Shown: in pieces, positions 1 through 64,000 of the stretch | Layout: every line of letters starts with the position of its first letter | How positions within the stretch are numbered: position 1 is the stretch's first letter | NCBI RefSeq assembly: GCF_024296685.1 | Contig: NZ_CP100763.1 | Location: forward strand, 3,162,001 to 3,226,000 | Length of the DNA stretch: 64,000 nt | Source of the DNA: Natrinema marinum | Lineage (GTDB): Archaea; Halobacteriota; Halobacteria; Halobacteriales; Natrialbaceae | Reading direction: 5' to 3' | Position numbers and translations under genes: made by a program | The notes under the pieces: model-generated | Told to the model about the DNA's origin: nothing | The model's input: only the letters and a program-made list of their open reading frames with translations | Databases searched by the model: none

Positions 1-543
1 CTCGTCGAAGTGCTGATTCCCGACTTTCGGGGCGAAGAACGGCTCGTCCGGAAGATCATCGACGCCGAACCCGACGTGATCGCCCACAACGTCGAGACCG
101 TCGAGCGCCTGCAGTTTCCCGTCCGCGACCGCCGCGCCGGCTACGAGCAGAGCCTCTCGGTGCTCGAGCAGGTAGAGCGCGAATCGGAGATCTACACGAA
201 GACCTCGATCATGCTCGGCCACGGCGAGTACGACCACGAGGTCTACCGCACGCTGGCCGATCTGCGCGAGCGCGGCGTCGACATCGTCACCCTCGGGCAG
301 TATCTACGCCCTTCGCGGGATCACCTCGAGGTCCAGCGCTACGACCATCCGCACAAGTACGAGACGTGGCGACGCGTCGCCGAGGAGGAGTTAGGGTTCC
401 TCTATTGTGCGAGCGGCCCGATGGTGCGCTCGTCGTACAAGGCCGGCGAACTGTTCGTCGACGCCGTGTTGCGAGAGGGCAAGACCGTTGCGGAAGCGAG
501 GGCCGACGCGCACCGATCGGCGCCTCGACAGACCGAGTCCTGA
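1..543 (+). CDS. lipA: Lipoyl synthase, 3' part (5' end outside window)
   Basis: The reading frame is open from base 1 and holds the C-terminal 180 residues of a radical-SAM lipoyl synthase, which inserts two sulfurs into octanoylated lipoyl domains. Visible family hallmarks are IPDFRG, HNVETVERL, VRDRRAGYEQSL, KTSIMLGHGE, VTLGQYLRPS and the C-terminal ASGPMVRSSYKAGE. The N-terminal iron-sulfur cysteine motifs lie outside the window. It sits directly ahead of the pyruvate dehydrogenase genes, whose E2 is its expected substrate. The last residues (HRSAPRQTES) are a normal variable tail. The family assignment is firm; only the 5' end is missing. Confidence 0.95.
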   Translation, partial: LVEVLIPDFRGEERLVRKIIDAEPDVIAHNVETVERLQFPVRDRRAGYEQSLSVLEQVERESEIYTKTSIMLGHGEYDHEVYRTLADLRERGVDIVTLGQYLRPSRDHLEVQRYDHPHKYETWRRVAEEELGFLYCASGPMVRSSYKAGELFVDAVLREGKTVAEARADAHRSAPRQTES

Positions 544-690
544 GAGGCGGTCTTCGTTCGAACGACTTCGGTTCGGACTCGTTGTACTTCTCTTTCGTCC
601 AGTCTCGCTTCTGAAATGGAGACAGAATACGACGGCCATCAAAAAATGCCTATTTTCGGCCGATCATGTCCAGTACTGTCGCGTATCGCC

Positions 691-770
691 CGATAGTTCC
701 ACGGCTGTGAGGCAATACTCTCACCAATAGTAAACTATTTTGGGAAACTCCTTTACGGTGAGCGATAGTT
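691..770 (+). promoter_or_regulatory. Promoter/operator region of the PDH operon
   Basis: The 256-bp gap between lipA and the E1alpha gene holds a perfect palindrome AATAGTAAACTATT (726-739) and two copies of CGATAGTT (691-698 and 763-770). A weak TATA-like TTTACGG lies at 752-758. The spacing fits a transcription start near 780, followed by AGGTGGG (786-792) as a Shine-Dalgarno sequence ahead of the GTG at 800. The repeats are seen directly; their role as regulator sites is inferred. Confidence 0.4.
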
Positions 771-799
771 TGGTAGTGTATGTACAGGTGGGTCTCCCC

Positions 800-1906
800 G
801 TGAGTACGTTACAGCGCGATCCCGACGAGCGAGTACAGGTACTCGACGACGCCGGTCGGGTTCGCGAGGGTGCCGACGTGCCCGACCTCACCGAGGACGA
901 ACTCCTCGAGATGTACGAGCAGATGCGCCTCGTGCGTCGCTTCGACGAACGGGCCGTCAGCCTCCAGCGCCAGGGGCGGATGGGGACCTATCCGCCGCTG
1001 TCGGGCCAGGAGGGCGCACAGGTCGGCAGCGCCCACGCCTTAGACGCCGAGGACTGGGTGTTCCCCAGCTACCGCGAGCACGGCGTCGGGCTGGTTCGCG
1101 GGCTCTCCTTGGAGCGCACCCTGCTCTACTGGATGGGCCACGAGCAGGGCAACTACATCCCCGAGGACGTCAACATGTTCTCGGTCGCCGTCCCGATCGC
1201 GACCCAGATCCCCCATGCGACGGGCGCGGCCTGGGCGTCGAAGCTCAAAGGTGAGGAGAAGGCGTTCGTCTGTTACTTCGGCGACGGCGCGACTTCGGAG
1301 GGCGACTTCCACGAGGGGCTGAACTTCGCCGGCGTCTTCGATACGCCGAACGTCTTCTTCTGTAACAACAACCAGTGGGCCATCTCGGTGCCGCGCGAGC
1401 GCCAGACGGCGAGCGCAACCCTCGCTCAGAAGGCAACCGCGTACGGCTTCGAGGGGGTTCAGGTCGACGGGATGGATCCGCTCGCGGTGTACAAAGTCAC
1501 CCGCGAGGCCGTCGAGAAGGCGAAAGATCCCGGCCCCGGCGAACTACGACCGACGCTGATCGAGGCTGTCCAGTACCGCTTTGGCGCGCACACGACCGCG
1601 GACGATCCCTCCGTCTACCGCGACGACGAGGAGGTCGAACGCTGGAAGGGGAAAGATCCGATCCCGCGCCTCGAGACCTACCTCCGGTCGAACGGGATCC
1701 TTGACGACGAGCGGGTCGATGCGATCGAATCGCGGATCGAGGACGACGTGGCCGACGCGATCGAGGCCGCGGAGTCGTCGGAACGTCCGGAGCCCGAAGA
1801 GATCTTCGCGCACGTCTACGAGGGGATGCCGCGACGGTTGCAAAAGCAACTCGAGTACTTCGAATCGATCCGCGAGGACCACGGCGACGACGCGCTTCTG
1901 GAGTGA
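800..1906 (+). CDS. pdhA: Pyruvate (2-oxoacid) dehydrogenase E1 component, alpha subunit
   Basis: This is the ThDP-dependent alpha subunit (368 aa) that decarboxylates pyruvate or a related 2-oxoacid and passes the acyl group to the E2 lipoyl arm. The ThDP/Mg motif starts at [13 protein letters not shown] and ends in [10 protein letters not shown], and the substrate-side segment [12 protein letters not shown] is present. I chose the GTG at 800 because the protein then starts [15 protein letters not shown], the expected N-terminus, and AGGTGGG lies 8 nt upstream; an ATG at 740 in the same frame would add 20 residues of non-conserved promoter-like sequence. The E1beta gene follows after 4 nt. 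Substrate preference (pyruvate versus branched-chain acids) cannot be read from sequence alone. Confidence 0.93.
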
Positions 1907-1910
1907 TACC

Positions 1911-2906
1911 ATGGCAGCAAAATCACCCTCTGAGAGTCTCACGCTGGTACAGGCGGTACAGGACGGGTTGCAAACCGAAATGGAACGCGACGAGGACGTC
2001 GTGGTCATGGGCGAAGACGTCGGCCGGAACGGCGGCGTCTTCCGCGCGACCGAAGGGCTGTACGACGAGTTCGGCGAGAACCGGGTGATCGATACGCCTC
2101 TCGCCGAGTCCGGGATCGTCGGGACGGCGATCGGGATGGCCGCCTACGGCATGCGGCCGGTGCCCGAAATCCAGTTCATGGGCTTCATCTACCCCGCATT
2201 CGACCAGATCGTCTCGCACGCCGCGCGCTTGCGGACGCGCTCGCGTGGACGATTCACGTGCCCGCTGGTTATCCGCGCCCCCTACGGCGGCGGTATTCGC
2301 GCGCCCGAACACCACTCCGAGTCGACGGAGGCGATGTTCGTCCACCAGCCCGGACTGAAGGTCGTCATCCCGTCGACGCCGTACGATACCAAGGGGCTAC
2401 TCACCAGCGCCATCCGGAGCCCGGACCCGGTGCTCTTCCTCGAGCCGAAGCTCATCTACCGGGCGTTCCGCGAGGAGGTACCCGAGGAATCCTACGAGGT
2501 GCCGATCGGCGAGGCGGCCGTCCGCCGCGAGGGGTCGGACATCTCGGTCTACACGTGGGGCGCGATGACCCGACCGACGCTCGAGGCCGCGGAGAACCTC
2601 GCCGAGGAGGGGATCGACGCGGAGGTCGTCGACCTGCGGACGGTCTCGCCGTTAGACGAGGAGACGATCGTCGACTCCTTCAAGAAGACGGGCCGCGCGG
2701 CCGTCGTCCACGAAGCTCCGAAGACGGGCGGACTGGGCGCGGAGATCACCGCCACCTTACAGGAGGAGGCGCTGCTCTACCAGGAAGCGCCGGTCGAGCG
2801 GATCACGGGCTTCGACACGCCCTTCCCGCTGTACGCGCTCGAGGACTACTACCTGCCCGAGGCGGCGCGCATCGAGGACGGCATCCGGGACGCGGTGGGG
2901 TTCTGA
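1911..2906 (+). CDS. pdhB: Pyruvate (2-oxoacid) dehydrogenase E1 component, beta subunit
   Basis: The 331-aa beta subunit completes the alpha2-beta2 E1 with the preceding gene. Family motifs are VVVMGEDVGRNGGVFRATEG near the N-terminus, the TPLAESGIVGTAIGMA stretch with its ThDP-contacting Glu, RAPYGGGIRAPEHHS, and the C-terminal transketolase domain (VYTWGAMTRPTLEAAE to VDLRTVSPLDEETI). The ATG at 1911 gives the usual N-terminus; an overlapping longer frame from 1581 reads through the alpha gene and is discarded. It ends 1 nt before the E2 start, so the three genes are almost certainly one transcript. Confidence 0.94.
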   Translation: MAAKSPSESLTLVQAVQDGLQTEMERDEDVVVMGEDVGRNGGVFRATEGLYDEFGENRVIDTPLAESGIVGTAIGMAAYGMRPVPEIQFMGFIYPAFDQIVSHAARLRTRSRGRFTCPLVIRAPYGGGIRAPEHHSESTEAMFVHQPGLKVVIPSTPYDTKGLLTSAIRSPDPVLFLEPKLIYRAFREEVPEESYEVPIGEAAVRREGSDISVYTWGAMTRPTLEAAENLAEEGIDAEVVDLRTVSPLDEETIVDSFKKTGRAAVVHEAPKTGGLGAEITATLQEEALLYQEAPVERITGFDTPFPLYALEDYYLPEAARIEDGIRDAVGF

Positions 2907-2907
2907 G

Positions 2908-4554
2908 ATGGTCCGGGAGTTCGAACTGCCGGACGTCGGCGAGGGGGTCGCGGAGGGCGAACTGGTCTCGTGGCTGGTCGAGGCGGGCGACGCGGTCTCG
3001 GAGGACCAGCCGGTCGCCGAGGTCGAGACCGACAAGGCGCTCGTCGAAGTGCCCGCACCGGTCGACGGTACGGTGCGCGAACTACACGTCGAAGAGGGAG
3101 AGGTGGTGCCGGTCGGGACGGTGATCATCTCGTTCGACGTCGAAGGCGAGGAGAGCGAGGAGCGTGGCGCCTCGGAAAGCGCGAACGGCGAAGCCGTGAG
3201 CGAGGGCGAGGCGGAGCCGAGCGGACCGGCGGGCGGCGGCGACGAGTCGACCGCGGATTCCGGCGCGACGGGGTCCGATACCGAGACAGTCGCGCCGCCC
3301 GATGACCGAGTCTTCGCACCGCCCCGCGTCCGCCGGATGGCACGCGCGGAGGGGATCGACCTCTCTCGAATCGAGGGCAGCGGTCCCGGCGGTCGGATCA
3401 CTGCGGCCGACGTTCGAGCAGCGGCGAGCGCCGCGGTCGACGACGCGGCGGCTCAGTCCCGGCCGCAGACTGTGGAGTCCGGTGTGGTTGACTCTGGCTC
3501 GGCCGACTCGAGCGAGGCCGCTGCCGGCAAAGACACCGCTACGGGCGCGAGCGCCGATGCCGAGGCGGCCTCGAGGCCGCAGCGGACCGAACTGGCGGCG
3601 GCCGAGTCCGCCGACCGCGACAGGACGCTTGCCGCCCCCGCGACCCGGCGGATCGCCGAGGAGGCGGGAATCGACATCGACGCCGTCCCCGCGGACGGGA
3701 CGCGCGACGGCGAGGCGTTCGTCACGCCGGAGGCGGTTCACGAGTACGCCGAGGCACAGCGTCGAGCCCAGGAGGCGGACAGAGAGGCGATCGAAGCCGA
3801 CGGACGGGCCGAGACGAAGGGAACGGACTTCGCCGAGGGCGAGCGCGAACGCCGCGAACCGTTCCGCGGGGTCCGCAAGACGATCGCCGACGCGATGGTC
3901 GAGTCGAAATACAGCGCGCCCCACGTCACGCATTACGACGAGGTCGACGTGACCGCACTCGTCGAGGCCCGCGAGGAACTCGCGCCCCGCGCCGAGGAAC
4001 GCGGCATTCGGCTGACCTACATGCCCTTTATTCTGAAAGCCGTCGTGGCGGCGCTGAAGGAGTTCCCCGAGATGAACGCGGTCATCGACGAGGACAACGA
4101 GGAGATCGTCTACCGCGACTACTACAACGTCGGCATCGCGACCGCGACCGACGTCGGACTGATGGTGCCGGTCCTCGCGGACGCCGATCGGAAGGGCCTC
4201 TTGCAGCTCTCCTCCGAGATGAACGAACTCGTCCAGAAGGCCCGCGACCGGACGATCAGCCCCGACGAACTGCGGGGCTCGACGTTCACGGTCACGAACG
4301 TCGGCGGCATCGGCGGCGAGTACGCCACGCCGATCCTCAACTACCCCGAGGCGGGGATTCTGGCGATCGGCGAAATCAAGCGCAAGCCACGCGTGGTGAC
4401 CGACGACGACGGCGACGAATTGATCGAGCCGCGGTCGGTGCTGACTCTGTCGCTGTCGTTCGATCACCGACTGATCGACGGGGCCGTCGGCGCGCGGTTT
4501 ACGAACACTGTCATGGAGTACCTCGAGAACCCGAGCTTCCTACTGCTCGAGTGA
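2908..4554 (+). CDS. pdhC: Dihydrolipoamide acyltransferase (E2) with two subunit-binding domains
   Basis: The 548-aa E2 transfers acyl groups from the lipoyl arm to CoA. Residues 1-80 are a lipoyl domain with the modified lysine at K43 (ETDKALVEV). Residues about 135-172 form a peripheral-subunit-binding domain (PPRVRRMARAEGID, then GSGPGGRITAADV). A second, more divergent one follows at about 240-283 (APATRRIAEEAGIDIDAVP, then EAFVTPEAVHEYA). Acidic Ala/Ser/Asp linkers separate them. The catalytic domain runs from about 315 to the end and carries HRLIDG (H520, D524). Haloarchaeal and bacterial E2 proteins more often carry a single binding domain, so the second copy is noteworthy. No E3 gene follows, although that is the usual fourth gene. 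Confidence 0.93.
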   Translation: MVREFELPDVGEGVAEGELVSWLVEAGDAVSEDQPVAEVETDKALVEVPAPVDGTVRELHVEEGEVVPVGTVIISFDVEGEESEERGASESANGEAVSEGEAEPSGPAGGGDESTADSGATGSDTETVAPPDDRVFAPPRVRRMARAEGIDLSRIEGSGPGGRITAADVRAAASAAVDDAAAQSRPQTVESGVVDSGSADSSEAAAGKDTATGASADAEAASRPQRTELAAAESADRDRTLAAPATRRIAEEAGIDIDAVPADGTRDGEAFVTPEAVHEYAEAQRRAQEADREAIEADGRAETKGTDFAEGERERREPFRGVRKTIADAMVESKYSAPHVTHYDEVDVTALVEAREELAPRAEERGIRLTYMPFILKAVVAALKEFPEMNAVIDEDNEEIVYRDYYNVGIATATDVGLMVPVLADADRKGLLQLSSEMNELVQKARDRTISPDELRGSTFTVTNVGGIGGEYATPILNYPEAGILAIGEIKRKPRVVTDDDGDELIEPRSVLTLSLSFDHRLIDGAVGARFTNTVMEYLENPSFLLLE

Positions 4555-4893
4555 TGGCGGATCGCCGGTAGGGCTGTTCCGACGTATGTTGATGGCGGCG
4601 GTACGCCCCTCCGTCGGTGTCGATCCCGTCGCCGTCTCGACGGGATACCGCGTCGGTTTCGCGAGCGAGCCGGCTGCCTTCGCTGGTCCGTGGATCTGGG
4701 CGGTCGGCCAACTCGGCGAAGAACCGCGTTCCGTCTTCGAGCGGTTCGCGCAGCACGTACCGTCGGAGTGCGGTCTGGTCGCGTTTGGCGCGTTCAGGGT
4801 CCGCTTTCACGACAACAGTAACCGTGCTGTCAGCGAAGCGGAGGTATCACGCCGTCGGGTGCGTCGCCGACGTCCAACGGCTGTCAGAACCGA

Positions 4894-4944
4894 TCACTGC
4901 ATTCGTAGCAATTGGGCGTGCAGCGTTGACCCCACCTCGAGGAC
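4894..4944 (-). pseudogene. Detached 3' end of a DUF424 gene (duplicate of 6409-6459)
   Basis: 51 nt match the 3' end of the intact DUF424 gene (6409-6459) at 45 of 51 positions. The encoded C-terminus (LEVGSTLHAQLLRMQ, then stop) differs from the intact copy by a single Ala/Ser change, so most base differences are silent. The similarity stops abruptly at both sides. The mostly synonymous divergence suggests the two copies evolved as functional genes in different lineages before being brought together, rather than by a recent local duplication. Confidence 0.7.
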
Positions 4945-5028
4945 TGGTTCGGCGTCGTCGTCCTGCTGTGCTGGCTGGTCGTGCCCGTCGCGATCGGCTA
5001 CTATCGGTTCCGCCGAACGGATCTGTGA
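4942..5028 (+). pseudogene. C-terminal fragment of an ABC-2-type permease
   Basis: The plus frame reads DWFGVVVLLC, WLVVPVAIGY, YRFRRTDL, stop: a hydrophobic helix followed by the aromatic/basic tail (GYYRFRRTDL) typical of the last transmembrane segment of ABC-2 permeases. A stop codon at 4927-4929 closes the frame just upstream, so only the final 28 residues survive. It abuts the DUF424 fragment, which marks a recombination junction. The family call rests on this short tail and is moderate. Confidence 0.5.
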
Positions 5029-5353
5029 GCCGCGACCGCGGACCGACTTCAGATAGTAGTAGTTAGCAACACTGTCTTGGTCTGCAGGACGTTCCTGAGA
5101 CCGAGACGACGACGGTAAGTCCGTGCGCGAATGTCGCACGAACTTTGGTATGATCTGCAAAGGTCGAGATCGATTAGTACGGATCTACAGTTACTAGAGT
5201 CGTGACCAGAATGTATGGGTACTGATAAAAATGACGTGCTGAAATGATGGGTCGTTCACCTGGATTATTTGCTATGTGATTCCTTTTACCATCTATGGAG
5301 GTATAAACAGAGGAGACCATTAATTATATCGTGGTGTATAAGAAAATACTATC

Positions 5354-5539
5354 ATGGTGGATACCTCGAATGTACGCCTTTTCACAATGGCACTGGTTTC
5401 CGCACTCCTAAGTCTCGTCATTTATGGCGTAGTATACAAATTTTATAAACCGAATGATGGCGGGCTGTTAACACTGATAATCGCCGTTGGGGTCTTTTCA
5501 ATACTGGCGTTTGTCGATGGTTATCTAGAAAGTGATTAA
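5354..5539 (+). CDS. Small two-helix membrane protein
   Basis: A 61-aa frame with two hydrophobic segments, about residues 9-28 (FTMALVSALLSLVIYGVVY) and 38-55 (LLTLIIAVGVFSILAFV), joined by a short loop (KFYKPNDGG), and an acidic end (GYLESD). A TATA-like TTAATTATATC lies about 30 nt ahead. Composition is distinctly AT-rich compared with the flanking operons, suggesting acquired DNA. I do not recognise a family; the size and two-helix layout resemble many uncharacterised haloarchaeal small membrane proteins. Confidence 0.55.
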   Translation: MVDTSNVRLFTMALVSALLSLVIYGVVYKFYKPNDGGLLTLIIAVGVFSILAFVDGYLESD

Positions 5540-5606
5540 TGTTCAAAATAAACATGCTGCTAAGGGGTTGACACCTTTACATATAGAGGAGGATTGCGAT
5601 TCGGCG

Positions 5607-5634
5607 GCTGATGGCATATTGAAGACCCATCAGC
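5607..5634. terminator. Inverted repeat between convergent small ORFs
   Basis: GCTGATGG (5607-5614) and CCATCAGC (5627-5634) are perfect 8-bp arms around a 12-nt loop, followed by ACACTTTTCAA. It lies between the plus-strand small membrane ORF and the minus-strand pseudogene, where a shared terminator would be expected. Confidence 0.35.
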
Positions 5635-5676
5635 ACACTTTTCAATACATTTAGGGATCTGTGTGTTTATCTGACC

Positions 5677-6000
5677 CTATGAGCTACTTCCACACACATA
5701 TCGACCATCAACATTTTCTATACCCAACCCATCGCCGTAACATTCGTTGACGCCACTTCCACCATCCGGAAGAGCACCGATGGTAGTCTCTGGATACTCA
5801 GTAAACGCACCATATGGACCACCCGCATACGTCATTTTTCTTTTTCTGGTAGAGAGCACTAACATATCTCCCCAGGGGTTGGTGGTTTCGTCGAACTTTT
5901 CTTTTTTATTACCATCATCACTTCAAAACCACCCAATGTTTTCAGCCCATCCATTACTGGATATATTAACAACTTCATCTCCTTCGGTGTCCCTCTTTAC
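5677..6000 (-). pseudogene. Decayed gene for a Gly/Asn-rich protein with an in-frame TGA
   Basis: One minus-strand frame stays protein-like across an in-frame TGA at 5923-5925. The upstream part reads EVVNISSNGWAENIGWF; the downstream part runs SDDGNKKEKFDETTNPW and on through MLVLSTRKRKMTYAGGPYGA to GLGIENVDGRYVCGSSS. Translation could restart at the ATG at 5865 and give a 62-residue C-terminal piece. The 5' end beyond 6000 meets another stop. Two cysteines and many Gly/Asn residues suggest a surface or secreted protein, but I do not recognise a family. AT-rich composition sets it apart from the neighbouring operons. Confidence 0.45.
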
Positions 6001-6162
6001 CTACCGTGCTTTACAGGGATTATTTTGCAGAGTAGAGCCGGCTACTATCTACTGTTCACAGTACCAAGTCGAGCGGCGGAGCGGTGCGATCTGGGTCGGC
6101 TCCGAGCGAAAACCGAGCGCGTCGTCATCTTTCCGAGGACCCGCTACCGCGCCCCGATCACC

Positions 6163-6408
6163 TCACTCGGTGCCGATTCCGTTTTCCTCGAGAAAGCGTC
6201 CCGGGACGCGACAGCCGCAGGGATTCGCCTCGTGGGTCGTCGGACTGTCGTTCACGACCGATTCGACGGGGTGATCACAGCGCGGACACCGAACCGGTTG
6301 CCGCCCGGCCGCGTCGTCGCGTGCTGACGACTCGCCGGTCGCCGTCGATCGAATCGATCGGCGCGAAAATGGGGCGTCGGTCGGACAGCGATCACCGCGA
6401 TCGGACGG
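6163..6408 (-). pseudogene. Zinc-binding-type small protein without a start codon
   Basis: Directly after the DUF424 stop codon, and in the same frame, the minus strand reads on for 81 codons. It ends in a compact domain with CPRC and CGC cysteine motifs (VRCPRCDHPVESVV, then NPCGCRVPGRFLEE). This looks like a small haloarchaeal zinc-ribbon-type protein. No ATG, GTG or TTG occurs between the DUF424 stop and the first cysteine motif, so the gene has lost its start, uses a non-standard one (an ATT is present), or needs stop readthrough. I treat it as a truncated remnant at the scar boundary. Confidence 0.4.
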
Positions 6409-6702
6409 TCACTGCATTCGCAGTAACTGCGCGTGCAGCGTCGCCCCCACCTCGAGGACGTTCGCCTCGTCGACGAATCCCTCTTCGATAGCCAACTCGA
6501 CGGCGCGAGTGCCGACGATGTTGGCGACGTCCGCCTGCGCGAGGCTCTCGAGGACGGCGTTCTCGTCGGCCGCGTCGCCGCCGTAGAACTCCTCCGTGAC
6601 GGTCAGGGAGAGGTCGCCGTCTTCGAACGTCTCGCCGAGAACGTCCTCGTCACAGACGGCGACCAGCAGCCCCTCCTGGGTCTCCCGTTCGTTGACGATC
6701 AT
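6409..6702 (-). CDS. DUF424 domain-containing protein
   Basis: This 97-aa protein belongs to the archaeal DUF424 family, recognisable from its N-terminus (MIVNERETQEGLLVAVCDED), the central GETFEDGDLSLTVTEEFYGG and the VLEVGATLHAQLLRM end. Function is not established in what I know of the family; it is a small, widely conserved archaeal protein. The ATG follows the TAG of the upstream TPR gene with no gap, so the two are co-transcribed and probably translationally coupled. Its last 51 nt recur at 4894-4944, showing that this 3' end was a recombination or integration point. Confidence 0.85.
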   Translation of the reverse strand: MIVNERETQEGLLVAVCDEDVLGETFEDGDLSLTVTEEFYGGDAADENAVLESLAQADVANIVGTRAVELAIEEGFVDEANVLEVGATLHAQLLRMQ

Positions 6703-7632
6703 CTACTCGAGTTCCCACTCGCGGTCGTCTTCGTCTTCGTCCTCGGCGTCGCCTGCGATGTCACCGAGCCCGAGGTCCTCGAGACCGATGTCGCCTCGCT
6801 GGGGCGATTGGCGTCCGGCCCCGAGTCCGGGCTGGCCGCCGGCTCCCGGTCCGGCGCCTGCGCCGCCGGGGCCGCCCCCGCCGAGGGCCTCCTCGCGGTC
6901 GTCCATCATTTCCTGCTCGGCGCGCTCGCGCATCTGGTTGGCCTCTTCGGCGATCTCCTCGGCCTGATCGAACTCGCCGAGTTCTTCGAGGATCTCTGCC
7001 TTTTCCTCGAGCACCTTGGCGTTGCGCAGACCGAGCCGGATCGCGTTGTCGATGCAGTGCAGCGCTTCCTCGGCCAACCCGCGCTCGGAGAGGAAGAACG
7101 CGCGGTTGAACCAGCCGGCGGCGAAGCGTTCGTCGATCTCGATGGCGCGTTCGGCGTGCTCTAAGGCCTCCGAGGTCTCGCCGAACTCCCAGAGCGCGTA
7201 GGCGAGGTTCGTCTCGGCGGTCGCGGCGTGCTCGCTCGAGTCGTCGATCCGCAGGGCCTCGCGGTGGGCGCCGATCGCCTCGTCCCACTCCTCGAGTTCG
7301 CCGTGGGCGACGCCCTTGTTGACCCAGGCTTCTTGCTCGAGTCGCTCGTCCTCGGCGAAGCGGGCGGTCCGCTCGAAGGCGTCGGTGGCCTGCTCGTAGC
7401 GGTTGATCTGCATGTAGTTCAGCCCCACGTCGAGTAGTTCGCTGGCGTCGACGTCGTCCCGATCGATGTTGTGTTCGTCTAACGTGTCGGTGACGACGCG
7501 GGAGTCGACGGGGTCGACCTTCGACGGATCGACGCCCAGTTCCGGCGGGTCCAGGTCGAACTCCTCGTAGGGATCGCCGAACCCCTCTCCTTCGGAGAAG
7601 CGGTGGTCGCGGTCGTCGTCTCGGTCGGTCAT
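6703..7632 (-). CDS. Tetratricopeptide-repeat protein
   Basis: A 309-aa soluble protein. An acidic N-terminus (about 70 residues) is followed by about five TPR units from residue 70 to 215, each with the W/Y-A/G-L and alanine signature (for example GLNYMQINRYEQATDAFERT and AWVNKGVAHGELEEWDEAIG). A coiled-coil-like charged helix (EEIAEEANQMRERAEQEMMD) follows, then a Gly/Pro-rich linker and an acidic tail. TPR domains mediate protein-protein contacts; the partner is unknown. It is the first gene of a pair with DUF424. Confidence 0.85.
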   Translation of the reverse strand: MTDRDDDRDHRFSEGEGFGDPYEEFDLDPPELGVDPSKVDPVDSRVVTDTLDEHNIDRDDVDASELLDVGLNYMQINRYEQATDAFERTARFAEDERLEQEAWVNKGVAHGELEEWDEAIGAHREALRIDDSSEHAATAETNLAYALWEFGETSEALEHAERAIEIDERFAAGWFNRAFFLSERGLAEEALHCIDNAIRLGLRNAKVLEEKAEILEELGEFDQAEEIAEEANQMRERAEQEMMDDREEALGGGGPGGAGAGPGAGGQPGLGAGRQSPQRGDIGLEDLGLGDIAGDAEDEDEDDREWELE

Positions 7633-7722
7633 TACTCCGAATTGGCGGTGACGACTGTTAAGGGCTGCGACCCGGGTATCGACGGCGGTTTCGCCGCGAC
7701 GCCCTGCGAGTTAGAGCGCGCC

Positions 7723-9351
7723 TCAGACTCGCTCGCCGAACCGTCGGGTGACCCCCCGAATCGACTGCGTGACCGCGCCCGGATGGGGCAGGCCGAGCCG
7801 ATAGCGGACCCGATCCTGCCGTTTGAACGGCTCGAACACCGCCGGCTCCGCGAGCTCCCAGATCCGAGCTGTCGATCCGGAGACTCCGCGTCGCTCGAGG
7901 ACGGCGTTGGCCGCGCGCCGCCCCGCTTCGTTCGCCGACTCCATGGAGGCGAGATCGGCGTTCGTGCGAACGTAGTCACTGGCCACCGTCAGGTTCTCGA
8001 CGGCAACGTCCGCCGGCGGTCGGTTTCGCAGCGAGCCGACGGTGTTGATCAGCAGCGGCGAGCGGTTCTCGACGCCGCCTTCAGTTTCGACGATCGCCGG
8101 ATCGAGGAACCAGTCGACGAGGTGCTCGTCGCGCAGCCGCTGGTCGGGACCGTTCAGGTGGTTTTTCAGCTGTTCCCAGATCTCCGTCGCGATCTCTTCG
8201 GGCGTACACTCCCTCGCCGGCTTGCCGAAGACGATTCCGGGCGTGTCCCAGTCCGAGGCGATCACGGAGAGGACGCCCTCGACCTCGTCGGGCCCGTGTT
8301 CCTCGAGATCGTACCCCGTCCAGAACTGGCGCTGGGAGATCGAAGTCAGCGCCCAGGGCGCGTCGGCGTAGACCTGATGACCGCGGGTCAGGTCCACGTC
8401 GTCCGCGAGGTAGAGCTGGATGCCGTTCATCCAGGCCGTGTCGAGCCGCCCGATCCGCTCGAGTTCGGGCGCGTTCCGGGCCAATTCCGTTGGGATCAGC
8501 TCGGGGGCGACCTCGACCGGGACAGCGAGGACGTACTCGTCGGCTTCGATCGCCTCCCCGTCGGCCAGCGTCGCCCCCGTGACGCGGCGGCCGTCGTTCT
8601 CGAGCCGCCCGACGGCGGTGTTCGGCCGGAACTCGACGCCGAGCGACTCGAGGTGGGCCAGCCAGGGATCGATCCAGGCCTCGCTCGTCGGCGCGTTCAG
8701 CACCCGTTCGGTGGGCTGCGTCGGATCGAGCTGGCCGAACAGCAACTGGAGGTAGATCGACCCGATCGTCCGGGCGCTGCCGACCTGCGGCCGGAGCGCG
8801 ACGAGCGACTGGACGGCGAACGCGAGCCGGTCGCGAAACTCCGGCGAGCGGTTCTCGGCGTCGATGAACTCCCACCAGGAGACGTCGTCGAGCTCTTCCT
8901 CCCGGCGGGCCTCGCAGGTCGTCAGCAGGTAGAACAGCCGCTCGAGGAGGAAGCGCACGTCCCTGGCGGGCAGGTCCTCGGCGAAGGCGGGGCGCAGCGC
9001 CTCGAGCCAGCCGCGGGCCGAGTCGGGCGTGGTCGTTTCGGCGATCTGGCCCGGCCCCGTGGTGCTCGCGATGAGCGTCGCCTCGGTCTCGACGAGGTTG
9101 TCCGCGACGGTGCCGGGTCCGTCGGGAATCCGCTCCATCGTGTCGATGACGTGGCGGTAGAACGCCGGGAAAAAGCGAAAGCCGTGCTCGCCGTGGAGGG
9201 GTGCGGGCTCGTCGGAGATCGGCATCGACCGGGCCTTTCCACCGAAGCGGTCGTTCGCCTCGTAGACGGTCACGTCGACCCCGCGCTCGGCGAGTTCGTG
9301 CGCCGCGGTGAGGCCGCCGATCCCGCCACCGAGGACGGCTACGTCGGTCAT
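7723..9351 (-). CDS. FAD-dependent oxidoreductase, hydroxysqualene dehydroxylase/phytoene desaturase-like
   Basis: A 542-aa flavoprotein of the amine-oxidase superfamily. The N-terminal dinucleotide-binding motif is VAVLGGGIGGLTAAHELAER, followed by the E of VYEAND and the GGKARS loop; a second flavin-contacting stretch is ADEYVLAVPVEVAPELI. Near the C-terminus VENLTVASDYVRTN and MESANEAGRRAANAV match the FAD-closing motif. Related haloarchaeal proteins are usually annotated as hydroxysqualene dehydroxylase or phytoene-desaturase-like, consistent with isoprenoid metabolism, but the substrate is not evident. It stands alone, with about 90-120 nt gaps on each side. Confidence 0.8.
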   Translation of the reverse strand: MTDVAVLGGGIGGLTAAHELAERGVDVTVYEANDRFGGKARSMPISDEPAPLHGEHGFRFFPAFYRHVIDTMERIPDGPGTVADNLVETEATLIASTTGPGQIAETTTPDSARGWLEALRPAFAEDLPARDVRFLLERLFYLLTTCEARREEELDDVSWWEFIDAENRSPEFRDRLAFAVQSLVALRPQVGSARTIGSIYLQLLFGQLDPTQPTERVLNAPTSEAWIDPWLAHLESLGVEFRPNTAVGRLENDGRRVTGATLADGEAIEADEYVLAVPVEVAPELIPTELARNAPELERIGRLDTAWMNGIQLYLADDVDLTRGHQVYADAPWALTSISQRQFWTGYDLEEHGPDEVEGVLSVIASDWDTPGIVFGKPARECTPEEIATEIWEQLKNHLNGPDQRLRDEHLVDWFLDPAIVETEGGVENRSPLLINTVGSLRNRPPADVAVENLTVASDYVRTNADLASMESANEAGRRAANAVLERRGVSGSTARIWELAEPAVFEPFKRQDRVRYRLGLPHPGAVTQSIRGVTRRFGERV

Positions 9352-9477
9352 AGGCGTTCCAGGAGTTCCACGGGAATAACCCGCGTCCCTAACGATCCAA
9401 GGTCGGCCGCGGCCGGCACCGGGGCCGACCCCGCCGGCGGAGGGCCGGACCGCCCGTCGGTCGCAAACGGGTCGCTG

Positions 9478-10119
9478 TCAGTCCTCGAAATCGGCGGTGA
9501 GCCGATCGAGGACCGCGTCGGTCGTCACGACGTCGCCGTACTTCGCGTCGATGTCGAGGAGGTTCGCCCGGTGGGGCCCCTCCGCCCTGTCGCCCACGGC
9601 GTCGGCGGGGACGAGCGTGCGGTAGCCGTGCTGGAGGCCGTCGACCGCCGTCGCGCGGACGCAGCCGCTGGTGGTCACCCCGGCGATGACGAGCGTATCG
9701 ACGCGGTTCGTCGTGAGCTCCGACTGGAGGTCGGTACCGAAGAAGGCGCTGGCGTACTTCTTGAGCACGACGCGCTCGTCGCCGACCGGGGCGACCCGAT
9801 CGTCGACCGCGACGCGTTCGGTGCCGAGTCGGAGTTCCTCGAGCGCGGGCACCTTCTCGACGAACATCCCCGCGTCGCCGTAAGAGTCCTCGAACGCGAC
9901 GGTGGTGAAATACCGGGGGAGGTCGTGCTCCCGGAACGCCTCGAGGAGGCGCGCAGTCTGCGCTACCACGTCGTCGACGTCCGACCCGAGGTTCGACTCG
10001 GGATCGGTGAAGGCGTTTATGAGGTCGATGACGAGCAGCGCGGGCCGCTCTCCCATGCCGACGCTCTCGCCGAACTCCCGTTCGTCGTAGCGGTCTTCGG
10101 TGGCTTCGATCCAGTCCAT
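9478..10119 (-). CDS. Isochorismatase-family amidase, probable N-carbamoylsarcosine amidase
   Basis: A 213-aa cysteine hydrolase with the family triad visible: D32 in ALLVIDLINAF, Lys in VVLKKYASAF and Cys in VTTSGCVRATAVDG. These enzymes cleave amides; N-carbamoylsarcosine amidase, nicotinamidase and isochorismatase share the fold. It lies 22 nt downstream of the hydantoinase B gene, which favours removal of the carbamoyl group from the product of hydantoin ring opening (for example N-carbamoylsarcosine to sarcosine, CO2 and ammonia). The fold is firm; the substrate is inferred from context. Confidence 0.8.
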   Translation of the reverse strand: MDWIEATEDRYDEREFGESVGMGERPALLVIDLINAFTDPESNLGSDVDDVVAQTARLLEAFREHDLPRYFTTVAFEDSYGDAGMFVEKVPALEELRLGTERVAVDDRVAPVGDERVVLKKYASAFFGTDLQSELTTNRVDTLVIAGVTTSGCVRATAVDGLQHGYRTLVPADAVGDRAEGPHRANLLDIDAKYGDVVTTDAVLDRLTADFED

Positions 10120-10141
10120 GGTTCGGTGTCGTTGGTCGGGT

Positions 10142-12007
10142 TCAGCGGTGGCGGTCGTCGAACTCGCGGCGCTCGGCGGCGATCCGGTCGGCGAGTTCGT
10201 CGTCGTCGGGCAGCGGTCCGTAGTCGAACTCCTCGAGATCGTCGCGCTGCTTGCGACTCTCCTCGCGGGTCTCCTCGGTCGCGGCGCGGTCGACGGTCCC
10301 GTCGTCGACCACGACGCCGTACTCCTCTCGGGCAGCCTCGGGCGAGACGAGCCCCTGTCGGACCTCCTCGGCGACGACTTCGGGGTCTCGCTCTAAGGGA
10401 TCGCCCAGGCCGCCGCCGCCGGCGGTCCGGAAGACGAGTTTGTCGCCGGCGGAGACGGGGACGTTCTCGACCTTCGAGGGGAGTTCCTCCTCGGTTCCGT
10501 CGGTCCGGACGAGGCGCTTCTCGCTGGTCTTCGCGTGTTTCCCGCCGTCGACGCCCCACGGATAGGTGTGGGCGCGGTCGTCCTGGAACGTGATCGCGCC
10601 GTCCTCCTCGAAGGTGTAGACCTTCGTGATGCCGTGGCCCCCGCGGAACTCGCCCGCGCCGCCGGTGTCGGCCCGCGTGCTGTACTCGTCGATGGTCAGC
10701 GGGTAGTAGGCCTCCTGGTACTCGGCGGGGACGGTCCGGAACAGCGGCCACCAGGAGTGGCCGTCGAGCCCGTCGCCGCCCGGACGCGCGGGGATGCCGC
10801 CGTAGAGGATCTCGAGCATCTGGAAGTCGTTACCCTCGGAGTCGGTGCCCGCGTAGACGAGGTTCGGCGAGGTGCCGTAGCTCCCCGCGACCGAGAAGCC
10901 GTCGATGAGCTTCGAGAAGGTCGCCTGCAGGACGTCGAACTGGCGGGCCATCAGCGGCAGGCGGTTGCCGAGCGCGGCCGGGAACTCCGGCTGGACGACG
11001 CTCCCCTCGGGCAGATTGACCTCGAAGAGATCGTAGTAGCCGTCGTTGAACGTCAGCAACGGGTCGAAGGCCATGATGAGGAAGACCCCGGTGAACATCT
11101 TGAACATCTTCTCGTTCAGGAGGAAGTTCACCGTGCCGGGGACCTGGGCGTCGGTCCCCTCCCAGTCGAGGTAGACGGTGTCGCCCTCGCGGTAGATCTC
11201 GAGGTGGAGCTTGATCGGCCCGTTGCCCATGCCGTCGTCGTCGACGTAGTCCTCGAACGTGTAGCGCTCGCCCTCGGGCACGAACTCGCGGATGAGGTTG
11301 ATCATCCCGTCGCGGGTCCGGTCGAGGATGGCGTCGCAGCCCTCGAGGTAGGTCTCCTTCCCGAAGCGGTCACAGAGCTCGTGGACGCGGGTCTCGGCGG
11401 CGGCCGTCCCGGCCGCGAGCGCCTTGATGTCTGCCTCCGCGTGCTCGGGGAGGCGGGTGTTGTGCGCGAACGTCTCGAGCAGTTCGCCGTCGAACGTCCC
11501 CTCCTTGTAGAGCTTGACCGGCGGGAGGCGCATTCCCTCCTCGAAGACGGTGGTCGCCTGCACGGGCATGCTGCCGGGCGTCTTCCCGCCGACGTCCATC
11601 AGGTTCCCCCACTGGCTGGAGAACCCGACGAGGTCGTCGTCGTAGAAGATGGGCCTGAGGAGCAGCATGTCCGGGGTGTGCGAGACCGCCCCGGCGCACA
11701 TGTAGGGGTCGTTGGTGGCGACGACGTCGCCGTCGTTCAGGTCGTCCCAGTCGAACGGCGCGTTCTCGATGATCGTATCGATGGCGCTGCCGAACTGTCC
11801 CATGATCATCCGACCCTTCGGGTCGGCGATCAGGGGGAACTGGTCCGACTGCTCCCGGATGACGGGGCTGATGGCCGTCGTCTCAACGACGCGGTCCATC
11901 TCGTGGCGCGTGTTCGAGAGCGTGCTCTCGATGATGTCGAGGGTCGTCGCGTCGATGTCGTGGTCCCCGACGAAGTCGGGCGTGGCGTCCGCTGCGTGCT
12001 GGCTCAT
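10142..12007 (-). CDS. hyuB: Hydantoinase/oxoprolinase subunit B
   Basis: The 621-aa protein is the HyuB-type subunit of an ATP-dependent hydantoinase/acetone-carboxylase-like complex. Typical segments are AADATPDFVGDHDIDATTLD at the start, VVATNDPYMCAGAVSHTPDM, LVGFSSQWGNLMDVGGKTPG, MPVQATTVFEEGMRLPPVKL and the glycine-rich GGAGEFRGGHGITKVYTFEE and DKLVFRTAGGGGLGDPLERD near the C-terminus. Its ATG overlaps the stop of the upstream A subunit by 4 nt, and the amidase follows. The complex likely opens a five-membered cyclic imide or lactam using ATP; the exact substrate is unproven. Confidence 0.9.
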   Translation of the reverse strand: MSQHAADATPDFVGDHDIDATTLDIIESTLSNTRHEMDRVVETTAISPVIREQSDQFPLIADPKGRMIMGQFGSAIDTIIENAPFDWDDLNDGDVVATNDPYMCAGAVSHTPDMLLLRPIFYDDDLVGFSSQWGNLMDVGGKTPGSMPVQATTVFEEGMRLPPVKLYKEGTFDGELLETFAHNTRLPEHAEADIKALAAGTAAAETRVHELCDRFGKETYLEGCDAILDRTRDGMINLIREFVPEGERYTFEDYVDDDGMGNGPIKLHLEIYREGDTVYLDWEGTDAQVPGTVNFLLNEKMFKMFTGVFLIMAFDPLLTFNDGYYDLFEVNLPEGSVVQPEFPAALGNRLPLMARQFDVLQATFSKLIDGFSVAGSYGTSPNLVYAGTDSEGNDFQMLEILYGGIPARPGGDGLDGHSWWPLFRTVPAEYQEAYYPLTIDEYSTRADTGGAGEFRGGHGITKVYTFEEDGAITFQDDRAHTYPWGVDGGKHAKTSEKRLVRTDGTEEELPSKVENVPVSAGDKLVFRTAGGGGLGDPLERDPEVVAEEVRQGLVSPEAAREEYGVVVDDGTVDRAATEETREESRKQRDDLEEFDYGPLPDDDELADRIAAERREFDDRHR

Positions 12008-14067
12008 TTCGAATCACTCCGGTTGATCTCGAGGTTCGCGTAGCGATCGACCGTCGCCGCGTGATCGGGCTGGACGACGACGGTCGAGTCGTCATCGGTC
12101 ACGATCGCCGGTCCGTCGATCACGTGGCCGGGCCGCATCCGCTCGCGGTCGTAGATCGGCGTCTCGTGGTACGCGTCGTCGAAGAAGACGTCCTGCGAGC
12201 CGACGCGGGCGTCGCCTGCGTCCTCGTCGCCGAGGTCGCTCTCCTCTAACGTGACGCCCTGCATCGTCCCCTTCCCGATGACGCGGAGATTTGCGATCTC
12301 GAGGGGTGCATCGAGCGAGAAGCCAAAGCGCTGGTCGTGTCGCGCCTCGAAGTCGTCTTTGATCTCCGCGACGCCTTCGTCGGTCCGGAGGTTCGAGACG
12401 TCGATCGGGATCGACATCTGCACGTCCTGGCGGTAGTACCGGCAGTCGGCGTAGTACTCGAAGGCGTGGTTTGCCTCGCCGACGCCTTCCGACTCGAGCC
12501 AGTCGGTCGCCTCGCGTTGCAGCCCCTGATACGCGTCGTACACCTCCTCGCCGTCGACGTCTCGGTCCGTCTTCAGGTAGGTCTCGGAGAACTCGTTTTG
12601 AACGTCGCTGGTCAGGAAGCCGAACGCGCTCATGACGCCCGGCCCCGGCGGGACGATCAGCGGATACGCGTCCATGACGTCGGCCAGCGCGTTGGCGTGC
12701 ATCGGTCCCGCACCGCCGAAGGCGACGAGCCCGAAGTCCCGCGGGTCGTAGCCGCGCTCGACGGAGACGACGCGGAGCGCGCCGTGCATGTTCTCGTTGA
12801 CGATGTCGAGGATCGCCTGCGCGGCTTCCTCGACGGAGCTGTCGCGCTCCTCGGCGATGGTCTCGATCGCGTCCCGGGCGGCGTCCCGGTCGAGTTCCAT
12901 CCGCCCGCCGAGGCGGACGTTCGAGGGGATGCGCCCGAGGACGACGTTCGCGTCGGTCACGGTCGGCTCCTCGCCGCCCTGTCCGTAACAGGCCGGCCCC
13001 GGGTCCGCGCCGGCGCTCTCGGGACCCACCTGCAGCGAGCCGGACAGTTGGACCCGCGCGATGGAGCCCCCGCCCGCACCGACCGTGTTCACGTCCACGG
13101 CTCGAGACTTGAACTCCCGGTAGCCGACCTTCGTCTGTCTGGTCGTCTCCGGTCTGCTGTCCTCGACCAGCGAGACGTCCGTCGAGGTGCCGCCCATGTC
13201 CAGCGTGAGCACGTCGGGGACGCCCTTCTTCTCGGCGATGGTCGCCGCGCCGACGACGCCGCCCGACGGCCCCGACAGGGCGAGTTCGACCGGTCGGTGC
13301 TTCGCGGCCTCGGAGCTCATCAGCCCGCCGTCGGAGCGGACGACGTTCATCGTCGCCGTCGAGCCCGCGTCCTCGAGCGAGGCGTCCAGATCCTCCAGGT
13401 ACTCGATGACCTGAGGCCGCGCGTAGTCGTTGATGACCGTCGTGAGCGTCCGCTCGTACTCGCCGTACTCCGGGACGATCTCCGACGAGATCGACACCGG
13501 GAGATCCGGGTACTCGTCGCGGACGATCTCCCGAACCCGCTGCTCGTGGGCCGGGTTCAGATACGAGTTCAGCAGGGCGACCGTCAGCGACTCGACGCCG
13601 GAATCGGCGAGATCGCGGACCGCGTCTCGGACCTCGTCCTCGTCGATCGGCTCCGCCTCGGTCCCCTCCGGCGAGGCGATCCGCCCGCCGACGCTTCGCG
13701 TGTCGACGAGGTCGGCCAGCGGGTCCGGCTTCTCCATATCCATCCAGCCGTAGAGCGGGCCGGGCGTCCACGCCCGCGCCAGGTGGAGGACGTCTTCGTG
13801 TCCCTCGCTGGTGAGCAATCCGACGCGAGCGCCGGTCTCCTCGAGCAGCATGTTCGTAACGACCGTCGTGCCGTGGAACAACAGGTTCAGGTCGCCGACG
13901 GCGGTGTCGGCCTTGTCGACGGCCTCCCCGATCCCGGTGATGACGCCCTCGGAGGGATTCGACGGCGTCGAGAGCACCTTGTCTATCGTGAGCTCGTGGG
14001 TGTCCTCGTCGAAGACGATTACGTCGGTGAACGTCCCACCCACGTCCACTCCTAGGTTGTGTGCCAT
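12004..14067 (-). CDS. hyuA: Hydantoinase/oxoprolinase subunit A
   Basis: The 687-aa A subunit has the actin-like ATPase fold. The N-terminal phosphate motif is NLGVDVGGTFTDVIVFDEDT, the second nucleotide segment is VLTLDMGGTSTDVSLVED, and the C-terminal oxoprolinase region includes FGLVAFGGAGPMHANALAD and LIVPPGPGVMSAFGFLTSDV. With the B subunit it would hydrolyse N-methylhydantoin, 5-oxoproline or a similar ring at the cost of ATP. It is the first gene of a minus-strand operon (A, B, amidase), read divergently from the CoA-transferase gene. A TATATAAA box precedes it on the minus strand. Confidence 0.92.
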   Translation of the reverse strand: MAHNLGVDVGGTFTDVIVFDEDTHELTIDKVLSTPSNPSEGVITGIGEAVDKADTAVGDLNLLFHGTTVVTNMLLEETGARVGLLTSEGHEDVLHLARAWTPGPLYGWMDMEKPDPLADLVDTRSVGGRIASPEGTEAEPIDEDEVRDAVRDLADSGVESLTVALLNSYLNPAHEQRVREIVRDEYPDLPVSISSEIVPEYGEYERTLTTVINDYARPQVIEYLEDLDASLEDAGSTATMNVVRSDGGLMSSEAAKHRPVELALSGPSGGVVGAATIAEKKGVPDVLTLDMGGTSTDVSLVEDSRPETTRQTKVGYREFKSRAVDVNTVGAGGGSIARVQLSGSLQVGPESAGADPGPACYGQGGEEPTVTDANVVLGRIPSNVRLGGRMELDRDAARDAIETIAEERDSSVEEAAQAILDIVNENMHGALRVVSVERGYDPRDFGLVAFGGAGPMHANALADVMDAYPLIVPPGPGVMSAFGFLTSDVQNEFSETYLKTDRDVDGEEVYDAYQGLQREATDWLESEGVGEANHAFEYYADCRYYRQDVQMSIPIDVSNLRTDEGVAEIKDDFEARHDQRFGFSLDAPLEIANLRVIGKGTMQGVTLEESDLGDEDAGDARVGSQDVFFDDAYHETPIYDRERMRPGHVIDGPAIVTDDDSTVVVQPDHAATVDRYANLEINRSDSK

Positions 14068-14132
14068 GTGTTATCGTACAGGTACCAAGACCATAGCCGC
14101 TCGAGTAAGCGTTCTCCCAACGAGTGGTGGGG

Positions 14133-14142
14133 GTTTATATAG
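14133..14142 (-). promoter_or_regulatory. TATA box of the hydantoinase operon
   Basis: On the minus strand CTATATAAAC lies about 65 nt ahead of the hyuA ATG, predicting a start of transcription near 14105-14110 and a short leader. It forms a divergent pair with the box at 14253. Confidence 0.55.
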
Positions 14143-14252
14143 CGCCGCGGACCGCGGTCGGCGTCGAGAGCCGGTGTCCACGACATTCACGGTTTCCGGC
14201 GGTAAATCCCGTGTAGCCGTCTCGACTCGGTCCCGACCCGTTTTCCAAGCGA

Positions 14253-14263
14253 GTATATAAATA
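14253..14263 (+). promoter_or_regulatory. TATA box of the CoA-transferase operon
   Basis: GTATATAAATA is a strong archaeal TATA element about 55 nt ahead of the CoA-transferase ATG. A purine-rich stretch (GGGGGGAAG, 14296-14304) may act as the ribosome-binding site. The 120 nt between the two divergent TATA boxes include the palindrome GACCGCGGTC (14150-14159), a candidate site for shared control. Confidence 0.55.
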
Positions 14264-14316
14264 GCCTACACTGGGTGGACCAACTGTCTTTGGGCGGGGG
14301 GAAGTGGTAGAGGGAA

Positions 14317-15534
14317 ATGGCTGCACGAGAACGAACCGGCCCTCTCGACGGGCTCCGGGTTATCGACATGTCCGGCATGATAAGCGGCGCCTTCGCGACG
14401 ACGATGATGGGCGATTTCGGCGCGGACGTCGTGATGGTCGAGCACCCCCAGACGGGCGATCCGATCCGCGAGTGGCCACAGAAGACCGAGGACGGGGAAT
14501 CGCTGGCCTGGAAGTCGCTGGGTCGCAACAAGCGGTGTATCACGCTCGATCTCGGTTCGGAGCGGGGACGCGAGATCGCCCTTCTGTTGATCGAAGACGC
14601 CGATATCGTCTTCGAGAACTTCCGTCCGGGAACGATGGAACGGTGGGGGCTCGGCCCCGACAACGTCCACGCGGTCAACGAGGCGGCGATCATGGTCCGG
14701 CTCTCGGGCTACGGCCAGACGGGGCCCAAATCCCAGAAACCCGGCTTCGGGACCATCGCGGAGGGGATCTCCGGCTGGGCGCACGCGAACGGCTTCCCGG
14801 ACAGCGAGCCGCTGCTCCCGCCGATCAGCCTCGCGGATCTGACGGCGGCCCAGTTCGCGATGCAGGCCGCCATGATGGCGATTTTCGAACGCGACGTGGG
14901 CCGCGGCGGGAGCGGCGAGGGACAGGTGATCGACGTCTCGCTGATCGAACCGCTCTGGCGACTCTTCTTCGGCGAGGTCGAGGCCTACGACCGAATGGGC
15001 CACGTCCGCGAACGGACGGGCAACCAGCACCCGAGTACGGCCCCGCGGAACATCTACGAGACCGCCGACGGCTACATGACGATGTCCGCCTCGAACCAGA
15101 AGATCTTCGAGCGGGTCGCCGAAGCCATCGACAAACCCGAGCTGATCGAGGACCCCCGCTTCGAGGACAACGAGGCCCGCGTCGAGAACAACGAGCCGCT
15201 CAACGCGGCGATCGAGGAGTGGACGCGCCAGCGGACGACCGAGGAGGCGACCGAGGTTTTAGAGGCCCACGACGCCATCGTCGGCCCCGTCTACGATATG
15301 GCCGACATCTTCGCCGACGAGCAGTTTCGGGCTCGAGACAGCATCGTCGAGGTCGAGGACCCGGACGTGGGATCTATCAAGACCTTCGCTCCCATCCCGA
15401 AGTTCTCCCGGACACCCGGCGAGGTGGAGTTTCTCGGCCCGGGACACGGCGAGCACAACGAGGACGTCTATCGGGGCGAACTCGGGATGACCGACGAGGA
15501 GTACGCCGAACTGGAAGCGGAGGGGATCATCTAG
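14317..15534 (+). CDS. CaiB/BaiF family CoA-transferase
   Basis: A 405-aa class III CoA-transferase, which moves CoA between carboxylic acids via an aspartyl-CoA thioester. Family segments are PLDGLRVIDMSGMISGAFAT at the start, GDFGADVVMVEHPQTGDPIR, LGRNKRCITLDLGSERGRE, FENFRPGTMERWGLGPD and VRLSGYGQTGP. The likely catalytic Asp lies in PPISLADLTAAQFAMQ. The next gene, a DRE-TIM carboxyltransferase-family enzyme, starts at the base after the stop codon, so the two probably act in sequence: activation of an acid to its CoA ester, then cleavage or condensation. The acid is not known. Confidence 0.88.
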   Translation: MAARERTGPLDGLRVIDMSGMISGAFATTMMGDFGADVVMVEHPQTGDPIREWPQKTEDGESLAWKSLGRNKRCITLDLGSERGREIALLLIEDADIVFENFRPGTMERWGLGPDNVHAVNEAAIMVRLSGYGQTGPKSQKPGFGTIAEGISGWAHANGFPDSEPLLPPISLADLTAAQFAMQAAMMAIFERDVGRGGSGEGQVIDVSLIEPLWRLFFGEVEAYDRMGHVRERTGNQHPSTAPRNIYETADGYMTMSASNQKIFERVAEAIDKPELIEDPRFEDNEARVENNEPLNAAIEEWTRQRTTEEATEVLEAHDAIVGPVYDMADIFADEQFRARDSIVEVEDPDVGSIKTFAPIPKFSRTPGEVEFLGPGHGEHNEDVYRGELGMTDEEYAELEAEGII

Positions 15535-16626
15535 ATGCAACTGACCGACGTGACCCTCCGGGAGGGCGACCAGATGCCCGGCCGCGAGTACACCGCCGAT
15601 CAGAAGATCGAGTGCGCCCGCGCGCTCGACGACCTCGGCGTTCCGTTCGTCCAGCCCGCGTTTCCCGCGACGGGCGAGAAAGATCGGACCGTCGTCGCGG
15701 AACTGAGCGGCACGACCGACGCGGAGATCGTCGCCCTCGCCCGCGCCCTCGAGCGCGACATCGACGCCGCGGTCGACGCGGGGGCCGACGTGGTCGAGAC
15801 GTTCGTCTCGGTCTCGGACAGGCACCTCGAGCACCTCCTCGACGCGTCCCGCGAGGAGATGCTGACGATGCTGACCGAGGCGGTCGACTACATCGAGGAT
15901 CGCGGTGTCACGCCCCACGTCACGCTCGCGGACGCCTTCCGCACGGACCACGAGGATCTGGTCGAGGTCTTCGAGGCGGTCCCGACGGTTCCGTTCGTCA
16001 CCCTCGCCGACTCCGTCGGCGCGCGGACCCCGGCGACCGTCGGCTCGGCGCTCGATCGGCTCGACGAGGACGTGGACTTCTCCCGCGTCGGCGTCCACTT
16101 CCACGACGACATGGGCTGTGGAACGGCCAACGCGCTGGCGGCCTACCACGCCGGCGTCGCGAAGGCCGACGTCAGCGTCGCTTCCCTCGGCGAACGGGCG
16201 GGGAACAGCTCGCTCGAGGAAGTCGTCGTCGCCTGTGCCGTCGACCTCGGGGACGACCTCGGTATCGAGACGGCGGAACTCGTTCCCGTCTGCCGGGGCG
16301 TGCTCGAGACCCTCGGTGAGGAGTACGGCGGTCGGAAAGCGATCCTCGGCGAGGAAATCTCTGAACACGAGTCGGGGATCCACACCGCGGCGATGCTCAG
16401 CGACCCCGCGACGCTTGAGCCGTTCGATCCCGCGGAGTTCGGCGGTGAACGGCGGCTCGTGTTCGGAAAACCGACCGGGAACGACGGTGCGCGAAAACTC
16501 CTCGAACGAGCCGGCCTCGAGCCCGATGACGAGGCGGTGGCGTCGTTCAAGGCGACGCTGGCCGAGCGCGGTCCGCTCGATCTGGACGAGGCCGTCGCAC
16601 TCGCGAAGGGTGAGTACGAGGACTGA
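15535..16626 (+). CDS. DRE-TIM metallolyase (LeuA/HMGL-like carboxyltransferase family)
   Basis: A 363-aa TIM-barrel enzyme of the isopropylmalate synthase/HMG-CoA lyase superfamily. The N-terminal DVTLREGDQMPGREYTADQK carries the catalytic Arg and the metal-binding region; HFHDDMGCGTANALAAYHAG supplies the two metal His ligands; LGERAGNSSLEEVV is the conserved Gly/Asn loop. It resembles the LeuA/homocitrate synthase branch (condensation of a 2-oxoacid with acetyl-CoA) but, at 363 aa, lacks the C-terminal regulatory domain. Position directly after a CoA-transferase could instead indicate an acyl-CoA lyase role. The reaction is unresolved. Confidence 0.85.
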   Translation: MQLTDVTLREGDQMPGREYTADQKIECARALDDLGVPFVQPAFPATGEKDRTVVAELSGTTDAEIVALARALERDIDAAVDAGADVVETFVSVSDRHLEHLLDASREEMLTMLTEAVDYIEDRGVTPHVTLADAFRTDHEDLVEVFEAVPTVPFVTLADSVGARTPATVGSALDRLDEDVDFSRVGVHFHDDMGCGTANALAAYHAGVAKADVSVASLGERAGNSSLEEVVVACAVDLGDDLGIETAELVPVCRGVLETLGEEYGGRKAILGEEISEHESGIHTAAMLSDPATLEPFDPAEFGGERRLVFGKPTGNDGARKLLERAGLEPDDEAVASFKATLAERGPLDLDEAVALAKGEYED

Positions 16627-16663
16627 TCGACGCGCGGTCCTCGCTCGAGCCAACGCTGGTCGG

Positions 16664-16672
16664 GTATACTTA
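16664..16672 (+). promoter_or_regulatory. TATA box of the Bat-type regulator gene
   Basis: GTATACTTA lies about 55-60 nt ahead of the chosen ATG at 16725. It makes the earlier in-frame ATG at 16683 unlikely, since that would fall upstream of the predicted transcription start. Confidence 0.4.
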
Positions 16673-16724
16673 CGCAAACGTTATGCCGTGGGATGGAGTA
16701 ACATATGGAAGACGACCGGCGAAG

Positions 16725-17366
16725 ATGTTTCAAGCCGAAATTCACCTCCAGCAGGAGAAAGCCTGCGTGCTCGACGACTTCGCGGACCACTTCGGCACGT
16801 CGTTCGACGTCGAGATCGAGGAGCTCCACGACCATCTCGTGACGTTTACCATCCGCATCGAAGAGCCCCGCGAGGAGTACGTCGAGTTCTTCGCGGACGC
16901 CGAGCAGGTCGAGCACGTCGAACGACTCGACGAGGCCACCTATCTGATAACGAAGACCTCGTGTGGCGCGTACTCCGCGGTCGAGCGGAATCACGGCGTC
17001 CTCCGCCGAAAGAGCCGCGTCCGCGGCGACCGCCGCGTCTACACCGTCCTGTTCTTCCGTCGGGAGGATCTGCGGGCCATGATCGACGACTTCAGCCGGA
17101 TCGGGACCGTCACGCTCGGCAAGCTCACGGAGTTCGAGCGGTCGAAATCGATGCTCACCGACCGACAGCTCGAGGTCGTCACGCGCGCCCTAGAGGAGGG
17201 CTACTTCGAGTGGCCGCGGCGAATCGACAGCGAGGAACTCGCCGAGGGGCTGGGGATCAGTCGAACGACGATGCTCGAACACCTCCGAAAGGCACAGTCG
17301 AAGCTGCTGACCAGCGCTATCGAAGAGAACGACCGGCTGAAATCGACGGAACGGGCGGAACCGTAG
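16725..17366 (+). CDS. Bat-type helix-turn-helix transcriptional regulator
   Basis: A 213-aa haloarchaeal regulator. The N-terminal 150 residues form a sensor-like domain of unknown ligand, and the C-terminus is the HTH_10 (bacterio-opsin activator) domain: LTDRQLEVVTRALEEGYFEW, then the recognition region ELAEGLGISRTTMLEHLRKA. Such proteins usually control adjacent metabolic genes. It lies just downstream of the CoA-transferase/DRE-TIM pair, so control of that pair, the hydantoinase operon, or both is a reasonable inference. The start at 16725 fits the TATA box and gives MFQAEIHLQQ. Confidence 0.85.
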   Translation: MFQAEIHLQQEKACVLDDFADHFGTSFDVEIEELHDHLVTFTIRIEEPREEYVEFFADAEQVEHVERLDEATYLITKTSCGAYSAVERNHGVLRRKSRVRGDRRVYTVLFFRREDLRAMIDDFSRIGTVTLGKLTEFERSKSMLTDRQLEVVTRALEEGYFEWPRRIDSEELAEGLGISRTTMLEHLRKAQSKLLTSAIEENDRLKSTERAEP

Positions 17367-17408
17367 GGCGACCCCACGTTCAATAGCCGCTCGCCCGAAC
17401 GCCCTCGT

Positions 17409-17966
17409 ATGCGACTGTTCGTCAGCGTCGACCTCCCCGACGACCTCGCGGAGCCGGTCGCGGACCTGCAAGCCGAGTTCGCCGGCGCGGGCGGGCTCAA
17501 TTTCACCGATCCAGAGCAGGCCCACATCACGATGAAGTTCCTCGGCGATGTCGACGAGAGTCAGGTCACCGACCTCGAGCGGGAACTCGCCGCCGCGGTC
17601 GACGACGCCGGCCTCGACCCCTTCACCGTCCGCTACGGCGGCCTCGGCGTCTTTCCGAGCCTCGACTACATCAGCGTCGTCTGGCTGGGCGTCGAGGACG
17701 GCGGCGACGAACTCGCGCGGCTCTACGAGGCCATCGAGGACCGGACGACCGCGATGGGGTTCGACGCCGAGGACCACGACTTTACGCCCCACGTCACGCT
17801 CGCGCGGATGGAACACGCCGGCGGCAAATCCCTCGTCCAGGACCTCGTCCGGGAGTGCAACCCGACGGTCGGCGAGGTCCGCGTCGACGAACTTCGGCTC
17901 ACCGAGAGCACCCTCACGGACGAGGGGCCGGTCTACTCGACGGTCGAGTCGTTCCCACTCGAGTAG
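17409..17966 (+). CDS. thpR: RNA 2',3'-cyclic phosphodiesterase
   Basis: A 185-aa member of the 2H phosphoesterase (LigT) family with both catalytic motifs intact: HITM at H39 and HVTL at H128. The protein starts MRLFVSVDLPDDLAEPV, the usual ThpR N-terminus. It opens 2',3'-cyclic phosphates on RNA ends and was first described as a 2'-5' RNA ligase; in archaea a role in tRNA splicing products is plausible. A second, altered 2H protein is encoded at 58114-58614. Confidence 0.9.
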   Translation: MRLFVSVDLPDDLAEPVADLQAEFAGAGGLNFTDPEQAHITMKFLGDVDESQVTDLERELAAAVDDAGLDPFTVRYGGLGVFPSLDYISVVWLGVEDGGDELARLYEAIEDRTTAMGFDAEDHDFTPHVTLARMEHAGGKSLVQDLVRECNPTVGEVRVDELRLTESTLTDEGPVYSTVESFPLE

Positions 17967-18094
17967 GACTGGCGGCGTTTCGTTCTCGAGCGCGACTGTC
18001 GGCTGAACGGGAACATTAGTCCGACTCTCGTCGATATAGTCAGGAATTACAGAACGGGGTATCATGAGGGGCTTCGGTGTAGCGAGCGCGGAGG

Positions 18095-19042
18095 ATGTCC
18101 GACGACGACGCCACGAGCGCGCGGAGTCGGCTGTCCGTCACGCGCCGGGAGGCGCTGGCCGCGGTCGGCGGTGCGGCCCTCGCGGCTCCCACCGGCACCA
18201 CCGCGAGCGCCGTCGCCGCCGACCGCCGTGACCCCGTTCTCGTTCGCGTCTGTCCCGGCGCCGTTCCGCTTCAGGCGCGGCTACGGTACGGCCCCGACGC
18301 GCTTCGCGGGGACTGGCCGCGGCCGCTGCGGGACGCGCTGGCCGCCGTCGAGTCCGCTTTCGAGCAGGTGCTGACCTACGCCGGGGAGCGCGAACGGCTC
18401 GCGGACCTCGAGGTCCGCGTAGAGCCCGGCCCGTCGATCCGATTCCCGCCCGCGGAGATGCCGCTGTCGGCCGACGCCGTGGTGCCGTCGACCGAGACGC
18501 TGCTCGGCCGGTTCCGCGACCGACTGCGCGAACGGAACGCGCTCACCGATCGGTCCTGTCACCTCCTGTTGCACTGGTCGCCGCTCAACTACCGCGTCGG
18601 CTACGGCGGGACGGTGTCCCCGAACGCGCTGACCGGCGCCGCCGACGGCGGTGACGCGCAGACGGTCGCGAACGTCGGCGCGACCGAGGTCTGGGACTCG
18701 CGGGCGGTGACCCGAAACATCGCCATCCACGAGACGCTTCACACCTTCCTCTCGAGCGACATCGTCGACGACCTCGGTGCGGCAGTCTGCGATCACGAAC
18801 TCGGAGCGGCCGTTCGGACGGCCCCGGATACCCTGCGGATCTCGCCGATGGCGACCGCCTACGCCGGCCCCGACCGAATCGGCGGCGGGACGCGCTTTCA
18901 CGGCACCGGTTGCTACGATCACGACCGGTTCTCTCGCCACGACGGAACCGAGGGGATCGAAAACTGGACCTACACGACCGAACTCAGCGAGGCGACCCTC
19001 GAGGGCGTGACGCGATATCTCGAGGACCACCTCGAGCGGTGA
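18095..19042 (+). CDS. Tat-exported protein with an HExxH metalloprotease-like motif
   Basis: A 315-aa protein with a twin-arginine signal ([19 protein letters not shown]) followed by an Ala-rich region ending near ASAVAA. The mature part contains IHETLH (H212, E213, H216), a zinc-metallopeptidase HExxH motif, in a hydrophobic context ([14 protein letters not shown]). A third ligand is not obvious; downstream conserved-looking segments are [20 protein letters not shown] and [13 protein letters not shown] know no named family for it. Zinc binding and peptidase activity are inferred from the motif alone. It stands between thpR and the ribosomal cluster and shares no operon signal with them. Confidence 0.65.
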
Positions 19043-19123
19043 CTCGGCCGTCGGAACAGGCGCGGATCGGTCCGGTAGCTGCCGTTTCGACGGCCAGCGG
19101 CGGTCCCTGCAAGATGGACAAGA

Positions 19124-19130
19124 TTTTAAG
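19124..19130 (+). promoter_or_regulatory. TATA box of the L39e-L31e-eIF6 operon
   Basis: TTTTAAG sits 26-32 nt ahead of the L39e ATG at 19156, the spacing expected for a leaderless haloarchaeal transcript. Confidence 0.55.
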
Positions 19131-19155
19131 CCAGCGTGGGCTACGTCCGGCCACT

Positions 19156-19308
19156 ATGGGTAAGAAATCGAAGGGCAAGAAGAAGCGACTTGCCAAACTC
19201 GAGAACCAGAACAGCCGCGTGCCGGCCTGGGTCATGATGAAGACCGACATGGACGTGCAGCGAAACCCCAAGCGACGCAACTGGCGGCGCAACGACACTG
19301 ACGAGTAA
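19156..19308 (+). CDS. rpl39e: 50S ribosomal protein L39e
   Basis: A 50-aa very basic protein ([19 protein letters not shown], then [20 protein letters not shown] and NWRRNDTDE), the full usual length of archaeal L39e, which lies in the peptide exit tunnel. It is the first gene of the cluster; L31e follows after 2 nt. Confidence 0.97.
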
Positions 19309-19310
19309 CG

Positions 19311-19589
19311 ATGAGTGCCAGTGATTTCGAGGAACGCGTCGTTACCGTTCCCCTGCGAGACGTCAAGAAGGGCGCGAACCACGAGGCCGCCGACCTCGCG
19401 ATGCGGCTGATCCGCGAACACCTCGCGAAACACTTCGCGGTCGACGAAGCGGCCATCCGACTGGACCCCTCGATCAACGAGGAAGTCTGGTCGAACGGGC
19501 GTTCCAACCCGCCGCGAAAGCTGCGCGTCCGCGCGGCTCGCTTCGACGAAGAGGGTGAGGCCGTCGTCGAAGCCGAGGTCGCCGACTAA
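19311..19589 (+). CDS. rpl31e: 50S ribosomal protein L31e
   Basis: A 92-aa protein of the L31e family ([51 protein letters not shown]). It sits on the large subunit near the tunnel exit. Gene order L39e, L31e, eIF6 is the common archaeal arrangement. The eIF6 start codon follows its stop by 2 nt. Confidence 0.97.
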
Positions 19590-19591
19590 AC

Positions 19592-20257
19592 TTGCAACGC
19601 CTCGCCTTCGCCGGGTCGGCGTACGTCGGGGTCTTCGCCCGTGCGACCGACTCGTGCGTACTCGTTCGCCCCGACATCGATGACGACGTGGTGGCCGATC
19701 TGGCCGACGAACTCGAGGTGCCCGCCGTTCGGACGACCGTCGGCGGCTCCTCGACGGTCGGCGCGTTAGCGACGGGTAACGAGAACGGCCTGCTCGTCAG
19801 CGCTCGCGTCCTCGAGTACGAACGCGAGACGCTCGAGGCGGAAGTCGACGTACCTGTCGCCGAACTGCCGGGCAACATCAACGCCGCCGGCAACGTCGTC
19901 CTCGCGAACGACTACGGGGCCTACGTCCATCCGGACCTGCCCCGCGAGGCGATCGGGATCGTCGAAGACACGCTCGAGGTGCCCGTCGAACGCGGCGACC
20001 TCGCGGGCGTTCGAACCGTCGGCACGGCCGCCGTTGCCAATAACACCGGCGTCCTCTGTCATCCGAAGGCGACCGACGAGGAACTCGACGCCTTAGAGGA
20101 AGCACTCGACGTCCGGGCCGATGTCGGAACGGTCAACTACGGTGCGCCGCTGGTCGGTTCCGGACTCATCGCGAACGAGGCCGGCTACGTCGTCGGCGAG
20201 GACACCACCGGCCCGGAACTGGGCCGGATCGAGGACGCGCTCGGCTATCTCGACTGA
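19592..20257 (+). CDS. eif6: Translation initiation factor aIF6
   Basis: The 221-aa anti-association factor binds the large ribosomal subunit and prevents premature joining. It has the five-fold pentein repeats; visible ones include [59 protein letters not shown] and [16 protein letters not shown]. The start is a TTG (19592) placed 2 nt after the L31e stop: no ATG or GTG allows the full N-terminus [14 protein letters not shown], so TTG initiation by coupling is the best reading. Confidence 0.95.
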
Positions 20258-20289
20258 CGGCTGACGCGATTGCTTCGACGCTTCTGTTC

Positions 20290-20601
20290 TTACTGTCGCT
20301 CGAATCGGTGTAATACGACCTCGCTGTCGTCGTCCCACTCGAAGTTCTCGTGGGCGCGCTCGAGCAGCCGCTCGTAGGCCTCGAGGTCGTCCATCCCTTC
20401 TGCTCGGGCATCCTCGTCGGTCAGATCGCCGAGCGTACGCTCGCGGATCTCGGTCACTTCGAACGTCGTTCCGTCGATGGCGAACGTATCGCCTTCGTCG
20501 GCGTACCGGTGGCCCCGATGAATCTGGGTGACCTCGCCCTCCAGTACCTGCGTCTGCATTCGCTCGCTGGGCAACAGTTCGCCGGGATCGAGTTCGCTCA
20601 T
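20290..20601 (-). CDS. ASCH domain-containing protein
   Basis: A 103-aa protein with the ASCH/PUA-like RNA-binding fold: QVLEGEVTQIHRGHRYADEG, FAIDGTTFEVTEIRERTLGD and LTDEDARAEGMDDLEAYERL. ASCH domains are thought to bind RNA and may act in translation control; some have nucleoside amidohydrolase activity. It lies on the opposite strand inside the ribosomal-protein cluster, between eIF6 and LX, so its own promoter lies in the 150 nt before the LX gene. Confidence 0.8.
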   Translation of the reverse strand: MSELDPGELLPSERMQTQVLEGEVTQIHRGHRYADEGDTFAIDGTTFEVTEIRERTLGDLTDEDARAEGMDDLEAYERLLERAHENFEWDDDSEVVLHRFERQ

Positions 20602-20752
20602 GCCCTCGGATTCGGCCCGGCGTCGTAAAATCGTTGACCCTCCGCTCGTCGGCGGATCGGACGCCGACGACCCTCTCGCGGCGTCGCTCGCCGGCCGCGA
20701 CCGTCGGACCCGGAAGGGAAGATTCTTCCGACTGCCTGCCGGATGGAGACGT

Positions 20753-20929
20753 ATGAGTCAATTCACGGTCAGTGGTCGGTTCAAGAGCCGCGACGGCTTC
20801 GCGCCGTTCGAGACGACCATCGACGCCGAAAACGAGAACGTCGCCCGCGAACACGCTTACTCCCAGCTCGGGAGCCAGCACGGGCTCAAGCGCACCGAGA
20901 TCGAACTCGACGAGGTATCCGAACGATGA
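20753..20929 (+). CDS. rpl18a: 50S ribosomal protein L18Ae (LX)
   Basis: A 58-aa archaeal LX/L18Ae protein (MSQFTVSGRFKSRDGFAPFE, then NVAREHAYSQLGSQHGLKR and TEIELDEVSER), the usual length in haloarchaea. Its TGA overlaps the ATG of the prefoldin gene by 3 nt, so the two are translationally coupled. A longer in-frame extension to 20528 is non-conserved and not used. Confidence 0.95.
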   Translation: MSQFTVSGRFKSRDGFAPFETTIDAENENVAREHAYSQLGSQHGLKRTEIELDEVSER

Positions 20930-21384
20930 GCCAGCAGCAACTCCAGCAGCTTTCCCAAGAACTCCAAGAGATCGAAGAACAGATCGAGACCCTCCAGACC
21001 AACGTCGAGGCCGTCCAACAGGAGAAGACCGAAGTCGACGAAGCCATCGAGGCCCTCGACTCGCTCGAGACCGACTCGACCGTGCAGGTGCCCGTCGGCG
21101 GCGGCGCGTATCTCCGTGCGACCATCGAGGACATCGACGAAGTGATCGTCGATCTCGGCGCCGACTACGCCGCCGAGTTCGAGGAGGACGACGCCGTCGA
21201 CGCCCTCGAGAACAAGAAAGAGCGACTCGACGACCGCATCGACGACCTCAACGAAGAGATCGCCGAGCTCGAGACCGAGAGCAGCGAACTCGAACAGCAG
21301 GCCCAGCAGCTCCAACAGCAGGCGATGCAACAGCAGATGCAGCAGATGGGCGGCGGTCAGGGCCCGCAGGGTCCCGACGAGTAA
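20926..21384 (+). CDS. pfdA: Prefoldin alpha subunit
   Basis: A 152-aa co-chaperone subunit with the two coiled-coil arms expected of prefoldin: residues about 1-50 (SQQQLQQLSQELQEIEEQIE) and about 95-140, rich in Glu and Gln (LETESSELEQQAQQLQQQA), joined by the beta-hairpin region VQVPVGGGAYLRATIEDIDE. It captures unfolded proteins and hands them to the thermosome. The end is a Gln/Met/Gly-rich tail. It is coupled to LX upstream and followed by ftsY after 25 nt. Confidence 0.95.
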   Translation: MSQQQLQQLSQELQEIEEQIETLQTNVEAVQQEKTEVDEAIEALDSLETDSTVQVPVGGGAYLRATIEDIDEVIVDLGADYAAEFEEDDAVDALENKKERLDDRIDDLNEEIAELETESSELEQQAQQLQQQAMQQQMQQMGGGQGPQGPDE

Positions 21385-21409
21385 CGCGTCGGACCCCACT
21401 CGATAACTC

Positions 21410-22927
21410 ATGTTCGATAACCTGAAGGATAAGCTCGGAAGCTTCCGCGAAGACGCCGAGGAAGCCGCCGAAGAGAACGCCGAGGAGGTCGACGAGGAGG
21501 AACTCGAGGAAGCGGAACTCGATGACGTCGACGACCCCGAGACGACACAGTCCGACACGGCGGAGGCGGACGCCTCCGAACTGGCCGACGACGAGCCGGC
21601 CGAGACGGTTGCCGCGTCGACGGCCGACCCCGACTCCGAACTCGAGGAGCCGAACGCGACCGGCGACTCGGTGGCGGCGCGGACGGCCGAGTCGACGGGT
21701 CAGGAGCCGGCGACCGATGCCGACCCTGACTTCGGCGAGGAAGCCGCGGAATCCGAAGCGGAGCCGGCCGTCGACGACGTGGAGGCGACCGGCGACGCTG
21801 AGGAGCCAGCGGCTGCGGAGGCCGAAACCGATGACGACGACAGGTCCGGTCTCGGTGCCAAGGCCCGGTCTCTCTTCAGCGGCTCGTCCGACGAATCGGA
21901 ACCGGCCGAGGCGGACGCCGACGAGCCGGCCGCTGACGAAGCGGTAGCCGAGACAGCAGTCGACGAGAACGGAGTGGACGAGGACGAAGCGGACGAAGAC
22001 GAAGCGGACGAAGGTGACGACGCCGCCGAGACCGGCGGAACCGGGTTCGGTACCAAAGCCAAGTCCCTCGTCAAGGGAAAGTTCGTCATCGAGGAAGACG
22101 ACCTCGAGGGGCCCTTGCGCGAACTCGAGATGGCGCTGCTCTCGAGCGACGTGGAGATGGGCGTCGCCGAGGAGATCCTCGACAACATCCGCGACGAACT
22201 GGTCGGCGAGACCCGCACGTTCACCACTTCGACCGGCGAGGTCGTCGAGGAGGCGCTCCACAACGCGATCTACGACGTGATCAGCGTGGGCCAGTTCGAC
22301 TTCGACGAGCGGATCGCCGTCGAGGACACGCCCGTCACCATCATCTTCACCGGCGTCAACGGCGTCGGGAAGACGACGTCGATCGCCAAACTGAGCCGCT
22401 ACTTCGAGGAGCGAGGCTACTCGACGGTGATGGCCAACGGCGACACCTACCGCGCCGGCGCGAACCAGCAGATCCAGGAGCACGCCGACGCGCTGGACAC
22501 GAAGTGCATCAGCCACGAACAGGGCGGCGACCCCGCGGCGGTGCTGTACGACGCCGTCGAGTACGCCGAGGCCAACGATGTCGACATCGTGCTCGGCGAC
22601 ACCGCGGGACGGCTCCACACCAACGAGGGGCTGATGGACCAACTCGAGAAGATCGAGCGCGTCGTCGGTCCCGACATGACGCTGTTCGTCGACGAAGCCG
22701 TCGCCGGACAGGACGCGGTCAACCGTGCTCGAGAGTTCAACGACGCCGCGGAGATCGACGGCGCAATCCTGACGAAAGCCGACGCCGATTCCAACGGCGG
22801 AGCGGCGATTTCGGTCGCGCACGTCACCGGGAAACCGATTCTCTTCCTCGGTGTCGGGCAAGGATACGACGATCTCGAGCGGTTCGATCCCGACGAGATG
22901 GTCGACCGGTTGCTGGCAGCGGAGTAA
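21410..22927 (+). CDS. ftsY: Signal recognition particle receptor FtsY
   Basis: The 505-aa SRP receptor GTPase docks ribosome-nascent-chain-SRP complexes at the membrane. Residues about 12-205 are a highly acidic Ala/Glu/Asp-rich region. The N domain follows (KGKFVIEEDDLEGPLRELEM), then the G domain with GVNGVGKTTSIAKLSRYFEE (P-loop), DTYRAGANQQIQEHA, LGDTAGRLHTNEG and TKADADSNGGAAISVAHVTG, ending GVGQGYDDLERFDPDEMVDR. The acidic region is long even for a haloarchaeon. Its partner SRP54 is encoded at 40122. Confidence 0.96.
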   Translation: MFDNLKDKLGSFREDAEEAAEENAEEVDEEELEEAELDDVDDPETTQSDTAEADASELADDEPAETVAASTADPDSELEEPNATGDSVAARTAESTGQEPATDADPDFGEEAAESEAEPAVDDVEATGDAEEPAAAEAETDDDDRSGLGAKARSLFSGSSDESEPAEADADEPAADEAVAETAVDENGVDEDEADEDEADEGDDAAETGGTGFGTKAKSLVKGKFVIEEDDLEGPLRELEMALLSSDVEMGVAEEILDNIRDELVGETRTFTTSTGEVVEEALHNAIYDVISVGQFDFDERIAVEDTPVTIIFTGVNGVGKTTSIAKLSRYFEERGYSTVMANGDTYRAGANQQIQEHADALDTKCISHEQGGDPAAVLYDAVEYAEANDVDIVLGDTAGRLHTNEGLMDQLEKIERVVGPDMTLFVDEAVAGQDAVNRAREFNDAAEIDGAILTKADADSNGGAAISVAHVTGKPILFLGVGQGYDDLERFDPDEMVDRLLAAE

Positions 22928-22965
22928 CTCTCCTCCCGTCAGCTGTCAATCGTTTCAGAAGACAC

Positions 22966-22974
22966 TTATTATAC
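22966..22974 (+). promoter_or_regulatory. TATA box ahead of a secreted-protein gene
   Basis: TTATTATAC lies just downstream of ftsY and about 20-25 nt ahead of the ATG at 22992, fitting a leaderless transcript. Confidence 0.5.
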
Positions 22975-22991
22975 GGCTGAGATGTTCGGGT

Positions 22992-23624
22992 ATGGTCCGC
23001 CCTCGCTCTCGACGTGCTCTCGTCGCGTCCGTCGCGACGGCCGCAGCGGTTACGGCGGGTGGGTTCGAGTACGGCTCGAGCGGTGCGGACGCGCCGCCGC
23101 TCGAGTCGGGAACCGTCCCCGACGACTGGTACGACTGTAGCGACGTTACGCGGCCGGCACCCGACGCGCCGGCTACCGAGCACGCGCTCGAGCCCCGGGC
23201 GTATCCCTCGCCGCCGTCGGCGCGGCGCGTCGACGAGAACCGTCGTTCCACCGACCGCTCGTCGCCGTCGGCACCGACCGCCGACGTAGCCGAGTACGTC
23301 ACCGCGTTCGAACGGACCTACCGACTGAATGCGTTCATCGCCCGGTACGGTGGTGTGACCCGAACGTTCGACTTTCGACTCGGTACTCGTCGGACCGCGT
23401 CCGTCGGTTCCGAAACCGACGGGACTGCCGTTCTCGTGGCGATCGTCTACGATCTGACGACCGGCACGCGGCAGTCGCCGCCGAGCGACGAGTGGGACAC
23501 CCGCGTCACCTACTACCTCGACGAGAACGTCCTCCTCCGGGCGCGGTACGCAGGTATCGCCGAGAAACCGACGCTCGAGCCGGACCCACGGCGGCAGGGC
23601 AAGCCCGTCGCCTGCTTCCGGTAG
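22992..23624 (+). CDS. Uncharacterised exported haloarchaeal protein
   Basis: A 210-aa protein with an N-terminal basic stretch and hydrophobic helix (VRPRSRRALVASVATAAAVT), likely a signal or anchor. A Pro/Ser/Arg-rich linker follows (ARRVDENRRSTDRSSPS), then a compact C-terminal part with TYRLNAFIARYGGVTRTFDF, TAVLVAIVYDLTTGTRQSPP and TRVTYYLDENVLLRARYAGI, which reads as beta-rich. I do not recognise a named domain. The ATG at 22992 is chosen for its TATA box and because the frame upstream overlaps ftsY. Confidence 0.6.
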   Translation: MVRPRSRRALVASVATAAAVTAGGFEYGSSGADAPPLESGTVPDDWYDCSDVTRPAPDAPATEHALEPRAYPSPPSARRVDENRRSTDRSSPSAPTADVAEYVTAFERTYRLNAFIARYGGVTRTFDFRLGTRRTASVGSETDGTAVLVAIVYDLTTGTRQSPPSDEWDTRVTYYLDENVLLRARYAGIAEKPTLEPDPRRQGKPVACFR

Positions 23625-23925
23625 CGCCAGCGATCGGCTCGGCGCTCACACGTTACCGGACACGATTGCCGCTATCACCGACATGTTCGGCGCGGGGACG
23701 GGCCTCGAGTCACGCATCGCCGGGCCCTGTCGGGGCTTTCGGCCGTCCCGATCGGCGGCGGCCGACCGATGGGGCAATATTTACTGGTGCAAACGACCCA
23801 CGTCATGATTCGCCGAGTTGCGGGAGCGTATAGGGGTGGGGGAGTATTACCCGTTAAACGATGGTCCACCAGTATCTCGAAAGTGCAGACTCTTCCGACT
23901 CCACACGAACCACGGGGTGGTTCGT
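23625..23925. other. Intergenic region ahead of the nitrite/sulfite reductase
   Basis: 301 nt without a convincing gene. The sequence AATATTTACTGG (about 23775-23786) and the GCGTATAGG near 23826 are possible promoter elements for the reductase, but neither has the ideal distance to its ATG at 23926, so the transcript may have a leader of 70-120 nt. Confidence 0.4.
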
Positions 23926-25626
23926 ATGAATACAGTCGAAGAGCACAAACAGGAGAAACACCCCCTCGATGTCGTCGACGACGTCTACGATTACGCCGAG
24001 GACGAACTCTCCTTCGAGGAGATCGAAGAGCGAGCGGGCGGCGGCGAGTGGGAGCGCCTGAAGTGGGCCGGGATGTACGCCCAAAAGCAGGAGGGCTACT
24101 TCATGATCCGGACCAAGGCGCCCGGCGGCTACCTGACGCCCGAACAGGCCGAAGTGATCGGCGAGGTCACCGACGACCTCGCGGTCGCCCCCGACGAGTA
24201 CGGCGGCGAGGAGCAAAACGAACTTTGGGGCGACGCCTACCTCGACATCACGACCCGTCAGGACATCCAGAAACACTGGATCCGCGTCGAGGATGTCCCC
24301 GAGATGTGGGACCGCTACGACGAGGTCGGCCTGACGACCGTTCAGGGCTGTGGCGACTCCGCCCGGAACGTGCTGGGTTGCCCCGCCGCGGGTCTCGACG
24401 ACCACGAGTGTTTCAACGCACAGCCGGTCATCGACGCCGTCAACGAGTTCTTCACGGAGAACCGCGAGTACGCCAACCTCCCGCGGAAGTTCAAGATGAC
24501 GATCACCGGCTGTGCCCACGACTGCGCGCAGTCCCAGATCAACGACGTCGGCCTCGTCCCTGCGAAAAAGGAGATCGACGGCGAGCACCTCTACGGCTTC
24601 CACGCCCGCGTCGGCGGCGGCCTCTCCGACGGACCGCGGATGGGCTCCGAACTCGACGTGTTCATCAAACCAGAGGACGCCGTCGAGTTCTGCCGCGCCG
24701 TCGCCCAGACGTTCAAGGAGATCGGCGACCGCAACAACCGCGGCGTCTGCCGGATGCGCTATCTCGTCGAACAGCTCGGCCCGGAGAAGTTCGAGGAAGC
24801 GATCCGCGACCGCTGTACCGTCGATCTCCCGACCGGCGGCCAGAACCTGACCGTCGGCTACCAGGGCGACCACGTCGGCGTCCACGACCAGAAGCAAGAC
24901 GGCCTCAAGTACGTCGGTTTCAACGTCATCGCCGGCCGCATGGGCGGCGACGAGTTTGCCGAGGCCGCCCGCGCCGCGAAAGAGTACGGTACCGAGGACG
25001 CCTCCGTCCGTCTAGCGACGGATCAGAACTTCCTCATCACTCACATCCCCGAGGAGAACGTCGACGACCTCCTCGCGGAGCCGTTCGCTCAGGAGTACAG
25101 TCCCGACCCCGGCCCGTTCTCGCGGGGCGCGGTCGGCTGTACGGGCAACGAGTTCTGTAACTACGCCATCATCGAGACGAAAAAGCGCACCAAGCGCTGG
25201 GCCCGCGAGCTCGACGAGCGCATCGACGTGCCCGACGACATCGAGGCCATCCGGATGCACATGTCCGGCTGCTCGGCCTCCTGTGCCCAGCCCCAGATCG
25301 CCGACATCGGCTTCCGCGGCGAGACCGTCAAACTCGAGGACGAAGACAGCCCCAACGAGGAGGGCGACAACCTCGTCGAAGGGATGGACTTCGGCCTCGG
25401 CGGCTCGCTGGGTGCGGAAAACGAGTTCCTCGACTGGATTCAGAACGCGGTGCCCGCCGATTCGGTGATCCCAGCACTCGAGCAATTGTTCGATGCCTAC
25501 GCCGAGGATCGCGACGACGGCGAGAAGTTCTACGAGTGGTGTCGTCGCGTCGACAACGATCGGCTCCGGCAGGTTATGAACAGCGCTGAGGCACCGGTTG
25601 CGCGAGGTGTTGCCCATGGGGACTGA
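23926..25626 (+). CDS. nirA: Ferredoxin-type nitrite/sulfite reductase (sirohaem and 4Fe-4S)
   Basis: A 566-aa assimilatory-type reductase performing a six-electron reduction of nitrite to ammonia or sulfite to sulfide. Two sulfite-reductase half-domains are visible. The sirohaem-4Fe-4S cysteines are C405 and C411 (GCTGNEFC, C-x5-C) and C449 and C453 (SGCSASCAQP, C-x3-C). The first half has VQGCGDSARNVLGCP and TGCAHDCAQS. I chose the ATG at 23926 (MNTVEEHKQEKHPLDVV); an in-frame extension to 23818 looks like leader sequence. It overlaps the next gene by 11 nt, so its electron donor may be that protein. Nitrite versus sulfite cannot be settled from sequence. Confidence 0.9.
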   Translation: MNTVEEHKQEKHPLDVVDDVYDYAEDELSFEEIEERAGGGEWERLKWAGMYAQKQEGYFMIRTKAPGGYLTPEQAEVIGEVTDDLAVAPDEYGGEEQNELWGDAYLDITTRQDIQKHWIRVEDVPEMWDRYDEVGLTTVQGCGDSARNVLGCPAAGLDDHECFNAQPVIDAVNEFFTENREYANLPRKFKMTITGCAHDCAQSQINDVGLVPAKKEIDGEHLYGFHARVGGGLSDGPRMGSELDVFIKPEDAVEFCRAVAQTFKEIGDRNNRGVCRMRYLVEQLGPEKFEEAIRDRCTVDLPTGGQNLTVGYQGDHVGVHDQKQDGLKYVGFNVIAGRMGGDEFAEAARAAKEYGTEDASVRLATDQNFLITHIPEENVDDLLAEPFAQEYSPDPGPFSRGAVGCTGNEFCNYAIIETKKRTKRWARELDERIDVPDDIEAIRMHMSGCSASCAQPQIADIGFRGETVKLEDEDSPNEEGDNLVEGMDFGLGGSLGAENEFLDWIQNAVPADSVIPALEQLFDAYAEDRDDGEKFYEWCRRVDNDRLRQVMNSAEAPVARGVAHGD

Positions 25627-27337
25627 CCGCGAGGACGAACGTAGTGAGTCCTCGAAGAAGCGAGCGGGTGCGAAGCGACACGCGAGCCGCGAGGCCTCGC
25701 TGCGCTCGGCCTCGGATCGAGCGAGCGGGGAGCGAAGCGACCCGCGAGGGAGCGACGACGAACGTCGCTTCCCCCGCGTCCCCGACTCGGACGACGATGA
25801 CGACGCCGTCATCGTGCCGGACGCCGGCGCTGGCGCGTCCCGTTCTCGCGAGGGGACGGATCACGCTCGAGAGGGTGCAATCGCGACGGACGGCGGCGCT
25901 TCCGACGGCGACAGCTGCTCGCCCGATACCTGTACCTGCGGCGAGAAGACCCGAGAGACGACGACGGACCAGCCGGTCGCCACCGACGGTGCCGGCGTCG
26001 CCAACGTCGACGAGATGGGCGAACTCGGCGACCTCGAGTTCACCGAGCCCGCCGAGAACGCCAGTCAGGACGTCTACGACGACGCGCCCGACACCCGCGT
26101 CGGGATTCCCGAGGGCGTCGATCTGGACACGCCGGAGTACTCGATCCGGTCGCAGATGAACGACATCGAGACGCCGGACGAGAAGACCTGGTTCATGGAA
26201 CTGGACGAGGCCGTCATCGACGCCGGCCGCTGTATCCAGTGTGGGACCTGTGTCGCCGCCTGCCCGTCGGACTCGATCGGCGTCGGCGACGACGGCCTGC
26301 CGGAACTGGTCAAGATGTGCACCGGCTGTTCGCTCTGTTGGGACTTCTGTCCCCGCGGCGGGCTCCGGTACGAGCGCCAGTGGAAGATCACCGGCGGCGA
26401 GGACAACGTCAAGGGTGCGGGCGACCCGATCACGGAGTTCTCCGCGAAGGTCGACGACGACTGGACCGACGGGGCCCAGGACGGCGGCGTCGTCACCGGC
26501 GTCCTCGCGACCCTACTCGAGGAAGGCGAGATCGACGGCGCGCTCGTCGCCACCGAGAGCGAGGACGAACCCTGGAAGGCCGAGAGCTTCCTCGCGACGA
26601 CGACCGAGGAACTCATCGCAAACGCCGGCACGGTCTACAATCAGACCCTCGCGCTGGGGAACCTCGATCTCGAACAGTGGGAGCACAAGCTCCCCGACAA
26701 GGACTGGGCGGACCTCTCGTTGGCGATCGTCGGCACCCCCTGTGAGATCGAAGGTATCCGCGCTCTCCAGGACTTCGAGTGGGACTACCAGGCCCAGAAC
26801 GAGGGCATTCGCGCGGTCGACTACACGATCGCGCTGATGTGCACCAAGAACTTCAACTACTACAGCCTCATGGGCGAGCAGTTGGAGGAAAAACGCGACA
26901 TCTCGCCCGACGAGATCGGCAAGATGGACGTCCTCCACGGCAAGATGATGGTCTACGGCCACGACGGCGAGATGATTCTTGAGGAGGACATCGAGAACTT
27001 CCACGACGCCGCGCTCAAAGGCTGTGACGAGTGTGCCGACTTCACCGGCTTCTGTTCGGACATCACCGTCGGCTCCGTCGGCTCTTCCGACGAGTACTCG
27101 AGCGTCATCATCCGCACCGAGCAGGGGATGAAGGCGTGGGAGCTGACCGAGCCGAAACTCGACTACCACGATCTCGAGGACAAGTCGGCGGTCGGCAAGC
27201 TTCAGGGCTGGGACAAGAAGAAGGCCTTCGAAAGTCTCGAGCGGCCCTTCGACCCCGATGCGCCGCGGTTCATCGACTACACCGACCACGCCGAGAACTA
27301 CGGCACGGCGCTGAATCCCCACGATCAGGGGCACTAA
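25616..27337 (+). CDS. Ferredoxin/FrhB-like F420-type oxidoreductase subunit
   Basis: A 573-aa iron-sulfur protein. Residues 1-165 are acidic and Ser/Arg-rich, including a palindromic low-complexity insert (about 4-55) and a CSPDTCTCG motif. Residues about 200-255 hold two 4Fe-4S motifs: C206, C209, C212, C216 (CIQCGTCVAACP) and CTGCSLCWDFCP. From about 285 the FrhB/FpoF domain follows: VVTGVLATLLEEGEIDGALV, VGTPCEIEGIRAL, MCTKNFNYYSL and GCDECADFTGFCSDITVGSV. FrhB-type domains bind FAD and oxidise F420H2. Overlap with the nitrite/sulfite reductase gene suggests it feeds electrons to that enzyme. The start at 25616 is the first ATG consistent with coupling. Confidence 0.85.
   Translation: MGTDREDERSESSKKRAGAKRHASREASLRSASDRASGERSDPRGSDDERRFPRVPDSDDDDDAVIVPDAGAGASRSREGTDHAREGAIATDGGASDGDSCSPDTCTCGEKTRETTTDQPVATDGAGVANVDEMGELGDLEFTEPAENASQDVYDDAPDTRVGIPEGVDLDTPEYSIRSQMNDIETPDEKTWFMELDEAVIDAGRCIQCGTCVAACPSDSIGVGDDGLPELVKMCTGCSLCWDFCPRGGLRYERQWKITGGEDNVKGAGDPITEFSAKVDDDWTDGAQDGGVVTGVLATLLEEGEIDGALVATESEDEPWKAESFLATTTEELIANAGTVYNQTLALGNLDLEQWEHKLPDKDWADLSLAIVGTPCEIEGIRALQDFEWDYQAQNEGIRAVDYTIALMCTKNFNYYSLMGEQLEEKRDISPDEIGKMDVLHGKMMVYGHDGEMILEEDIENFHDAALKGCDECADFTGFCSDITVGSVGSSDEYSSVIIRTEQGMKAWELTEPKLDYHDLEDKSAVGKLQGWDKKKAFESLERPFDPDAPRFIDYTDHAENYGTALNPHDQGH
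25625..25775 (+). repeat. Palindromic low-complexity insert in the FrhB-like gene
   Basis: A run of near-repeats around GCGAGCGGGGAGCGAAGCGA with several inverted repeats, for example GAGGAC/GTCCTC (arms at about 25631 and 25648) and GCGACG/CGTCGC at the end. It translates to an Arg/Ser/Glu-rich stretch (SSKKRAGAKRHASREASLRS) without counterpart in FrhB-type proteins, so it looks like a repetitive element carried in frame. Confidence 0.5.
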
Positions 27338-27381
27338 GGTCGAATCGTTTCCCGATTTTTCGTCGCTCGTTTCGTCACGAC

Positions 27382-28341
27382 TCAGATCACGATCCCGGAC
27401 TGTAAGATCGCGATCAGGACGGTCAGCGCCGGGATCGCCAGCAGCGTCGTCAGGAAGACGCACGTCGAGACGTACTCCGAGACGAGCACGCCCTCGGTTC
27501 GGGCGCTGCCGGCGAACTCGATGACCAGAATCAGCGGCGTCACGGCAGCGGGCATCGCCGTCTCGAGGACGAAGACGCGCGCGACGGTCGCGTTCTCGAA
27601 GCCGACGAGGAGGGCGACCCCGAGACCGACGGCGGGGGCGACGGCCATCTTGAGCGCGGTCGCGGGCCAGGCCCGCGAGACGGCGGTTGCGGTGTTCGAA
27701 CGCGCGAGCTGGATCCCGAGGATGAGCAGCATGAGCGGGATCGAGGCGTCGCCGACGAGTTGGAGCGTCTCCATCGCCGCCGTGTCAGCGGGCGGGACGA
27801 TATCCAGCGCACGCGCGCCCAGCGCGGCGACGACGGCGTATACGAGCGGGATGTAGAACACCCGCCGGACGCCCTCGAGGCCGGCGGAACCGCTGCTCCG
27901 GGAGGCGACGTAGACGCCGACGGTGTACATCAGCACGGACTGGACCGAGAGAAAGAGCACGGCCGTCTGACGGCCGACCGCGCCGAACGCGAAGTCCGAG
28001 ACGGGAATGCCGAGGTTCCCCGAGTTGGTAAAGATCGCGACCAGCACGAGGGCGCTCAGCGCCGGTTCTTCCTCGCCGACGGCGCGCCCGACGAGTTCGG
28101 CGATCACCCACATCGCGGCCGTGAAGACGCCGATCCCGACTGCGACCCGCAGCAGCGTCGACGCCTCGAGCCTCGTCGTCGCGAGGCTGTGAAACACCAG
28201 CGCGGGAGCTAACACGTAGACGACGGCCGTGTTCAGCGGCTCCGGATCGATCTCTCTGACGGTGGCCAGCACGTAGCCCACGGCCGCGATGGCGACGATC
28301 GGCCCGACCGCGGAGGCGAAGATCGCGAGGAGGTCGGTCAT
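27382..28341 (-). CDS. AEC (auxin efflux carrier) family transporter
   Basis: A 319-aa integral membrane protein with about ten hydrophobic helices in two halves, as in the AEC/bile-acid-sodium-symporter-like fold. Visible family features are NTAVVYVLAPALVFHSLATT near the N-terminus, ALVLVAIFTNSGNLGIPVSD (the conserved N-x-G-N-x-G-I-P loop) and PLMLLILGIQLARSN ahead of the second half, with ETAMPAAVTPLILVIEF matching the second conserved loop. Substrates in this family range from malate to aromatic acids; none can be assigned here. It is convergent with the FrhB-like gene. Confidence 0.85.
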   Translation of the reverse strand: MTDLLAIFASAVGPIVAIAAVGYVLATVREIDPEPLNTAVVYVLAPALVFHSLATTRLEASTLLRVAVGIGVFTAAMWVIAELVGRAVGEEEPALSALVLVAIFTNSGNLGIPVSDFAFGAVGRQTAVLFLSVQSVLMYTVGVYVASRSSGSAGLEGVRRVFYIPLVYAVVAALGARALDIVPPADTAAMETLQLVGDASIPLMLLILGIQLARSNTATAVSRAWPATALKMAVAPAVGLGVALLVGFENATVARVFVLETAMPAAVTPLILVIEFAGSARTEGVLVSEYVSTCVFLTTLLAIPALTVLIAILQSGIVI

Positions 28342-28593
28342 CGGTCAGCGCTCGCCCCGCACCCGCGCGTTCGGCTCGAGGCGCTCGGCTGCCCCCGACC
28401 GGTCGTGTCCTGCATTACGGGGTCAGCTACTCCTCGTGCTCCCTATGGGGCTTACGATGCCGTCGCCGGAATCTGCTACTCGATTCCCGTCGCCGCTCGC
28501 CGTTTAAGTAGCTCTGGTCACAAGGTGTAGATACGACGGGAGGCTGGCCGTTCTCGCGGTGGAACTACCCGAGTAGCCTGGGGCTTCGGCGCG

Positions 28594-28600
28594 TTTATTC
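28594..28600 (+). promoter_or_regulatory. TATA box of the acetyltransferase gene
   Basis: TTTATTC lies 23-29 nt ahead of the ATG at 28623, fitting a leaderless transcript. Confidence 0.45.
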
Positions 28601-28622
28601 GGCGTGCACGGAACGTCTGCGT

Positions 28623-29228
28623 ATGGGAGCCGACGCCCGAATCCGGGTCGCGACGCCGGCGGACGCGGCCGCCGTCCGCGACATCTACGCCCCGTTTTGT
28701 GAATCGACAGCGGTCACCTTCGAGGAAACCGCGCCCACCGAGGCCGAAATAGCCGGCCGGATCGAATCGACCCTCGAGACGCATCCCTGGCTCGTCTGCG
28801 AAACCGATACGGAGGTCGTCGGCTACGCCTACGCGGGGCCGCTGCGAACGCGCCGCGCCTACGAGTGGGTCGTCGAACTATCGATCTATCTCGCCGAGTC
28901 GATCCGCCGCTCGGGCGTCGGCCGGGCGCTGTACGAGTCGCTGTTCGCCGTCCTCGAGCGTCAGGGGATCCGCGACGCCTACGCCGTGACGACGGTTCCC
29001 AACCCCGGGACCGAGCGGTTCCACGAGTCCGTAGGGTTCGAGCGTGTGGTCGACTTTCCGGCGATCGGCTACGCGGACGGTGAGTGGCGAGACGTGGCCT
29101 GGTGGCGGCGGCCGCTGGCTGAGAAGCCAGACGAGCCCGACCGTCCGCGTCCGTTTCCTGCGGTCCGCGAGGACGAGGACTGCGAATCGCTCGTCCGGTC
29201 GGGCGAGTCGTCCCTCGGCCGGCCCTGA
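28623..29228 (+). CDS. GNAT N-acetyltransferase, phosphinothricin-acetyltransferase-like
   Basis: A 201-aa acetyl-CoA-dependent transferase. Family landmarks are IRVATPADAAAVRDIYAPFC at the start, AVTFEETAPTEAEIAGRIES, VGYAYAGPLRTRRAYEWVVE, the acetyl-CoA loop RRSGVGRALYESLF and NPGTERFHESVGFERV. It resembles Pat/Bar-like enzymes that acetylate the amino group of methionine derivatives such as methionine sulfoximine. The C-terminal 30 residues are an acidic tail not needed for the fold. No operon partner. Confidence 0.85.
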   Translation: MGADARIRVATPADAAAVRDIYAPFCESTAVTFEETAPTEAEIAGRIESTLETHPWLVCETDTEVVGYAYAGPLRTRRAYEWVVELSIYLAESIRRSGVGRALYESLFAVLERQGIRDAYAVTTVPNPGTERFHESVGFERVVDFPAIGYADGEWRDVAWWRRPLAEKPDEPDRPRPFPAVREDEDCESLVRSGESSLGRP

Positions 29229-29287
29229 ACGGATCGCGACCGCCACAGACCGAAGCCGCTTTCTTCGACCACCGACTGGTATCTCGC

Positions 29288-29953
29288 ATGAATCCTTCGA
29301 GCTGGCGAACCTACCTCGTCACGCAGGCGTCGCTCTCGGGCGACCGATCGACGCTCGAGATCGTTCGGGCGGCTATCGACGGCGGCGTCGACGCCGTCCA
29401 GTTGCGCGAGAAAGACTCGAGCGCCCGGTCGCGGTACGAACTCGGACACGAACTGCGCGAGCTGACGGCTGAGGCGGGCGTCGACCTCATCGTCAACGAT
29501 CGGATCGACATCGCACAGGCGATCGACGCCGACGGCGTCCACGTCGGCCAGTCGGACCTGCCCGTCGCTGTGGCTCGGGACCTGCTCGGAGCCGACGCGA
29601 TCGTGGGCTGTTCGACCGCGACGGTCGCCAAAGCCCGGGAGGCGGAAGCCGAGGGCGCGGACTACCTCGGCGTCGGCGCGGTCTACGGCACCTCCTCGAA
29701 GGACGTGGCCGACGGCAAGGACGGAGTCGGGCCGGAGCGGATCGCCGCGATCGCCGACGCCGTCTCGATCCCGATCGTCGGCATCGGCGGTATCACGGCT
29801 GACAACGCCGGGCCGGTCGCCGAGGCCGGCGCGGCCGGCGTGGCCGTCATCAGCGAGATCACGGGAGCCCCGGACCCGCGATCCGCGACGGAGGCGCTCG
29901 CGGCGGCTGTCGAAACCCCGAAGGCCATCGATCACGGAGGGGCAGACGAATGA
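29288..29953 (+). CDS. thiE: Thiamine-phosphate synthase
   Basis: The 221-aa TIM-barrel enzyme joins hydroxymethylpyrimidine pyrophosphate and thiazole phosphate to thiamine phosphate. Motifs: GGVDAVQLREKDSSARSRYE, VDLIVNDRIDIAQAIDADGV, HVGQSDLPVAVARDLLGAD, GCSTATVAKAREAEAEGADY, GVGAVYGTSSKDVADGKDG and PIVGIGGITADNAG, all typical of ThiE and with the pyrophosphate loop present. It overlaps thiM by 4 nt, forming a salvage operon. Confidence 0.96.
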   Translation: MNPSSWRTYLVTQASLSGDRSTLEIVRAAIDGGVDAVQLREKDSSARSRYELGHELRELTAEAGVDLIVNDRIDIAQAIDADGVHVGQSDLPVAVARDLLGADAIVGCSTATVAKAREAEAEGADYLGVGAVYGTSSKDVADGKDGVGPERIAAIADAVSIPIVGIGGITADNAGPVAEAGAAGVAVISEITGAPDPRSATEALAAAVETPKAIDHGGADE

Positions 29954-30780
29954 GTGTCACTGACATCGCCGCCGCGGACCTCGCGGACTCGGTCCGCGCA
30001 GTTCGGGAGACGGAGCCGCTCGTCCAGCATCTGACCAACACGGTGACGATCAACGACGTGGCGAACCTGACCCTCCACTGGGGCGGGCTGCCCGTGATGG
30101 CCGACTCCTTCGGCGACGCCGGCGAGATGGCCGACCTCGCGCGCGCGGTGCTGATCAACATCGGCCAGGTGCCCGACGGCCGCGTCGAGGCCATGCACGA
30201 AGCCGGCCGGAAAGCAAACGAACGGGGGATTCCGGTCGTCCTCGACCCCGTCGGCGTCGGCTCGACGCCCTCGCGGCAAGCGGTCGCCGAGAGCCTCCTC
30301 TCTGAGATCGACTTCACCGTCATCAAGGGCAACTACGGCGAGATCAGCGCACTCGCGGGCCTCGAGGCCGAGGTCAAGGGCGTCGAATCCGTCGGCGACT
30401 ACGAGGAGATCGAGCGGACCGCCCGCTCGCTGGCCGACTCGACCGACACGGTCGTCGTCGCCTCGGGCGTCGACGACATCGTCGCGGACGCGGACGGCGC
30501 GGTCGAACTGGCCGCCGGCCACGAGATGCTCGGCGAGGTCGTCGGCACCGGCTGCATGCTCGGTGCAACCGTCGCCACCTTCTGTGGTGCACTCGAGGAC
30601 ACCCACGCCGCGGCCGTCCACGGCACGCTCGCGTTCGGGATCGCCGGCGAGCGCGCGGCCGACCTCGAGTACGCGGGGCCGGGCAGCTACCGGACGAACT
30701 TCCGCGACGCCGTCTACGGCCTGACCGGCGACGCAGCCGCCGCTCTCGATCTTGCAGACCGCGCCGAACAGGTCCTCTGA
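29950..30780 (+). CDS. thiM: Hydroxyethylthiazole kinase
   Basis: The 276-aa ribokinase-fold enzyme phosphorylates 4-methyl-5-(2-hydroxyethyl)thiazole, giving the thiazole phosphate used by ThiE. Motifs: VQHLTNTVTINDVANLTLHW, GGLPVMADSFGDAGEMADLA, VVLDPVGVGSTPSRQAVAES, VIKGNYGEISALAG and GEVVGTGCMLGATVATFCGA with the catalytic Cys/Gly region. It overlaps thiE by 4 nt. The pair serves thiazole salvage, not de novo thiazole synthesis. Confidence 0.96.
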   Translation: MSVTDIAAADLADSVRAVRETEPLVQHLTNTVTINDVANLTLHWGGLPVMADSFGDAGEMADLARAVLINIGQVPDGRVEAMHEAGRKANERGIPVVLDPVGVGSTPSRQAVAESLLSEIDFTVIKGNYGEISALAGLEAEVKGVESVGDYEEIERTARSLADSTDTVVVASGVDDIVADADGAVELAAGHEMLGEVVGTGCMLGATVATFCGALEDTHAAAVHGTLAFGIAGERAADLEYAGPGSYRTNFRDAVYGLTGDAAAALDLADRAEQVL

Positions 30781-30873
30781 GTGGGGCCGATCGGAACCCA
30801 TCACGATTCCTGAGATTCCCGTCGGTCGGAACGGATTGAAACCGTTTTCATCCCCCGGAACGAACTGTGAGCT

Positions 30874-31146
30874 ATGGCTCGAGACGAACTCGAAAACGCG
30901 GCCGAGTCGATCGAACAGGCGGCCGACGCCGCGTCCGACGAGGAGGCACAGGAGCGACTCCAGAATCAGGCAGCGAAGTTCGCGGACTACGCCGACGCCG
31001 ACCGCGGGCCGGACCACGGTCAGCTCGCGCGCCACGAACACATCCTGAACGACATCGCCGACGACGAAGGCGGCGACGTGGAATCGAACCTCGAGGACGC
31101 GCTCGAGTCGATCAGCGCGTTCCGGTCGACGGTCGAGGGTGTTTAG
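30874..31146 (+). CDS. Small acidic helical haloarchaeal protein
   Basis: A 90-aa protein of alpha-helical, highly charged composition (LENAAESIEQAADAASDEEA, RLQNQAAKFADYADADRGPD, LARHEHILNDIADDEGGDVE). It resembles a conserved haloarchaeal family of unknown function (DUF7553-like). TTTTCATCCCC 25-30 nt ahead is a poor TATA match. No function can be given. Confidence 0.6.
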   Translation: MARDELENAAESIEQAADAASDEEAQERLQNQAAKFADYADADRGPDHGQLARHEHILNDIADDEGGDVESNLEDALESISAFRSTVEGV

Positions 31147-31526
31147 CGGTTCGGCGTCGAGGATCGAGGACGGGACGAGTATTTTTCAGCGGCTCGAGGA
31201 GTATCGATTCGACGTTGTTACGTGGCCTGCGAAAGCGTCTGTGAGTGAGCGATCGCGACGCGTCGCCTCGAGATCGAAGAATCGGGGTCAGAGTCCGTTA
31301 TCGTGGCAACACCGGACCTCCTCGTCCTCCCCAGCCGACTCGTTCGTTCGCGTTGCTCACTCACTCGTCCCTCGCGCAGTATCACTGGTCGCCCTCGCTT
31401 TCGCTCGGCCGACCACCAGCGCACGCCACCGTGGCCAGTTGATCGATCAGGAACGAGGCAGAGGACGCCGCACCACTTTCCATAGACTGCGGCGCGTTCT
31501 TCCCACGAAACGGCTGACCGTCTCGC
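31147..31526. other. Intergenic region with a dispersed-repeat copy
   Basis: 380 nt between an acidic-protein gene and the convergent ferritin-like gene. No gene is supported. The segment 31300-31433 resembles the repeat found twice near 50115 and 50620 and is listed separately. Confidence 0.5.
31300..31433 (+). repeat. Dispersed repeat, copy 1 (diverged)
   Basis: It begins TATCGTGG and contains TCCTCCCCAGCCGACTCG, then CACTCGTCCCTCGCGCAGTA, and ends near CAGCGCACGCCACCG. The same blocks in the same order occur in the copy at 50620-50802 (for example CTCATCCCTCGCACGTAGT and CAGCGTGCGCCACCGG). The middle is diverged. No coding function is visible. Confidence 0.5.
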
Positions 31527-32162
31527 TCAACAGACGGGTTTCGGGTTCGCGCCCATTCCCTCGAGCGTCTCGACGTACTCGTCGTAGGCGGCCTGAATCG
31601 CGCCCGTCGCGGCCTCTTCGGCGCGCTCCCAGTCCTCGTCGGTCTCGCAAACGTCCTCGAGCAACTCTGTAGCGCGCTCGAGTTGGTCGTCCAGTTCCTC
31701 GCCGAAGCCGCGGAACAGGCTGGCGGTCTGGGGGTCGGCGTCGCCGACGAAGTAGCCGACGACCTGGTCTTTCGAGCGCTTGCTCGCGAGAATGCGGCCG
31801 ACGAACGCGCCGACGCGTTCGACCGTCTCCTCGCGGTCCCGGAGGTACTCGTGGAGGTTCGGGACTTCCTCGGGTTCGTACTCGTCGTCGGCGAGTTTGC
31901 CGTCGACGGTCTCGTAGTGGTCTCGTTCCTCCTCGGCCGTGGCCTCGAAGGCCGCGCGGGCCTCGTCGTCGGCTTCGTCGTCGGCCCACTCGAGGAAGGT
32001 TTGCCAGGCGGCGTACTCGGCGTCGGCGGTCGCCTCGAGGACGGGTTCGGTGTCGATGTCGCCGCCGGTGTCTGCGTACAGCGACTTCGAGGAGCCGAGT
32101 CGCGAGAGTGCGGTCTGGTTTGCCTCGCTGACGGTCTCGACGAACGTGTCCGGATCGGTCAT
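31527..32162 (-). CDS. Rubrerythrin/ferritin-like protein
   Basis: A 211-aa all-helical protein. The E-x(n)-E-x2-H pattern of ferritin-like domains is visible in TADAEYAAWQTFLEWADDEA and FEATAEEERDHYETVDG, with a second helical pair later (GFGEELDDQLERATELLEDV, AATGAIQAAYDEYVETLEGM). Members of this superfamily bind di-iron centres and handle peroxide or store iron; iron binding here is not certain because the second E-x2-H is not obvious. It is preceded by a free-standing start and ends near the repeat region. Confidence 0.7.
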   Translation of the reverse strand: MTDPDTFVETVSEANQTALSRLGSSKSLYADTGGDIDTEPVLEATADAEYAAWQTFLEWADDEADDEARAAFEATAEEERDHYETVDGKLADDEYEPEEVPNLHEYLRDREETVERVGAFVGRILASKRSKDQVVGYFVGDADPQTASLFRGFGEELDDQLERATELLEDVCETDEDWERAEEAATGAIQAAYDEYVETLEGMGANPKPVC

Positions 32163-32324
32163 GGCGAGACCTTCGGGAGGGCTCGAGTTATGTCTATCGT
32201 GACGGCGGCAGCCGAGACGACCAGCCGCGCCCGCGGTGGCGGGCGATAGGCGGCGGCTACGGTTCGCGAGTGAACCCCCAACCGCGGCATAACAATATCG
32301 ATCACCGGACTGTCATCGATCGGA

Positions 32325-33557
32325 ATGAAACGACGAGCGTATCTCGTGACGGCCGCCGCGGCGACCCTCGGCGGCTGCGCCGCCCTGAGCGATTCGAGTG
32401 CGTCCGACGAGACTCCCGACGACGGCGACGACGGGAACACCACCCAGACGGACGCCCCGCAGGAGACGATCGACGAGGAGGCCGGCTCGTTCGACCGATT
32501 CGACGACCTCTCGATGTGGGAAGTGATGGAAGGCTCGCTGGAACTCGACACCGACCGGGCGTACGTCGGCGACCAGTCCGGCCGCATGGAAGCGACCGAA
32601 GCCGAGACGCGGGTGATGATCAAACGGCGCTTCGACACGCCGCGGGACCTCTCGAACGAGTTCCCCGCGCTGGCACTGGCGTCGGAGCAGGACATCGCCC
32701 CGTTCGTGCAGCTCACCGACACCGGCGGGAATCGGCTCCTCCTCCAGACCGATGTCCCGCCGGGGCTACCGCTGCTTCACCACAATCCGAGCGTCGCCCG
32801 TACCGACGGCGACCCGGACCTGAGTGCAATCAAACACGTCAAAATCTCGGCGTGGGCCGGCGAGGGTGACCCGGCGACAGTCTGGTGTGACGACCTCTAC
32901 TTCGTCTCCCGACCGGAGACGGGGAAGGTCCTCATCCAGTTCGGCGACGGCACCGAGACCGCCTACACGCGGGCCCGTTCGACGCTGTCCGACCACGGCT
33001 TTCCCGCGACGGCGTTCGTCCCGACGAACTACGTCGGCCGCGAGGGCTACCTCAGCAGCGACCAGTTAGGGACCCTCTCGAGCGAGGGCTGGACGATCGG
33101 CAGTCAGGGCCAGTCGGGCAGCGGCCTCGTCGGGAAAAGCGAGTCCGAGCAACAACGTGAGATTCGGGGCGCGATCGACTGGCTCGAGCGCAACGGGTTC
33201 GAAGACGGCGCGAGCTACTTTGCCTATCCGCTCAACCGGTACGACGAGACGGCGATGACCCTCGTCGACGAACACCACGAGCTGGGCTTCGTCGGTGGCT
33301 ACGCCGGTCACGCCGACCTGCTGAATCCGGCGCTCGCACCGCGTGCGGTCGGGCCGTCGGCCGACGAGGCAAAGCAACTGATCGACCGGACGGCGCAGTT
33401 CCGGACGATCACGACCCTCTCCTATCCGGAGCTCTCCGGCGAGACGGCCGCGGCGTTCGAGGAGACGATGTCGTACCTCGCGGACGCCGCATCGGCCGGC
33501 GATCTCGAGGTCGTCGGCCCGGACGAGGTCGCGTCGAATCACGTCTACGAGCCGTAG
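32325..33557 (+). CDS. Tat lipoprotein with a degenerate polysaccharide-deacetylase (NodB-like) domain
   Basis: A 410-aa exported lipoprotein. It starts MKRRAYLVTAAAATLGGC with twin Arg and a lipobox Cys at 18, followed by an acidic linker. Residues about 50-195 form a carbohydrate-binding-like beta domain (FDDLSMWEVMEGSLELDTDR). Residues about 205-400 follow the NodB fold order: VLIQFGDGTETAYTRARSTL, FPATAFVPTNYVG, YLSSDQLGTLSSEGWTIGSQ, SYFAYPLNRYDETAMTLVDE. Active deacetylases have a DD (or FDDG) pair and H-x3-H on the metal; here these positions read FGDG and GSQGQSGSG. It may therefore bind surface polysaccharide without cleaving it, or have changed chemistry. Confidence 0.7.
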   Translation: MKRRAYLVTAAAATLGGCAALSDSSASDETPDDGDDGNTTQTDAPQETIDEEAGSFDRFDDLSMWEVMEGSLELDTDRAYVGDQSGRMEATEAETRVMIKRRFDTPRDLSNEFPALALASEQDIAPFVQLTDTGGNRLLLQTDVPPGLPLLHHNPSVARTDGDPDLSAIKHVKISAWAGEGDPATVWCDDLYFVSRPETGKVLIQFGDGTETAYTRARSTLSDHGFPATAFVPTNYVGREGYLSSDQLGTLSSEGWTIGSQGQSGSGLVGKSESEQQREIRGAIDWLERNGFEDGASYFAYPLNRYDETAMTLVDEHHELGFVGGYAGHADLLNPALAPRAVGPSADEAKQLIDRTAQFRTITTLSYPELSGETAAAFEETMSYLADAASAGDLEVVGPDEVASNHVYEP

Positions 33558-33662
33558 TCGGTCAGAAGACATCGAGTCCCCGTCGCGTTGCTGGCGCTCT
33601 TTTTGCAGGGACGACGACAACGGATGCGATAAAATTGCTCGGTCGGTCGTACGCTGTGCCGT

Positions 33663-34520
33663 TCAGTTGCCCTTCTCGATCGGGGCGTTGACCAGGTTGC
33701 CCCACTCGGTCCAGGAGCCGTCGTAGTTGACGGTGTCGTCGTAGCCGAGCAGTTCGTGCAGGGCGAACCACGCAACGGAGGATCGCTCGCCGATGCGGCA
33801 GTAGGCGACGGTCGTCTCGTCGCCGTCGATGTCCTCGTCGGCGTAGAGCTCCTCGAGCTCGTCGTAGGTCTTGAAGGTGCCGTCGTCGTTGGTCACGGCG
33901 GCCCACGAGATGTTCTTCGCGCCGGGGATGTGGCCGCCGCGCTGGGCGGTCTCCTGGAGTCCCGGGGGCGCGAGGACCTCGCCGGAGTACTCCTCGGGCG
34001 AGCGGACGTCGACGAGCGGAACGCCGCGCTCGATCGCGTTCTCGACGTCTTCGCGGTAGGCGCGGATGCTCTCGCGCGGGCCGGCGGCGTCGTACTCGGT
34101 CGCGGAGAAGTCGGTCTCCTCGTCGGTGGTCGGATAGTCGTTCTCGAGCCAGTACTCGCGGCCGCCGTCGAGCAGCTTGACGTCGTCGTGGCCGTAGTAC
34201 TTGAACTGCCAGTAGGCGTAGGCGGCGAACCAGTTGGAGTTGTCGCCGTAGAGGACGACCGTGTCGTCCTCGCTGATGCCGTGGCTGCCGAGCAGGTCCT
34301 CGAAGTCCGCCTTCTCGAGAATGTCTCGCTGGGTCTGGTCCTGAAGCTGCGTCTCCCAGTTGAACCCGATCGCGCCGGGGGCGTGCTCTTCCTCGTAGGC
34401 TTCCGTGTCGACGTCGACCTCGACCAGCCGGAGGTCGGAGTCGTCGTCTTCGAAGTCCTCGAGTCGCTCCTCGACCCAATCGGCCGTGACGAGTACGTCG
34501 TTGGCGTAGTCGCTTGCCAT
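33663..34520 (-). CDS. tssA: Thiosulfate/3-mercaptopyruvate sulfurtransferase (two rhodanese domains)
   Basis: A 285-aa protein with two rhodanese domains. The N-terminal one (LVTADWVEERLEDF, GAIGFNWETQLQDQTQRDIL, VVLYGDNSNWFAAYAYWQFK) lacks the Cys; the C-terminal one carries the active-site loop CRIGERSSVAW. It transfers sulfur from thiosulfate to acceptors such as cyanide or thiols. The ATG at 34520 (MASDYANDVLVTADW) is preferred over an in-frame start 9 codons upstream. It is divergent from a second rhodanese gene at 34802. Confidence 0.9.
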   Translation of the reverse strand: MASDYANDVLVTADWVEERLEDFEDDDSDLRLVEVDVDTEAYEEEHAPGAIGFNWETQLQDQTQRDILEKADFEDLLGSHGISEDDTVVLYGDNSNWFAAYAYWQFKYYGHDDVKLLDGGREYWLENDYPTTDEETDFSATEYDAAGPRESIRAYREDVENAIERGVPLVDVRSPEEYSGEVLAPPGLQETAQRGGHIPGAKNISWAAVTNDDGTFKTYDELEELYADEDIDGDETTVAYCRIGERSSVAWFALHELLGYDDTVNYDGSWTEWGNLVNAPIEKGN

Positions 34521-34801
34521 ACACGGCCGTTCAATGGCGACACACAAAGGGACTTCTTAACCGGTCAATTCGGACACCGGTCGATCCTGTCGGACAAAAT
34601 TGCCGCTTCACTCGGCGCTCGAGCGCCGTTTTCGTCGGACTGGCGACCGAATCCGGCGGTGTCGGCTCTCGCTCGGTACATTTTGGGCTATACCGAGGGG
34701 ATTTCTCGCCGGACACCAGCAAAGATTGCCACTGTCCCGGTAGCCGAAATTCGGTGCGAAATCGGTGCGTACTCGGGTCTGCGTTTCGTATGGATCGCCT
34801 A

Positions 34802-35602
34802 ATGGACGAAACCGTCGTCGTCTCCCCCGACTGGCTCGCATCGCGTCTGGACGATCCCACCGTCTGCATCGTCGACGTCAGAGACGCCTGGGAGTACGAC
34901 GGCATCGGCCACATTCCGGGTGCGGTGAGCATCCCGTTCGACAGCTACCGCGACGAGAGCGACGTCGATCGGGGCACCCTGCCCGGTGCCGAGGCCTTCG
35001 CCGATCTGCTGGGGGCGGCGGGGATCGAGCCCGACGACACGATCGTCGCCTACGACGACACCCACGGGGTCTTCGCCGCCCGCTTCGTCCTCACCGCGCT
35101 CGAGTACGGCCACGACGACGTGCGCCTGCTCGACGGCGACTACAGCGCCTGGAACCGGGAGTACGAGACCACGAGCGACGCGCTCGAGATCGAACCGACC
35201 GACTACGAGCCCGATCCGCTGGCACCCGAGGAGAGCCCGCTGGTCGGCTACGACGCCGTCGCGGACGCCCTCGAGCGCGACGCCCTGTTCGTCGACACCC
35301 GCGAGAAAGACGAGTTCGAGGAAGCCCGCCTGCCCGGCGCGGTGCGGTTCGACTGGCGCGAGGCCGTCGACGACGAGACGCGGCGGCTGAAACCCGAAGC
35401 CGAACTCGAGGACCTGCTCGCCGACCACGGGATCACCCCGGATCGCGAAATCGTCCTCTACTGTAACACGGCGCGCCGGATCAGCCACACCTACGTCGTC
35501 CTGCAAGCGCTGGGCTACGAGAACGTGGCCTTCTACGAGGGGAGCCTGACGGAGTGGCTCGAAAACGACGGCGCAGTCGAGCGCGGCCCGGTCGACGAGT
35601 AA
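34802..35602 (+). CDS. tssB: Second two-domain rhodanese (sulfurtransferase)
   Basis: A 266-aa paralogue with two rhodanese domains: N-terminal VVSPDWLASRLDDPTVCIVD, HIPGAVSIPFDSYRDESDVD, DTIVAYDDTHGVFAARFVL; C-terminal with the catalytic Cys in LYCNTARRISHTYV. The active-site loop CNTARRI differs from CRIGERS of the neighbour, suggesting a different acceptor. Another in-frame ATG at 34790 would add four residues (MDRL); either is possible. Together with the divergent gene it forms a sulfur-transfer pair. Confidence 0.88.
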   Translation: MDETVVVSPDWLASRLDDPTVCIVDVRDAWEYDGIGHIPGAVSIPFDSYRDESDVDRGTLPGAEAFADLLGAAGIEPDDTIVAYDDTHGVFAARFVLTALEYGHDDVRLLDGDYSAWNREYETTSDALEIEPTDYEPDPLAPEESPLVGYDAVADALERDALFVDTREKDEFEEARLPGAVRFDWREAVDDETRRLKPEAELEDLLADHGITPDREIVLYCNTARRISHTYVVLQALGYENVAFYEGSLTEWLENDGAVERGPVDE

Positions 35603-35681
35603 CTGTTCCGATCGCCCGCGAGCCGGCCGCCGACCTATTGCTATCCCGTACGTTGATGGTCATCGACACGAATCGGGAGCC

Positions 35682-36431
35682 ATGAATGCGGCTATCGGCC
35701 GGCGTCGGTTCCTCCTCGCGACCGCCGGCGCGAGCGCGCTCGCGGGCTGTTCGTCCTCGAGCACCGGCGATTCGCCGTCGAACGAGACCGCCGAGAACCC
35801 GGACGCGACTGCGTCGGTGGAACTCGAGGGACTCTCGGCGACGCTCCAGTACGTCCGTCCGGCGACCGACGAGGGACGGCCCGAGGTCCTCGCGACCGAG
35901 GGCCACCAGTACGTCGTCGCCGCGTTCGATGCAGCGACGGTCGACGCGAGCGATGTCGCGTTTCGACTGGACGGGACCGAGTACACCGGTTCGTTCACCG
36001 CGACGAGGGACGGCCGACTCGAGATCGGGTTCGAGGTCCCTCGCGACGTGGCGGCCGAGAGCGGGGCCGTGCTGGTCGGCGGCGAATCGAACTCGGTTTA
36101 CCGGGACGTTCTGGATCGCCTGGCGAACCCGCCCCGGTTCACGAACGTCTCGTTCGACGCCGACCCGGAGGTTCGGCCCGGTGCGTTCATGGGGCTCGAC
36201 GTTCGGGTCTGGAACAAGGGTGGACCGGGTTCGTTCGAAGGCGTTTTCGACGTGTCAGGCGCGCCGCCGAAGGTGTTCTCGGAGCAGGTCGACAGCGGAA
36301 CGTACGCCAGCTTCATGACCTACGTAACGATCGACGAGGACGCGGGGGCGGGGGAGCGAACGGCGGTGTTCGACACCGGATTCGAGGAGTACACCGTCCC
36401 GTTTTCGATCGTCGACCCCGAATCGGCGTAG
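35682..36431 (+). CDS. Uncharacterised Tat lipoprotein
   Basis: A 249-aa protein starting MNAAIGRRRFLLATAGASAL with twin Arg and lipobox AGC (Cys23), followed by a Ser/Asn/Glu linker. The mature part (about 45-249) looks beta-rich, in two segments: SVELEGLSATLQYVRPATDE to LVGGESNSVYRDVLDRLANP, and FTNVSFDADPEVRPGAFMGL to GERTAVFDTGFEEYTVPFSI. The second resembles a CARDB/Ig-like adhesion module. No enzyme motif is visible. Role unknown; likely outside the membrane. Confidence 0.65.
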   Translation: MNAAIGRRRFLLATAGASALAGCSSSSTGDSPSNETAENPDATASVELEGLSATLQYVRPATDEGRPEVLATEGHQYVVAAFDAATVDASDVAFRLDGTEYTGSFTATRDGRLEIGFEVPRDVAAESGAVLVGGESNSVYRDVLDRLANPPRFTNVSFDADPEVRPGAFMGLDVRVWNKGGPGSFEGVFDVSGAPPKVFSEQVDSGTYASFMTYVTIDEDAGAGERTAVFDTGFEEYTVPFSIVDPESA

Positions 36432-36469
36432 TGCCGACCCGATAGCGGCGCTGGGGCGCGACTGCGGTG

Positions 36470-38047
36470 TCAGGAGTCGTCTCCGTCGACGGTCGGTAGC
36501 GTGAACCGAAACGTCGCCCCCTCTCCGGGCTCGGTATCGACCCAGATCTCGCCGCCGTGGCGCTCGACGATACGCCGACAGAGCGCGAGCCCGATCCCCG
36601 TCCCGGCGTGTTCCTCGTGGCTGTGGAGCCGCTCGAAGACGTCGAAGATCCGTTCCCGGTCGTCGGGATCGATGCCGATCCCCTCGTCGCTGACCGAGAC
36701 GAGCCAGTCGCTTTCCGCTCGGCTGGCCGCGACGCGAATCGTCGGCGGCTCGTCGCCGCTGTACGTGATCGCGTTCGTTAGCAGGTTCTGGAACACTTGC
36801 CGCAACTGATCCGCGTCTCCCTCGACGCGAGGTAACGACTCGCTCGAGAGCGTCGCGTCGGTCTCCGCGAGCTTGAACCGCAGATCGCTCCGCACGTCCT
36901 CGAGCACGGCGTCGAGATCGACGGGCTCGAAGGGGTCGCCCTGCGTCTCGACCCTGGAATAGGCGAGCAGGCCGTCGATCATCTCGCGCATGCGCTCGGC
37001 GCCGTCGACGGCGTACGCGATGAACTCCCGACCGTCGGAATCGAGGTCGTCACCGTAGCGATCCTCGACGAGCGAGAGGTAACTGGAGACCATTCGCAGC
37101 GGTTCTTTGAGATCGTGGGAGGCGGTGTACGCGAACTGCTCGAGCCGTTCGTTCGACGCCTCGAGGTCGCGCTCGTACTGCCGGCGCTCGAGTTCGGCGC
37201 TCACCCAGTTGCCGAGCAGTTCGACGAACGTGACCTCCCAGTCGGTGAACTCCTCGACCCGCGCCTCCATGTCGTAGAAGCAGAACGTGCCGTACACCTC
37301 GTCGCCGACCGAGACCGGCGTGCCGAGATAGCAGGAGATGCCCCACTCGGCGTTCCCGGTCCGGTCGGCGAGTTCCGGCGCGTCCGCGTCGACGTCCTCG
37401 AGGACCAGCGTCCGTTCGGCGTTGACGACGCGTTCGCAGTTCGTCGCGGACAGCGCGGTGGCGTCACCGGCCTCCAAGTCGGCGTTGGCGGGCGCGTCGA
37501 CGGCCTCGAAGATGTACTCGTCGGCGTCCTCGTGGACATGAGACAGCGTCGCGTAGTCCGTGCCGATCGTCTGCCGGACGACGCTCAGCAGCGACTCGAT
37601 CTGGTCGGTGAACGGCCGATCGGGGTCCGCGATCACTTCGTAGGCGTCTTGCAGTGCCCGTTCGCGGTCCCGGAGTCGTGCCGCCCGCCGCGTGCGCTCG
37701 CTGCCGATCCGTATCGAAACCGTCAGCCCCGTTTCGGAGGGATACGCACGCCCGTCGAGGCTGGCGGCGAGCGACTCGGAGACGGTTTCGAACGCGACCG
37801 GTTCCTGGGTCCGCATCGCCCGCTCGTACTCGTCCCGAAGCGCCGAACCGACCGCCTCGGGGACGCCGTCCCAGACGACCGTTCCGAGTAACTCCGTCTC
37901 CGATCGCTCGAGCAACCGCTCGGTTCGCTCGTTGCAGAACGTCAACCGCCACTCCTCGTCGACCGCGAAGACGGCGTCGGTGATACGCCCATAGGCCGTC
38001 GCAACGTCGCTTTCCTGCGGTCCGGGCGAGTCCGATCGCTCGGCCAT
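36470..38047 (-). CDS. Sensor histidine kinase (PAS-GAF-HisKA-HATPase)
   Basis: A 525-aa soluble two-component kinase. Residues about 15-125 are a PAS domain (GRITDAVFAVDEEWRLTFCN), about 145-285 a GAF domain (SLLSVVRQTIGTDYATLSHV to VSVGDEVYGTFCFYDMEARV). The HisKA domain carries the phospho-His near residue 311 (YTASHDLKEPLRMVSSY). The HATPase follows with N box FQNLLTNAITYSG, G boxes VSDEGIGIDPDDRERIFDVF and GTGIGLALCRRIVERHGGEI. No transmembrane segment or adjacent response regulator is present, so it is an orphan cytoplasmic sensor. The signal is unknown. Confidence 0.92.
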   Translation of the reverse strand: MAERSDSPGPQESDVATAYGRITDAVFAVDEEWRLTFCNERTERLLERSETELLGTVVWDGVPEAVGSALRDEYERAMRTQEPVAFETVSESLAASLDGRAYPSETGLTVSIRIGSERTRRAARLRDRERALQDAYEVIADPDRPFTDQIESLLSVVRQTIGTDYATLSHVHEDADEYIFEAVDAPANADLEAGDATALSATNCERVVNAERTLVLEDVDADAPELADRTGNAEWGISCYLGTPVSVGDEVYGTFCFYDMEARVEEFTDWEVTFVELLGNWVSAELERRQYERDLEASNERLEQFAYTASHDLKEPLRMVSSYLSLVEDRYGDDLDSDGREFIAYAVDGAERMREMIDGLLAYSRVETQGDPFEPVDLDAVLEDVRSDLRFKLAETDATLSSESLPRVEGDADQLRQVFQNLLTNAITYSGDEPPTIRVAASRAESDWLVSVSDEGIGIDPDDRERIFDVFERLHSHEEHAGTGIGLALCRRIVERHGGEIWVDTEPGEGATFRFTLPTVDGDDS

Positions 38048-38078
38048 TTGCTACTGTGAGGGGTCTGCCACTAATAAA

Positions 38079-39608
38079 CTATCCGCTGCTCACGTCCCGC
38101 CAGTCCGGGGCCGTCGAGTACGTCGTGTCGGAGAGTTCGTCGAACGCCGAATACACGACCTCGTTCAGCGCCGGATGAACGTGAACCGGCTTCGCCACGT
38201 CCTCGACGGTCCCGTCGGCGCTGTCCATCGCGACGACGACCTCGTGGAGCAACGTCGCCGCCTGGGGGCCGACAATGTGACAACCCAGGATCTCGCCGTC
38301 CGGCGCGGCGAGTGCCTTCACGAACGCCTCGTCGGCCTCGAGGATCATCCCCAGCGGCGCGGCCCCGTAGGGCGTGGTCACGGCCTCGTACTCGCGGCCC
38401 TCGTCCTCGAGTTCTCCTTCCGTCAGCCCGACGCTCGCGACCCGCGGATCGGTGAAGATTGCGTGGGGCATGGCCCGATAGTCGACTTCTTTCCCCGCGT
38501 CGTCTCGTGGCTTCGCCGCTCGGCTGTCCGAGGCGGTACGCGCTTCGCCGTTGAGGATGTTTGCAGCGACGACGCTCGATTCGTAGTCGGCCGCGTGCTT
38601 GAACGGTTGCTCGCCGAGAACGTCACCGAGCGCCCAGACCCTGTCCGCGGTCGTCTCGAGTCGCCCGTCGGTCTCGACGTAGCCCTCGTCGTCCGTTTCG
38701 ACGCCGGCCGCCTCGAGCTCGAGCGTGTCGGTGTTCGGACGGCGGCCCGTCGCCAGCAGGAGGCCGTCGGCCTCGAGTTCGATGGTCTCGTCGCTGTCAC
38801 CGTCGCCGCTCCCGTCGGCCGCGGATTCGGCGGTCACCGTGATGCCGCCGGCCCCGGTCTCGTCGACCGAGGCCGCTTTATAGCTCGTGTAGACGTCACA
38901 GTAGGTCTCGAGCGAGTCGGTCACGGCCGCGCTCACGTCGTCGTCCTCGCGGGGGACGAGCCGGTCGCTGCGGCCGACGATCGAGACCGCGGTCCCCAAC
39001 GCGGCGAAGAAGTAGCCCAGTTCGGCACCGATGTAGCCGCCGCCGACGATCACGAGGTCATCGGGCCGCTCGTCGAGAAAGAGCGCGTCGTCGCTCGTGA
39101 GATAATCGACATCCTCGAGCCCGTCGATCGGCGGGACCATCGGCCGGCTCCCGACGGCGATGACGACGTGTTCGCCGCGTACCGTTCCGCCATTCCCACC
39201 GTCTTCGGTGGCGCTCCCCGCCTCGGCTTCTGTCGGCTCGACCTCGAGCGTTCGGTCGTCGACGAATCGCCCCTCGCCCCGGTAGAGGGCGACGTTCTCG
39301 TTCTCTCGGAGGCTCGTGGCCTGATTGTCCGCCTTCTGGAAGACCGTGTCGCGAATCGCGGTCGTGATTTCGTCGTAATCGATCCCGGTCAGCTCCGCGT
39401 GCACGCCGAACGCGTCGGCGCGGCGCAGTTCGCTGACTACGTCGGCCCGGTGGATCAGTGCCTTCGAGGGGACACAGCCCCGCGTGACGCAGGCTCCTCC
39501 GAGCGGGCCGCGCTCGATCACGGCCGCTTCGAGGCCCTGCTCGGCCGCCGCGGTGGCGACCTGGCTTCCCGATCCCCCGCCGACGACGACGATGTCGTAT
39601 TCGTCCAT
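38079..39608 (-). CDS. FAD-dependent pyridine nucleotide-disulfide oxidoreductase (lipoamide dehydrogenase/mercuric reductase-like)
   Basis: A 509-aa flavoprotein: FAD motif DIVVVGGGSGSQVATAAAEQ, redox-active disulfide GGACVTRGCVPSK (C-x4-C), NAD(P)-binding LVIVGGGYIGAELGYFFAAL, second FAD motif DRVWALGDVLGEQPFKHAAD, and the dimerisation domain with VHVHPALNEVVYSAF containing the catalytic His/Glu. This is the chemistry of E3 of 2-oxoacid dehydrogenases, glutathione or mercuric reductases. No extra N-terminal metal-binding Cys domain is present. It is the only E3-like gene in the window but lies far from the PDH genes. The start at 39608 fits the MDEYDIVVVG N-terminus. Confidence 0.85.
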   Translation of the reverse strand: MDEYDIVVVGGGSGSQVATAAAEQGLEAAVIERGPLGGACVTRGCVPSKALIHRADVVSELRRADAFGVHAELTGIDYDEITTAIRDTVFQKADNQATSLRENENVALYRGEGRFVDDRTLEVEPTEAEAGSATEDGGNGGTVRGEHVVIAVGSRPMVPPIDGLEDVDYLTSDDALFLDERPDDLVIVGGGYIGAELGYFFAALGTAVSIVGRSDRLVPREDDDVSAAVTDSLETYCDVYTSYKAASVDETGAGGITVTAESAADGSGDGDSDETIELEADGLLLATGRRPNTDTLELEAAGVETDDEGYVETDGRLETTADRVWALGDVLGEQPFKHAADYESSVVAANILNGEARTASDSRAAKPRDDAGKEVDYRAMPHAIFTDPRVASVGLTEGELEDEGREYEAVTTPYGAAPLGMILEADEAFVKALAAPDGEILGCHIVGPQAATLLHEVVVAMDSADGTVEDVAKPVHVHPALNEVVYSAFDELSDTTYSTAPDWRDVSSG

Positions 39609-39710
39609 ACGGGGTCCGACCACGAACGACCGCGTAAAATTGGAGCCTGCTATTCGCGCGGTCGACGGTCCGTCCTCCGATCCGCCGAGACCGCCGCTAG
39701 GGACCGCCCC

Positions 39711-39932
39711 TCAAAGCCAGTCGTCGCCCGGATCGTCGTCCACCGCCTCCTTGTAGGAGTCGACCGCCGCCGCGAGGTTCGCCAGCGCTTCCTCGGGCGT
39801 CTGGCCCTGGCTCGAGACGCCGGTGACCTCGTCGTCGGCGATGTGGAGCCCGTGCTCGTTCTGTCGCATCGTCACGTCCGCGTCCGCGAGCGCCTCGTAC
39901 TCCGAGGGGTCGACGTCTGCGTCGGAACTCAT
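39711..39932 (-). CDS. HicB-like antitoxin-family protein (orphan)
   Basis: A 73-aa protein whose central part matches the HicB fold: NEHGLHIADDEVTGVSSQGQ, then TPEEALANLAAAVDSYKEAV. HicB proteins normally neutralise the HicA mRNA endonuclease encoded next door. No HicA-sized gene lies on either side (the neighbours are a flavoprotein and ffh), so this is an orphan, a regulator, or a solo haloarchaeal variant. A longer in-frame extension to 40688 runs antisense to ffh and is rejected. Confidence 0.65.
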   Translation of the reverse strand: MSSDADVDPSEYEALADADVTMRQNEHGLHIADDEVTGVSSQGQTPEEALANLAAAVDSYKEAVDDDPGDDWL

Positions 39933-40121
39933 ACGCGGGAGTTGTCCCGGTCGAGTGAAATACCCACCGACGCCGCTCGAGCGCCCGGCGCGACGACGGT
40001 CGGGGGTCGGGCGAGCGGTCGCCCGATTCGGGATGCCAGCGGTGTGTCGAGCGATCGAACCGGCACTCGCGTGCCGGACGTAGAAAAAGCCTTTAACGCC
40101 ATCGCCCCGTAGACGGAGCAA

Positions 40122-41513
40122 ATGGTACTCGACGATCTCGGGAGTTCTCTGCGGGGCACTCTGGACAAGCTCCGCGGGAAGTCGCGGCTCAGCGAGGAAG
40201 ACGTCGAGGAGATCGTCAAGGAGATCCAGCGCTCTTTGCTCTCCGCCGACGTCGACGTCTCGCTCGTGATGGCGCTCTCGGACAACATCAAAGAACGCGC
40301 ACTCGAGGAGGAACCCCCCGCCGGCACCCCGGCGCGGGACTTCGTCCTCCGCATCGTCTACGAGGAACTGGTCGACCTCATCGGCGAGTCGACCGAGTTG
40401 CCACTCGAGGAACAGACCATCCTGCTCGCGGGGCTGCAGGGGTCCGGTAAGACCACGTCCGCGGCGAAGATGGCCTGGTGGTTCTCGACGAAGGGGCTGC
40501 GCCCGGCGGTTATCCAGACCGACACCTTCCGGCCCGGCGCGTACGATCAGGCCGCGGAGATGGCCGAGCGCGCCGAGGTCGACTTCTACGGGAATCCGGA
40601 CAACGACGATCCCGTCGAGATCGCCCGGAAGGGCCTCGAGGAGACCAGCGAAGCCGACGTGCACATCGTGGACACGGCCGGTCGCCACGCGCTCGAGGAC
40701 GACCTGATCGACGAGATCGAGCAGATCGAGAGCGTCGTCGACCCCGACACCTCGCTGCTCGTCCTCGACGCCGCGATCGGGCAGGGCGCGAAAGACCAGG
40801 CCCAGCAGTTCGACGAGTCGATCGGGATCGACGGCGTCGTCATCACGAAGTTAGACGGGACCGCGAAGGGTGGCGGCGCGCTGACCGCGGTCGACCAGAC
40901 CGACTCCTCGATCGCCTTCCTCGGCACCGGCGAGGAGGTTCAGGACATCGAGCGCTTCGAGCCCGACGGCTTCATCTCGCGCCTGCTCGGCATGGGCGAC
41001 CTCTCGCAACTCGCCGAACGCGTCGAGCGCGCCATGCAGCAGACCGACATCGAGGAGGACGACTGGGACCCCGAGGACATGCTGCAGGGCCAGTTCACCC
41101 TCAAGGACATGCAAAAGCAGATGGAGGCGATGAACAACATGGGGCCGCTCGATCAAGTGATGGACATGATCCCCGGCTTCGGCGGCGGGATCAAAGATCA
41201 GCTCCCCGACGACGCGATGGACGTCACCCAAGAGCGGATGCGCACCTTCAGCGTGATCATGGACTCGATGACCGACGCCGAAAAGGAGTATCCGAAGGCC
41301 ATCGGCGCGAGCCAGATCGAGCGCATCGCCCGCGGCTCGGGCACCAGCGAGGAGGAGGTCCGACAGCTGCTCCAGCAGTACAAGATGATGGAACGCACCA
41401 TCAAGCAGTTCCAAGGAATGGGCTCCGACCAGGAGATGCAGCGCATGATGAAACAGATGCAACAGGGCGGCGGTGGCGGCGGTGGCATGGGCGGCATGGG
41501 TCCGTTCGGATAA
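40122..41513 (+). CDS. ffh: Signal recognition particle protein SRP54
   Basis: The 463-aa SRP GTPase binds signal sequences and 7S RNA. N domain: [21 protein letters not shown] domain: [20 protein letters not shown] (P-loop), [53 protein letters not shown] and [20 protein letters not shown]; methionine-rich M domain from about 325 ([36 protein letters not shown] at the end). It partners FtsY (21410-22927). CTTTAACG at 40091-40098 lies about 25-30 nt upstream, fitting a leaderless transcript. Confidence 0.97.
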
Positions 41514-41636
41514 CGCCGACCCCGAGTCCGTCACGCACTCGGCCCGTCCGGGCTCCGTTTTTCGCGTCCGTTTCGATTCGATCGACAGTCACCCTGCCGC
41601 TACGTTAATGCATCTCTAGACGAACCCTCGAGTAGC

Positions 41637-42635
41637 ATGAACCGTCGACAGTATCTGACTCGCGCCGGCGCTGCCGGCGCGGCGACCGGGCTTCTCGCGG
41701 GCGGTGCCGGCTGTCTCGGCGACCTCTCCGGGTCATCGGACGACGGCAACGGCGACGCCGACGTCGGTAGTCGGGCCGGCGTCCGCGCGATCGACCGCGC
41801 CGCCGGCAACCTGAACAAGGCCGCCCAGTCACTGAACGAACTCTCGCTCGAGGACCCCGAAACCGTCGAGTTCGATCCCTCGGAGCCCAGGGCCAAGATT
41901 TCGGACGCGCGCGACCACCTCGAGACCGCCGAGTCCGAACTGGGCGAGGACCGCCAGACAGACATCGACACGCTCCGGTCGTACGCCGACGCCCTTGAGG
42001 GGCTGATCGCGGTGACCGCCACCGTTTCCGACTCCTCGATCACCGACGACATCGACACCGTCACGACGGCCCTCGAAGAACAGGGGGATCTCGAGGCGGC
42101 GAGCGAGACCGTCGACGCCCGGTACACCGAGATCTCGTCGGCCCACGAGCGCTTCGAGCAGGCGGAGACGACTATCCAGACCCTCGACGGCGACCGGCTC
42201 GCCGAACTCGCCGGGATCGACCTCGCTGAACTCGAGGAGGGAGCGAACGCCCTCGGCGCCGTCGTCGGCTCGCTCGAGACGCTCGCGGCGGCCTACGACT
42301 CCACGCTGGACCTCGAGTCGGGCTACGGCGCGCTCGAAGCGGGCCGGACGAAGTTCGAGAACGGCGAGTACGCGGCGGCCGAACGCGAGTTCGAGACCGC
42401 GGAGTCGACGTTCGCGGACGCACAGGGGAGCCTCGAGAGCGAGACCGGGTCGACCCCCGAGGGCCTCGTGCAGTACGTCGAGACGGCGGCGTGCCAGACC
42501 ACGCACCTGTCGACGGCAGCGGGTGCGTTCGCCGACGCCGCGGGGGCCGCGGCCGACGGCGACCCCGTCACCGCCAACGCCCGGAAGAACGACGGCGAAG
42601 ACGCCCTCGAGGACGTCAATAACTGTACGAACTGA
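41637..42635 (+). CDS. Uncharacterised helical Tat lipoprotein
   Basis: A 332-aa exported protein. MNRRQYLTRAGAAGAATGLL followed by AGGAGC gives a twin-Arg signal and lipobox. The mature part is long, helical and heptad-like (DRAAGNLNKAAQSLNELSLE, ARDHLETAESELGEDRQTDI, REFETAESTFADAQGSLESE), suggesting an extended bundle or coiled coil of about 250 residues. A few late cysteines (ACQTTHLST, NNCTN). No known domain; a structural surface or adaptor role is possible. Confidence 0.65.
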   Translation: MNRRQYLTRAGAAGAATGLLAGGAGCLGDLSGSSDDGNGDADVGSRAGVRAIDRAAGNLNKAAQSLNELSLEDPETVEFDPSEPRAKISDARDHLETAESELGEDRQTDIDTLRSYADALEGLIAVTATVSDSSITDDIDTVTTALEEQGDLEAASETVDARYTEISSAHERFEQAETTIQTLDGDRLAELAGIDLAELEEGANALGAVVGSLETLAAAYDSTLDLESGYGALEAGRTKFENGEYAAAEREFETAESTFADAQGSLESETGSTPEGLVQYVETAACQTTHLSTAAGAFADAAGAAADGDPVTANARKNDGEDALEDVNNCTN

Positions 42636-42636
42636 G

Positions 42637-43572
42637 TCACTGTATCGCCGACGCGTCGCGCTCGCGGGCCGCCGTCGGCGGCAGTTCGTCGACGAGGACG
42701 ACCGCGTCGCCCTCGAGGACCGGGGTGTCGTCGCCGTCGAAGACGGTCGTCTCGATCCGGTATTTCGCCCGGCCGAGATCCTCGACGACCTCACAGACGG
42801 CGGTGGCTCGATCGCCGACCGAGAGCGGGGCGCGGAAGCTACTCTCCTGTGAGAGATAGATCGTCAGCCCCGGCAGCCGCGCGAGCGCGGCGCTGATCAG
42901 CCCGTTCGCGAGGACGCCGTGGACGATCCGCTCGCCGAATCGCGTTTCGGCGGCGTAGGCCGCGTCGAGGTGGACGCGGTTGGTATCGCCCGTCACCTCC
43001 GCGAACGCCTCGACATCGTCCTCGGAGAGGGTCTTCGAAAAGCGGGCGATGTCGCCGACTGAGACGGTCGTCTCGTCCGCGCCGCGGTATTCGAACTCCC
43101 AGTCGTCGCGCTCGTAGAGGGTATCGGTGCGAACGCGTCGCCGCGCCGGCTCGGGCTCGTTGTGACCTGGCCCGCGTGCCAGATGTGGCACGTAGTAGGT
43201 GAGCTCGGTCGTCGTAAGAATGCCCGCGAGCGTGTCGCGGTCGTCGCCGTCCTCGACCACTGGCAAGTGCTCGATCCCGGTCGACCGCAACAGGTCGACG
43301 GCGTCGACGATCGAGGCAGTCGGTGTGATCGTCGTCAGCGGACTCGCCATGACCGCCGACAGCTCGAGGCGGCCGAGGTCCTTCCGCTCGCAGAGTTCAG
43401 TCGCGAAGTCGCCTTCGGTGACGATGCCGACGGGCTCGCCGTCCCGGACGACGACCACCGAACTCACGCGCTCGTTGCGCATCAGCGTCGCCGCTTCTGT
43501 CGCGGTCGCATCCGGTGCAGCCGTGACGACGGTCTCGACCATAATCTCGGCGACGGGTATCGTGTCGTGCAT
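42637..43572 (-). CDS. CBS-pair/MaoC-type enoyl-CoA hydratase fusion protein
   Basis: A 311-aa fusion. Residues about 5-125 form two CBS domains (IMVETVVTAAPDATATEAAT, VSSVVVVRDGEPVGIVTEGD, VMASPLTTITPTASIVDAVD, STGIEHLPVVEDGD), an adenosyl-nucleotide-binding module. Residues about 165-300 form a MaoC hot-dog domain with the (R)-specific hydratase pattern AEVTGDTNRVHLDAAYAAET and GERIVHGVLANGLISAAL, giving the D/H catalytic pair. It would hydrate enoyl-CoA, possibly supplying (R)-3-hydroxyacyl-CoA for polyhydroxyalkanoate, under nucleotide control. It is convergent with the preceding lipoprotein gene. Confidence 0.85.
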   Translation of the reverse strand: MHDTIPVAEIMVETVVTAAPDATATEAATLMRNERVSSVVVVRDGEPVGIVTEGDFATELCERKDLGRLELSAVMASPLTTITPTASIVDAVDLLRSTGIEHLPVVEDGDDRDTLAGILTTTELTYYVPHLARGPGHNEPEPARRRVRTDTLYERDDWEFEYRGADETTVSVGDIARFSKTLSEDDVEAFAEVTGDTNRVHLDAAYAAETRFGERIVHGVLANGLISAALARLPGLTIYLSQESSFRAPLSVGDRATAVCEVVEDLGRAKYRIETTVFDGDDTPVLEGDAVVLVDELPPTAARERDASAIQ

Positions 43573-43677
43573 TTGATACCAATACGCCGCCGAGGCCTAC
43601 AGTCGTTGGGGGTCGGAAACGGTATCGGCGATCGGGACCCGAAAAGGGGGGAGCGCGAACCGAAGGGGAAAACTGAA

Positions 43678-44091
43678 TCAGGCGTCGACCGGCCGGCCGT
43701 CCTCGGTCGGCGGCGCGATGTGGTCGATGTACGCCTCGAGGCTCGGTTCGTCGACCCGCACCCGAACCGAGATCTCGCCGAGTTCGTCGGGTTCGCCGAC
43801 CGAGAAGTTCACGCGGTCCTCGAAGGCCGCCTGCTTTTTGAGCGCGAAGGAGAAGGTATCGCCCTCGCGGTTCGCGAAGAACTCGCCGCGGGCGGTGTCG
43901 AGGATCTCCTGGCGGTGCAGCAGGTCCGAGAAGTGATCGAGCGCGTGGGCCTCGCCCCGGACCTCGCCGAACTCCTCCTCGATGTCGGCGGTGGGGAACA
44001 CGTTCGCGACGGCGTCGATCACGCGGCTCGTGACCTCGGTGTCGTAGACCGGTGCCGTGATCTCGACGTCGACGCGGTAGATGTCGCTCAT
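43678..44091 (-). CDS. UPF0201-family RNA-binding protein
   Basis: A 137-aa archaeal protein of the UPF0201/COG1325 group (VDVEITAPVYDTEVTSRVID, VANVFPTADIEEEFGEVRGE, DTFSFALKKQAAFEDRVNFS), predicted to bind RNA; its structure resembles ribosomal L5-like folds. Function unproven. It overlaps the upstream UPF0200 kinase-like gene by 4 nt. I know the pairing of these two families from other archaea, which suggests joint function. Confidence 0.8.
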   Translation of the reverse strand: MSDIYRVDVEITAPVYDTEVTSRVIDAVANVFPTADIEEEFGEVRGEAHALDHFSDLLHRQEILDTARGEFFANREGDTFSFALKKQAAFEDRVNFSVGEPDELGEISVRVRVDEPSLEAYIDHIAPPTEDGRPVDA

Positions 44092-44672
44092 GGTTCCAGT
44101 TCGGGGTCGGCGGCTTTCTCGTCGTCGATCCCCTCCCGGATGATCGCCCGGACCCGCTCGCGGAACGCCTCGAGCGAGTCGGTGTTCTCGATGACCACGT
44201 CGGCGCGGGCCATCGCGTCGTCCATCCCGAAGCCCCGTTCGCGCTCGTCGCGGGCGGCCAGCCCCTCGCCGCCGTCGTCCTCGCTCGCGTCCCGGCCGCG
44301 GTCGTCGATCCGCTCCGCGCGGAGGTCGAAGGGAGCCTCGATGCTGACCAGCGTGAACGCGTCGCCAAACTCGGCTTCGAAGACGTCGACCTCCACGTCC
44401 GAGCGGAGGCCGTCGACCAGCACCGTCTCGTGGTCCTCGAGGCGGTCCTCGATCATGGGCAGCGACCGCTCGGCGATTGCCGTCGGGCCGTTCTCCTCGC
44501 GTAACGCCTGCGCGACCGTGCCGTGATCCTTCGTGGGATCGAGGCCGCGGTCGGCCGTCTCCTGGCGAACGACGTCGCCCATCGTCACCACCGGGATCCC
44601 GTCTTCGCGTGCGACGGTGGCGGCCTCGCCCTTACCGCTCCCGGGGAGTCCCACCGTTCCGATGACGTGCAT
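44088..44672 (-). CDS. UPF0200-family P-loop kinase-like ATPase
   Basis: A 194-aa nucleoside-monophosphate-kinase-fold protein: Walker A VIGTVGLPGSGKGEAATVAR, VVTMGDVVRQETADRG, VLVDGLRSDVEVDVF. It resembles dephospho-CoA kinase and adenylate kinases but belongs to the uncharacterised archaeal UPF0200 group. The start at 44672 is set by MHVIGTVGLPGSGK and by TTTATG on the minus strand about 25-30 nt upstream, fitting a leaderless transcript; an in-frame extension would add 20 non-conserved residues. Confidence 0.82.
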   Translation of the reverse strand: MHVIGTVGLPGSGKGEAATVAREDGIPVVTMGDVVRQETADRGLDPTKDHGTVAQALREENGPTAIAERSLPMIEDRLEDHETVLVDGLRSDVEVDVFEAEFGDAFTLVSIEAPFDLRAERIDDRGRDASEDDGGEGLAARDERERGFGMDDAMARADVVIENTDSLEAFRERVRAIIREGIDDEKAADPELEP

Positions 44673-45055
44673 CGAGGTGACGTACCGGCGAGACGTGCAT
44701 AAACGCTGTGTTCGTTGCCCGTCGAACGGCAAGGCCCGTCGCTCCCTCTTCCGGCTTCGTGCAACGGTTTTAGGCCGCTCTTTGTCGCGTTGCAGCGTCG
44801 CCCGCCACGTCGACCGAGACGAGACCAGCGCCAGCGCCCGCTCCTCGAGTCGAGATCGACACGGGCAGTCTCTACGCGGGCCGCGTCTCTTATGGCTCCA
44901 CTATCGGTCTTTTCGCTCGTTCCAAACTGACCGATCTGGCCGTCGTGCCCGACTCAATCGTTCGAATTCGGAACGATTCGATCAAAGACCGACTGATAGT
45001 CGAAACGGACTGTCGCCGTTATGTGCCAGTCCGTTGCGGAGACGAGTGCCGTACT
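44673..45055. other. Intergenic region, no gene seen
   Basis: 383 nt between the UPF0200 gene (minus) and a lipoprotein gene (plus), so both promoters must lie here. The minus-strand TATA-like element is at about 44697-44703. I see no coding or RNA structure in the rest. Confidence 0.4.
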
Positions 45056-45385
45056 ATGACAGAAATGCGAAGCAATCGGCGTCGGTTCACGGCCGGACTC
45101 GGCGTCGGACTGGTCACAGCAGTGGCCGGCTGTATGGACAGCGGCGAATCGAGCGACGAGTCGGGCGACGACTCCGGCGACTCGAGCGCCGACTCCGGCG
45201 GCACCGACGGCCTCGGCTCTGAAGACTCCGATGGCAACGAACCCGGCGACGACGCCAGCGGCAACGAGTCCGAAGCCGGCGGGACGGACAACGAGTCCAC
45301 GACCGACTCCAACGAGAGTACGACCAACGAATCGACTGCCGACACCGCAAACGAGAGCGGCAACAGCTCGGAGGTCGAGTTCTAA
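45056..45385 (+). CDS. Low-complexity Tat lipoprotein
   Basis: A 109-aa protein: MTEMRSNRRRFTAGLGVGLV, then TAVAGC as lipobox, followed by a tail made almost only of Ser, Gly, Asp, Asn, Glu and Thr (DESGDDSGDSSADSGGTDG and similar). It would be an anchored disordered surface chain. A second in-frame ATG (45065) three codons later is also possible. No domain follows the linker, so it may be a truncated gene or a genuine short spacer protein. Confidence 0.6.
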   Translation: MTEMRSNRRRFTAGLGVGLVTAVAGCMDSGESSDESGDDSGDSSADSGGTDGLGSEDSDGNEPGDDASGNESEAGGTDNESTTDSNESTTNESTADTANESGNSSEVEF

Positions 45386-45599
45386 TCGGAACTGACGCGC
45401 ACGCCCGTGGGATTTTCTCTTTTGACTGCTGCTTGACCACAGTATCAACTGCACCATTCTGCACACCGATCGCACGAGGGCTGTGCGATCTGGCGTGCAG
45501 TGACTATCGGTGGCTCCTATCGCAGGCGATCCGGCCGGCGAACCTGATGTGAGTTGCTGCGCTCGCCGACCGCGGTCGTCGACGGCCCGAAATCCCAAC

Positions 45600-45609
45600 T
45601 GCTTATACT
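45600..45609 (+). promoter_or_regulatory. TATA box of tRNA-Arg
   Basis: TGCTTATACT lies 25-34 nt ahead of the mature tRNA 5' end, the spacing expected for an archaeal tRNA promoter. Confidence 0.5.
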
Positions 45610-45633
45610 GTTCCGTCGTGGATTCTGACTCGA

Positions 45634-45708
45634 GGGCACGTAGCTCAGTCCGGAAAGAGCGTCGGACTTCTAATCCGACGGTCGTGGGTTCAAATCCCAT
45701 CGTGCCCG
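45634..45708 (+). tRNA. tRNA-Arg (anticodon UCU)
   Basis: A complete 75-nt cloverleaf. The acceptor stem GGGCACG pairs with CGTGCCC, the discriminator is G; the D arm contains AGCTCAGTCCGG; the anticodon stem TCGGA/TCCGA closes the loop CTTCTAA with anticodon TCT at 45669-45671; the T arm is GTGGG-TTCAAAT-CCCAT with one G-T pair. No CCA is encoded and no intron is present. It reads AGA codons. No direct repeat of the 3' end was noticed nearby, so there is no sign of an integrated element here. Confidence 0.97.
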
Positions 45709-46296
45709 TGCGAAAACTGTCATTCTAGAAGTTCTGCCTAACAGTGCGGTAGATCTCCGGTATAGTCAGAATTGGAGGCAATTCGGACTCGGTACTCATC
45801 CTGAAAATCCGGATTCCGTTCACCAGTTGAACACCTCCCTCCGTCTACCCGTCTTTTCCGTTGTCGGGCGGGTTGCGAGGCGGTCGGCGTGACGGTCGCA
45901 CCGTGGCCATCGGTCGATAACTCGACCTGATGTCTAACGCCATCTCACTTCTACCGCCCCAACTCTTGTCCGGACCAGCAGATACGTCCTCGGACGGGAC
46001 GAGTCACCCTCTCCGTTCACTCCAGACGGCTGTCACTCGCTCGTACTCGACGTCCTCGAGTGCAACCGGAGCGAGAAACGTTCCGAGTCCGGACGTACCG
46101 CGAGGAACTCCGAGCCCTCCTCGAGTCCAGTACCGAGACGGAACGGAGCCGGTCGTCGGTACGTCGTTGCCGAGAACGCGGCCTGCGGGGTTCGAATCCG
46201 GCGGCGTAAGTGAATAGTGAGAGCGGAGCCCCCTCCAAATCAGCAGCCTTGCTGCGACCGTGAGTTGCGTCTCATCTGGTCGTGGGGGACTGCGTG
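45709..46296. other. Intergenic region downstream of tRNA-Arg, no gene seen
   Basis: 588 nt. Several short frames exist on both strands but all are Arg/Ser-rich and shadow-like. A T-arm-like TTCGAATCC at 46191-46199 has no matching stem. No repeat shared with the tRNA was noticed. Confidence 0.4.
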
Positions 46297-46689
46297 TTAG
46301 GGCTCCCAGGTTGCGACCGTGGTGTTCGAGCCCTCGTATTCGGCGGTGATCGTGAGCGCCGAACTGCCGTCACAGGTGATGCTGTCCCCGACACTATCCA
46401 GCGTCGCACTCGAGCACGAACTCGCTCCTTCGACGACGGTGAGCGTCCCGCTCGTTCGGTCGTCTTGCACCCACGTCGCGGTTACGTCCCCGCTGCTCGA
46501 GTTCTGGGAGATCGCCACCCCTGCCGACGCGCTCACGGTCTGGGTCTGGCCGAGCTCGAGGACGGCCGTCGCGATCACGGCAGCGAGAATCACGGTGATC
46601 GCGACCATGAGAATAACCCCGATCACGGGTGATACTGCTCGGTCTCCGTCGGTGTCCTCCCGCGTGTTGCTATCGTCGTTCGAATTCAT
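46297..46689 (-). CDS. Type IV pilin-like protein
   Basis: A 130-aa archaeal pilin with the class III signal peptide: charged N-terminus (NDDSNTREDTDGD), then RAVSPVIGVILMVAITVILA, cleavable by the prepilin peptidase PibD next to the SPVIG motif. The hydrophobic helix assembles the fibre core. The mature head is small (about 85 aa), Ser/Thr-rich and beta-like, with two Cys that could form a disulfide (ASSCSSATLD, SITCDGSS). Such pilins mediate adhesion. A symmetric TATATAT at about 46823-46829 could be its promoter, with a long leader. Confidence 0.88.
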   Translation of the reverse strand: MNSNDDSNTREDTDGDRAVSPVIGVILMVAITVILAAVIATAVLELGQTQTVSASAGVAISQNSSSGDVTATWVQDDRTSGTLTVVEGASSCSSATLDSVGDSITCDGSSALTITAEYEGSNTTVATWEP

Positions 46690-47279
46690 AGGTAGCCTCT
46701 ACCGGTCCTGACGGTGCGCGCGTCTGCCTTCCTCGCGTCACCGAGGTGCAAATGGACAAATCGCCATGTCCCTGTGGCTCCACCGCCATGTTCCGATTCT
46801 GGTAGTACCACTCGTCCAAACGTATATATCTACGGAATAGTAGCACGGACCGGGCAGTGAGACGGTTTCAGAGCTGAGAATCAACGGCTCCTATCTCGCG
46901 TCCAACTCCCGCTTGAAGCGGTTCCGTCCGTCGCTCTTCTCGTGTTGCTGGGAACGAGGCGGATCGGCTCTCGATTGCTCTTTCGACCGAAACCCGACCA
47001 TCTGCCGCCGCGCGCGTCTCGAGTAGCTCGCTGTCGTGACCGTCTTCTGTCGATGGTCCTTCGACGGAGTGGCTGTTCTCCTTGCGCCGGCTGCACGAGC
47101 GGACACCGGAAGACGAGGCCGGCCCCTCCTAAAGCGGTGCGTCCGTGTGCTCGCCGTATCCGGTATCGATGATGACGGCGCTCGATCCGCCGTCTCTCGC
47201 TGGATCGCCCATCGGGGCAGCATCGCTCAACAGTATTGCTATCTGATTGGTTCCGATACACTAATGTTGGCCACTAACG

Positions 47280-47286
47280 TTATATA
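47280..47286 (+). promoter_or_regulatory. TATA box 22 nt ahead of a 38-codon ORF
   Basis: TTATATA lies 22-28 nt ahead of the ATG at 47308. A GTCGGC-AGA-GCCGAC hairpin (47291-47305) sits between them. Confidence 0.35.
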
Positions 47287-47307
47287 GGTCGTCGGCAGAG
47301 CCGACCG

Positions 47308-47424
47308 ATGGCATCACAGGGGATACGGGGGACGCACCGATCATCGCCACGCACGCACGACGATCGCCATCCCCGCTGCCGACTGTGTACACCCTTTCGA
47401 TACATAGCCACCAGCGGCCGGTAA
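47308..47424 (+). CDS. Possible leaderless 38-aa ORF
   Basis: The ATG follows a good TATA element at exactly the leaderless distance. The product is basic (MASQGIRGTHRSSPRTHDDR, then HPRCRLCTPFRYIATSGR) and contains a CRLC pair, as in some haloarchaeal microproteins with one zinc-finger half. Composition is not clearly coding, so this could equally be a non-coding transcript or a chance frame. Confidence 0.22.
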   Translation: MASQGIRGTHRSSPRTHDDRHPRCRLCTPFRYIATSGR

Positions 47425-47641
47425 CGTGCTCGAACAGACTGTGTCTCTTAGGAATCTGTAGAGTCGTCCGATCCGGTCAAACACTCTCGAGTCCAAACGA
47501 GTACGTTCCGGTGAGGTGACGATACGGGCCTCACGACGTTTGTACGCACTAGCGCGAGCGCAACAGCCGTATGACTTATTGGAACCGTTGTTTCACTACG
47601 TTATAACCAGATCGGGGAAGTCTCCTTCGGGATGACTGCTC

Positions 47642-47838
47642 TCATCGCAATACTAGTATGACTAACACCGCGATAGCGCCGAGAAGGGAGACGGTAAGAG
47701 CGAGTCCATTCGCGGTTGCGGGCCCGACCACTCTCGAGAGACCGAAATAAAGGGCCGCTGGGACGCCAAGAACAACGGCGAGAACCACTAATAACTGGAA
47801 ATTCTTCGCTCCACTCGTTTTCGTGTTTCTTCAATCAT
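47642..47838 (-). pseudogene. Frameshifted small two-helix membrane protein
   Basis: One minus frame (47642-47830) encodes a convincing two-helix protein: AKNFQLLVVLAVVLGVPAAL, YFGLSRVVGPATANG and LALTVSLLGAIAVLVILVLR. It has no ATG or GTG ahead of the first helix and a TGA directly upstream. An ATG at 47838 begins MIEETRKRVE in a different frame, so a one-base indel in the N-terminal region would unite them. I read it as a recently frameshifted gene, or a sequencing error. Confidence 0.45.
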
Positions 47839-48036
47839 TCCTTTCTATTCCACACAAATCACAATAAAAGCATCCAGATTGAGCCTGCGTTCGCAGGTCG
47901 TGGTACCCGTTAGCAGCGCGAACGCGTCCGTTTTCCCGCGGCTGATCGGACGGCTGTAGCCACTGACACCGATGTTACGTGGTTGCCCCGGGGTTGCTAC
48001 CGGATTGATACTCCTGCAGTAACATAGTGTAACTAC

Positions 48037-48645
48037 ATGAGCGACGAGACGACTGCGGACGATGCGAGCGTAATCGTTGTCGGTGGCGGCCCCGCCGGAC
48101 TGAGCGCGGCGCTGTTCACCGCGAAAAACGGCCTCGAGACGACCGTCTTCGATGCGGACGGGACGTGGATGCACAAGGCCCACCTGTTCAACTACCTCGG
48201 GATCGGCTCCGTCGGCGGCAGCGAGTTCATGGCGACGGCCCGCCAGCAGGTCGACGACTTCGGTGCTGACCGCCGACAGGGCGAAGAGGTGACCGCGGTC
48301 AGCGAGTCCGGTGACGGCTTCGCCGTCGAAACCGAGGAAGGCAGCTACGAGGCCGATTACGTCGTCCTCGCGACGGGCGCGAACCGCGACCTCGCGGAGG
48401 AATTGGGCTGTGAGCTGACCGAAGAGGGCCCCGTCGAGGTCGGCGTCTCGATGGAGACCAGCGTCGACGGCGCGTACGCGACCGGCGCGATGGTCCGCGC
48501 CGAGGAGTGGCAGGCCGCCATCGCCGTCGGCGACGGGGCCGCCGCAGCACTCAACATCCTCTCCGCCGTAAAGGGCGAACACTTCCACGACTTCGACGTG
48601 CCCGCCGACGCCGAGCGCGTCTTCGGCGAACACCTCGCGGAGTAG
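48037..48645 (+). CDS. Short NAD(P)/FAD-dependent oxidoreductase (thioredoxin-reductase-like, no CxxC)
   Basis: A 202-aa flavoprotein: VIVVGGGPAGLSAALFTAKN (dinucleotide fold), ADYVVLATGANRDLAEELG, and the FAD-closing VDGAYATGAMVRAEEWQAAI, GDGAAAALNILSAV. It is like thioredoxin reductase but lacks the NADPH domain and the redox CxxC pair, so it cannot reduce thioredoxin directly. Its partner is unknown. It lies 41 nt ahead of the VOC dioxygenase gene and may form an operon with it. The protein is full-length for this haloarchaeal short group, not truncated by a stop. Confidence 0.8.
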   Translation: MSDETTADDASVIVVGGGPAGLSAALFTAKNGLETTVFDADGTWMHKAHLFNYLGIGSVGGSEFMATARQQVDDFGADRRQGEEVTAVSESGDGFAVETEEGSYEADYVVLATGANRDLAEELGCELTEEGPVEVGVSMETSVDGAYATGAMVRAEEWQAAIAVGDGAAAALNILSAVKGEHFHDFDVPADAERVFGEHLAE

Positions 48646-48686
48646 TCGCGGAGACGACGCCGGGCGATCGGACCGACCCAATCACC

Positions 48687-49310
48687 ATGTCTAACGAATC
48701 CACCAATCCAGTCACGCCGGAACTGCCCGACAGCCCCGTCCACACGACGGGTACCGACCACATCACCATCTGGGGGAGCAACGAGGCCGACACGATCGAG
48801 TTCTACCGCGATCTGCTCGGTATGCCGCTGGTCCTGCGCCAGCCGAACTTAGACGATCCGTCCCAGACCCACCTGTTCTTCGATACGGGCGACGGGCGCA
48901 TCCTGACCTTTTTCGTCAGCGACGACCGCCCGTCGAACCAGCGCGGCCAGCGCGGCGGCGTCGGGGCCGTCCACCACCTCTGTTTCAGCATCGCGCCCGA
49001 CGAGTACGAGGATACGATGGACGCCTTAGAGGCGGCCGGCTACCACTACAACGTCTTCGACCGGGGCATCTTCCACTCGATCTACACCCGCGACAACAAC
49101 GGGCTCGTGATCGAGCTCTCGACGGACAAGTACGAGATCCCCGATGACCGCCGCGGCGAGGTGCTGGCCAAAGCCCAGGAACTCCGTGAGGAAGACGGCG
49201 CAGAGTACGCCAAGGACGAACACCTCCGCGGCGCGATCGAAGCGCTCGGCCTCGAGGTCGTCGAACACGACCTTCCCGACGCCAGCGCCGGCGTCGGTGG
49301 TGTCGAATGA
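48687..49310 (+). CDS. VOC-family (extradiol-type) dioxygenase, MhqO-like
   Basis: A 207-aa protein with two beta-alpha-beta-beta-beta modules. The H/H/E metal triad can be placed at TGTDHITIWG, VGAVHHLCFSIA and NNGLVIELSTD. Such enzymes include glyoxalases and ring-cleaving dioxygenases; the length and the adjacent esterase gene recall the Bacillus MhqO/MhqD hydroquinone-detoxification pair. The ATG at 48687 gives MSNESTNPVTPELPDSP; an in-frame upstream extension overlaps the flavoprotein gene and is not used. It overlaps the next gene by 4 nt. Confidence 0.82.
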   Translation: MSNESTNPVTPELPDSPVHTTGTDHITIWGSNEADTIEFYRDLLGMPLVLRQPNLDDPSQTHLFFDTGDGRILTFFVSDDRPSNQRGQRGGVGAVHHLCFSIAPDEYEDTMDALEAAGYHYNVFDRGIFHSIYTRDNNGLVIELSTDKYEIPDDRRGEVLAKAQELREEDGAEYAKDEHLRGAIEALGLEVVEHDLPDASAGVGGVE

Positions 49311-49960
49311 GTGCCGGCGCGGACGGAGACGGCCCCCACCAGGGCCAGCAACTCGTCACCGGCGGCACCGACCTCGAGGACGCCGAGGCGGCGCTCGTGC
49401 TCACCCACGGCCGCGGAGCGACGGCGCGCGGCATGATCCAGATGGCAGACGAGTTCCACCGGGAGGGCGTCGCCTTCCTCGCGCCGCAGGCGGCTCGCCA
49501 GACCTGGTACCCGAACTCGTTTCTCGCGCCCGTCGAACGCAACGAGCCCGGCCGATCGTCGGGCTTGCGGGCGATCACGGACGCCATCGAGCGGGCCAAC
49601 GCTGCCGGAATTCCGGCCGAACGGGTCATACTCGTCGGCTTCTCGCAAGGGGGCTGTCTGGCCAGCGAGTACATCGCGCGCAACCCGCGGCGGTACGGCG
49701 GACTGGCCGCCCTCAGCGGCGGGCTAATCGGCGAAGAACTCGACGACGAGTACCCCGGCGACCTCGAGGCAACTCCCGTCTTCCTCGGCTGTAGCGACGT
49801 CGACCCACACATCCCCGAAGAGCGGGTCCACGACACGGCCGCCGTCTTCGAATCGATGCACGCCGACGTGACCAAACGCCTCTACGAGGGGATGGGCCAC
49901 GGCATCAACGAGGACGAACTCGAGTTCGTCTCGGGAATGGTCGCGGATCTGGTCGACTGA
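49307..49960 (+). CDS. Alpha/beta hydrolase (phospholipase/carboxylesterase family), MhqD-like
   Basis: A 217-aa serine hydrolase with nucleophile elbow GFSQGG, preceded by oxyanion region LTHGRGATARG, and later candidates for acid and base (CSDVDPHIP and GMGHGINEDE). It resembles YtpA/MhqD-type carboxylesterases. It overlaps the VOC gene by 4 nt, so translation is coupled; together the two could open and clean up quinone or catechol-like compounds. Substrate not known. Confidence 0.85.
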   Translation: MSAGADGDGPHQGQQLVTGGTDLEDAEAALVLTHGRGATARGMIQMADEFHREGVAFLAPQAARQTWYPNSFLAPVERNEPGRSSGLRAITDAIERANAAGIPAERVILVGFSQGGCLASEYIARNPRRYGGLAALSGGLIGEELDDEYPGDLEATPVFLGCSDVDPHIPEERVHDTAAVFESMHADVTKRLYEGMGHGINEDELEFVSGMVADLVD

Positions 49961-50114
49961 ACTCGGGCCCGAAGCAGGACTCTCGAGGGGCGGACCGCCC
50001 GTCCCGATTGAGGGCTGTCAGAGGCACGTCCTCCCGCTTCGGACCGGCCTTCCGCTTGGGGTGGCGCGCGCTGGAGCACGGTGAGTCGCTGACGGACCGT
50101 GGTCCGACCTCGCC

Positions 50115-50164
50115 CGAGCGAATCGGCTGGAGAGGACGTGGCCATCCCCGTGTCCACGATAGCA
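50115..50164 (-). repeat. Dispersed repeat, copy 3 (core)
   Basis: Read on the minus strand, this 50-nt core (starting TGCTATCGTGGACACGGGGA, ending CAGCCGATTCGCTCG) matches 50620-50669 at 47 of 50 positions, in inverted orientation. A weaker similarity continues to about 50060 (GCGCGCCACC). Confidence 0.7.
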
Positions 50165-50619
50165 GGATGCTCCGTCTTCTCTCCGCTTCGAGAATCGGTC
50201 CTGCCGATAACGCACCTCGAGTTCTGCTGCTCTGCCTCGTCGTCACTTCGAACGTGACCCAATTCGTGGAGCCGTCCCGTGCGACCCCGGAACCGCCCGC
50301 CACGACCAGCCTCGAGTCCGCGTTCGGTCTCGGTCGTCACCGGTTCTCACACCGACACCGTTGCCCCTGTGGGTGTTCGGTCTCGACAGCCGTGTCCCCC
50401 TCGAGCGCGAGTGATATGTTCACTGGGCGCGTAGGTTAGCTGTTCGCTCGCGCCCCGGCGGCAAGCCGGCCGCCCGCCGTCGGACGCCACATCGAAACCA
50501 CTGCCGACGGCGAACGGCCGGTCCGAAAGCGGGGCTCGAGTCGATTTCGATCCTCGTCGTTTCGACTGTCGGGTTTCCTCGAGTAGGCTACTGCGGATTG
50601 GCTGGATGGGAACCTGTTC

Positions 50620-50802
50620 TGCTATCGTGGACACGGGGATCGCCACCTCCTCCCCAGCCGATTCGCTCGCTGCTCACGGTTCCGTCCGTCACCGTTCGCT
50701 TTCGAGGCCGCACTCCGTTCGGCCTCGCACCGCTCGCTCATCCCTCGCACGTAGTCCGACCGCGTCTCGCGTTCGCTCGCCGCGACCCAGCGTGCGCCAC
50801 CG
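50620..50802 (+). repeat. Dispersed repeat, copy 2
   Basis: Core 50620-50669 (TGCTATCGTGGACACGGGGA to CAGCCGATTCGCTCG), then CTCATCCCTCGCACGTAGT and CAGCGTGCGCCACCGG at the end. It shares the core with copy 3 and both core and end blocks, more diverged, with copy 1 at 31300. About 180 nt long; no open frame of its own. Confidence 0.6.
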
Positions 50803-50883
50803 GATGCAGTTGTTCGGGTCGCTGTCGTCGCAGATGTGAATCCGATTGTTGAAAAGCGGCAGTGAAGGGGCGAGGTTGAGCGG

Positions 50884-51978
50884 TTACTCTTCGAACCCGT
50901 CCTCGAACCGGAACGTCCCGTTGCGCTGGACCACTTCGCCGTCCACTTCGATGAACGAGTCCTCGCTCATATCCACGATCATGTCCACGTGGACCGCGGA
51001 GTCGTTGGCCTCGTTGCCCTCGCCGACGGTGTCGTCGTAGGCCCGGCCGACGGCCATGTGGACGGTATCGCCCATCTTCTCGTCGAACAGCATGTTGTAG
51101 GTGAACTGGTCGATGTCGCGGTTCATCCCGATGCCCAGTTCTCCGAGCCGGCGCGCGCCGTCGTCGGTGTTAAGCACTTCCGTCAGCACGGCTTCGTTCT
51201 TCGCGGCCGAATGCTGGACGACCTCGCCGCCCTCGAACTCGAGGAAGACGTCCGTGATCTCCCGGCCCTGGTGATAGAGCGGCATGTCGAACAGCACCTC
51301 GCCCTCGACGCTGTCGGGCTGGGGCGCGGTGAAAACCTCGCCGCCGGGCAGGTTGTGCTCGCCGTGGTCGTTCAGCGTCGGGTTGCCTGCGACGGACATC
51401 GTCACGTCGGTCGTGTCGCCGCTGACGATGCGGACCTCCTCGGCGGGGTCCATGATCTCGACCATGTGCTCCTGGTGGTTGCGCTGTTCCGCCCAGTCTT
51501 TGTTGACGGCGTCCCAGACGAAGTTCTCGTAGCCCTCCGTGCTCATCTCGGCGAGTTGCGCGTTCGCGGGCGCGGGGAACTGCGTGAGACACCACCGCTT
51601 CGAGAGCCGCTCCTCGAGGATGGGCCGGTGGGCCTGCTGGTGGGCCGCGCTGATCTCCGGATCGACGTCGCTGGTCTGGGTGACGTTGTCGCTGGCCCGG
51701 ATGGCGATGTAGACATCCGCGTTCTGAATCAACGCGAGTTCGTGTTCGGGCGTCTCGAACTCGCCGTCAGATGCCCGGAGATACGCGCGCTGACTGCGCT
51801 TTCCGGTTCGCTGGCTCGTCGTGACGGGGTTCGCGCCGTGGTCGCCGATCACTTCGTGGAGCGCGACGACCAGATCCTCGGCGACGGGGTGGGCGTCGAT
51901 GATGACGTTGTCGCCTTCCGCCAAGTCGACCGAGTGGTTCGCGATGATCTCCGCGTGCTCGCGAATGCGTGGGTCCAT
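50884..51978 (-). CDS. M29-family aminopeptidase
   Basis: A 364-aa metallopeptidase of the AmpS/PepS (M29) group, which removes N-terminal residues and binds two metals. Visible features: DPRIREHAEIIANHSVDLAE at the start, NADVYIAIRASDNVT, GELGIGMNRDI with the metal-binding Glu, DEKMGDTVHMAVGRAYDD and SAVHVDMIVDMSEDSFIEVD. Length is close to the family norm of about 370-410. It stands alone, and the repeat region lies at its 3' side. Confidence 0.88.
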   Translation of the reverse strand: MDPRIREHAEIIANHSVDLAEGDNVIIDAHPVAEDLVVALHEVIGDHGANPVTTSQRTGKRSQRAYLRASDGEFETPEHELALIQNADVYIAIRASDNVTQTSDVDPEISAAHQQAHRPILEERLSKRWCLTQFPAPANAQLAEMSTEGYENFVWDAVNKDWAEQRNHQEHMVEIMDPAEEVRIVSGDTTDVTMSVAGNPTLNDHGEHNLPGGEVFTAPQPDSVEGEVLFDMPLYHQGREITDVFLEFEGGEVVQHSAAKNEAVLTEVLNTDDGARRLGELGIGMNRDIDQFTYNMLFDEKMGDTVHMAVGRAYDDTVGEGNEANDSAVHVDMIVDMSEDSFIEVDGEVVQRNGTFRFEDGFEE

Positions 51979-52061
51979 GCCCCGCTATTGACCGGGGGAG
52001 GAAAAAACAATTCGTGATGAGGCATCGGGTGGGACTCGAGCGGTTCCCGTTCCGGCCTTTC

Positions 52062-53099
52062 TCAGTTGGCCGCCCATCCGTCTTCGTCGGTCTCGAACGG
52101 TTCGCGACCGCTACTCGAGGGCTCGTCATCCGAGAAGCGCTCGTCGCCGTCGTATTCCTGGAAAAACGACACCGTCGTCGCCGTCAGGAGGAGTGCGACC
52201 GGCGCCGAAATCCCCAGCGCGAACAGGAAACCGGGGACTCCGAGATTCACCAGCAGGGAGAGGACGAGCGAGACGGCGACCCCCGCGGCGAGGTGCCAGA
52301 GCGCGAAACGAAGCGGCGGTCCGCCGGCCCCCGTCAGCCGGACGGCGCGGCGGAACGCCTCGAGGAACGGGGCGTCGCTGACGACGAACAGGAATGGAAC
52401 GGGATAGAAGAGGTAGCCGACGAGCAGGAGGGCCGGGAACGCGAGCACGAGTCCGACCGGCCCCATCGCGACCGCCGGAATCAGTAGCAGGAAGCCGGCG
52501 AACGCGACCAGATTGTACAGAACGAACCGCGGAGCGTACGTCGTGACGCACGCGGGGACCGAGACGGGGTTGCCGCGGAGCAACCGATCGATACCACCGA
52601 CGTAGGCCGCCATCAATATGCCGCTGATCACCGCGTACGCGACGACCAGAAGCCCGATCCGGGCCCCCAACTCGACGCCGATCGCCTCGAGCGGGAGCTC
52701 GACGTTTTCGATCGGCGTCTGGATCGTCACGTCGGTGCCGAAACCGGAGCGTCGACGCGGCGTCGTCTCGGGCTGTACCGCACCGACCGTCGAATCGCCG
52801 ATTCGGCGCTCGTCACGGAACGGCACGGCCGGTGCGGGCGGATCGGTGAACGTCCACAGGCTCGAAAGCGGCGCCGGAAAGAGGAATTTGACGCCGACGG
52901 TGAACCCGCGGCCGGCGGAACCGACGGTTCGTCGGACCGCCTCGACGTTGAGCACTGTAACGAGTAGCGGGACGAGAGCGAGTATCCGGAGTTCGCCGAA
53001 CCGGTCGACGACGCGGTCGGCGTGCCACGAAAACGAGTGCGGTCGGTCGTCGTCCGACCCGTCGGTGGGCGGCGGAGAGCCGTCCGGAGCGGGAGCCAT
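52062..53099 (-). CDS. Multi-helix membrane protein of unknown function
   Basis: A 345-aa protein. The N-terminal 130 residues carry one hydrophobic segment (LRILALVPLLVTVLNVEAV) and a Pro/Arg-rich region. Five to six helices follow from about 145 (IGLLVVAYAVISGILMAAYV, FVLYNLVAFAGFLLLIPAVA, VGLVLAFPALLLVGYLFYPV, HLAAGVAVSLVLSLLVNLGV, LGISAPVALLLTATTVSFFQ), then an acidic tail. The segment FLEAFRRAVRLTG before the fifth helix resembles DUF975/GdpQ-type membrane proteins. Role unknown. Confidence 0.65.
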   Translation of the reverse strand: MAPAPDGSPPPTDGSDDDRPHSFSWHADRVVDRFGELRILALVPLLVTVLNVEAVRRTVGSAGRGFTVGVKFLFPAPLSSLWTFTDPPAPAVPFRDERRIGDSTVGAVQPETTPRRRSGFGTDVTIQTPIENVELPLEAIGVELGARIGLLVVAYAVISGILMAAYVGGIDRLLRGNPVSVPACVTTYAPRFVLYNLVAFAGFLLLIPAVAMGPVGLVLAFPALLLVGYLFYPVPFLFVVSDAPFLEAFRRAVRLTGAGGPPLRFALWHLAAGVAVSLVLSLLVNLGVPGFLFALGISAPVALLLTATTVSFFQEYDGDERFSDDEPSSSGREPFETDEDGWAAN

Positions 53100-53207
53100 A
53101 ATTCGCCGTACATGTATTGGGAAGATGAACGTTTCGATGAACGCGAACGTGTTCCTGTCGGTCGGCGATCGTTCGAAGCGAGACCGACGAGTGTGTGGAT
53201 CGTCTCC

Positions 53208-53357
53208 TTACCGCTCGCCGCCGCGCATCCCGTCGCGGAACTCGAGGACGGTCCGTCGCAAGAGGAGATAGAAGAAAAAGACCAGCGACAGCAGGATCAG
53301 GACGACCGCGATGATGACGGGATCGTCGGGGAGGAGACCGGTGATGAGGTCCAGCAT
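53208..53357 (-). CDS. 49-aa single-span membrane protein
   Basis: A short frame: MLDLITGLLPDDPVIIAVVL, then ILLSLVFFFYLLLRRTVLEF and RDGMRGGER. It has one strong transmembrane helix (about 14-34), an acidic outside and a basic inside end (positive-inside rule). It resembles a conserved haloarchaeal DUF7859-like microprotein. The ATG at 53357 and the lack of any other coding frame support it. Confidence 0.6.
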   Translation of the reverse strand: MLDLITGLLPDDPVIIAVVLILLSLVFFFYLLLRRTVLEFRDGMRGGER

Positions 53358-53753
53358 GTGCGCCGCGTACTCTGTCAGCGCGGTTAATCGTTTCGACCTC
53401 GAGTCGGTGAAATCGACCCCCGAACGCTAGCTACAATCGGCGTTTCAGCTAGCGCTGCGTATAACGTGGGTCCGTCCATAGGGTCTGGTAGGCCTCGATC
53501 GCACCCCTCCACCCACCATCTGCCGTCCGAGGACTGCCCTCGGGATCGGGGCCTGCCGCCCTCCCCTGTCGACCGCGCCGGTCCGTCCGTCGCCCCGCTC
53601 CCGTCTGACAGCCCGAATCCGACCGGGGCGACGGACCTCCCTCTGACATCCCGTCCGACTATCGTCCCCGCTGACGCTGTGTCGGTCTTACGGCGCGCCT
53701 CGTACCCGATAGTCGTCGTCGGTCCCGAATCCACGAGCGCCGCGAACCGCCCG
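53358..53753. other. Intergenic region, no gene seen
   Basis: 396 nt between the 49-aa membrane protein (starting here) and the end of the phosphoesterase gene. GC-rich, Pro/Ser/Arg-type frames only. No structure noted. Confidence 0.4.
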
Positions 53754-54275
53754 TCATGCCGTCGAAACCTCGAGCGTCTCGATCACCGTTCCGTCCGGCT
53801 CCCGAATCTCGCCCGTCAGCCCGCCGTCTCCCGCGTCCGTCGACTCGAGGACGGCGAATCCGGGCCGATTGCCGCGCGGATCGGCGTGGCTGCCGGGGTT
53901 CAACAGGGTCACGTCGTCGGTCTCGACGACCGTCGGCCGGTGGCTGTGACCGAAGACGACGATGTCGGCCGCGTGCGAGCGACCGAACATCGCCAGTCCC
54001 GTCTCGCCGCCGTCGCTCCGGTGTGTGACGGCGACCCGAACGCCGCCCGCCTCGACGACGCGGGCCGTCGGCAGCCGGTCGCGGACCGCTGCGCTGTCGG
54101 CGTTGCCGTGGACGGCGAACAACTGTTCGCACTCGTCCTGAAAGGCCTCGAGCGAACTTTCAGTCGTGAAATCGCCCGCGTGAACGACGGTGTCGGCGTC
54201 GCGGGCCGCGGTCAGGGCCTCCCCCTCGAGGTCGTGGCCGTCGGTGCTGTGAGTATCCGAGAAGATCGCGAGCAT
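53754..54275 (-). CDS. YfcE/MJ0936-type metallophosphoesterase
   Basis: A 173-aa dimetal phosphodiesterase: MLAIFSDTHSTDGHD (D-x-H), VVHAGDFT (GD), FAVHGNADSAAV (GN-x-D), and FGHSHRPTVV (GHSH) are all present and in order. Related enzymes hydrolyse bis-p-nitrophenyl phosphate; the natural substrate is usually unknown. The ATG at 54275 sets the motif at the usual distance; a longer extension to 54443 reaches into the promoter of the CDF gene and is rejected. Confidence 0.9.
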   Translation of the reverse strand: MLAIFSDTHSTDGHDLEGEALTAARDADTVVHAGDFTTESSLEAFQDECEQLFAVHGNADSAAVRDRLPTARVVEAGGVRVAVTHRSDGGETGLAMFGRSHAADIVVFGHSHRPTVVETDDVTLLNPGSHADPRGNRPGFAVLESTDAGDGGLTGEIREPDGTVIETLEVSTA

Positions 54276-54377
54276 AGTCGCGATTCGCCCGCTTCCGACA
54301 GGTCCCTTTCGGATCCGGTCACCGGGTGTCGACGGCGGCAGCAGGAACCGTGAGAGGCTGGCTCTAGAACCGCTTAC

Positions 54378-54386
54378 ACTTTTAGG
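54378..54386 (+). promoter_or_regulatory. TATA box of the CDF transporter gene
   Basis: ACTTTTAGG lies 24-32 nt ahead of the ATG at 54410, fitting a leaderless transcript. Confidence 0.5.
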
Positions 54387-54409
54387 GGGCCCCTTCGTAG
54401 TCGTCGCCG

Positions 54410-55357
54410 ATGGCCAGTAGCACCTCCGTCGTGCTCGCCGCACTGTTCGCGAACGGCGCGATCGCGGTTCTGAAGTTCGGCGGGTTTCTGTTGACGGGCA
54501 GTCCCGCGATGTTATCGGAGACGTATCACTCGGTGTCGGACACGGGCAATCAGGTCTTTCTCCTGATCGGGATCAAGTACGGCGCACAGGAGGCCAACCG
54601 GACCCACCCGTTCGGCCACGGGAAGGCGCAGTTTTTCTACAGCCTGCTGGTCAGCGTCATGCTCTTTGGCATCGCCGGCTGGGAGAGCGCCCGCCACGGG
54701 TACAATGCCCTGACCCACGGCGGCGTCCATCGCGTCAGCGAGGACGTCACGCTGCTCGGACAGACGTTCGATCCGGTTTACGTCAACTACGCAGTGTTGA
54801 TCGGTGCGATCCTCTTCGAATCCTACGCGCTCTGGAAGGCCTATCAGGGGATGAGCCGCCAGATGGACGAGTACGGCTGGTCGACCTTTCGCGAAGCCTT
54901 CAAGAAAACGAGCGACGTGACGACGCTGACCGCGCTCACCGAGGACACGATCGCGCTCTCAGGTGCGGCGATCGCCCTGTTCGGCATTTACCTGAGTCGA
55001 GTCACCGGAAATCCGATGTACGACGCCGCCTCGGCGCTCATCATCGGGATCATGCTCATGGGCTTTGCCGTCGCCCTCGCCTGGGAGAACAAGCGGCTCA
55101 TCGTCGGCGAGAGCCTCCCGAAGGCCGACGAGGACGAACTGCGCGAGATCGTCGCGGGCTGGGACGGCGTCACCGAACTCGTCGACTTCCGGACCGTCTA
55201 CTTCGGCGCCGAGGAACTGCTCGTCACGGCCGATGTCGCGTTCGAACCGGACCTCGACGCCGATACGATCGACGAGCGCATCACCGGCCTCGAGCGAGCG
55301 TTGAAAGACCACGATAGTCAGGTCAACCGGATCTACATCGAACCACAGACGAACTGA
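54410..55357 (+). CDS. Cation diffusion facilitator transporter
   Basis: A 315-aa membrane protein with six predicted helices and a C-terminal cytoplasmic domain (about 205-315). TM2 shows the metal ligands in SETYHSVSDTGNQVFLL; the loop HPFGHGKAQFFYSLL is characteristic. TM5 has ALTEDTIALSGAAIALFG, where the usual H-x3-D is replaced, as in the ZnT9-like branch, so the ion (Zn, Mn or Fe) is uncertain. It exports divalent cations in exchange for protons. No metal regulator is adjacent. Confidence 0.88.
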   Translation: MASSTSVVLAALFANGAIAVLKFGGFLLTGSPAMLSETYHSVSDTGNQVFLLIGIKYGAQEANRTHPFGHGKAQFFYSLLVSVMLFGIAGWESARHGYNALTHGGVHRVSEDVTLLGQTFDPVYVNYAVLIGAILFESYALWKAYQGMSRQMDEYGWSTFREAFKKTSDVTTLTALTEDTIALSGAAIALFGIYLSRVTGNPMYDAASALIIGIMLMGFAVALAWENKRLIVGESLPKADEDELREIVAGWDGVTELVDFRTVYFGAEELLVTADVAFEPDLDADTIDERITGLERALKDHDSQVNRIYIEPQTN

Positions 55358-55369
55358 TAGCGACCCGCG

Positions 55370-55777
55370 TCACTCGCTCGAGTCGTCCCCCTCCTCGTAC
55401 GCCGCGACGATCGTCGACCCTGGCGGCCGATCGTTCAACACCGCCGTCACCGTCGTCTCCTCGAGGTCCACCGTCGAGTGTAGCGGGTCCCATCCCTCGT
55501 CCGTTTCGACGGCGACCGTCACATCGGTCGGACTCGCCCCTGGCGGCAGCTTCGAGGGATCGTAGACGAGCGCGATCCGAACCGCTTCGACCGCTTTCAG
55601 GTCCTCACAGGCGACGAGGTCGACCGGCTCCGCGAGGCTATCCGCCGACGGCTCGCTGACGCTCTTCTCGAGGCCGAACCCGTCCGGGACGACGCCGGCG
55701 ACGAGATCGACGCGGGCTCCAGCGCTCTCGAGCGTGTATTCGGCGACGTTACTGGAATCGTATCCGGGAATAGCCAT
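55370..55777 (-). CDS. Uncharacterised small beta-rich protein
   Basis: A 135-aa acidic protein (MAIPGYDSSNVAEYTLESAG, EAVRIALVYDPSKLPPGASP, DVTVAVETDEGWDPLHSTVD, VLNDRPPGSTIVAAYEEGDD). Alternation of charged and hydrophobic residues suggests a beta-sandwich of the kind seen in PGF-CTERM or other surface modules, but no signal peptide is seen. An upstream GTG at 55801 is also possible. I do not know the family. Confidence 0.5.
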   Translation of the reverse strand: MAIPGYDSSNVAEYTLESAGARVDLVAGVVPDGFGLEKSVSEPSADSLAEPVDLVACEDLKAVEAVRIALVYDPSKLPPGASPTDVTVAVETDEGWDPLHSTVDLEETTVTAVLNDRPPGSTIVAAYEEGDDSSE

Positions 55778-55880
55778 ACCGGGGGCAGGGACTCGAGACA
55801 CATGGCCCTGTACCGCGCGCTCGCCGGCCGGTGATAATCGTCTCCCGCGGTCGTCTACCGAGGACGACCGAATCGAGACG

Positions 55881-55890
55881 AATCCTTTTA
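55881..55890 (+). promoter_or_regulatory. TATA box of the XPD-like helicase gene
   Basis: AATCCTTTTA lies 26-35 nt ahead of the GTG start at 55916, fitting a leaderless transcript. Confidence 0.45.
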
Positions 55891-55915
55891 TCGCAGCGCG
55901 AACCTATCACGTACT

Positions 55916-58087
55916 GTGTCCGAGACAGCCGGGTACATGCGCTTTTTTCCGTACGACCAGCCGTACGAGAACCAGCGCGAGGCGATGGACCGCATCCACA
56001 ACTCCCTCACCCGCGGCCAGAACGTGCTCTTTGAGGGGGCCTGTGGGACCGGCAAGACCCTCTCCTCGCTGGTGCCCGCCCTCGAGGTGGCCCGCGAACA
56101 GGACAAGACGGTCGTCATCACGACCAACGTCCACCAGCAGATGCGCCAGTTCGTCGCCGAAGCCCGCGCGATCACGCGCGAAGAAACCATCCGCGCCATC
56201 GTGTTCAAGGGGAAATCCTCGATGTGTCACATCGATGTCGGCTACGAGGAGTGTCAGACCCTGCGGGACAACACCCGCGCCGTCGTCGACGCCGAGCGCG
56301 ACCGCGACCAACTCGAGCGCCGCCAGCGCGAACTCTTAGCCGAGAGTCAGGAGGGCGACGGCAGCGCCGCCGACGCCCGCTCGGCGGTGATGGAGGAACT
56401 CGAGAGCATCGAGGACCGACTCGCGGATCTCGAGGAGCAGAACGTCTGTGACTACTACCGGAACAACCTGACCGAAGACACGGACGACTTTTTCGCGTGG
56501 CTCTTCGAGGACGTGCGCACGCCCGACGAGATTTACGAGTACGCCGAGAATCAGCACTTCTGCGGGTACGAACTCTTAAAGGAGGGGATCGAAGGGGTCG
56601 ATCTGGTCGTCTGTAACTACCATCACTTGCTGGATTCGACCATCCGGGAGCAGTTCTTCCGCTGGCTGGGCCGCGACCCCGACGACGTGATCGCCGTCTT
56701 CGACGAGGCCCACAACGTCGAGGACGCCGCCCGCGAGCACGCGACCCGGACCTGTTCCGAGCGCACGTTCGACGCCGCGCTGGACGAGTTGGCCGACACG
56801 GACGACCCGCGCTCTGAGGACGCCGCGAACGTCCTCTCGGCCTTTCACCGCGCGCTCGTCGAGAGCTACGAGGACTCCTTCGGCTTCGGCGACCGGGAAT
56901 CGATCGGCGAGAACTGGGCGGACGTGCCCATCACCAACGACGACCGCAAGGACGATCTCACGCTCGAGTTCCTCCAGCGCTACTCGGGACGCGGCATCGA
57001 GGACGACCTCGAGGCCGCGATGAAACTCGGCCAGGAACTCGACGAGGAGTACGAGGAGGCCTATCGAGAGGGCGAGACCGCGACCCGGACGGAGTGTCAG
57101 ACCCTACAGGCCGCTGGCTTCGTCAGCGCGTGGATGAACGAGGGCTCGAAGGAGGGGCTCTACCCGGTCGTCTCCGTCACGCGCGATGCCGGCACCGACG
57201 AGATCTACGGCCGCGCGGAACTGTACTCCTGTCTGCCTCGACAGGTGACCGGGCAACTGTTCGACGAGATCTACGCGACCGTCCTCATGAGCGCAACGTT
57301 ACAGCCCTTCGACGTCACCGAGGACGTGCTGGGGCTCGAGGACGCGGTCACGATGGCCTACGGGCTCCAGTTCCCCGCGGAGAACCGCCGGACGTACGCC
57401 GTCGAGACCCCGCCGCTGTTCTCCTCTGACCGCGACGACCCCGCGGTGCAGGACGAGGTGACGGAAGCGATCCGCGACGCCGTTCGGATGACGCCCGGCA
57501 ACACGCTCGCTTTCTTCCCCAACTACGGCGAGGCCGGCCGGTACGCAGACCGGCTCGAGCGCCGCGGCGAGACGACGGTCTATCTGGACGAACCGGGCAA
57601 ATCCGTCGAGGAGCTTCGACAAGAGTTCGTCGCCGACGACGACGCGGTCCTCTGTACCTCGCTGTGGGGGACCCTCGCGGAGGGCGTGAGCTTCGACGGC
57701 GACGACGCCCACACGGTGCTGGTCGTCGGCGTCCCCTACCCCCACCTCGACGATCGGGCCGAGGCGGTCCAGGAGGCCTACGACGTGGCCTTCGAGGGCA
57801 CCGACACCGGCTGGCGCTACGCCGTCGAGATCCCGACGGTCCGCAAGACCAGACAGGCGCTCGGCCGCGTCATCCGATCGCCCGAAGACGTCGGCGTCCG
57901 CGCGCTGCTCGATCGGCGCTACTCGCGCTCCGCGAAGTCAGATCTCGGGAAGTACAGCGTCAACGGTACCTTCCCCCACGAGGAGCGCGAGGAACTGATC
58001 GATATCGGCCCGGACAAGCTCAAGTTCGCGATGCGCAACTTCTACGGCGATCACGATGCGTACGACGGCGAGCCGCCGGCACCCTGA
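55916..58087 (+). CDS. XPD/Rad3-family ATP-dependent DNA helicase
   Basis: A 723-aa superfamily 2 helicase. Walker A: LFEGACGTGKTLSSL; the XPD-type 4Fe-4S domain has four candidate Cys (SSMCHIDVGYEECQTL, EEQNVCDYY, NQHFCGYELL); DEAH box VIAVFDEAHNVEDAAREHAT; motif V/VI region TSLWGTLAEGVSFDGDD and VRKTRQALGRVIRSPEDVGV. It would unwind DNA 5' to 3' during repair. A coiled insert lies near residues 120-165. The start is a GTG at 55916, the first codon giving MSETAGYMRFFPYDQPYENQ. Confidence 0.92.
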   Translation: MSETAGYMRFFPYDQPYENQREAMDRIHNSLTRGQNVLFEGACGTGKTLSSLVPALEVAREQDKTVVITTNVHQQMRQFVAEARAITREETIRAIVFKGKSSMCHIDVGYEECQTLRDNTRAVVDAERDRDQLERRQRELLAESQEGDGSAADARSAVMEELESIEDRLADLEEQNVCDYYRNNLTEDTDDFFAWLFEDVRTPDEIYEYAENQHFCGYELLKEGIEGVDLVVCNYHHLLDSTIREQFFRWLGRDPDDVIAVFDEAHNVEDAAREHATRTCSERTFDAALDELADTDDPRSEDAANVLSAFHRALVESYEDSFGFGDRESIGENWADVPITNDDRKDDLTLEFLQRYSGRGIEDDLEAAMKLGQELDEEYEEAYREGETATRTECQTLQAAGFVSAWMNEGSKEGLYPVVSVTRDAGTDEIYGRAELYSCLPRQVTGQLFDEIYATVLMSATLQPFDVTEDVLGLEDAVTMAYGLQFPAENRRTYAVETPPLFSSDRDDPAVQDEVTEAIRDAVRMTPGNTLAFFPNYGEAGRYADRLERRGETTVYLDEPGKSVEELRQEFVADDDAVLCTSLWGTLAEGVSFDGDDAHTVLVVGVPYPHLDDRAEAVQEAYDVAFEGTDTGWRYAVEIPTVRKTRQALGRVIRSPEDVGVRALLDRRYSRSAKSDLGKYSVNGTFPHEEREELIDIGPDKLKFAMRNFYGDHDAYDGEPPAP

Positions 58088-58113
58088 CCGGTTCGATTCC
58101 GTTCGGACAGCGA

Positions 58114-58614
58114 TCAGGACGGCAGCGACACCCGACTCACCGGCAGCTTGTACGTCCCGTCCCAGAACTCGAGTTCGCTGACCGTCCACCCAACCGATTC
58201 GACCTCGCGGTCGGCCAGCCGTTTCGCCGTCTCTACGTCGCCGCCGCGGGCCAGCGTCACGTGGGGGACGTAGTCGCCGCCCTCGAGTCCCTCGACGGTC
58301 CCGAAGGCCTCGGTGAGGTCGGCGTGGATCCCCTCGAGTCCGGGGCTCTCGACGGCCAGATAGACGACCGGCGCGGAGCCGAGCGGCGGGTCCGCGAAGT
58401 AGTCGATGCCCGTGATTTCGGCTTCGACGGCGGGGGCGCCCTCGAGCGCGCGGTGGGCGCGGTGCTGGAGTTGTGCGACGTGGTCGGCTTCGCCCAGCCG
58501 TTTGAGCAGACACGAGTGATCCTCGCGGACGGTCTCGAACCCGACGAGGTCGGGGTAGAGCCGGTCCGCGAGCCGGCGGACGCGACCGGGGACCGGAACG
58601 TTGACGCTGTACAC
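58114..58614 (-). CDS. 2H phosphoesterase (LigT-like) with altered first motif
   Basis: A 166-aa member of the 2'-5' RNA ligase/2H family. The second motif is intact (PHVTLARGG) but the first reads HSCL at H33 instead of H-x-T/S-x, losing the Thr/Ser next to the catalytic His. It starts MYSVNVPVPGRVRRLADRLY. Length is 19 aa shorter than ThpR at 17409. It may act on a different cyclic phosphate or have reduced activity. It is convergent with the helicase gene. Confidence 0.75.
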   Translation of the reverse strand: MYSVNVPVPGRVRRLADRLYPDLVGFETVREDHSCLLKRLGEADHVAQLQHRAHRALEGAPAVEAEITGIDYFADPPLGSAPVVYLAVESPGLEGIHADLTEAFGTVEGLEGGDYVPHVTLARGGDVETAKRLADREVESVGWTVSELEFWDGTYKLPVSRVSLPS

Positions 58615-58669
58615 GTGGCTTGATAGAGGGGCGCTGTGGCTATCAGTCTGGTGATCCCGTCCCTGCGTC

Positions 58670-58864
58670 TCAGAGCTGATCGAGCAGCCAGAGGACGATC
58701 AACGCCGCGATCGCGAGCTGCACGACGATGAAGAACGGCCCGAGCAGGCCCGCGATGCTTCCGATGATCGCCTCGACGATCTCGAGGACGAGTAGAACCC
58801 CGATCAGTCCGAGCACGATCTTCAGCAGCGTTTCGACCTCGAGTTCGCCGCGGTCGTCTCTCAT
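58670..58864 (-). CDS. 64-aa small membrane protein
   Basis: The protein has a charged N-terminus (MRDDRGELEVETLL) and two hydrophobic helices (KIVLGLIGVLLVLEIVEAII and LGPFFIVVQLAIAALIVLWL). It resembles a conserved haloarchaeal DUF7554-like microprotein. No role known. It is divergent from a membrane-anchored regulator gene. Confidence 0.65.
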   Translation of the reverse strand: MRDDRGELEVETLLKIVLGLIGVLLVLEIVEAIIGSIAGLLGPFFIVVQLAIAALIVLWLLDQL

Positions 58865-58950
58865 ACGTTCACCATCGGACGACTATGTGAAAAACAAACT
58901 GCCTCTCTCGTCGGAAAGACCTATTTAGACGGCCACGGCATGTCCGGGTA

Positions 58951-60090
58951 ATGGACGGGAAGGGGCTTCGGGCCCTGATATGGGTGCTCGTGGTGGTGTG
59001 TTCGTTCGTGTCCGTCCCGGCCTCGACCGCCGGCGTGGCGGACGCCGCCGGTCACCGAGCGGCGCTGCAGGCCGAGGACAACGGCAACGAGAGCATGGCG
59101 CTCGAGGATGCCGACACGATTCACATCGATGTCCTCATCGCCGAGAACGGGTCCGCGCTGATGACCGTCGACTATCAGTTCCGTCTCGATCAGGGGAACA
59201 ACTCCACGTCCCGGTGGGAGGAACTCCGACGCGATATCCAGTCGAATACGTCCACGCACGTCGCCGACGAGCGAGCGAAGTGGAACGCCACGCTCGTCGA
59301 AGGGGAAAACGTGACCGAACGGGACATGAACATCTCGAACGTCTCGATCACGACGGAGGTAGACAGCGCCCCACGAACGATCGGCCACGCCACGGTCACG
59401 TTCCAGTGGTCCAAGTTCGCGTTCGTTAACATCAACCGCATCGAGGCGGGCGCCGCGCTCTCGGGCTTCACGCTCGACGACGGCACGACCCTGCAGTTCC
59501 GCTGGCCGGAGGCGTACGGGATCTACCAGCACGAGGGGGAGCCGCAGGTCGACCCCGCGCCGAGCGATACGCCCGACGGGTCGGTCACTTGGCGCGGCGA
59601 CGAGACCTCGTTTACCGACAACCAGCCCCGAATCGTGTTGATGAAAAACGCCGGTGCGACGACCGACCCGAACGAATCGACCCAACCCGCGCAGGGGCCG
59701 ACGATGCCGTGGGCGATCGTCACCCTGGCGCTGGCCCTGCTCGCGACCGTCGGCGTCGTCGGCTGGCAGCTCGGTCGCCGCCGGAGAGACGGTCCGGCGC
59801 CGAGCGACGCCGGCACGGACGCCGTCCGACGGGCCGACGGCTCGAGCGACGCTGACTCGACCGCCACCACCGAGACCGAGCCCCCGCCGGAACTCCTGAG
59901 CAACGAAGAACGGGTGTTGCGCCTGCTCGAGGACCGCGGCGGCCGGATCAAGCAACAGGAGGTCGTCTCGGAACTGGCCTGGACCGAGGCCAAGACGAGC
60001 CAGGTCGTCGGCGACCTGCGCGAAGAAGACGAGATCGATGTCTTCCGGATCGGCCGGGAGAACGTCCTGACGCTGCCCGACGAGGAGTGA
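58951..60090 (+). CDS. Membrane-anchored winged-helix transcriptional regulator
   Basis: A 379-aa protein of a haloarchaeal type with an outer sensor. It starts with a signal helix (ALIWVLVVVCSFVSVPAST), then an extracellular beta domain of about 200 residues rich in Asn/Ser/Thr (many N-x-S/T sites, for example NGSAL and NVSIT), a transmembrane helix near 253-270 (MPWAIVTLALALLATVGVVG), a basic/acidic linker, and a C-terminal MarR-like winged helix (LLSNEERVLRLLEDRGGRIK, VVSELAWTEAKTSQVVGDLR). It could sense an external cue and act directly on DNA. CTATTTAGA lies 22-31 nt ahead. Confidence 0.8.
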   Translation: MDGKGLRALIWVLVVVCSFVSVPASTAGVADAAGHRAALQAEDNGNESMALEDADTIHIDVLIAENGSALMTVDYQFRLDQGNNSTSRWEELRRDIQSNTSTHVADERAKWNATLVEGENVTERDMNISNVSITTEVDSAPRTIGHATVTFQWSKFAFVNINRIEAGAALSGFTLDDGTTLQFRWPEAYGIYQHEGEPQVDPAPSDTPDGSVTWRGDETSFTDNQPRIVLMKNAGATTDPNESTQPAQGPTMPWAIVTLALALLATVGVVGWQLGRRRRDGPAPSDAGTDAVRRADGSSDADSTATTETEPPPELLSNEERVLRLLEDRGGRIKQQEVVSELAWTEAKTSQVVGDLREEDEIDVFRIGRENVLTLPDEE

Positions 60091-60463
60091 TTCGAACCTC
60101 GGCTGCCGCTGTTCGGCGCTCGAGGGAGGGGACTGACCGATTATTGCGGGCAGACTGGCCGGCGTTCGGTGGCGGATGCTGTCGAGCGATGTTCGACACT
60201 CGAGTCGCGAAACCGACTGTTCCGGTGTCCACCTGCCGAGAGCGCCATGTAGCAGGATTTAATACCGTGGATCGACACCGTTCGGGCAATGAGTCGCTCC
60301 GTCGGCACCGCACTCGCCGTTTTCGCCACCGACGGGGCCGTCGCTCGAGAGCGACGACCGCGACGGGCCTTTTGAGCCCGTACTCTCTTCCACCTCACGT
60401 TCCGGCTTCGTTCCACGGACTCCGAAACTGCAGAATTTCCGGTTAGCAGACGCTCTCTCCTTT
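60091..60463. other. Intergenic region ahead of argG, no gene seen
   Basis: 373 nt upstream of the argG control elements. It has no supported gene; frames are Arg-rich. A promoter for argG lies immediately downstream. Confidence 0.4.
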
Positions 60464-60475
60464 ATTTTCGAAAAT
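60464..60475. promoter_or_regulatory. 12-bp palindrome in the argG promoter
   Basis: ATTTTCGAAAAT is a perfect palindrome 12 nt ahead of the argG TATA-like CTTAAG (60488-60493), at or just above the BRE. A related TTCGAA stands 5 nt before the argW TATA element, suggesting a shared regulator. Confidence 0.45.
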
Positions 60476-60522
60476 GAAACCAACGGGCTTAAGTCCGTCC
60501 TGAGTGTGAATTCGAATACGAC

Positions 60523-61761
60523 ATGACCCGCGTGGCACTTGCGTTTTCGGGCGGCCTGGACACGACCGTCTGTGTCCCGCTGCTCGAGGAAGAGTACGGA
60601 TACGACGACGTGATCGGCGTCACCGTCGACGTCGGACAGCCGGCCTCGGAGTTCGAGGAAGCCGAGGAGACCGCCGAAGCGCTCGACTTAGAGCACTACG
60701 TCGTCGACGCGAAAGACGAGTTCGCGAACCTCTGTTTCGACAGCGTTCGCGCGAACGCGACCTATCAGGGCTACCCGCTGGGAACGGCGCTGGCCCGCCC
60801 GGTGATCGCGAAAGCGATCCTCGAGGTCGCCGAGGAACAGGACTGCACCGGCATCGCCCACGGCTGTACGGGCAAGGGCAACGACCAGCTGCGGTTCGAG
60901 GCCGTCTGGCGCGACTCGGACCTCGAGGTCATCGCCCCCGTACGCGAGCTCGGGCTCACCCGCGAGTGGGAACAGGAGTACGCCGCCGAGAAGGACCTCC
61001 CCGTCGAGGGCGGCAGCGGCGGCGACTGGTCGATCGACACCAACATCTGGAGTCGCTCGGTCGAGGGCGACGACTTAGAGGACCCGAACTACGTCCCCCC
61101 GCGTGACATCTACGCGTGGACCGACGAGCCCGGTAGCGAGACCGAGGAGATCGAAATCACCTTCGAGGAGGGCTACCCCGTCGCCGTCGACGGCGAGGCG
61201 TACGAGCCCGTCGAACTCATCGAGCACCTGAACGAGCTCGCCGGCAGTTACGGCGTCGGCCGTACCGACATGATGGAAGACCGCATGCTCGGGCTCAAGG
61301 TGCGCGAGAACTACGAGCACCCCGGCGCGACGACGCTGCTGAACGCCCACGAAGCGCTCGAGGGCCTCGTCCTCACCCAAGAGGAGCGTCAGTTCAAACA
61401 GCAGATCGACCAGCAGTGGTCCCAGAAGGGCTACGAGGGCCTGATCGACGCGCCGCTCGTGGGCGCACTCGAGGGCTTCATCGCCGAGACCCAAAAGCGC
61501 GTGACCGGCACCGTCACGATCCGCTTCGAAGGCGGCCAGGCCCGTCCGGTCGCCCGCGACAGCAAGTTCGCGGCCTACTCCGCCGAGCACGCCTCCTTCG
61601 ACACCGAGACGGTCGGCAAGATCAAACAGGAGGATGCCACCGGCGTCGCGAAGTATCACGGCTTCCAGCGCCGCCTCGCGAACGAGGCGATCGCCGCGAA
61701 CGCCGCGGACGAGGAACCCGAGATCGCCACCGACGGCAGTGGTGACGAGGCAGACGACTAA
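60523..61761 (+). CDS. argG: Argininosuccinate synthase
   Basis: The 412-aa enzyme joins citrulline and aspartate with ATP. Motifs: VALAFSGGLDTTVCVPLLEE (PP-loop), VTVDVGQPASEFEEAEETAE, AHGCTGKGNDQLRFE, IAPVRELGLTREWEQEYAAE, NIWSRSVEGDDLEDP and GVGRTDMMEDRMLGLKVREN. All key ATP and substrate segments are visible. It starts the arg operon; argH follows after 2 nt. Confidence 0.97.
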   Translation: MTRVALAFSGGLDTTVCVPLLEEEYGYDDVIGVTVDVGQPASEFEEAEETAEALDLEHYVVDAKDEFANLCFDSVRANATYQGYPLGTALARPVIAKAILEVAEEQDCTGIAHGCTGKGNDQLRFEAVWRDSDLEVIAPVRELGLTREWEQEYAAEKDLPVEGGSGGDWSIDTNIWSRSVEGDDLEDPNYVPPRDIYAWTDEPGSETEEIEITFEEGYPVAVDGEAYEPVELIEHLNELAGSYGVGRTDMMEDRMLGLKVRENYEHPGATTLLNAHEALEGLVLTQEERQFKQQIDQQWSQKGYEGLIDAPLVGALEGFIAETQKRVTGTVTIRFEGGQARPVARDSKFAAYSAEHASFDTETVGKIKQEDATGVAKYHGFQRRLANEAIAANAADEEPEIATDGSGDEADD

Positions 61762-61763
61762 CG

Positions 61764-63320
61764 ATGACCGAGGAGAGCGCTCCCGACGACGGGACGCGGT
61801 CCGATGGGCTGCGGACTGACGGCGGGGACGACGAAGGCGTCGTCCGCCGGGACCGCTTCAGCGGCGGCCCCGCCCGGAGTTTCCTCTCCTCGCTCGCGGC
61901 CGACGAACGGATCTTCGAGGCCGATCTCGAGGTCGACCGCGCGCACACGGTCATGCTCGCCGAGCAGGATATCATCGCGGACGATGTGGCCGGCGGGATC
62001 CTCACGGCGCTGGACGCCATCGAGGTCGACGGCCACGCCTCATTGCCCGATGGCGAGGATGTCCACGAGGCCATCGAGACGGCCGTCATCGAGCGCATCG
62101 GCGCGGACGGCGGCAAAATGCACACCGCACGCTCGCGCAACGACGAGGTCGCGGCCTGCATCCGGTATCGCCTGCGCGAGGACGTTCTCGAGGCGATCGA
62201 GACCACGCTCGCGCTGCGCGAGTCGCTGGTCGAGGTTGCGGCCGAACACCGCGAGACGATCATGCCCGGCTACACTCACCTCCAGCCCGCTCAGCCCACC
62301 ACCGTGGCCCACTGGGCGCTGGCCTACGAGGGCGCGGTTCGCCGCGACACCGAGCGCTTGCTCGAGGCTTTCGCACGGAGCAACGAATCGCCACTCGGCG
62401 GCGCCGCGTTCGCGGGGACGACGTTCGACATCGATCGCGAACGCACCGCCGATCTGCTCGGCTTCGAGGGCGTCGTCGCAAACTCGATGGATGCCTCCTC
62501 GAGCCGTGATTTCCTGCTCGAGACGGTGCAGGCGCTGTCGACGCACGCGACGACGCTGTCGGGGCTCGCGGAAGACGTGATCATCTTCGCGAACCGCGGC
62601 TTCGTCGACCTCTCGGACGATTATTCCTCGACGTCGTCGATCATGCCCCAGAAGAAGAACCCGGACACGCTCGAACTCGTCCGTGCGGTCGCGGGCGACG
62701 CGGCCGGCGGCGTTCAGGGGCTGACGACGACGCTCAAGGGGCTGCCCCGCGCGTACAACCGAGATCTGCAGCGGGCGACGACCCACGCCTGGGAGACCGT
62801 CGACGCGGTAACCGAAGCCAGCGCGGTCGCGGCGGGCGCGGTCGCGACGGCCGACTGGAACGAGGAGACGCTCGCGGCGGAGGCCGGTGCGGGCTTCTCG
62901 ACGGCCACCGGCGTCGCGGATCTGCTCGCGGCCAGCGGATTGCCGTTCCGCACCGCACACGAACTGGTCGCGATCGCCGCTGAGAATAGCGCGGAACGCA
63001 GTTCCGCGGAGAACGCGAGCGGTGATGAACCGCGAGCGAACGGGGCGGACTACGACGCCCTCGAGTCCGCAGCCCAGGAAGTGCTCGGCGAATCGCTCGA
63101 GGCCCACGTCGACCCCGCGGCCGTCGAGGACGCGCTCGACCCGGTCCAGAGCGTCGCGAGTCGCGACTCGCAGGGCGGTCCCGCCCCCGAAGCGGTCGCC
63201 GACCAGCTCGAGGCGGCCCGCGAGGCGCTGGCGGCGGACGAGGACGAACACGACGAGCGAACGGGGGCGCTCGAGGCGGCCCACGAGGCGCTCCGGTCGG
63301 AGGTGAACGAGTATGTCTGA
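61764..63320 (+). CDS. argH: Argininosuccinate lyase with an in-frame insert
   Basis: The 518-aa enzyme cleaves argininosuccinate to arginine and fumarate. Motifs: FSGGPARSFLSSLAADERI, ARSRNDEVAACIRYRLREDV, PGYTHLQPAQPTTVAHWALA and the family signature SSIMPQKKNPDTLELVR. Residues about 407-428 (ENSAERSSAENASGDEPRAN) are an insert absent from typical ArgH, carrying the palindrome GCGGAAC-GCA-GTTCCGC (62991-63007). It sits in the C-terminal region before the last helices, where the protein can probably tolerate it. The stop overlaps a doubtful small frame. Confidence 0.95.
   Translation: MTEESAPDDGTRSDGLRTDGGDDEGVVRRDRFSGGPARSFLSSLAADERIFEADLEVDRAHTVMLAEQDIIADDVAGGILTALDAIEVDGHASLPDGEDVHEAIETAVIERIGADGGKMHTARSRNDEVAACIRYRLREDVLEAIETTLALRESLVEVAAEHRETIMPGYTHLQPAQPTTVAHWALAYEGAVRRDTERLLEAFARSNESPLGGAAFAGTTFDIDRERTADLLGFEGVVANSMDASSSRDFLLETVQALSTHATTLSGLAEDVIIFANRGFVDLSDDYSSTSSIMPQKKNPDTLELVRAVAGDAAGGVQGLTTTLKGLPRAYNRDLQRATTHAWETVDAVTEASAVAAGAVATADWNEETLAAEAGAGFSTATGVADLLAASGLPFRTAHELVAIAAENSAERSSAENASGDEPRANGADYDALESAAQEVLGESLEAHVDPAAVEDALDPVQSVASRDSQGGPAPEAVADQLEAAREALAADEDEHDERTGALEAAHEALRSEVNEYV
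62981..63046 (+). repeat. Palindromic 66-nt insert in argH
   Basis: Inverted repeat GCGGAAC (62991-62997) / GTTCCGC (63001-63007), then GCGAGCGGTGATGAACCGCG with a second inverted repeat (GCGGT/ACCGC). The length keeps the argH frame. It has the same GCGAGCGG-type composition as the insert in the FrhB-like gene. Confidence 0.55.
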
Positions 63321-63426
63321 GCCGTCACCGCCGGCGGGACCGACGGGCGGACCGCCGCGATCTCGGCTCGTCGGTCGGCCGGTTCGACGGCGATCCCCGC
63401 AAGGGGATGAACTACCGACTTCATGA
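63313..63426 (+). CDS. Doubtful 37-aa frame overlapping the end of argH
   Basis: An ATG overlapping the argH stop opens a Pro/Arg-rich frame (MSEPSPPAGPTGGPPRSRLV, then GRPVRRRSPQGDELPTS). Operon spacing would allow coupled translation, but the sequence has no coding character. It is recorded because nothing else fills the gap up to the argW promoter. Confidence 0.2.
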   Translation: MSEPSPPAGPTGGPPRSRLVGRPVRRRSPQGDELPTS

Positions 63427-63513
63427 TATGTCAAAGTAGACCTGCGGTGTGATGGCGCCCACGGCCCGTTAGAGGGGAGTGCAGATAGTATAATTTTGCT
63501 GTTAAGTTCGAAG

Positions 63514-63521
63514 GCTTTAAG
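63514..63521 (+). promoter_or_regulatory. TATA box of argW
   Basis: GCTTTAAG lies 28-35 nt ahead of the ATG at 63549, fitting a leaderless transcript separate from argGH. TTCGAA (63507-63512) precedes it immediately. Confidence 0.5.
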
Positions 63522-63548
63522 GGATCCGGGCTCCCACGTGCAGATACA

Positions 63549-63713
63549 ATGACCGAATGCGTCGAGTGTGGGGCCGAGGTGTCCCTGCACGACGATCTGG
63601 AAGTCGGAGAGATCGTTGACTGTACGACCTGTGGCGCCGAACTCGAAGTCGTCGACACCGAGCCGCCAGTCCTCGAGCGAGCCCCCGAGCTCGAAGAGGA
63701 CTGGGGTGAGTGA
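63549..63713 (+). CDS. argW: LysW-type amino-group carrier protein
   Basis: A 54-aa zinc-binding carrier: CVECGAEVSLHDDLEVGEIV and VDCTTCGAELEVVD give two C-x2-C pairs, and the C-terminal EDWGE ends in the Glu whose gamma-carboxyl is linked to the substrate amino group. In archaea it protects glutamate (ArgW) and, in some species, 2-aminoadipate during arginine and lysine synthesis. The following gene, a RimK-like ligase, attaches the substrate. Genes for the remaining steps lie beyond the window. Confidence 0.95.
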   Translation: MTECVECGAEVSLHDDLEVGEIVDCTTCGAELEVVDTEPPVLERAPELEEDWGE

Positions 63714-63804
63714 CCTTGCAGACGGGCGCGACACCGGTCCGCGCTGCACACACGACTCGAGGGACTCGTAGCGAGTCCCTCACGACCAGCCAGAGGTGGC
63801 TCGC

Positions 63805-64000
63805 GTGAACGTAGGCATACTCTATTCACGGATACGCAAAGACGAGAAGCTCCTCCTGAACGAGCTTCGCGAGCGCGATCACGAGGTGACGAAGATCGAT
63901 GTCCGCAAGCAGACGTTCGACATTTCGGACGCTCCGGACGAGTTCGCGGACATCGATATCGTCGTCGACCGCTGTCTCGCCACGAGCCGGAGCCTGTACG
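63805..64000 (+). CDS. argX: Glutamate-LysW ligase ArgX, 5' part (3' end outside window)
   Basis: The first 65 residues of an ATP-grasp (RimK/LysX-type) ligase that joins glutamate to the C-terminal Glu of ArgW: MNVGILYSRIRKDEKLLLNE, LRERDHEVTKIDVRKQTFDI, VVDRCLATSRSLY. The GTG at 63805 is preferred; another in-frame GTG three codons upstream is possible. The gap from argW is 91 nt. The ATP-binding core lies beyond the window, so the call rests on the N-terminal preATP-grasp domain and the argW context. Confidence 0.9.
   Translation, partial: MNVGILYSRIRKDEKLLLNELRERDHEVTKIDVRKQTFDISDAPDEFADIDIVVDRCLATSRSLY

Follow-up and report, generated by a model that had tools for sequence, protein, structure and literature searches.

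The pdhC-DUF424 junction of Natrinema marinum as the likely breakpoint of a 337-kb chromosomal inversion

The window analyzed here was a stretch of 64,000 nt corresponding to positions 3162001-3226000 of the Natrinema marinum genome (G000, a single contig of 3,766,003 bases; other G numbers denote the genomes of relatives). The segment under study, at window positions 4555-6408, is located between pdhC and a DUF424 gene, and its features are listed in Table 1. The original prediction named an AT-rich stretch, a permease fragment, a small membrane ORF, a pseudogene and a start-less ORF in this segment. All of these parts were found to be real, and the start-less ORF corresponded to the degraded zinc-finger-like gene; the remnant of a further gene on the minus strand, directly following pdhC, had been overlooked. 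The GC content was 43% in the AT-rich core (5100-6050) and 64-70% in the surroundings. No sequence similar to the 80-nt junction sequence was observed in any locus compared.

Table 1. Features at and around the pdhC-DUF424 junction (window positions)
Feature	Positions	Strand	Description
pdhC	2908-4554	plus	dihydrolipoamide acyltransferase, E2; left breakpoint flank
Gene remnant	~4574-4810	minus	~65-80 codons of the 415-aa CIS-cluster edge gene next to pdhC in relatives with the cluster
Junction sequence	4811-4890		80 nt
Outer DUF424 3'-end copy	4891-4944	minus	VLEVGSTLHAQLLRMQ-stop, 17 codons including the stop; 45/51 to the functional copy
Shared 11-nt word ACCTCGAGGAC	4934-4944		joins the DUF424 end to the permease end (microhomology); occurs in both genes
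ABC-2 permease 3' end	4934-5029	plus	last 32 codons, 96 nt; 92/96 to the full-length gene
AT-rich cassette	5030-6150		between the permease end and the zinc-finger gene; pieces in two other genera (G088, G126)
Small membrane protein gene	5354-5539	plus	intact, 61 aa; 66% identical over 58 aa to a G088 protein
Secreted-protein pseudogene	5692-5991	minus	3' 100 codons with one in-frame stop; 59% identity to G088
Zinc-finger-like gene	~6153-6303	minus	degraded; CPRC...CGC (CPxC...CGC)
DUF424 gene, functional copy	6409-6702	minus	97 aa; right breakpoint flank
TPR-protein gene	6703-7632	minus	ancestral DUF424 neighbour
FAD-protein gene	7723-9351	minus	ancestral DUF424 neighbour

As had been predicted, the DUF424 gene ends in 51 nt (6409-6459) that were repeated at 4894-4944 in direct orientation, 1515 nt apart and with 45 of 51 positions identical. 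A slightly longer pairing (4891-4944 with 6406-6459) showed 87% identity over 54 nt, and the similarity between the two copies stopped at the stop codon. In 20-kb blocks of the N. marinum genome, the 51-mer had a next-best match of just 26-30/51, and the repeat was therefore not attributed to chance. Five of the six base differences between the copies fell at third positions, in agreement with the earlier claim that the changes are mostly silent. When the changes were polarised by the relatives, about one of the six was assigned to the functional gene and five to the outer copy. Four of these five were at third positions (binomial p ~0.045), which weakly suggests, as had also been claimed, the descent of the outer copy from a functional homologue. 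No clear case of a second DUF424 end was found in the relatives, where the best match elsewhere was 34/51 against a background of ~27-31. A match of this size near DUF424 in Halorussus ruber was considered as a second end and was set aside, since it was similar in the first half only.

The outer DUF424 copy is joined, via the 11-nt word ACCTCGAGGAC, to the 3' end of an ABC-2 permease gene. The first 78 nt of the 96-nt permease copy were identical to the full-length gene of the same genome, and all four differences were clustered within 9 nt (clustering p = 0.0015). These observations bear on the suggestion that homologous recombination brought in a foreign segment together with a DUF424 end of its own. 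The mostly silent changes of the outer copy and the end of similarity at the stop codon, as expected for orthologs of different species, agree with such an import. The outer copy differed at 6 positions from the DUF424 gene of its own genome and at no fewer than 7 from that of any of ~45 relatives, however, and GATCTGTGAG, common to the attached permease end and the permease of N. marinum, is absent from all the relatives listed. Because both duplicated pieces are closest to the genome's own genes, a foreign DUF424 is not needed, and no inversion of the kind described below would follow from an import alone, which we regard as improbable.

The gene order was compared between N. marinum (2785001-3226000, 441 kb) and Natrinema zhouii (G021, 1912001-2312000, 400 kb). 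On the lpdA side the two genomes were collinear on the plus strand up to 2828936 in N. marinum and 1929504 in N. zhouii. The following 337 kb of N. marinum (2829254-3166555) matched N. zhouii 2290944-1929564 in reversed orientation, with small internal differences, and collinearity on the plus strand resumed on the DUF424 side at 3168411 and 2291011, respectively. Thus pdhC was the last collinear gene of the inverted block (ending at 3166555) and DUF424 the first gene outside it (from 3168411). At the second breakpoint, near 2.829 Mb, the reciprocal new adjacency joined the ABC-2 permease to lpdA: the full-length permease gene (2829253-2830125, minus strand), the ATPase gene and an iscS-like gene beyond them occupied ~2829253-2834700, immediately upstream of lpdA (2827470-2828933). 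Both breakpoints therefore carried the final 96 nt of the permease gene, as an inverted duplicate.

The usual order in most Natrinema species and in other genera was DUF424-TPR-FAD, convergent with the ABC-2 permease and its ATPase. Among 24 genomes of the same genus, counted by hand from gene positions, the permease and DUF424 lay together in convergent orientation in 17 (by position), while pdhC and lpdA were adjacent in 13 and 25-31 kb apart on one strand in another 5. Only in N. marinum, among the genomes compared, was pdhC found beside DUF424, and there lpdA was absent behind pdhC. Since the old adjacencies are common to the relatives, the direction of the change is clear. The comparison of synteny proposed earlier bore out the absence of a clear second DUF424 end in relatives, but none of the genomes compared had the expected uninterrupted pdhC-DUF424 locus. 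Taken together, these results make it highly likely that the segment at 4555-6408 is one breakpoint of the 337-kb inversion; the inverted order is known from the assembled sequence of one genome of the species.

No transposase ORF was recognised at either junction, which gave no indication of an IS pair, and no integrase was found at either breakpoint. One orc1/cdc6 gene is located inside the inverted block, at distances of 128 kb and 209 kb from the two breakpoints. This position is only roughly central, and an inversion placed symmetrically about an origin was not adopted as an explanation. We also considered an assembly artefact, in which the chromosome in fact kept the old order and the assembly jumped from one permease end to the other. 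As 78 nt of the inverted repeat at the hinge are identical, a short-read misassembly is conceivable there. Against it stand the single complete contig, the unique sequence close to the repeat on all four sides and the unique decayed sequence at both junctions, while the gene remnants and the DUF424-permease chimera would be real in any case, so that an artefact appears very improbable.

The gene remnants indicated what had formerly been present at the break. In G010, G015, G020, G008 and other genomes, the gap between pdhC and lpdA held a contractile injection system (CIS) cluster, found or placed by position. The full cluster in G010 contained genes for the sheath (PF04984 and PF17482), baseplate J (PF04865), a gp5-type OB spike (PF04717), Tail_P2_I (PF09684) and an AAA ATPase (PF00004). 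CIS clusters of haloarchaea and their function in antagonism have been described (PMC11566945). The remnant behind pdhC in N. marinum showed 57-61% amino acid identity to G010, G015 and G020 (61% over 67 residues) and 43% to G024, and at the other breakpoint the sequence separating the permease from lpdA contained a remnant of the lpdA-side CIS gene (52% identity over 42 residues). No sheath gene was detected in N. marinum with a query that detected the sheath in 15 of 41 genomes as a positive control. With remnants of the edge genes at both junctions and no sheath gene where the query works elsewhere, the ancestor of N. marinum very probably carried a CIS cluster between pdhC and lpdA, which was mostly lost. 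The insertion of the cluster at this site may be old or repeated, as the lpdA and pdhB trees were compatible with either.

The sequence upstream of lpdA (L103:6881-6984) was conserved where a CIS cluster or its remnant precedes the gene, and differed in the operon form with adjacent pdhC and lpdA. This conservation among those genomes, unlike the operon form, suggests that lpdA has a separate promoter where a CIS cluster or remnant precedes it.

The small membrane protein and the secreted protein are encoded as a pair in G088 (L184), a member of another genus, with a DDE transposase gene between them, and the G088 relative of the pseudogene is a secreted protein of 240 aa with a Tat signal. 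In G126 (L185), from a second genus, the membrane gene occurred without its partner on a contig with plasmid-like genes. These relatives of the AT-rich segment surfaced in a family-wide genome search, and no match to the segment was obtained among plasmid and phage records. The small membrane ORF and the truncated ORF could not be assigned to a family with Pfam or PHROGs, nor could the 240-aa relative with Pfam. The Tat-signal protein may be a secreted factor, with the membrane protein as its partner. Within the cassette, ~50 nt at 5123-5173 recurred at many apparently noncoding sites of Natrialbaceae and are perhaps an IS end or a small mobile repeat; this short noncoding repeat (at ~5125) occurred once in the N. 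marinum genome. An intact 85-aa relative of the zinc-finger-like protein was encoded in the permease-DUF424 gap of another Natrinema genome (G012), at the same place and in the same direction, so that the G012 gap (permease, zinc finger, DUF424) matched the content to the right of the joint in the window; a paralog was present elsewhere in N. marinum (3616501-3616629). We infer that the AT-rich cassette was cargo that entered the permease-DUF424 gap before the inversion and then decayed.

According to the original prediction, an element bearing an integrase had entered the 3' end of DUF424, rebuilt the gene with its own copy and decayed. A direct repeat of a gene's 3' end flanking decayed AT-rich DNA, with relatives in other genera and one of these on a contig with plasmid-like genes, is in line with such an element. 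Nevertheless, the host permease's own end is located inside the repeats, and so the content is not foreign only; the filled permease-DUF424 gaps examined in a subset of species held no integrase among their ORFs, nor was one seen here, and no relative had a clear second DUF424 end. The 337-kb inversion and the missing lpdA behind pdhC would also be left unexplained, while the inversion explains the arrangement. The notion of a recombination scar with decayed content holds, but the integration of an element is extremely improbable.

On the inversion reading, the course of events would have been as follows. The order before the event would have been pdhABC, CIS cluster and lpdA, with the ATPase and permease genes converging on DUF424-TPR-FAD a few hundred kilobases away. 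Cuts inside the CIS site and at the ends of the permease and DUF424 genes would then have been followed by an exchange of partners, in which pdhC came to face DUF424 in the window and the permease came to precede lpdA at 2.829 Mb. The CIS cluster would have been mostly lost, the pdhC-side remnant being kept in the window and the lpdA-side remnant beside lpdA. At the joint, the last 96 nt of the permease would have been duplicated, with one copy per breakpoint in inverted orientation, and the 51-nt DUF424 end stitched to the window copy via the 11-nt ACCTCGAGGAC. The AT-rich cassette and the zinc-finger remnant would represent older contents of the permease-DUF424 gap, separate from the break. 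The inversion, its reciprocal junction, the remnants, the inverted 96-nt duplication and the 11-nt junction can be read directly in the assembled sequence; that both duplications were made in the inversion event, by templated or staggered repair, is what we infer from them. An inverted duplicate at both ends is the product that staggered-break or templated repair would be expected to give, and the manner in which the ends were joined is proposed tentatively, with somewhat less than even confidence.

Several features of the joint could also be produced by other routes. Recombination between inverted copies that already existed would leave the same duplicate, and the identical permease tract could be the site of a crossover; a very similar trace would be expected from an earlier tandem duplication or from a crossover within this tract. 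The inverted duplicate is present at both ends, and its clustered mismatches also permit a copy that predates the inversion. The DUF424 end directly followed by the permease end is the order expected of a circle or a tandem copy between two ACCTCGAGGAC words. A tandem duplication of permease end, gap and DUF424 end followed by inversion was considered and would account for the chimera. No repeat of the present gap was seen in the flanks, however, and under this scheme the gap must therefore have been very short or have been lost. The divergence of the DUF424 copy (6/51) and that of the permease copy (4/96) gave p = 0.096, and the DUF424 part compared with the identical permease tract (0/78) gave p = 0.003, a contrast picked after seeing the data. 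As the DUF424 copy is more diverged and the permease differences are clustered, the two duplications may be of different dates.

These comparisons are relevant to a two-step variant, in which a DUF424-permease chimera, formed as a circle joint or tandem copy at ACCTCGAGGAC, first entered the decayed CIS site beside pdhC. The 337 kb would then have been flipped later, when the permease end of the chimera crossed over with the full-length permease, which lay in inverted orientation. A crossover or gene conversion would be expected to leave a tract such as the 78 identical nt with all differences in one 9-nt cluster, divergence is higher in the DUF424 part outside it (by the post hoc contrast above), and haloarchaea are known to rearrange by homologous recombination between near-identical sequences (PMC6063281). 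On the other hand, the variant requires an extra insertion of which no intermediate was seen among the relatives, and the shared tract is short, the repeats of the haloarchaeal precedent being 600 bp (PMC6063281). It is a possible but doubtful route to the same inversion.

The permease/DUF424 junction was also affected in other lineages. An inversion of ~49 kb, distinct from that of N. marinum, broke it in G018. In G020 the permease and DUF424 were 378 kb apart through an independent rearrangement, with G028 similar by position. The gap between the two genes held a halocin-C8-like precursor gene (PF22862, L126:2506-3375) in Natrinema thermotolerans (G006), an eCIS_core gene (PF13699) in G016, and in G017 an AstE/AspA-like gene, similar to one in G003. 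The breakage of the junction in at least two other lineages, together with the antagonism genes there in several species, is suggestive of a rearrangement hot spot. Further, the permease/DUF424 and pdhC/lpdA junctions might be linked, recurrent break-and-cargo sites of Natrinema, at which rival-killing cargo (CIS, eCIS_core, halocin-C8-like) comes and goes and inversions are promoted by the cargo or gene-end sequence that such sites share, though we consider this broader idea rather unlikely. The permease-DUF424 gap at L127:2978-5011 contained, outside any CIS cluster, eCIS_core and a second gene resembling one in the G010 CIS cluster.

An inversion breakpoint is an ordinary, known kind of event, which is unusually readable here. 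The duplicated gene end, previously taken for an integration site, would thus be re-read as part of an inversion breakpoint, and the locus offers a base-level example of a large haloarchaeal inversion with no visible IS or integrase at the joints. What can still be read there is an inverted duplication of short length, a microhomology at the joint and fragments of the genes that formerly occupied the break.

Among known systems, the integrase-driven inversions of Thermococcus, whose enzyme acts on segments as short as 104 bp (PMC5495485), are likewise large archaeal inversions, but no integrase was found at the N. marinum breakpoints. In Haloferax volcanii, rearrangements arise by recombination between repeats, namely sod genes and IS elements (PMC6063281). 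There, too, the chromosome is restructured between two dispersed sequences and inverted repeats give an inversion, although those repeats are ~600-bp genes or insertion sequences, whereas N. marinum shares 96 nt with no IS pair seen. The pdhC-lpdA cluster of the relatives resembles the haloarchaeal CIS (PMC11566945) in its sheath, baseplate J, gp5-type spike and AAA ATPase, of which N. marinum keeps fragments of two edge genes only. Inversions by staggered breaks in Drosophila leave inverted duplications at their breakpoints (PMC4965816). The N. marinum case differs in its length (96 nt as against hundreds of base pairs to kilobases), in its archaeal host, in the extra 51-nt piece stitched on and in a repair route that is only proposed; as in Drosophila, a segment that would once have been present a single time now lies at both breakpoints in inverted orientation.
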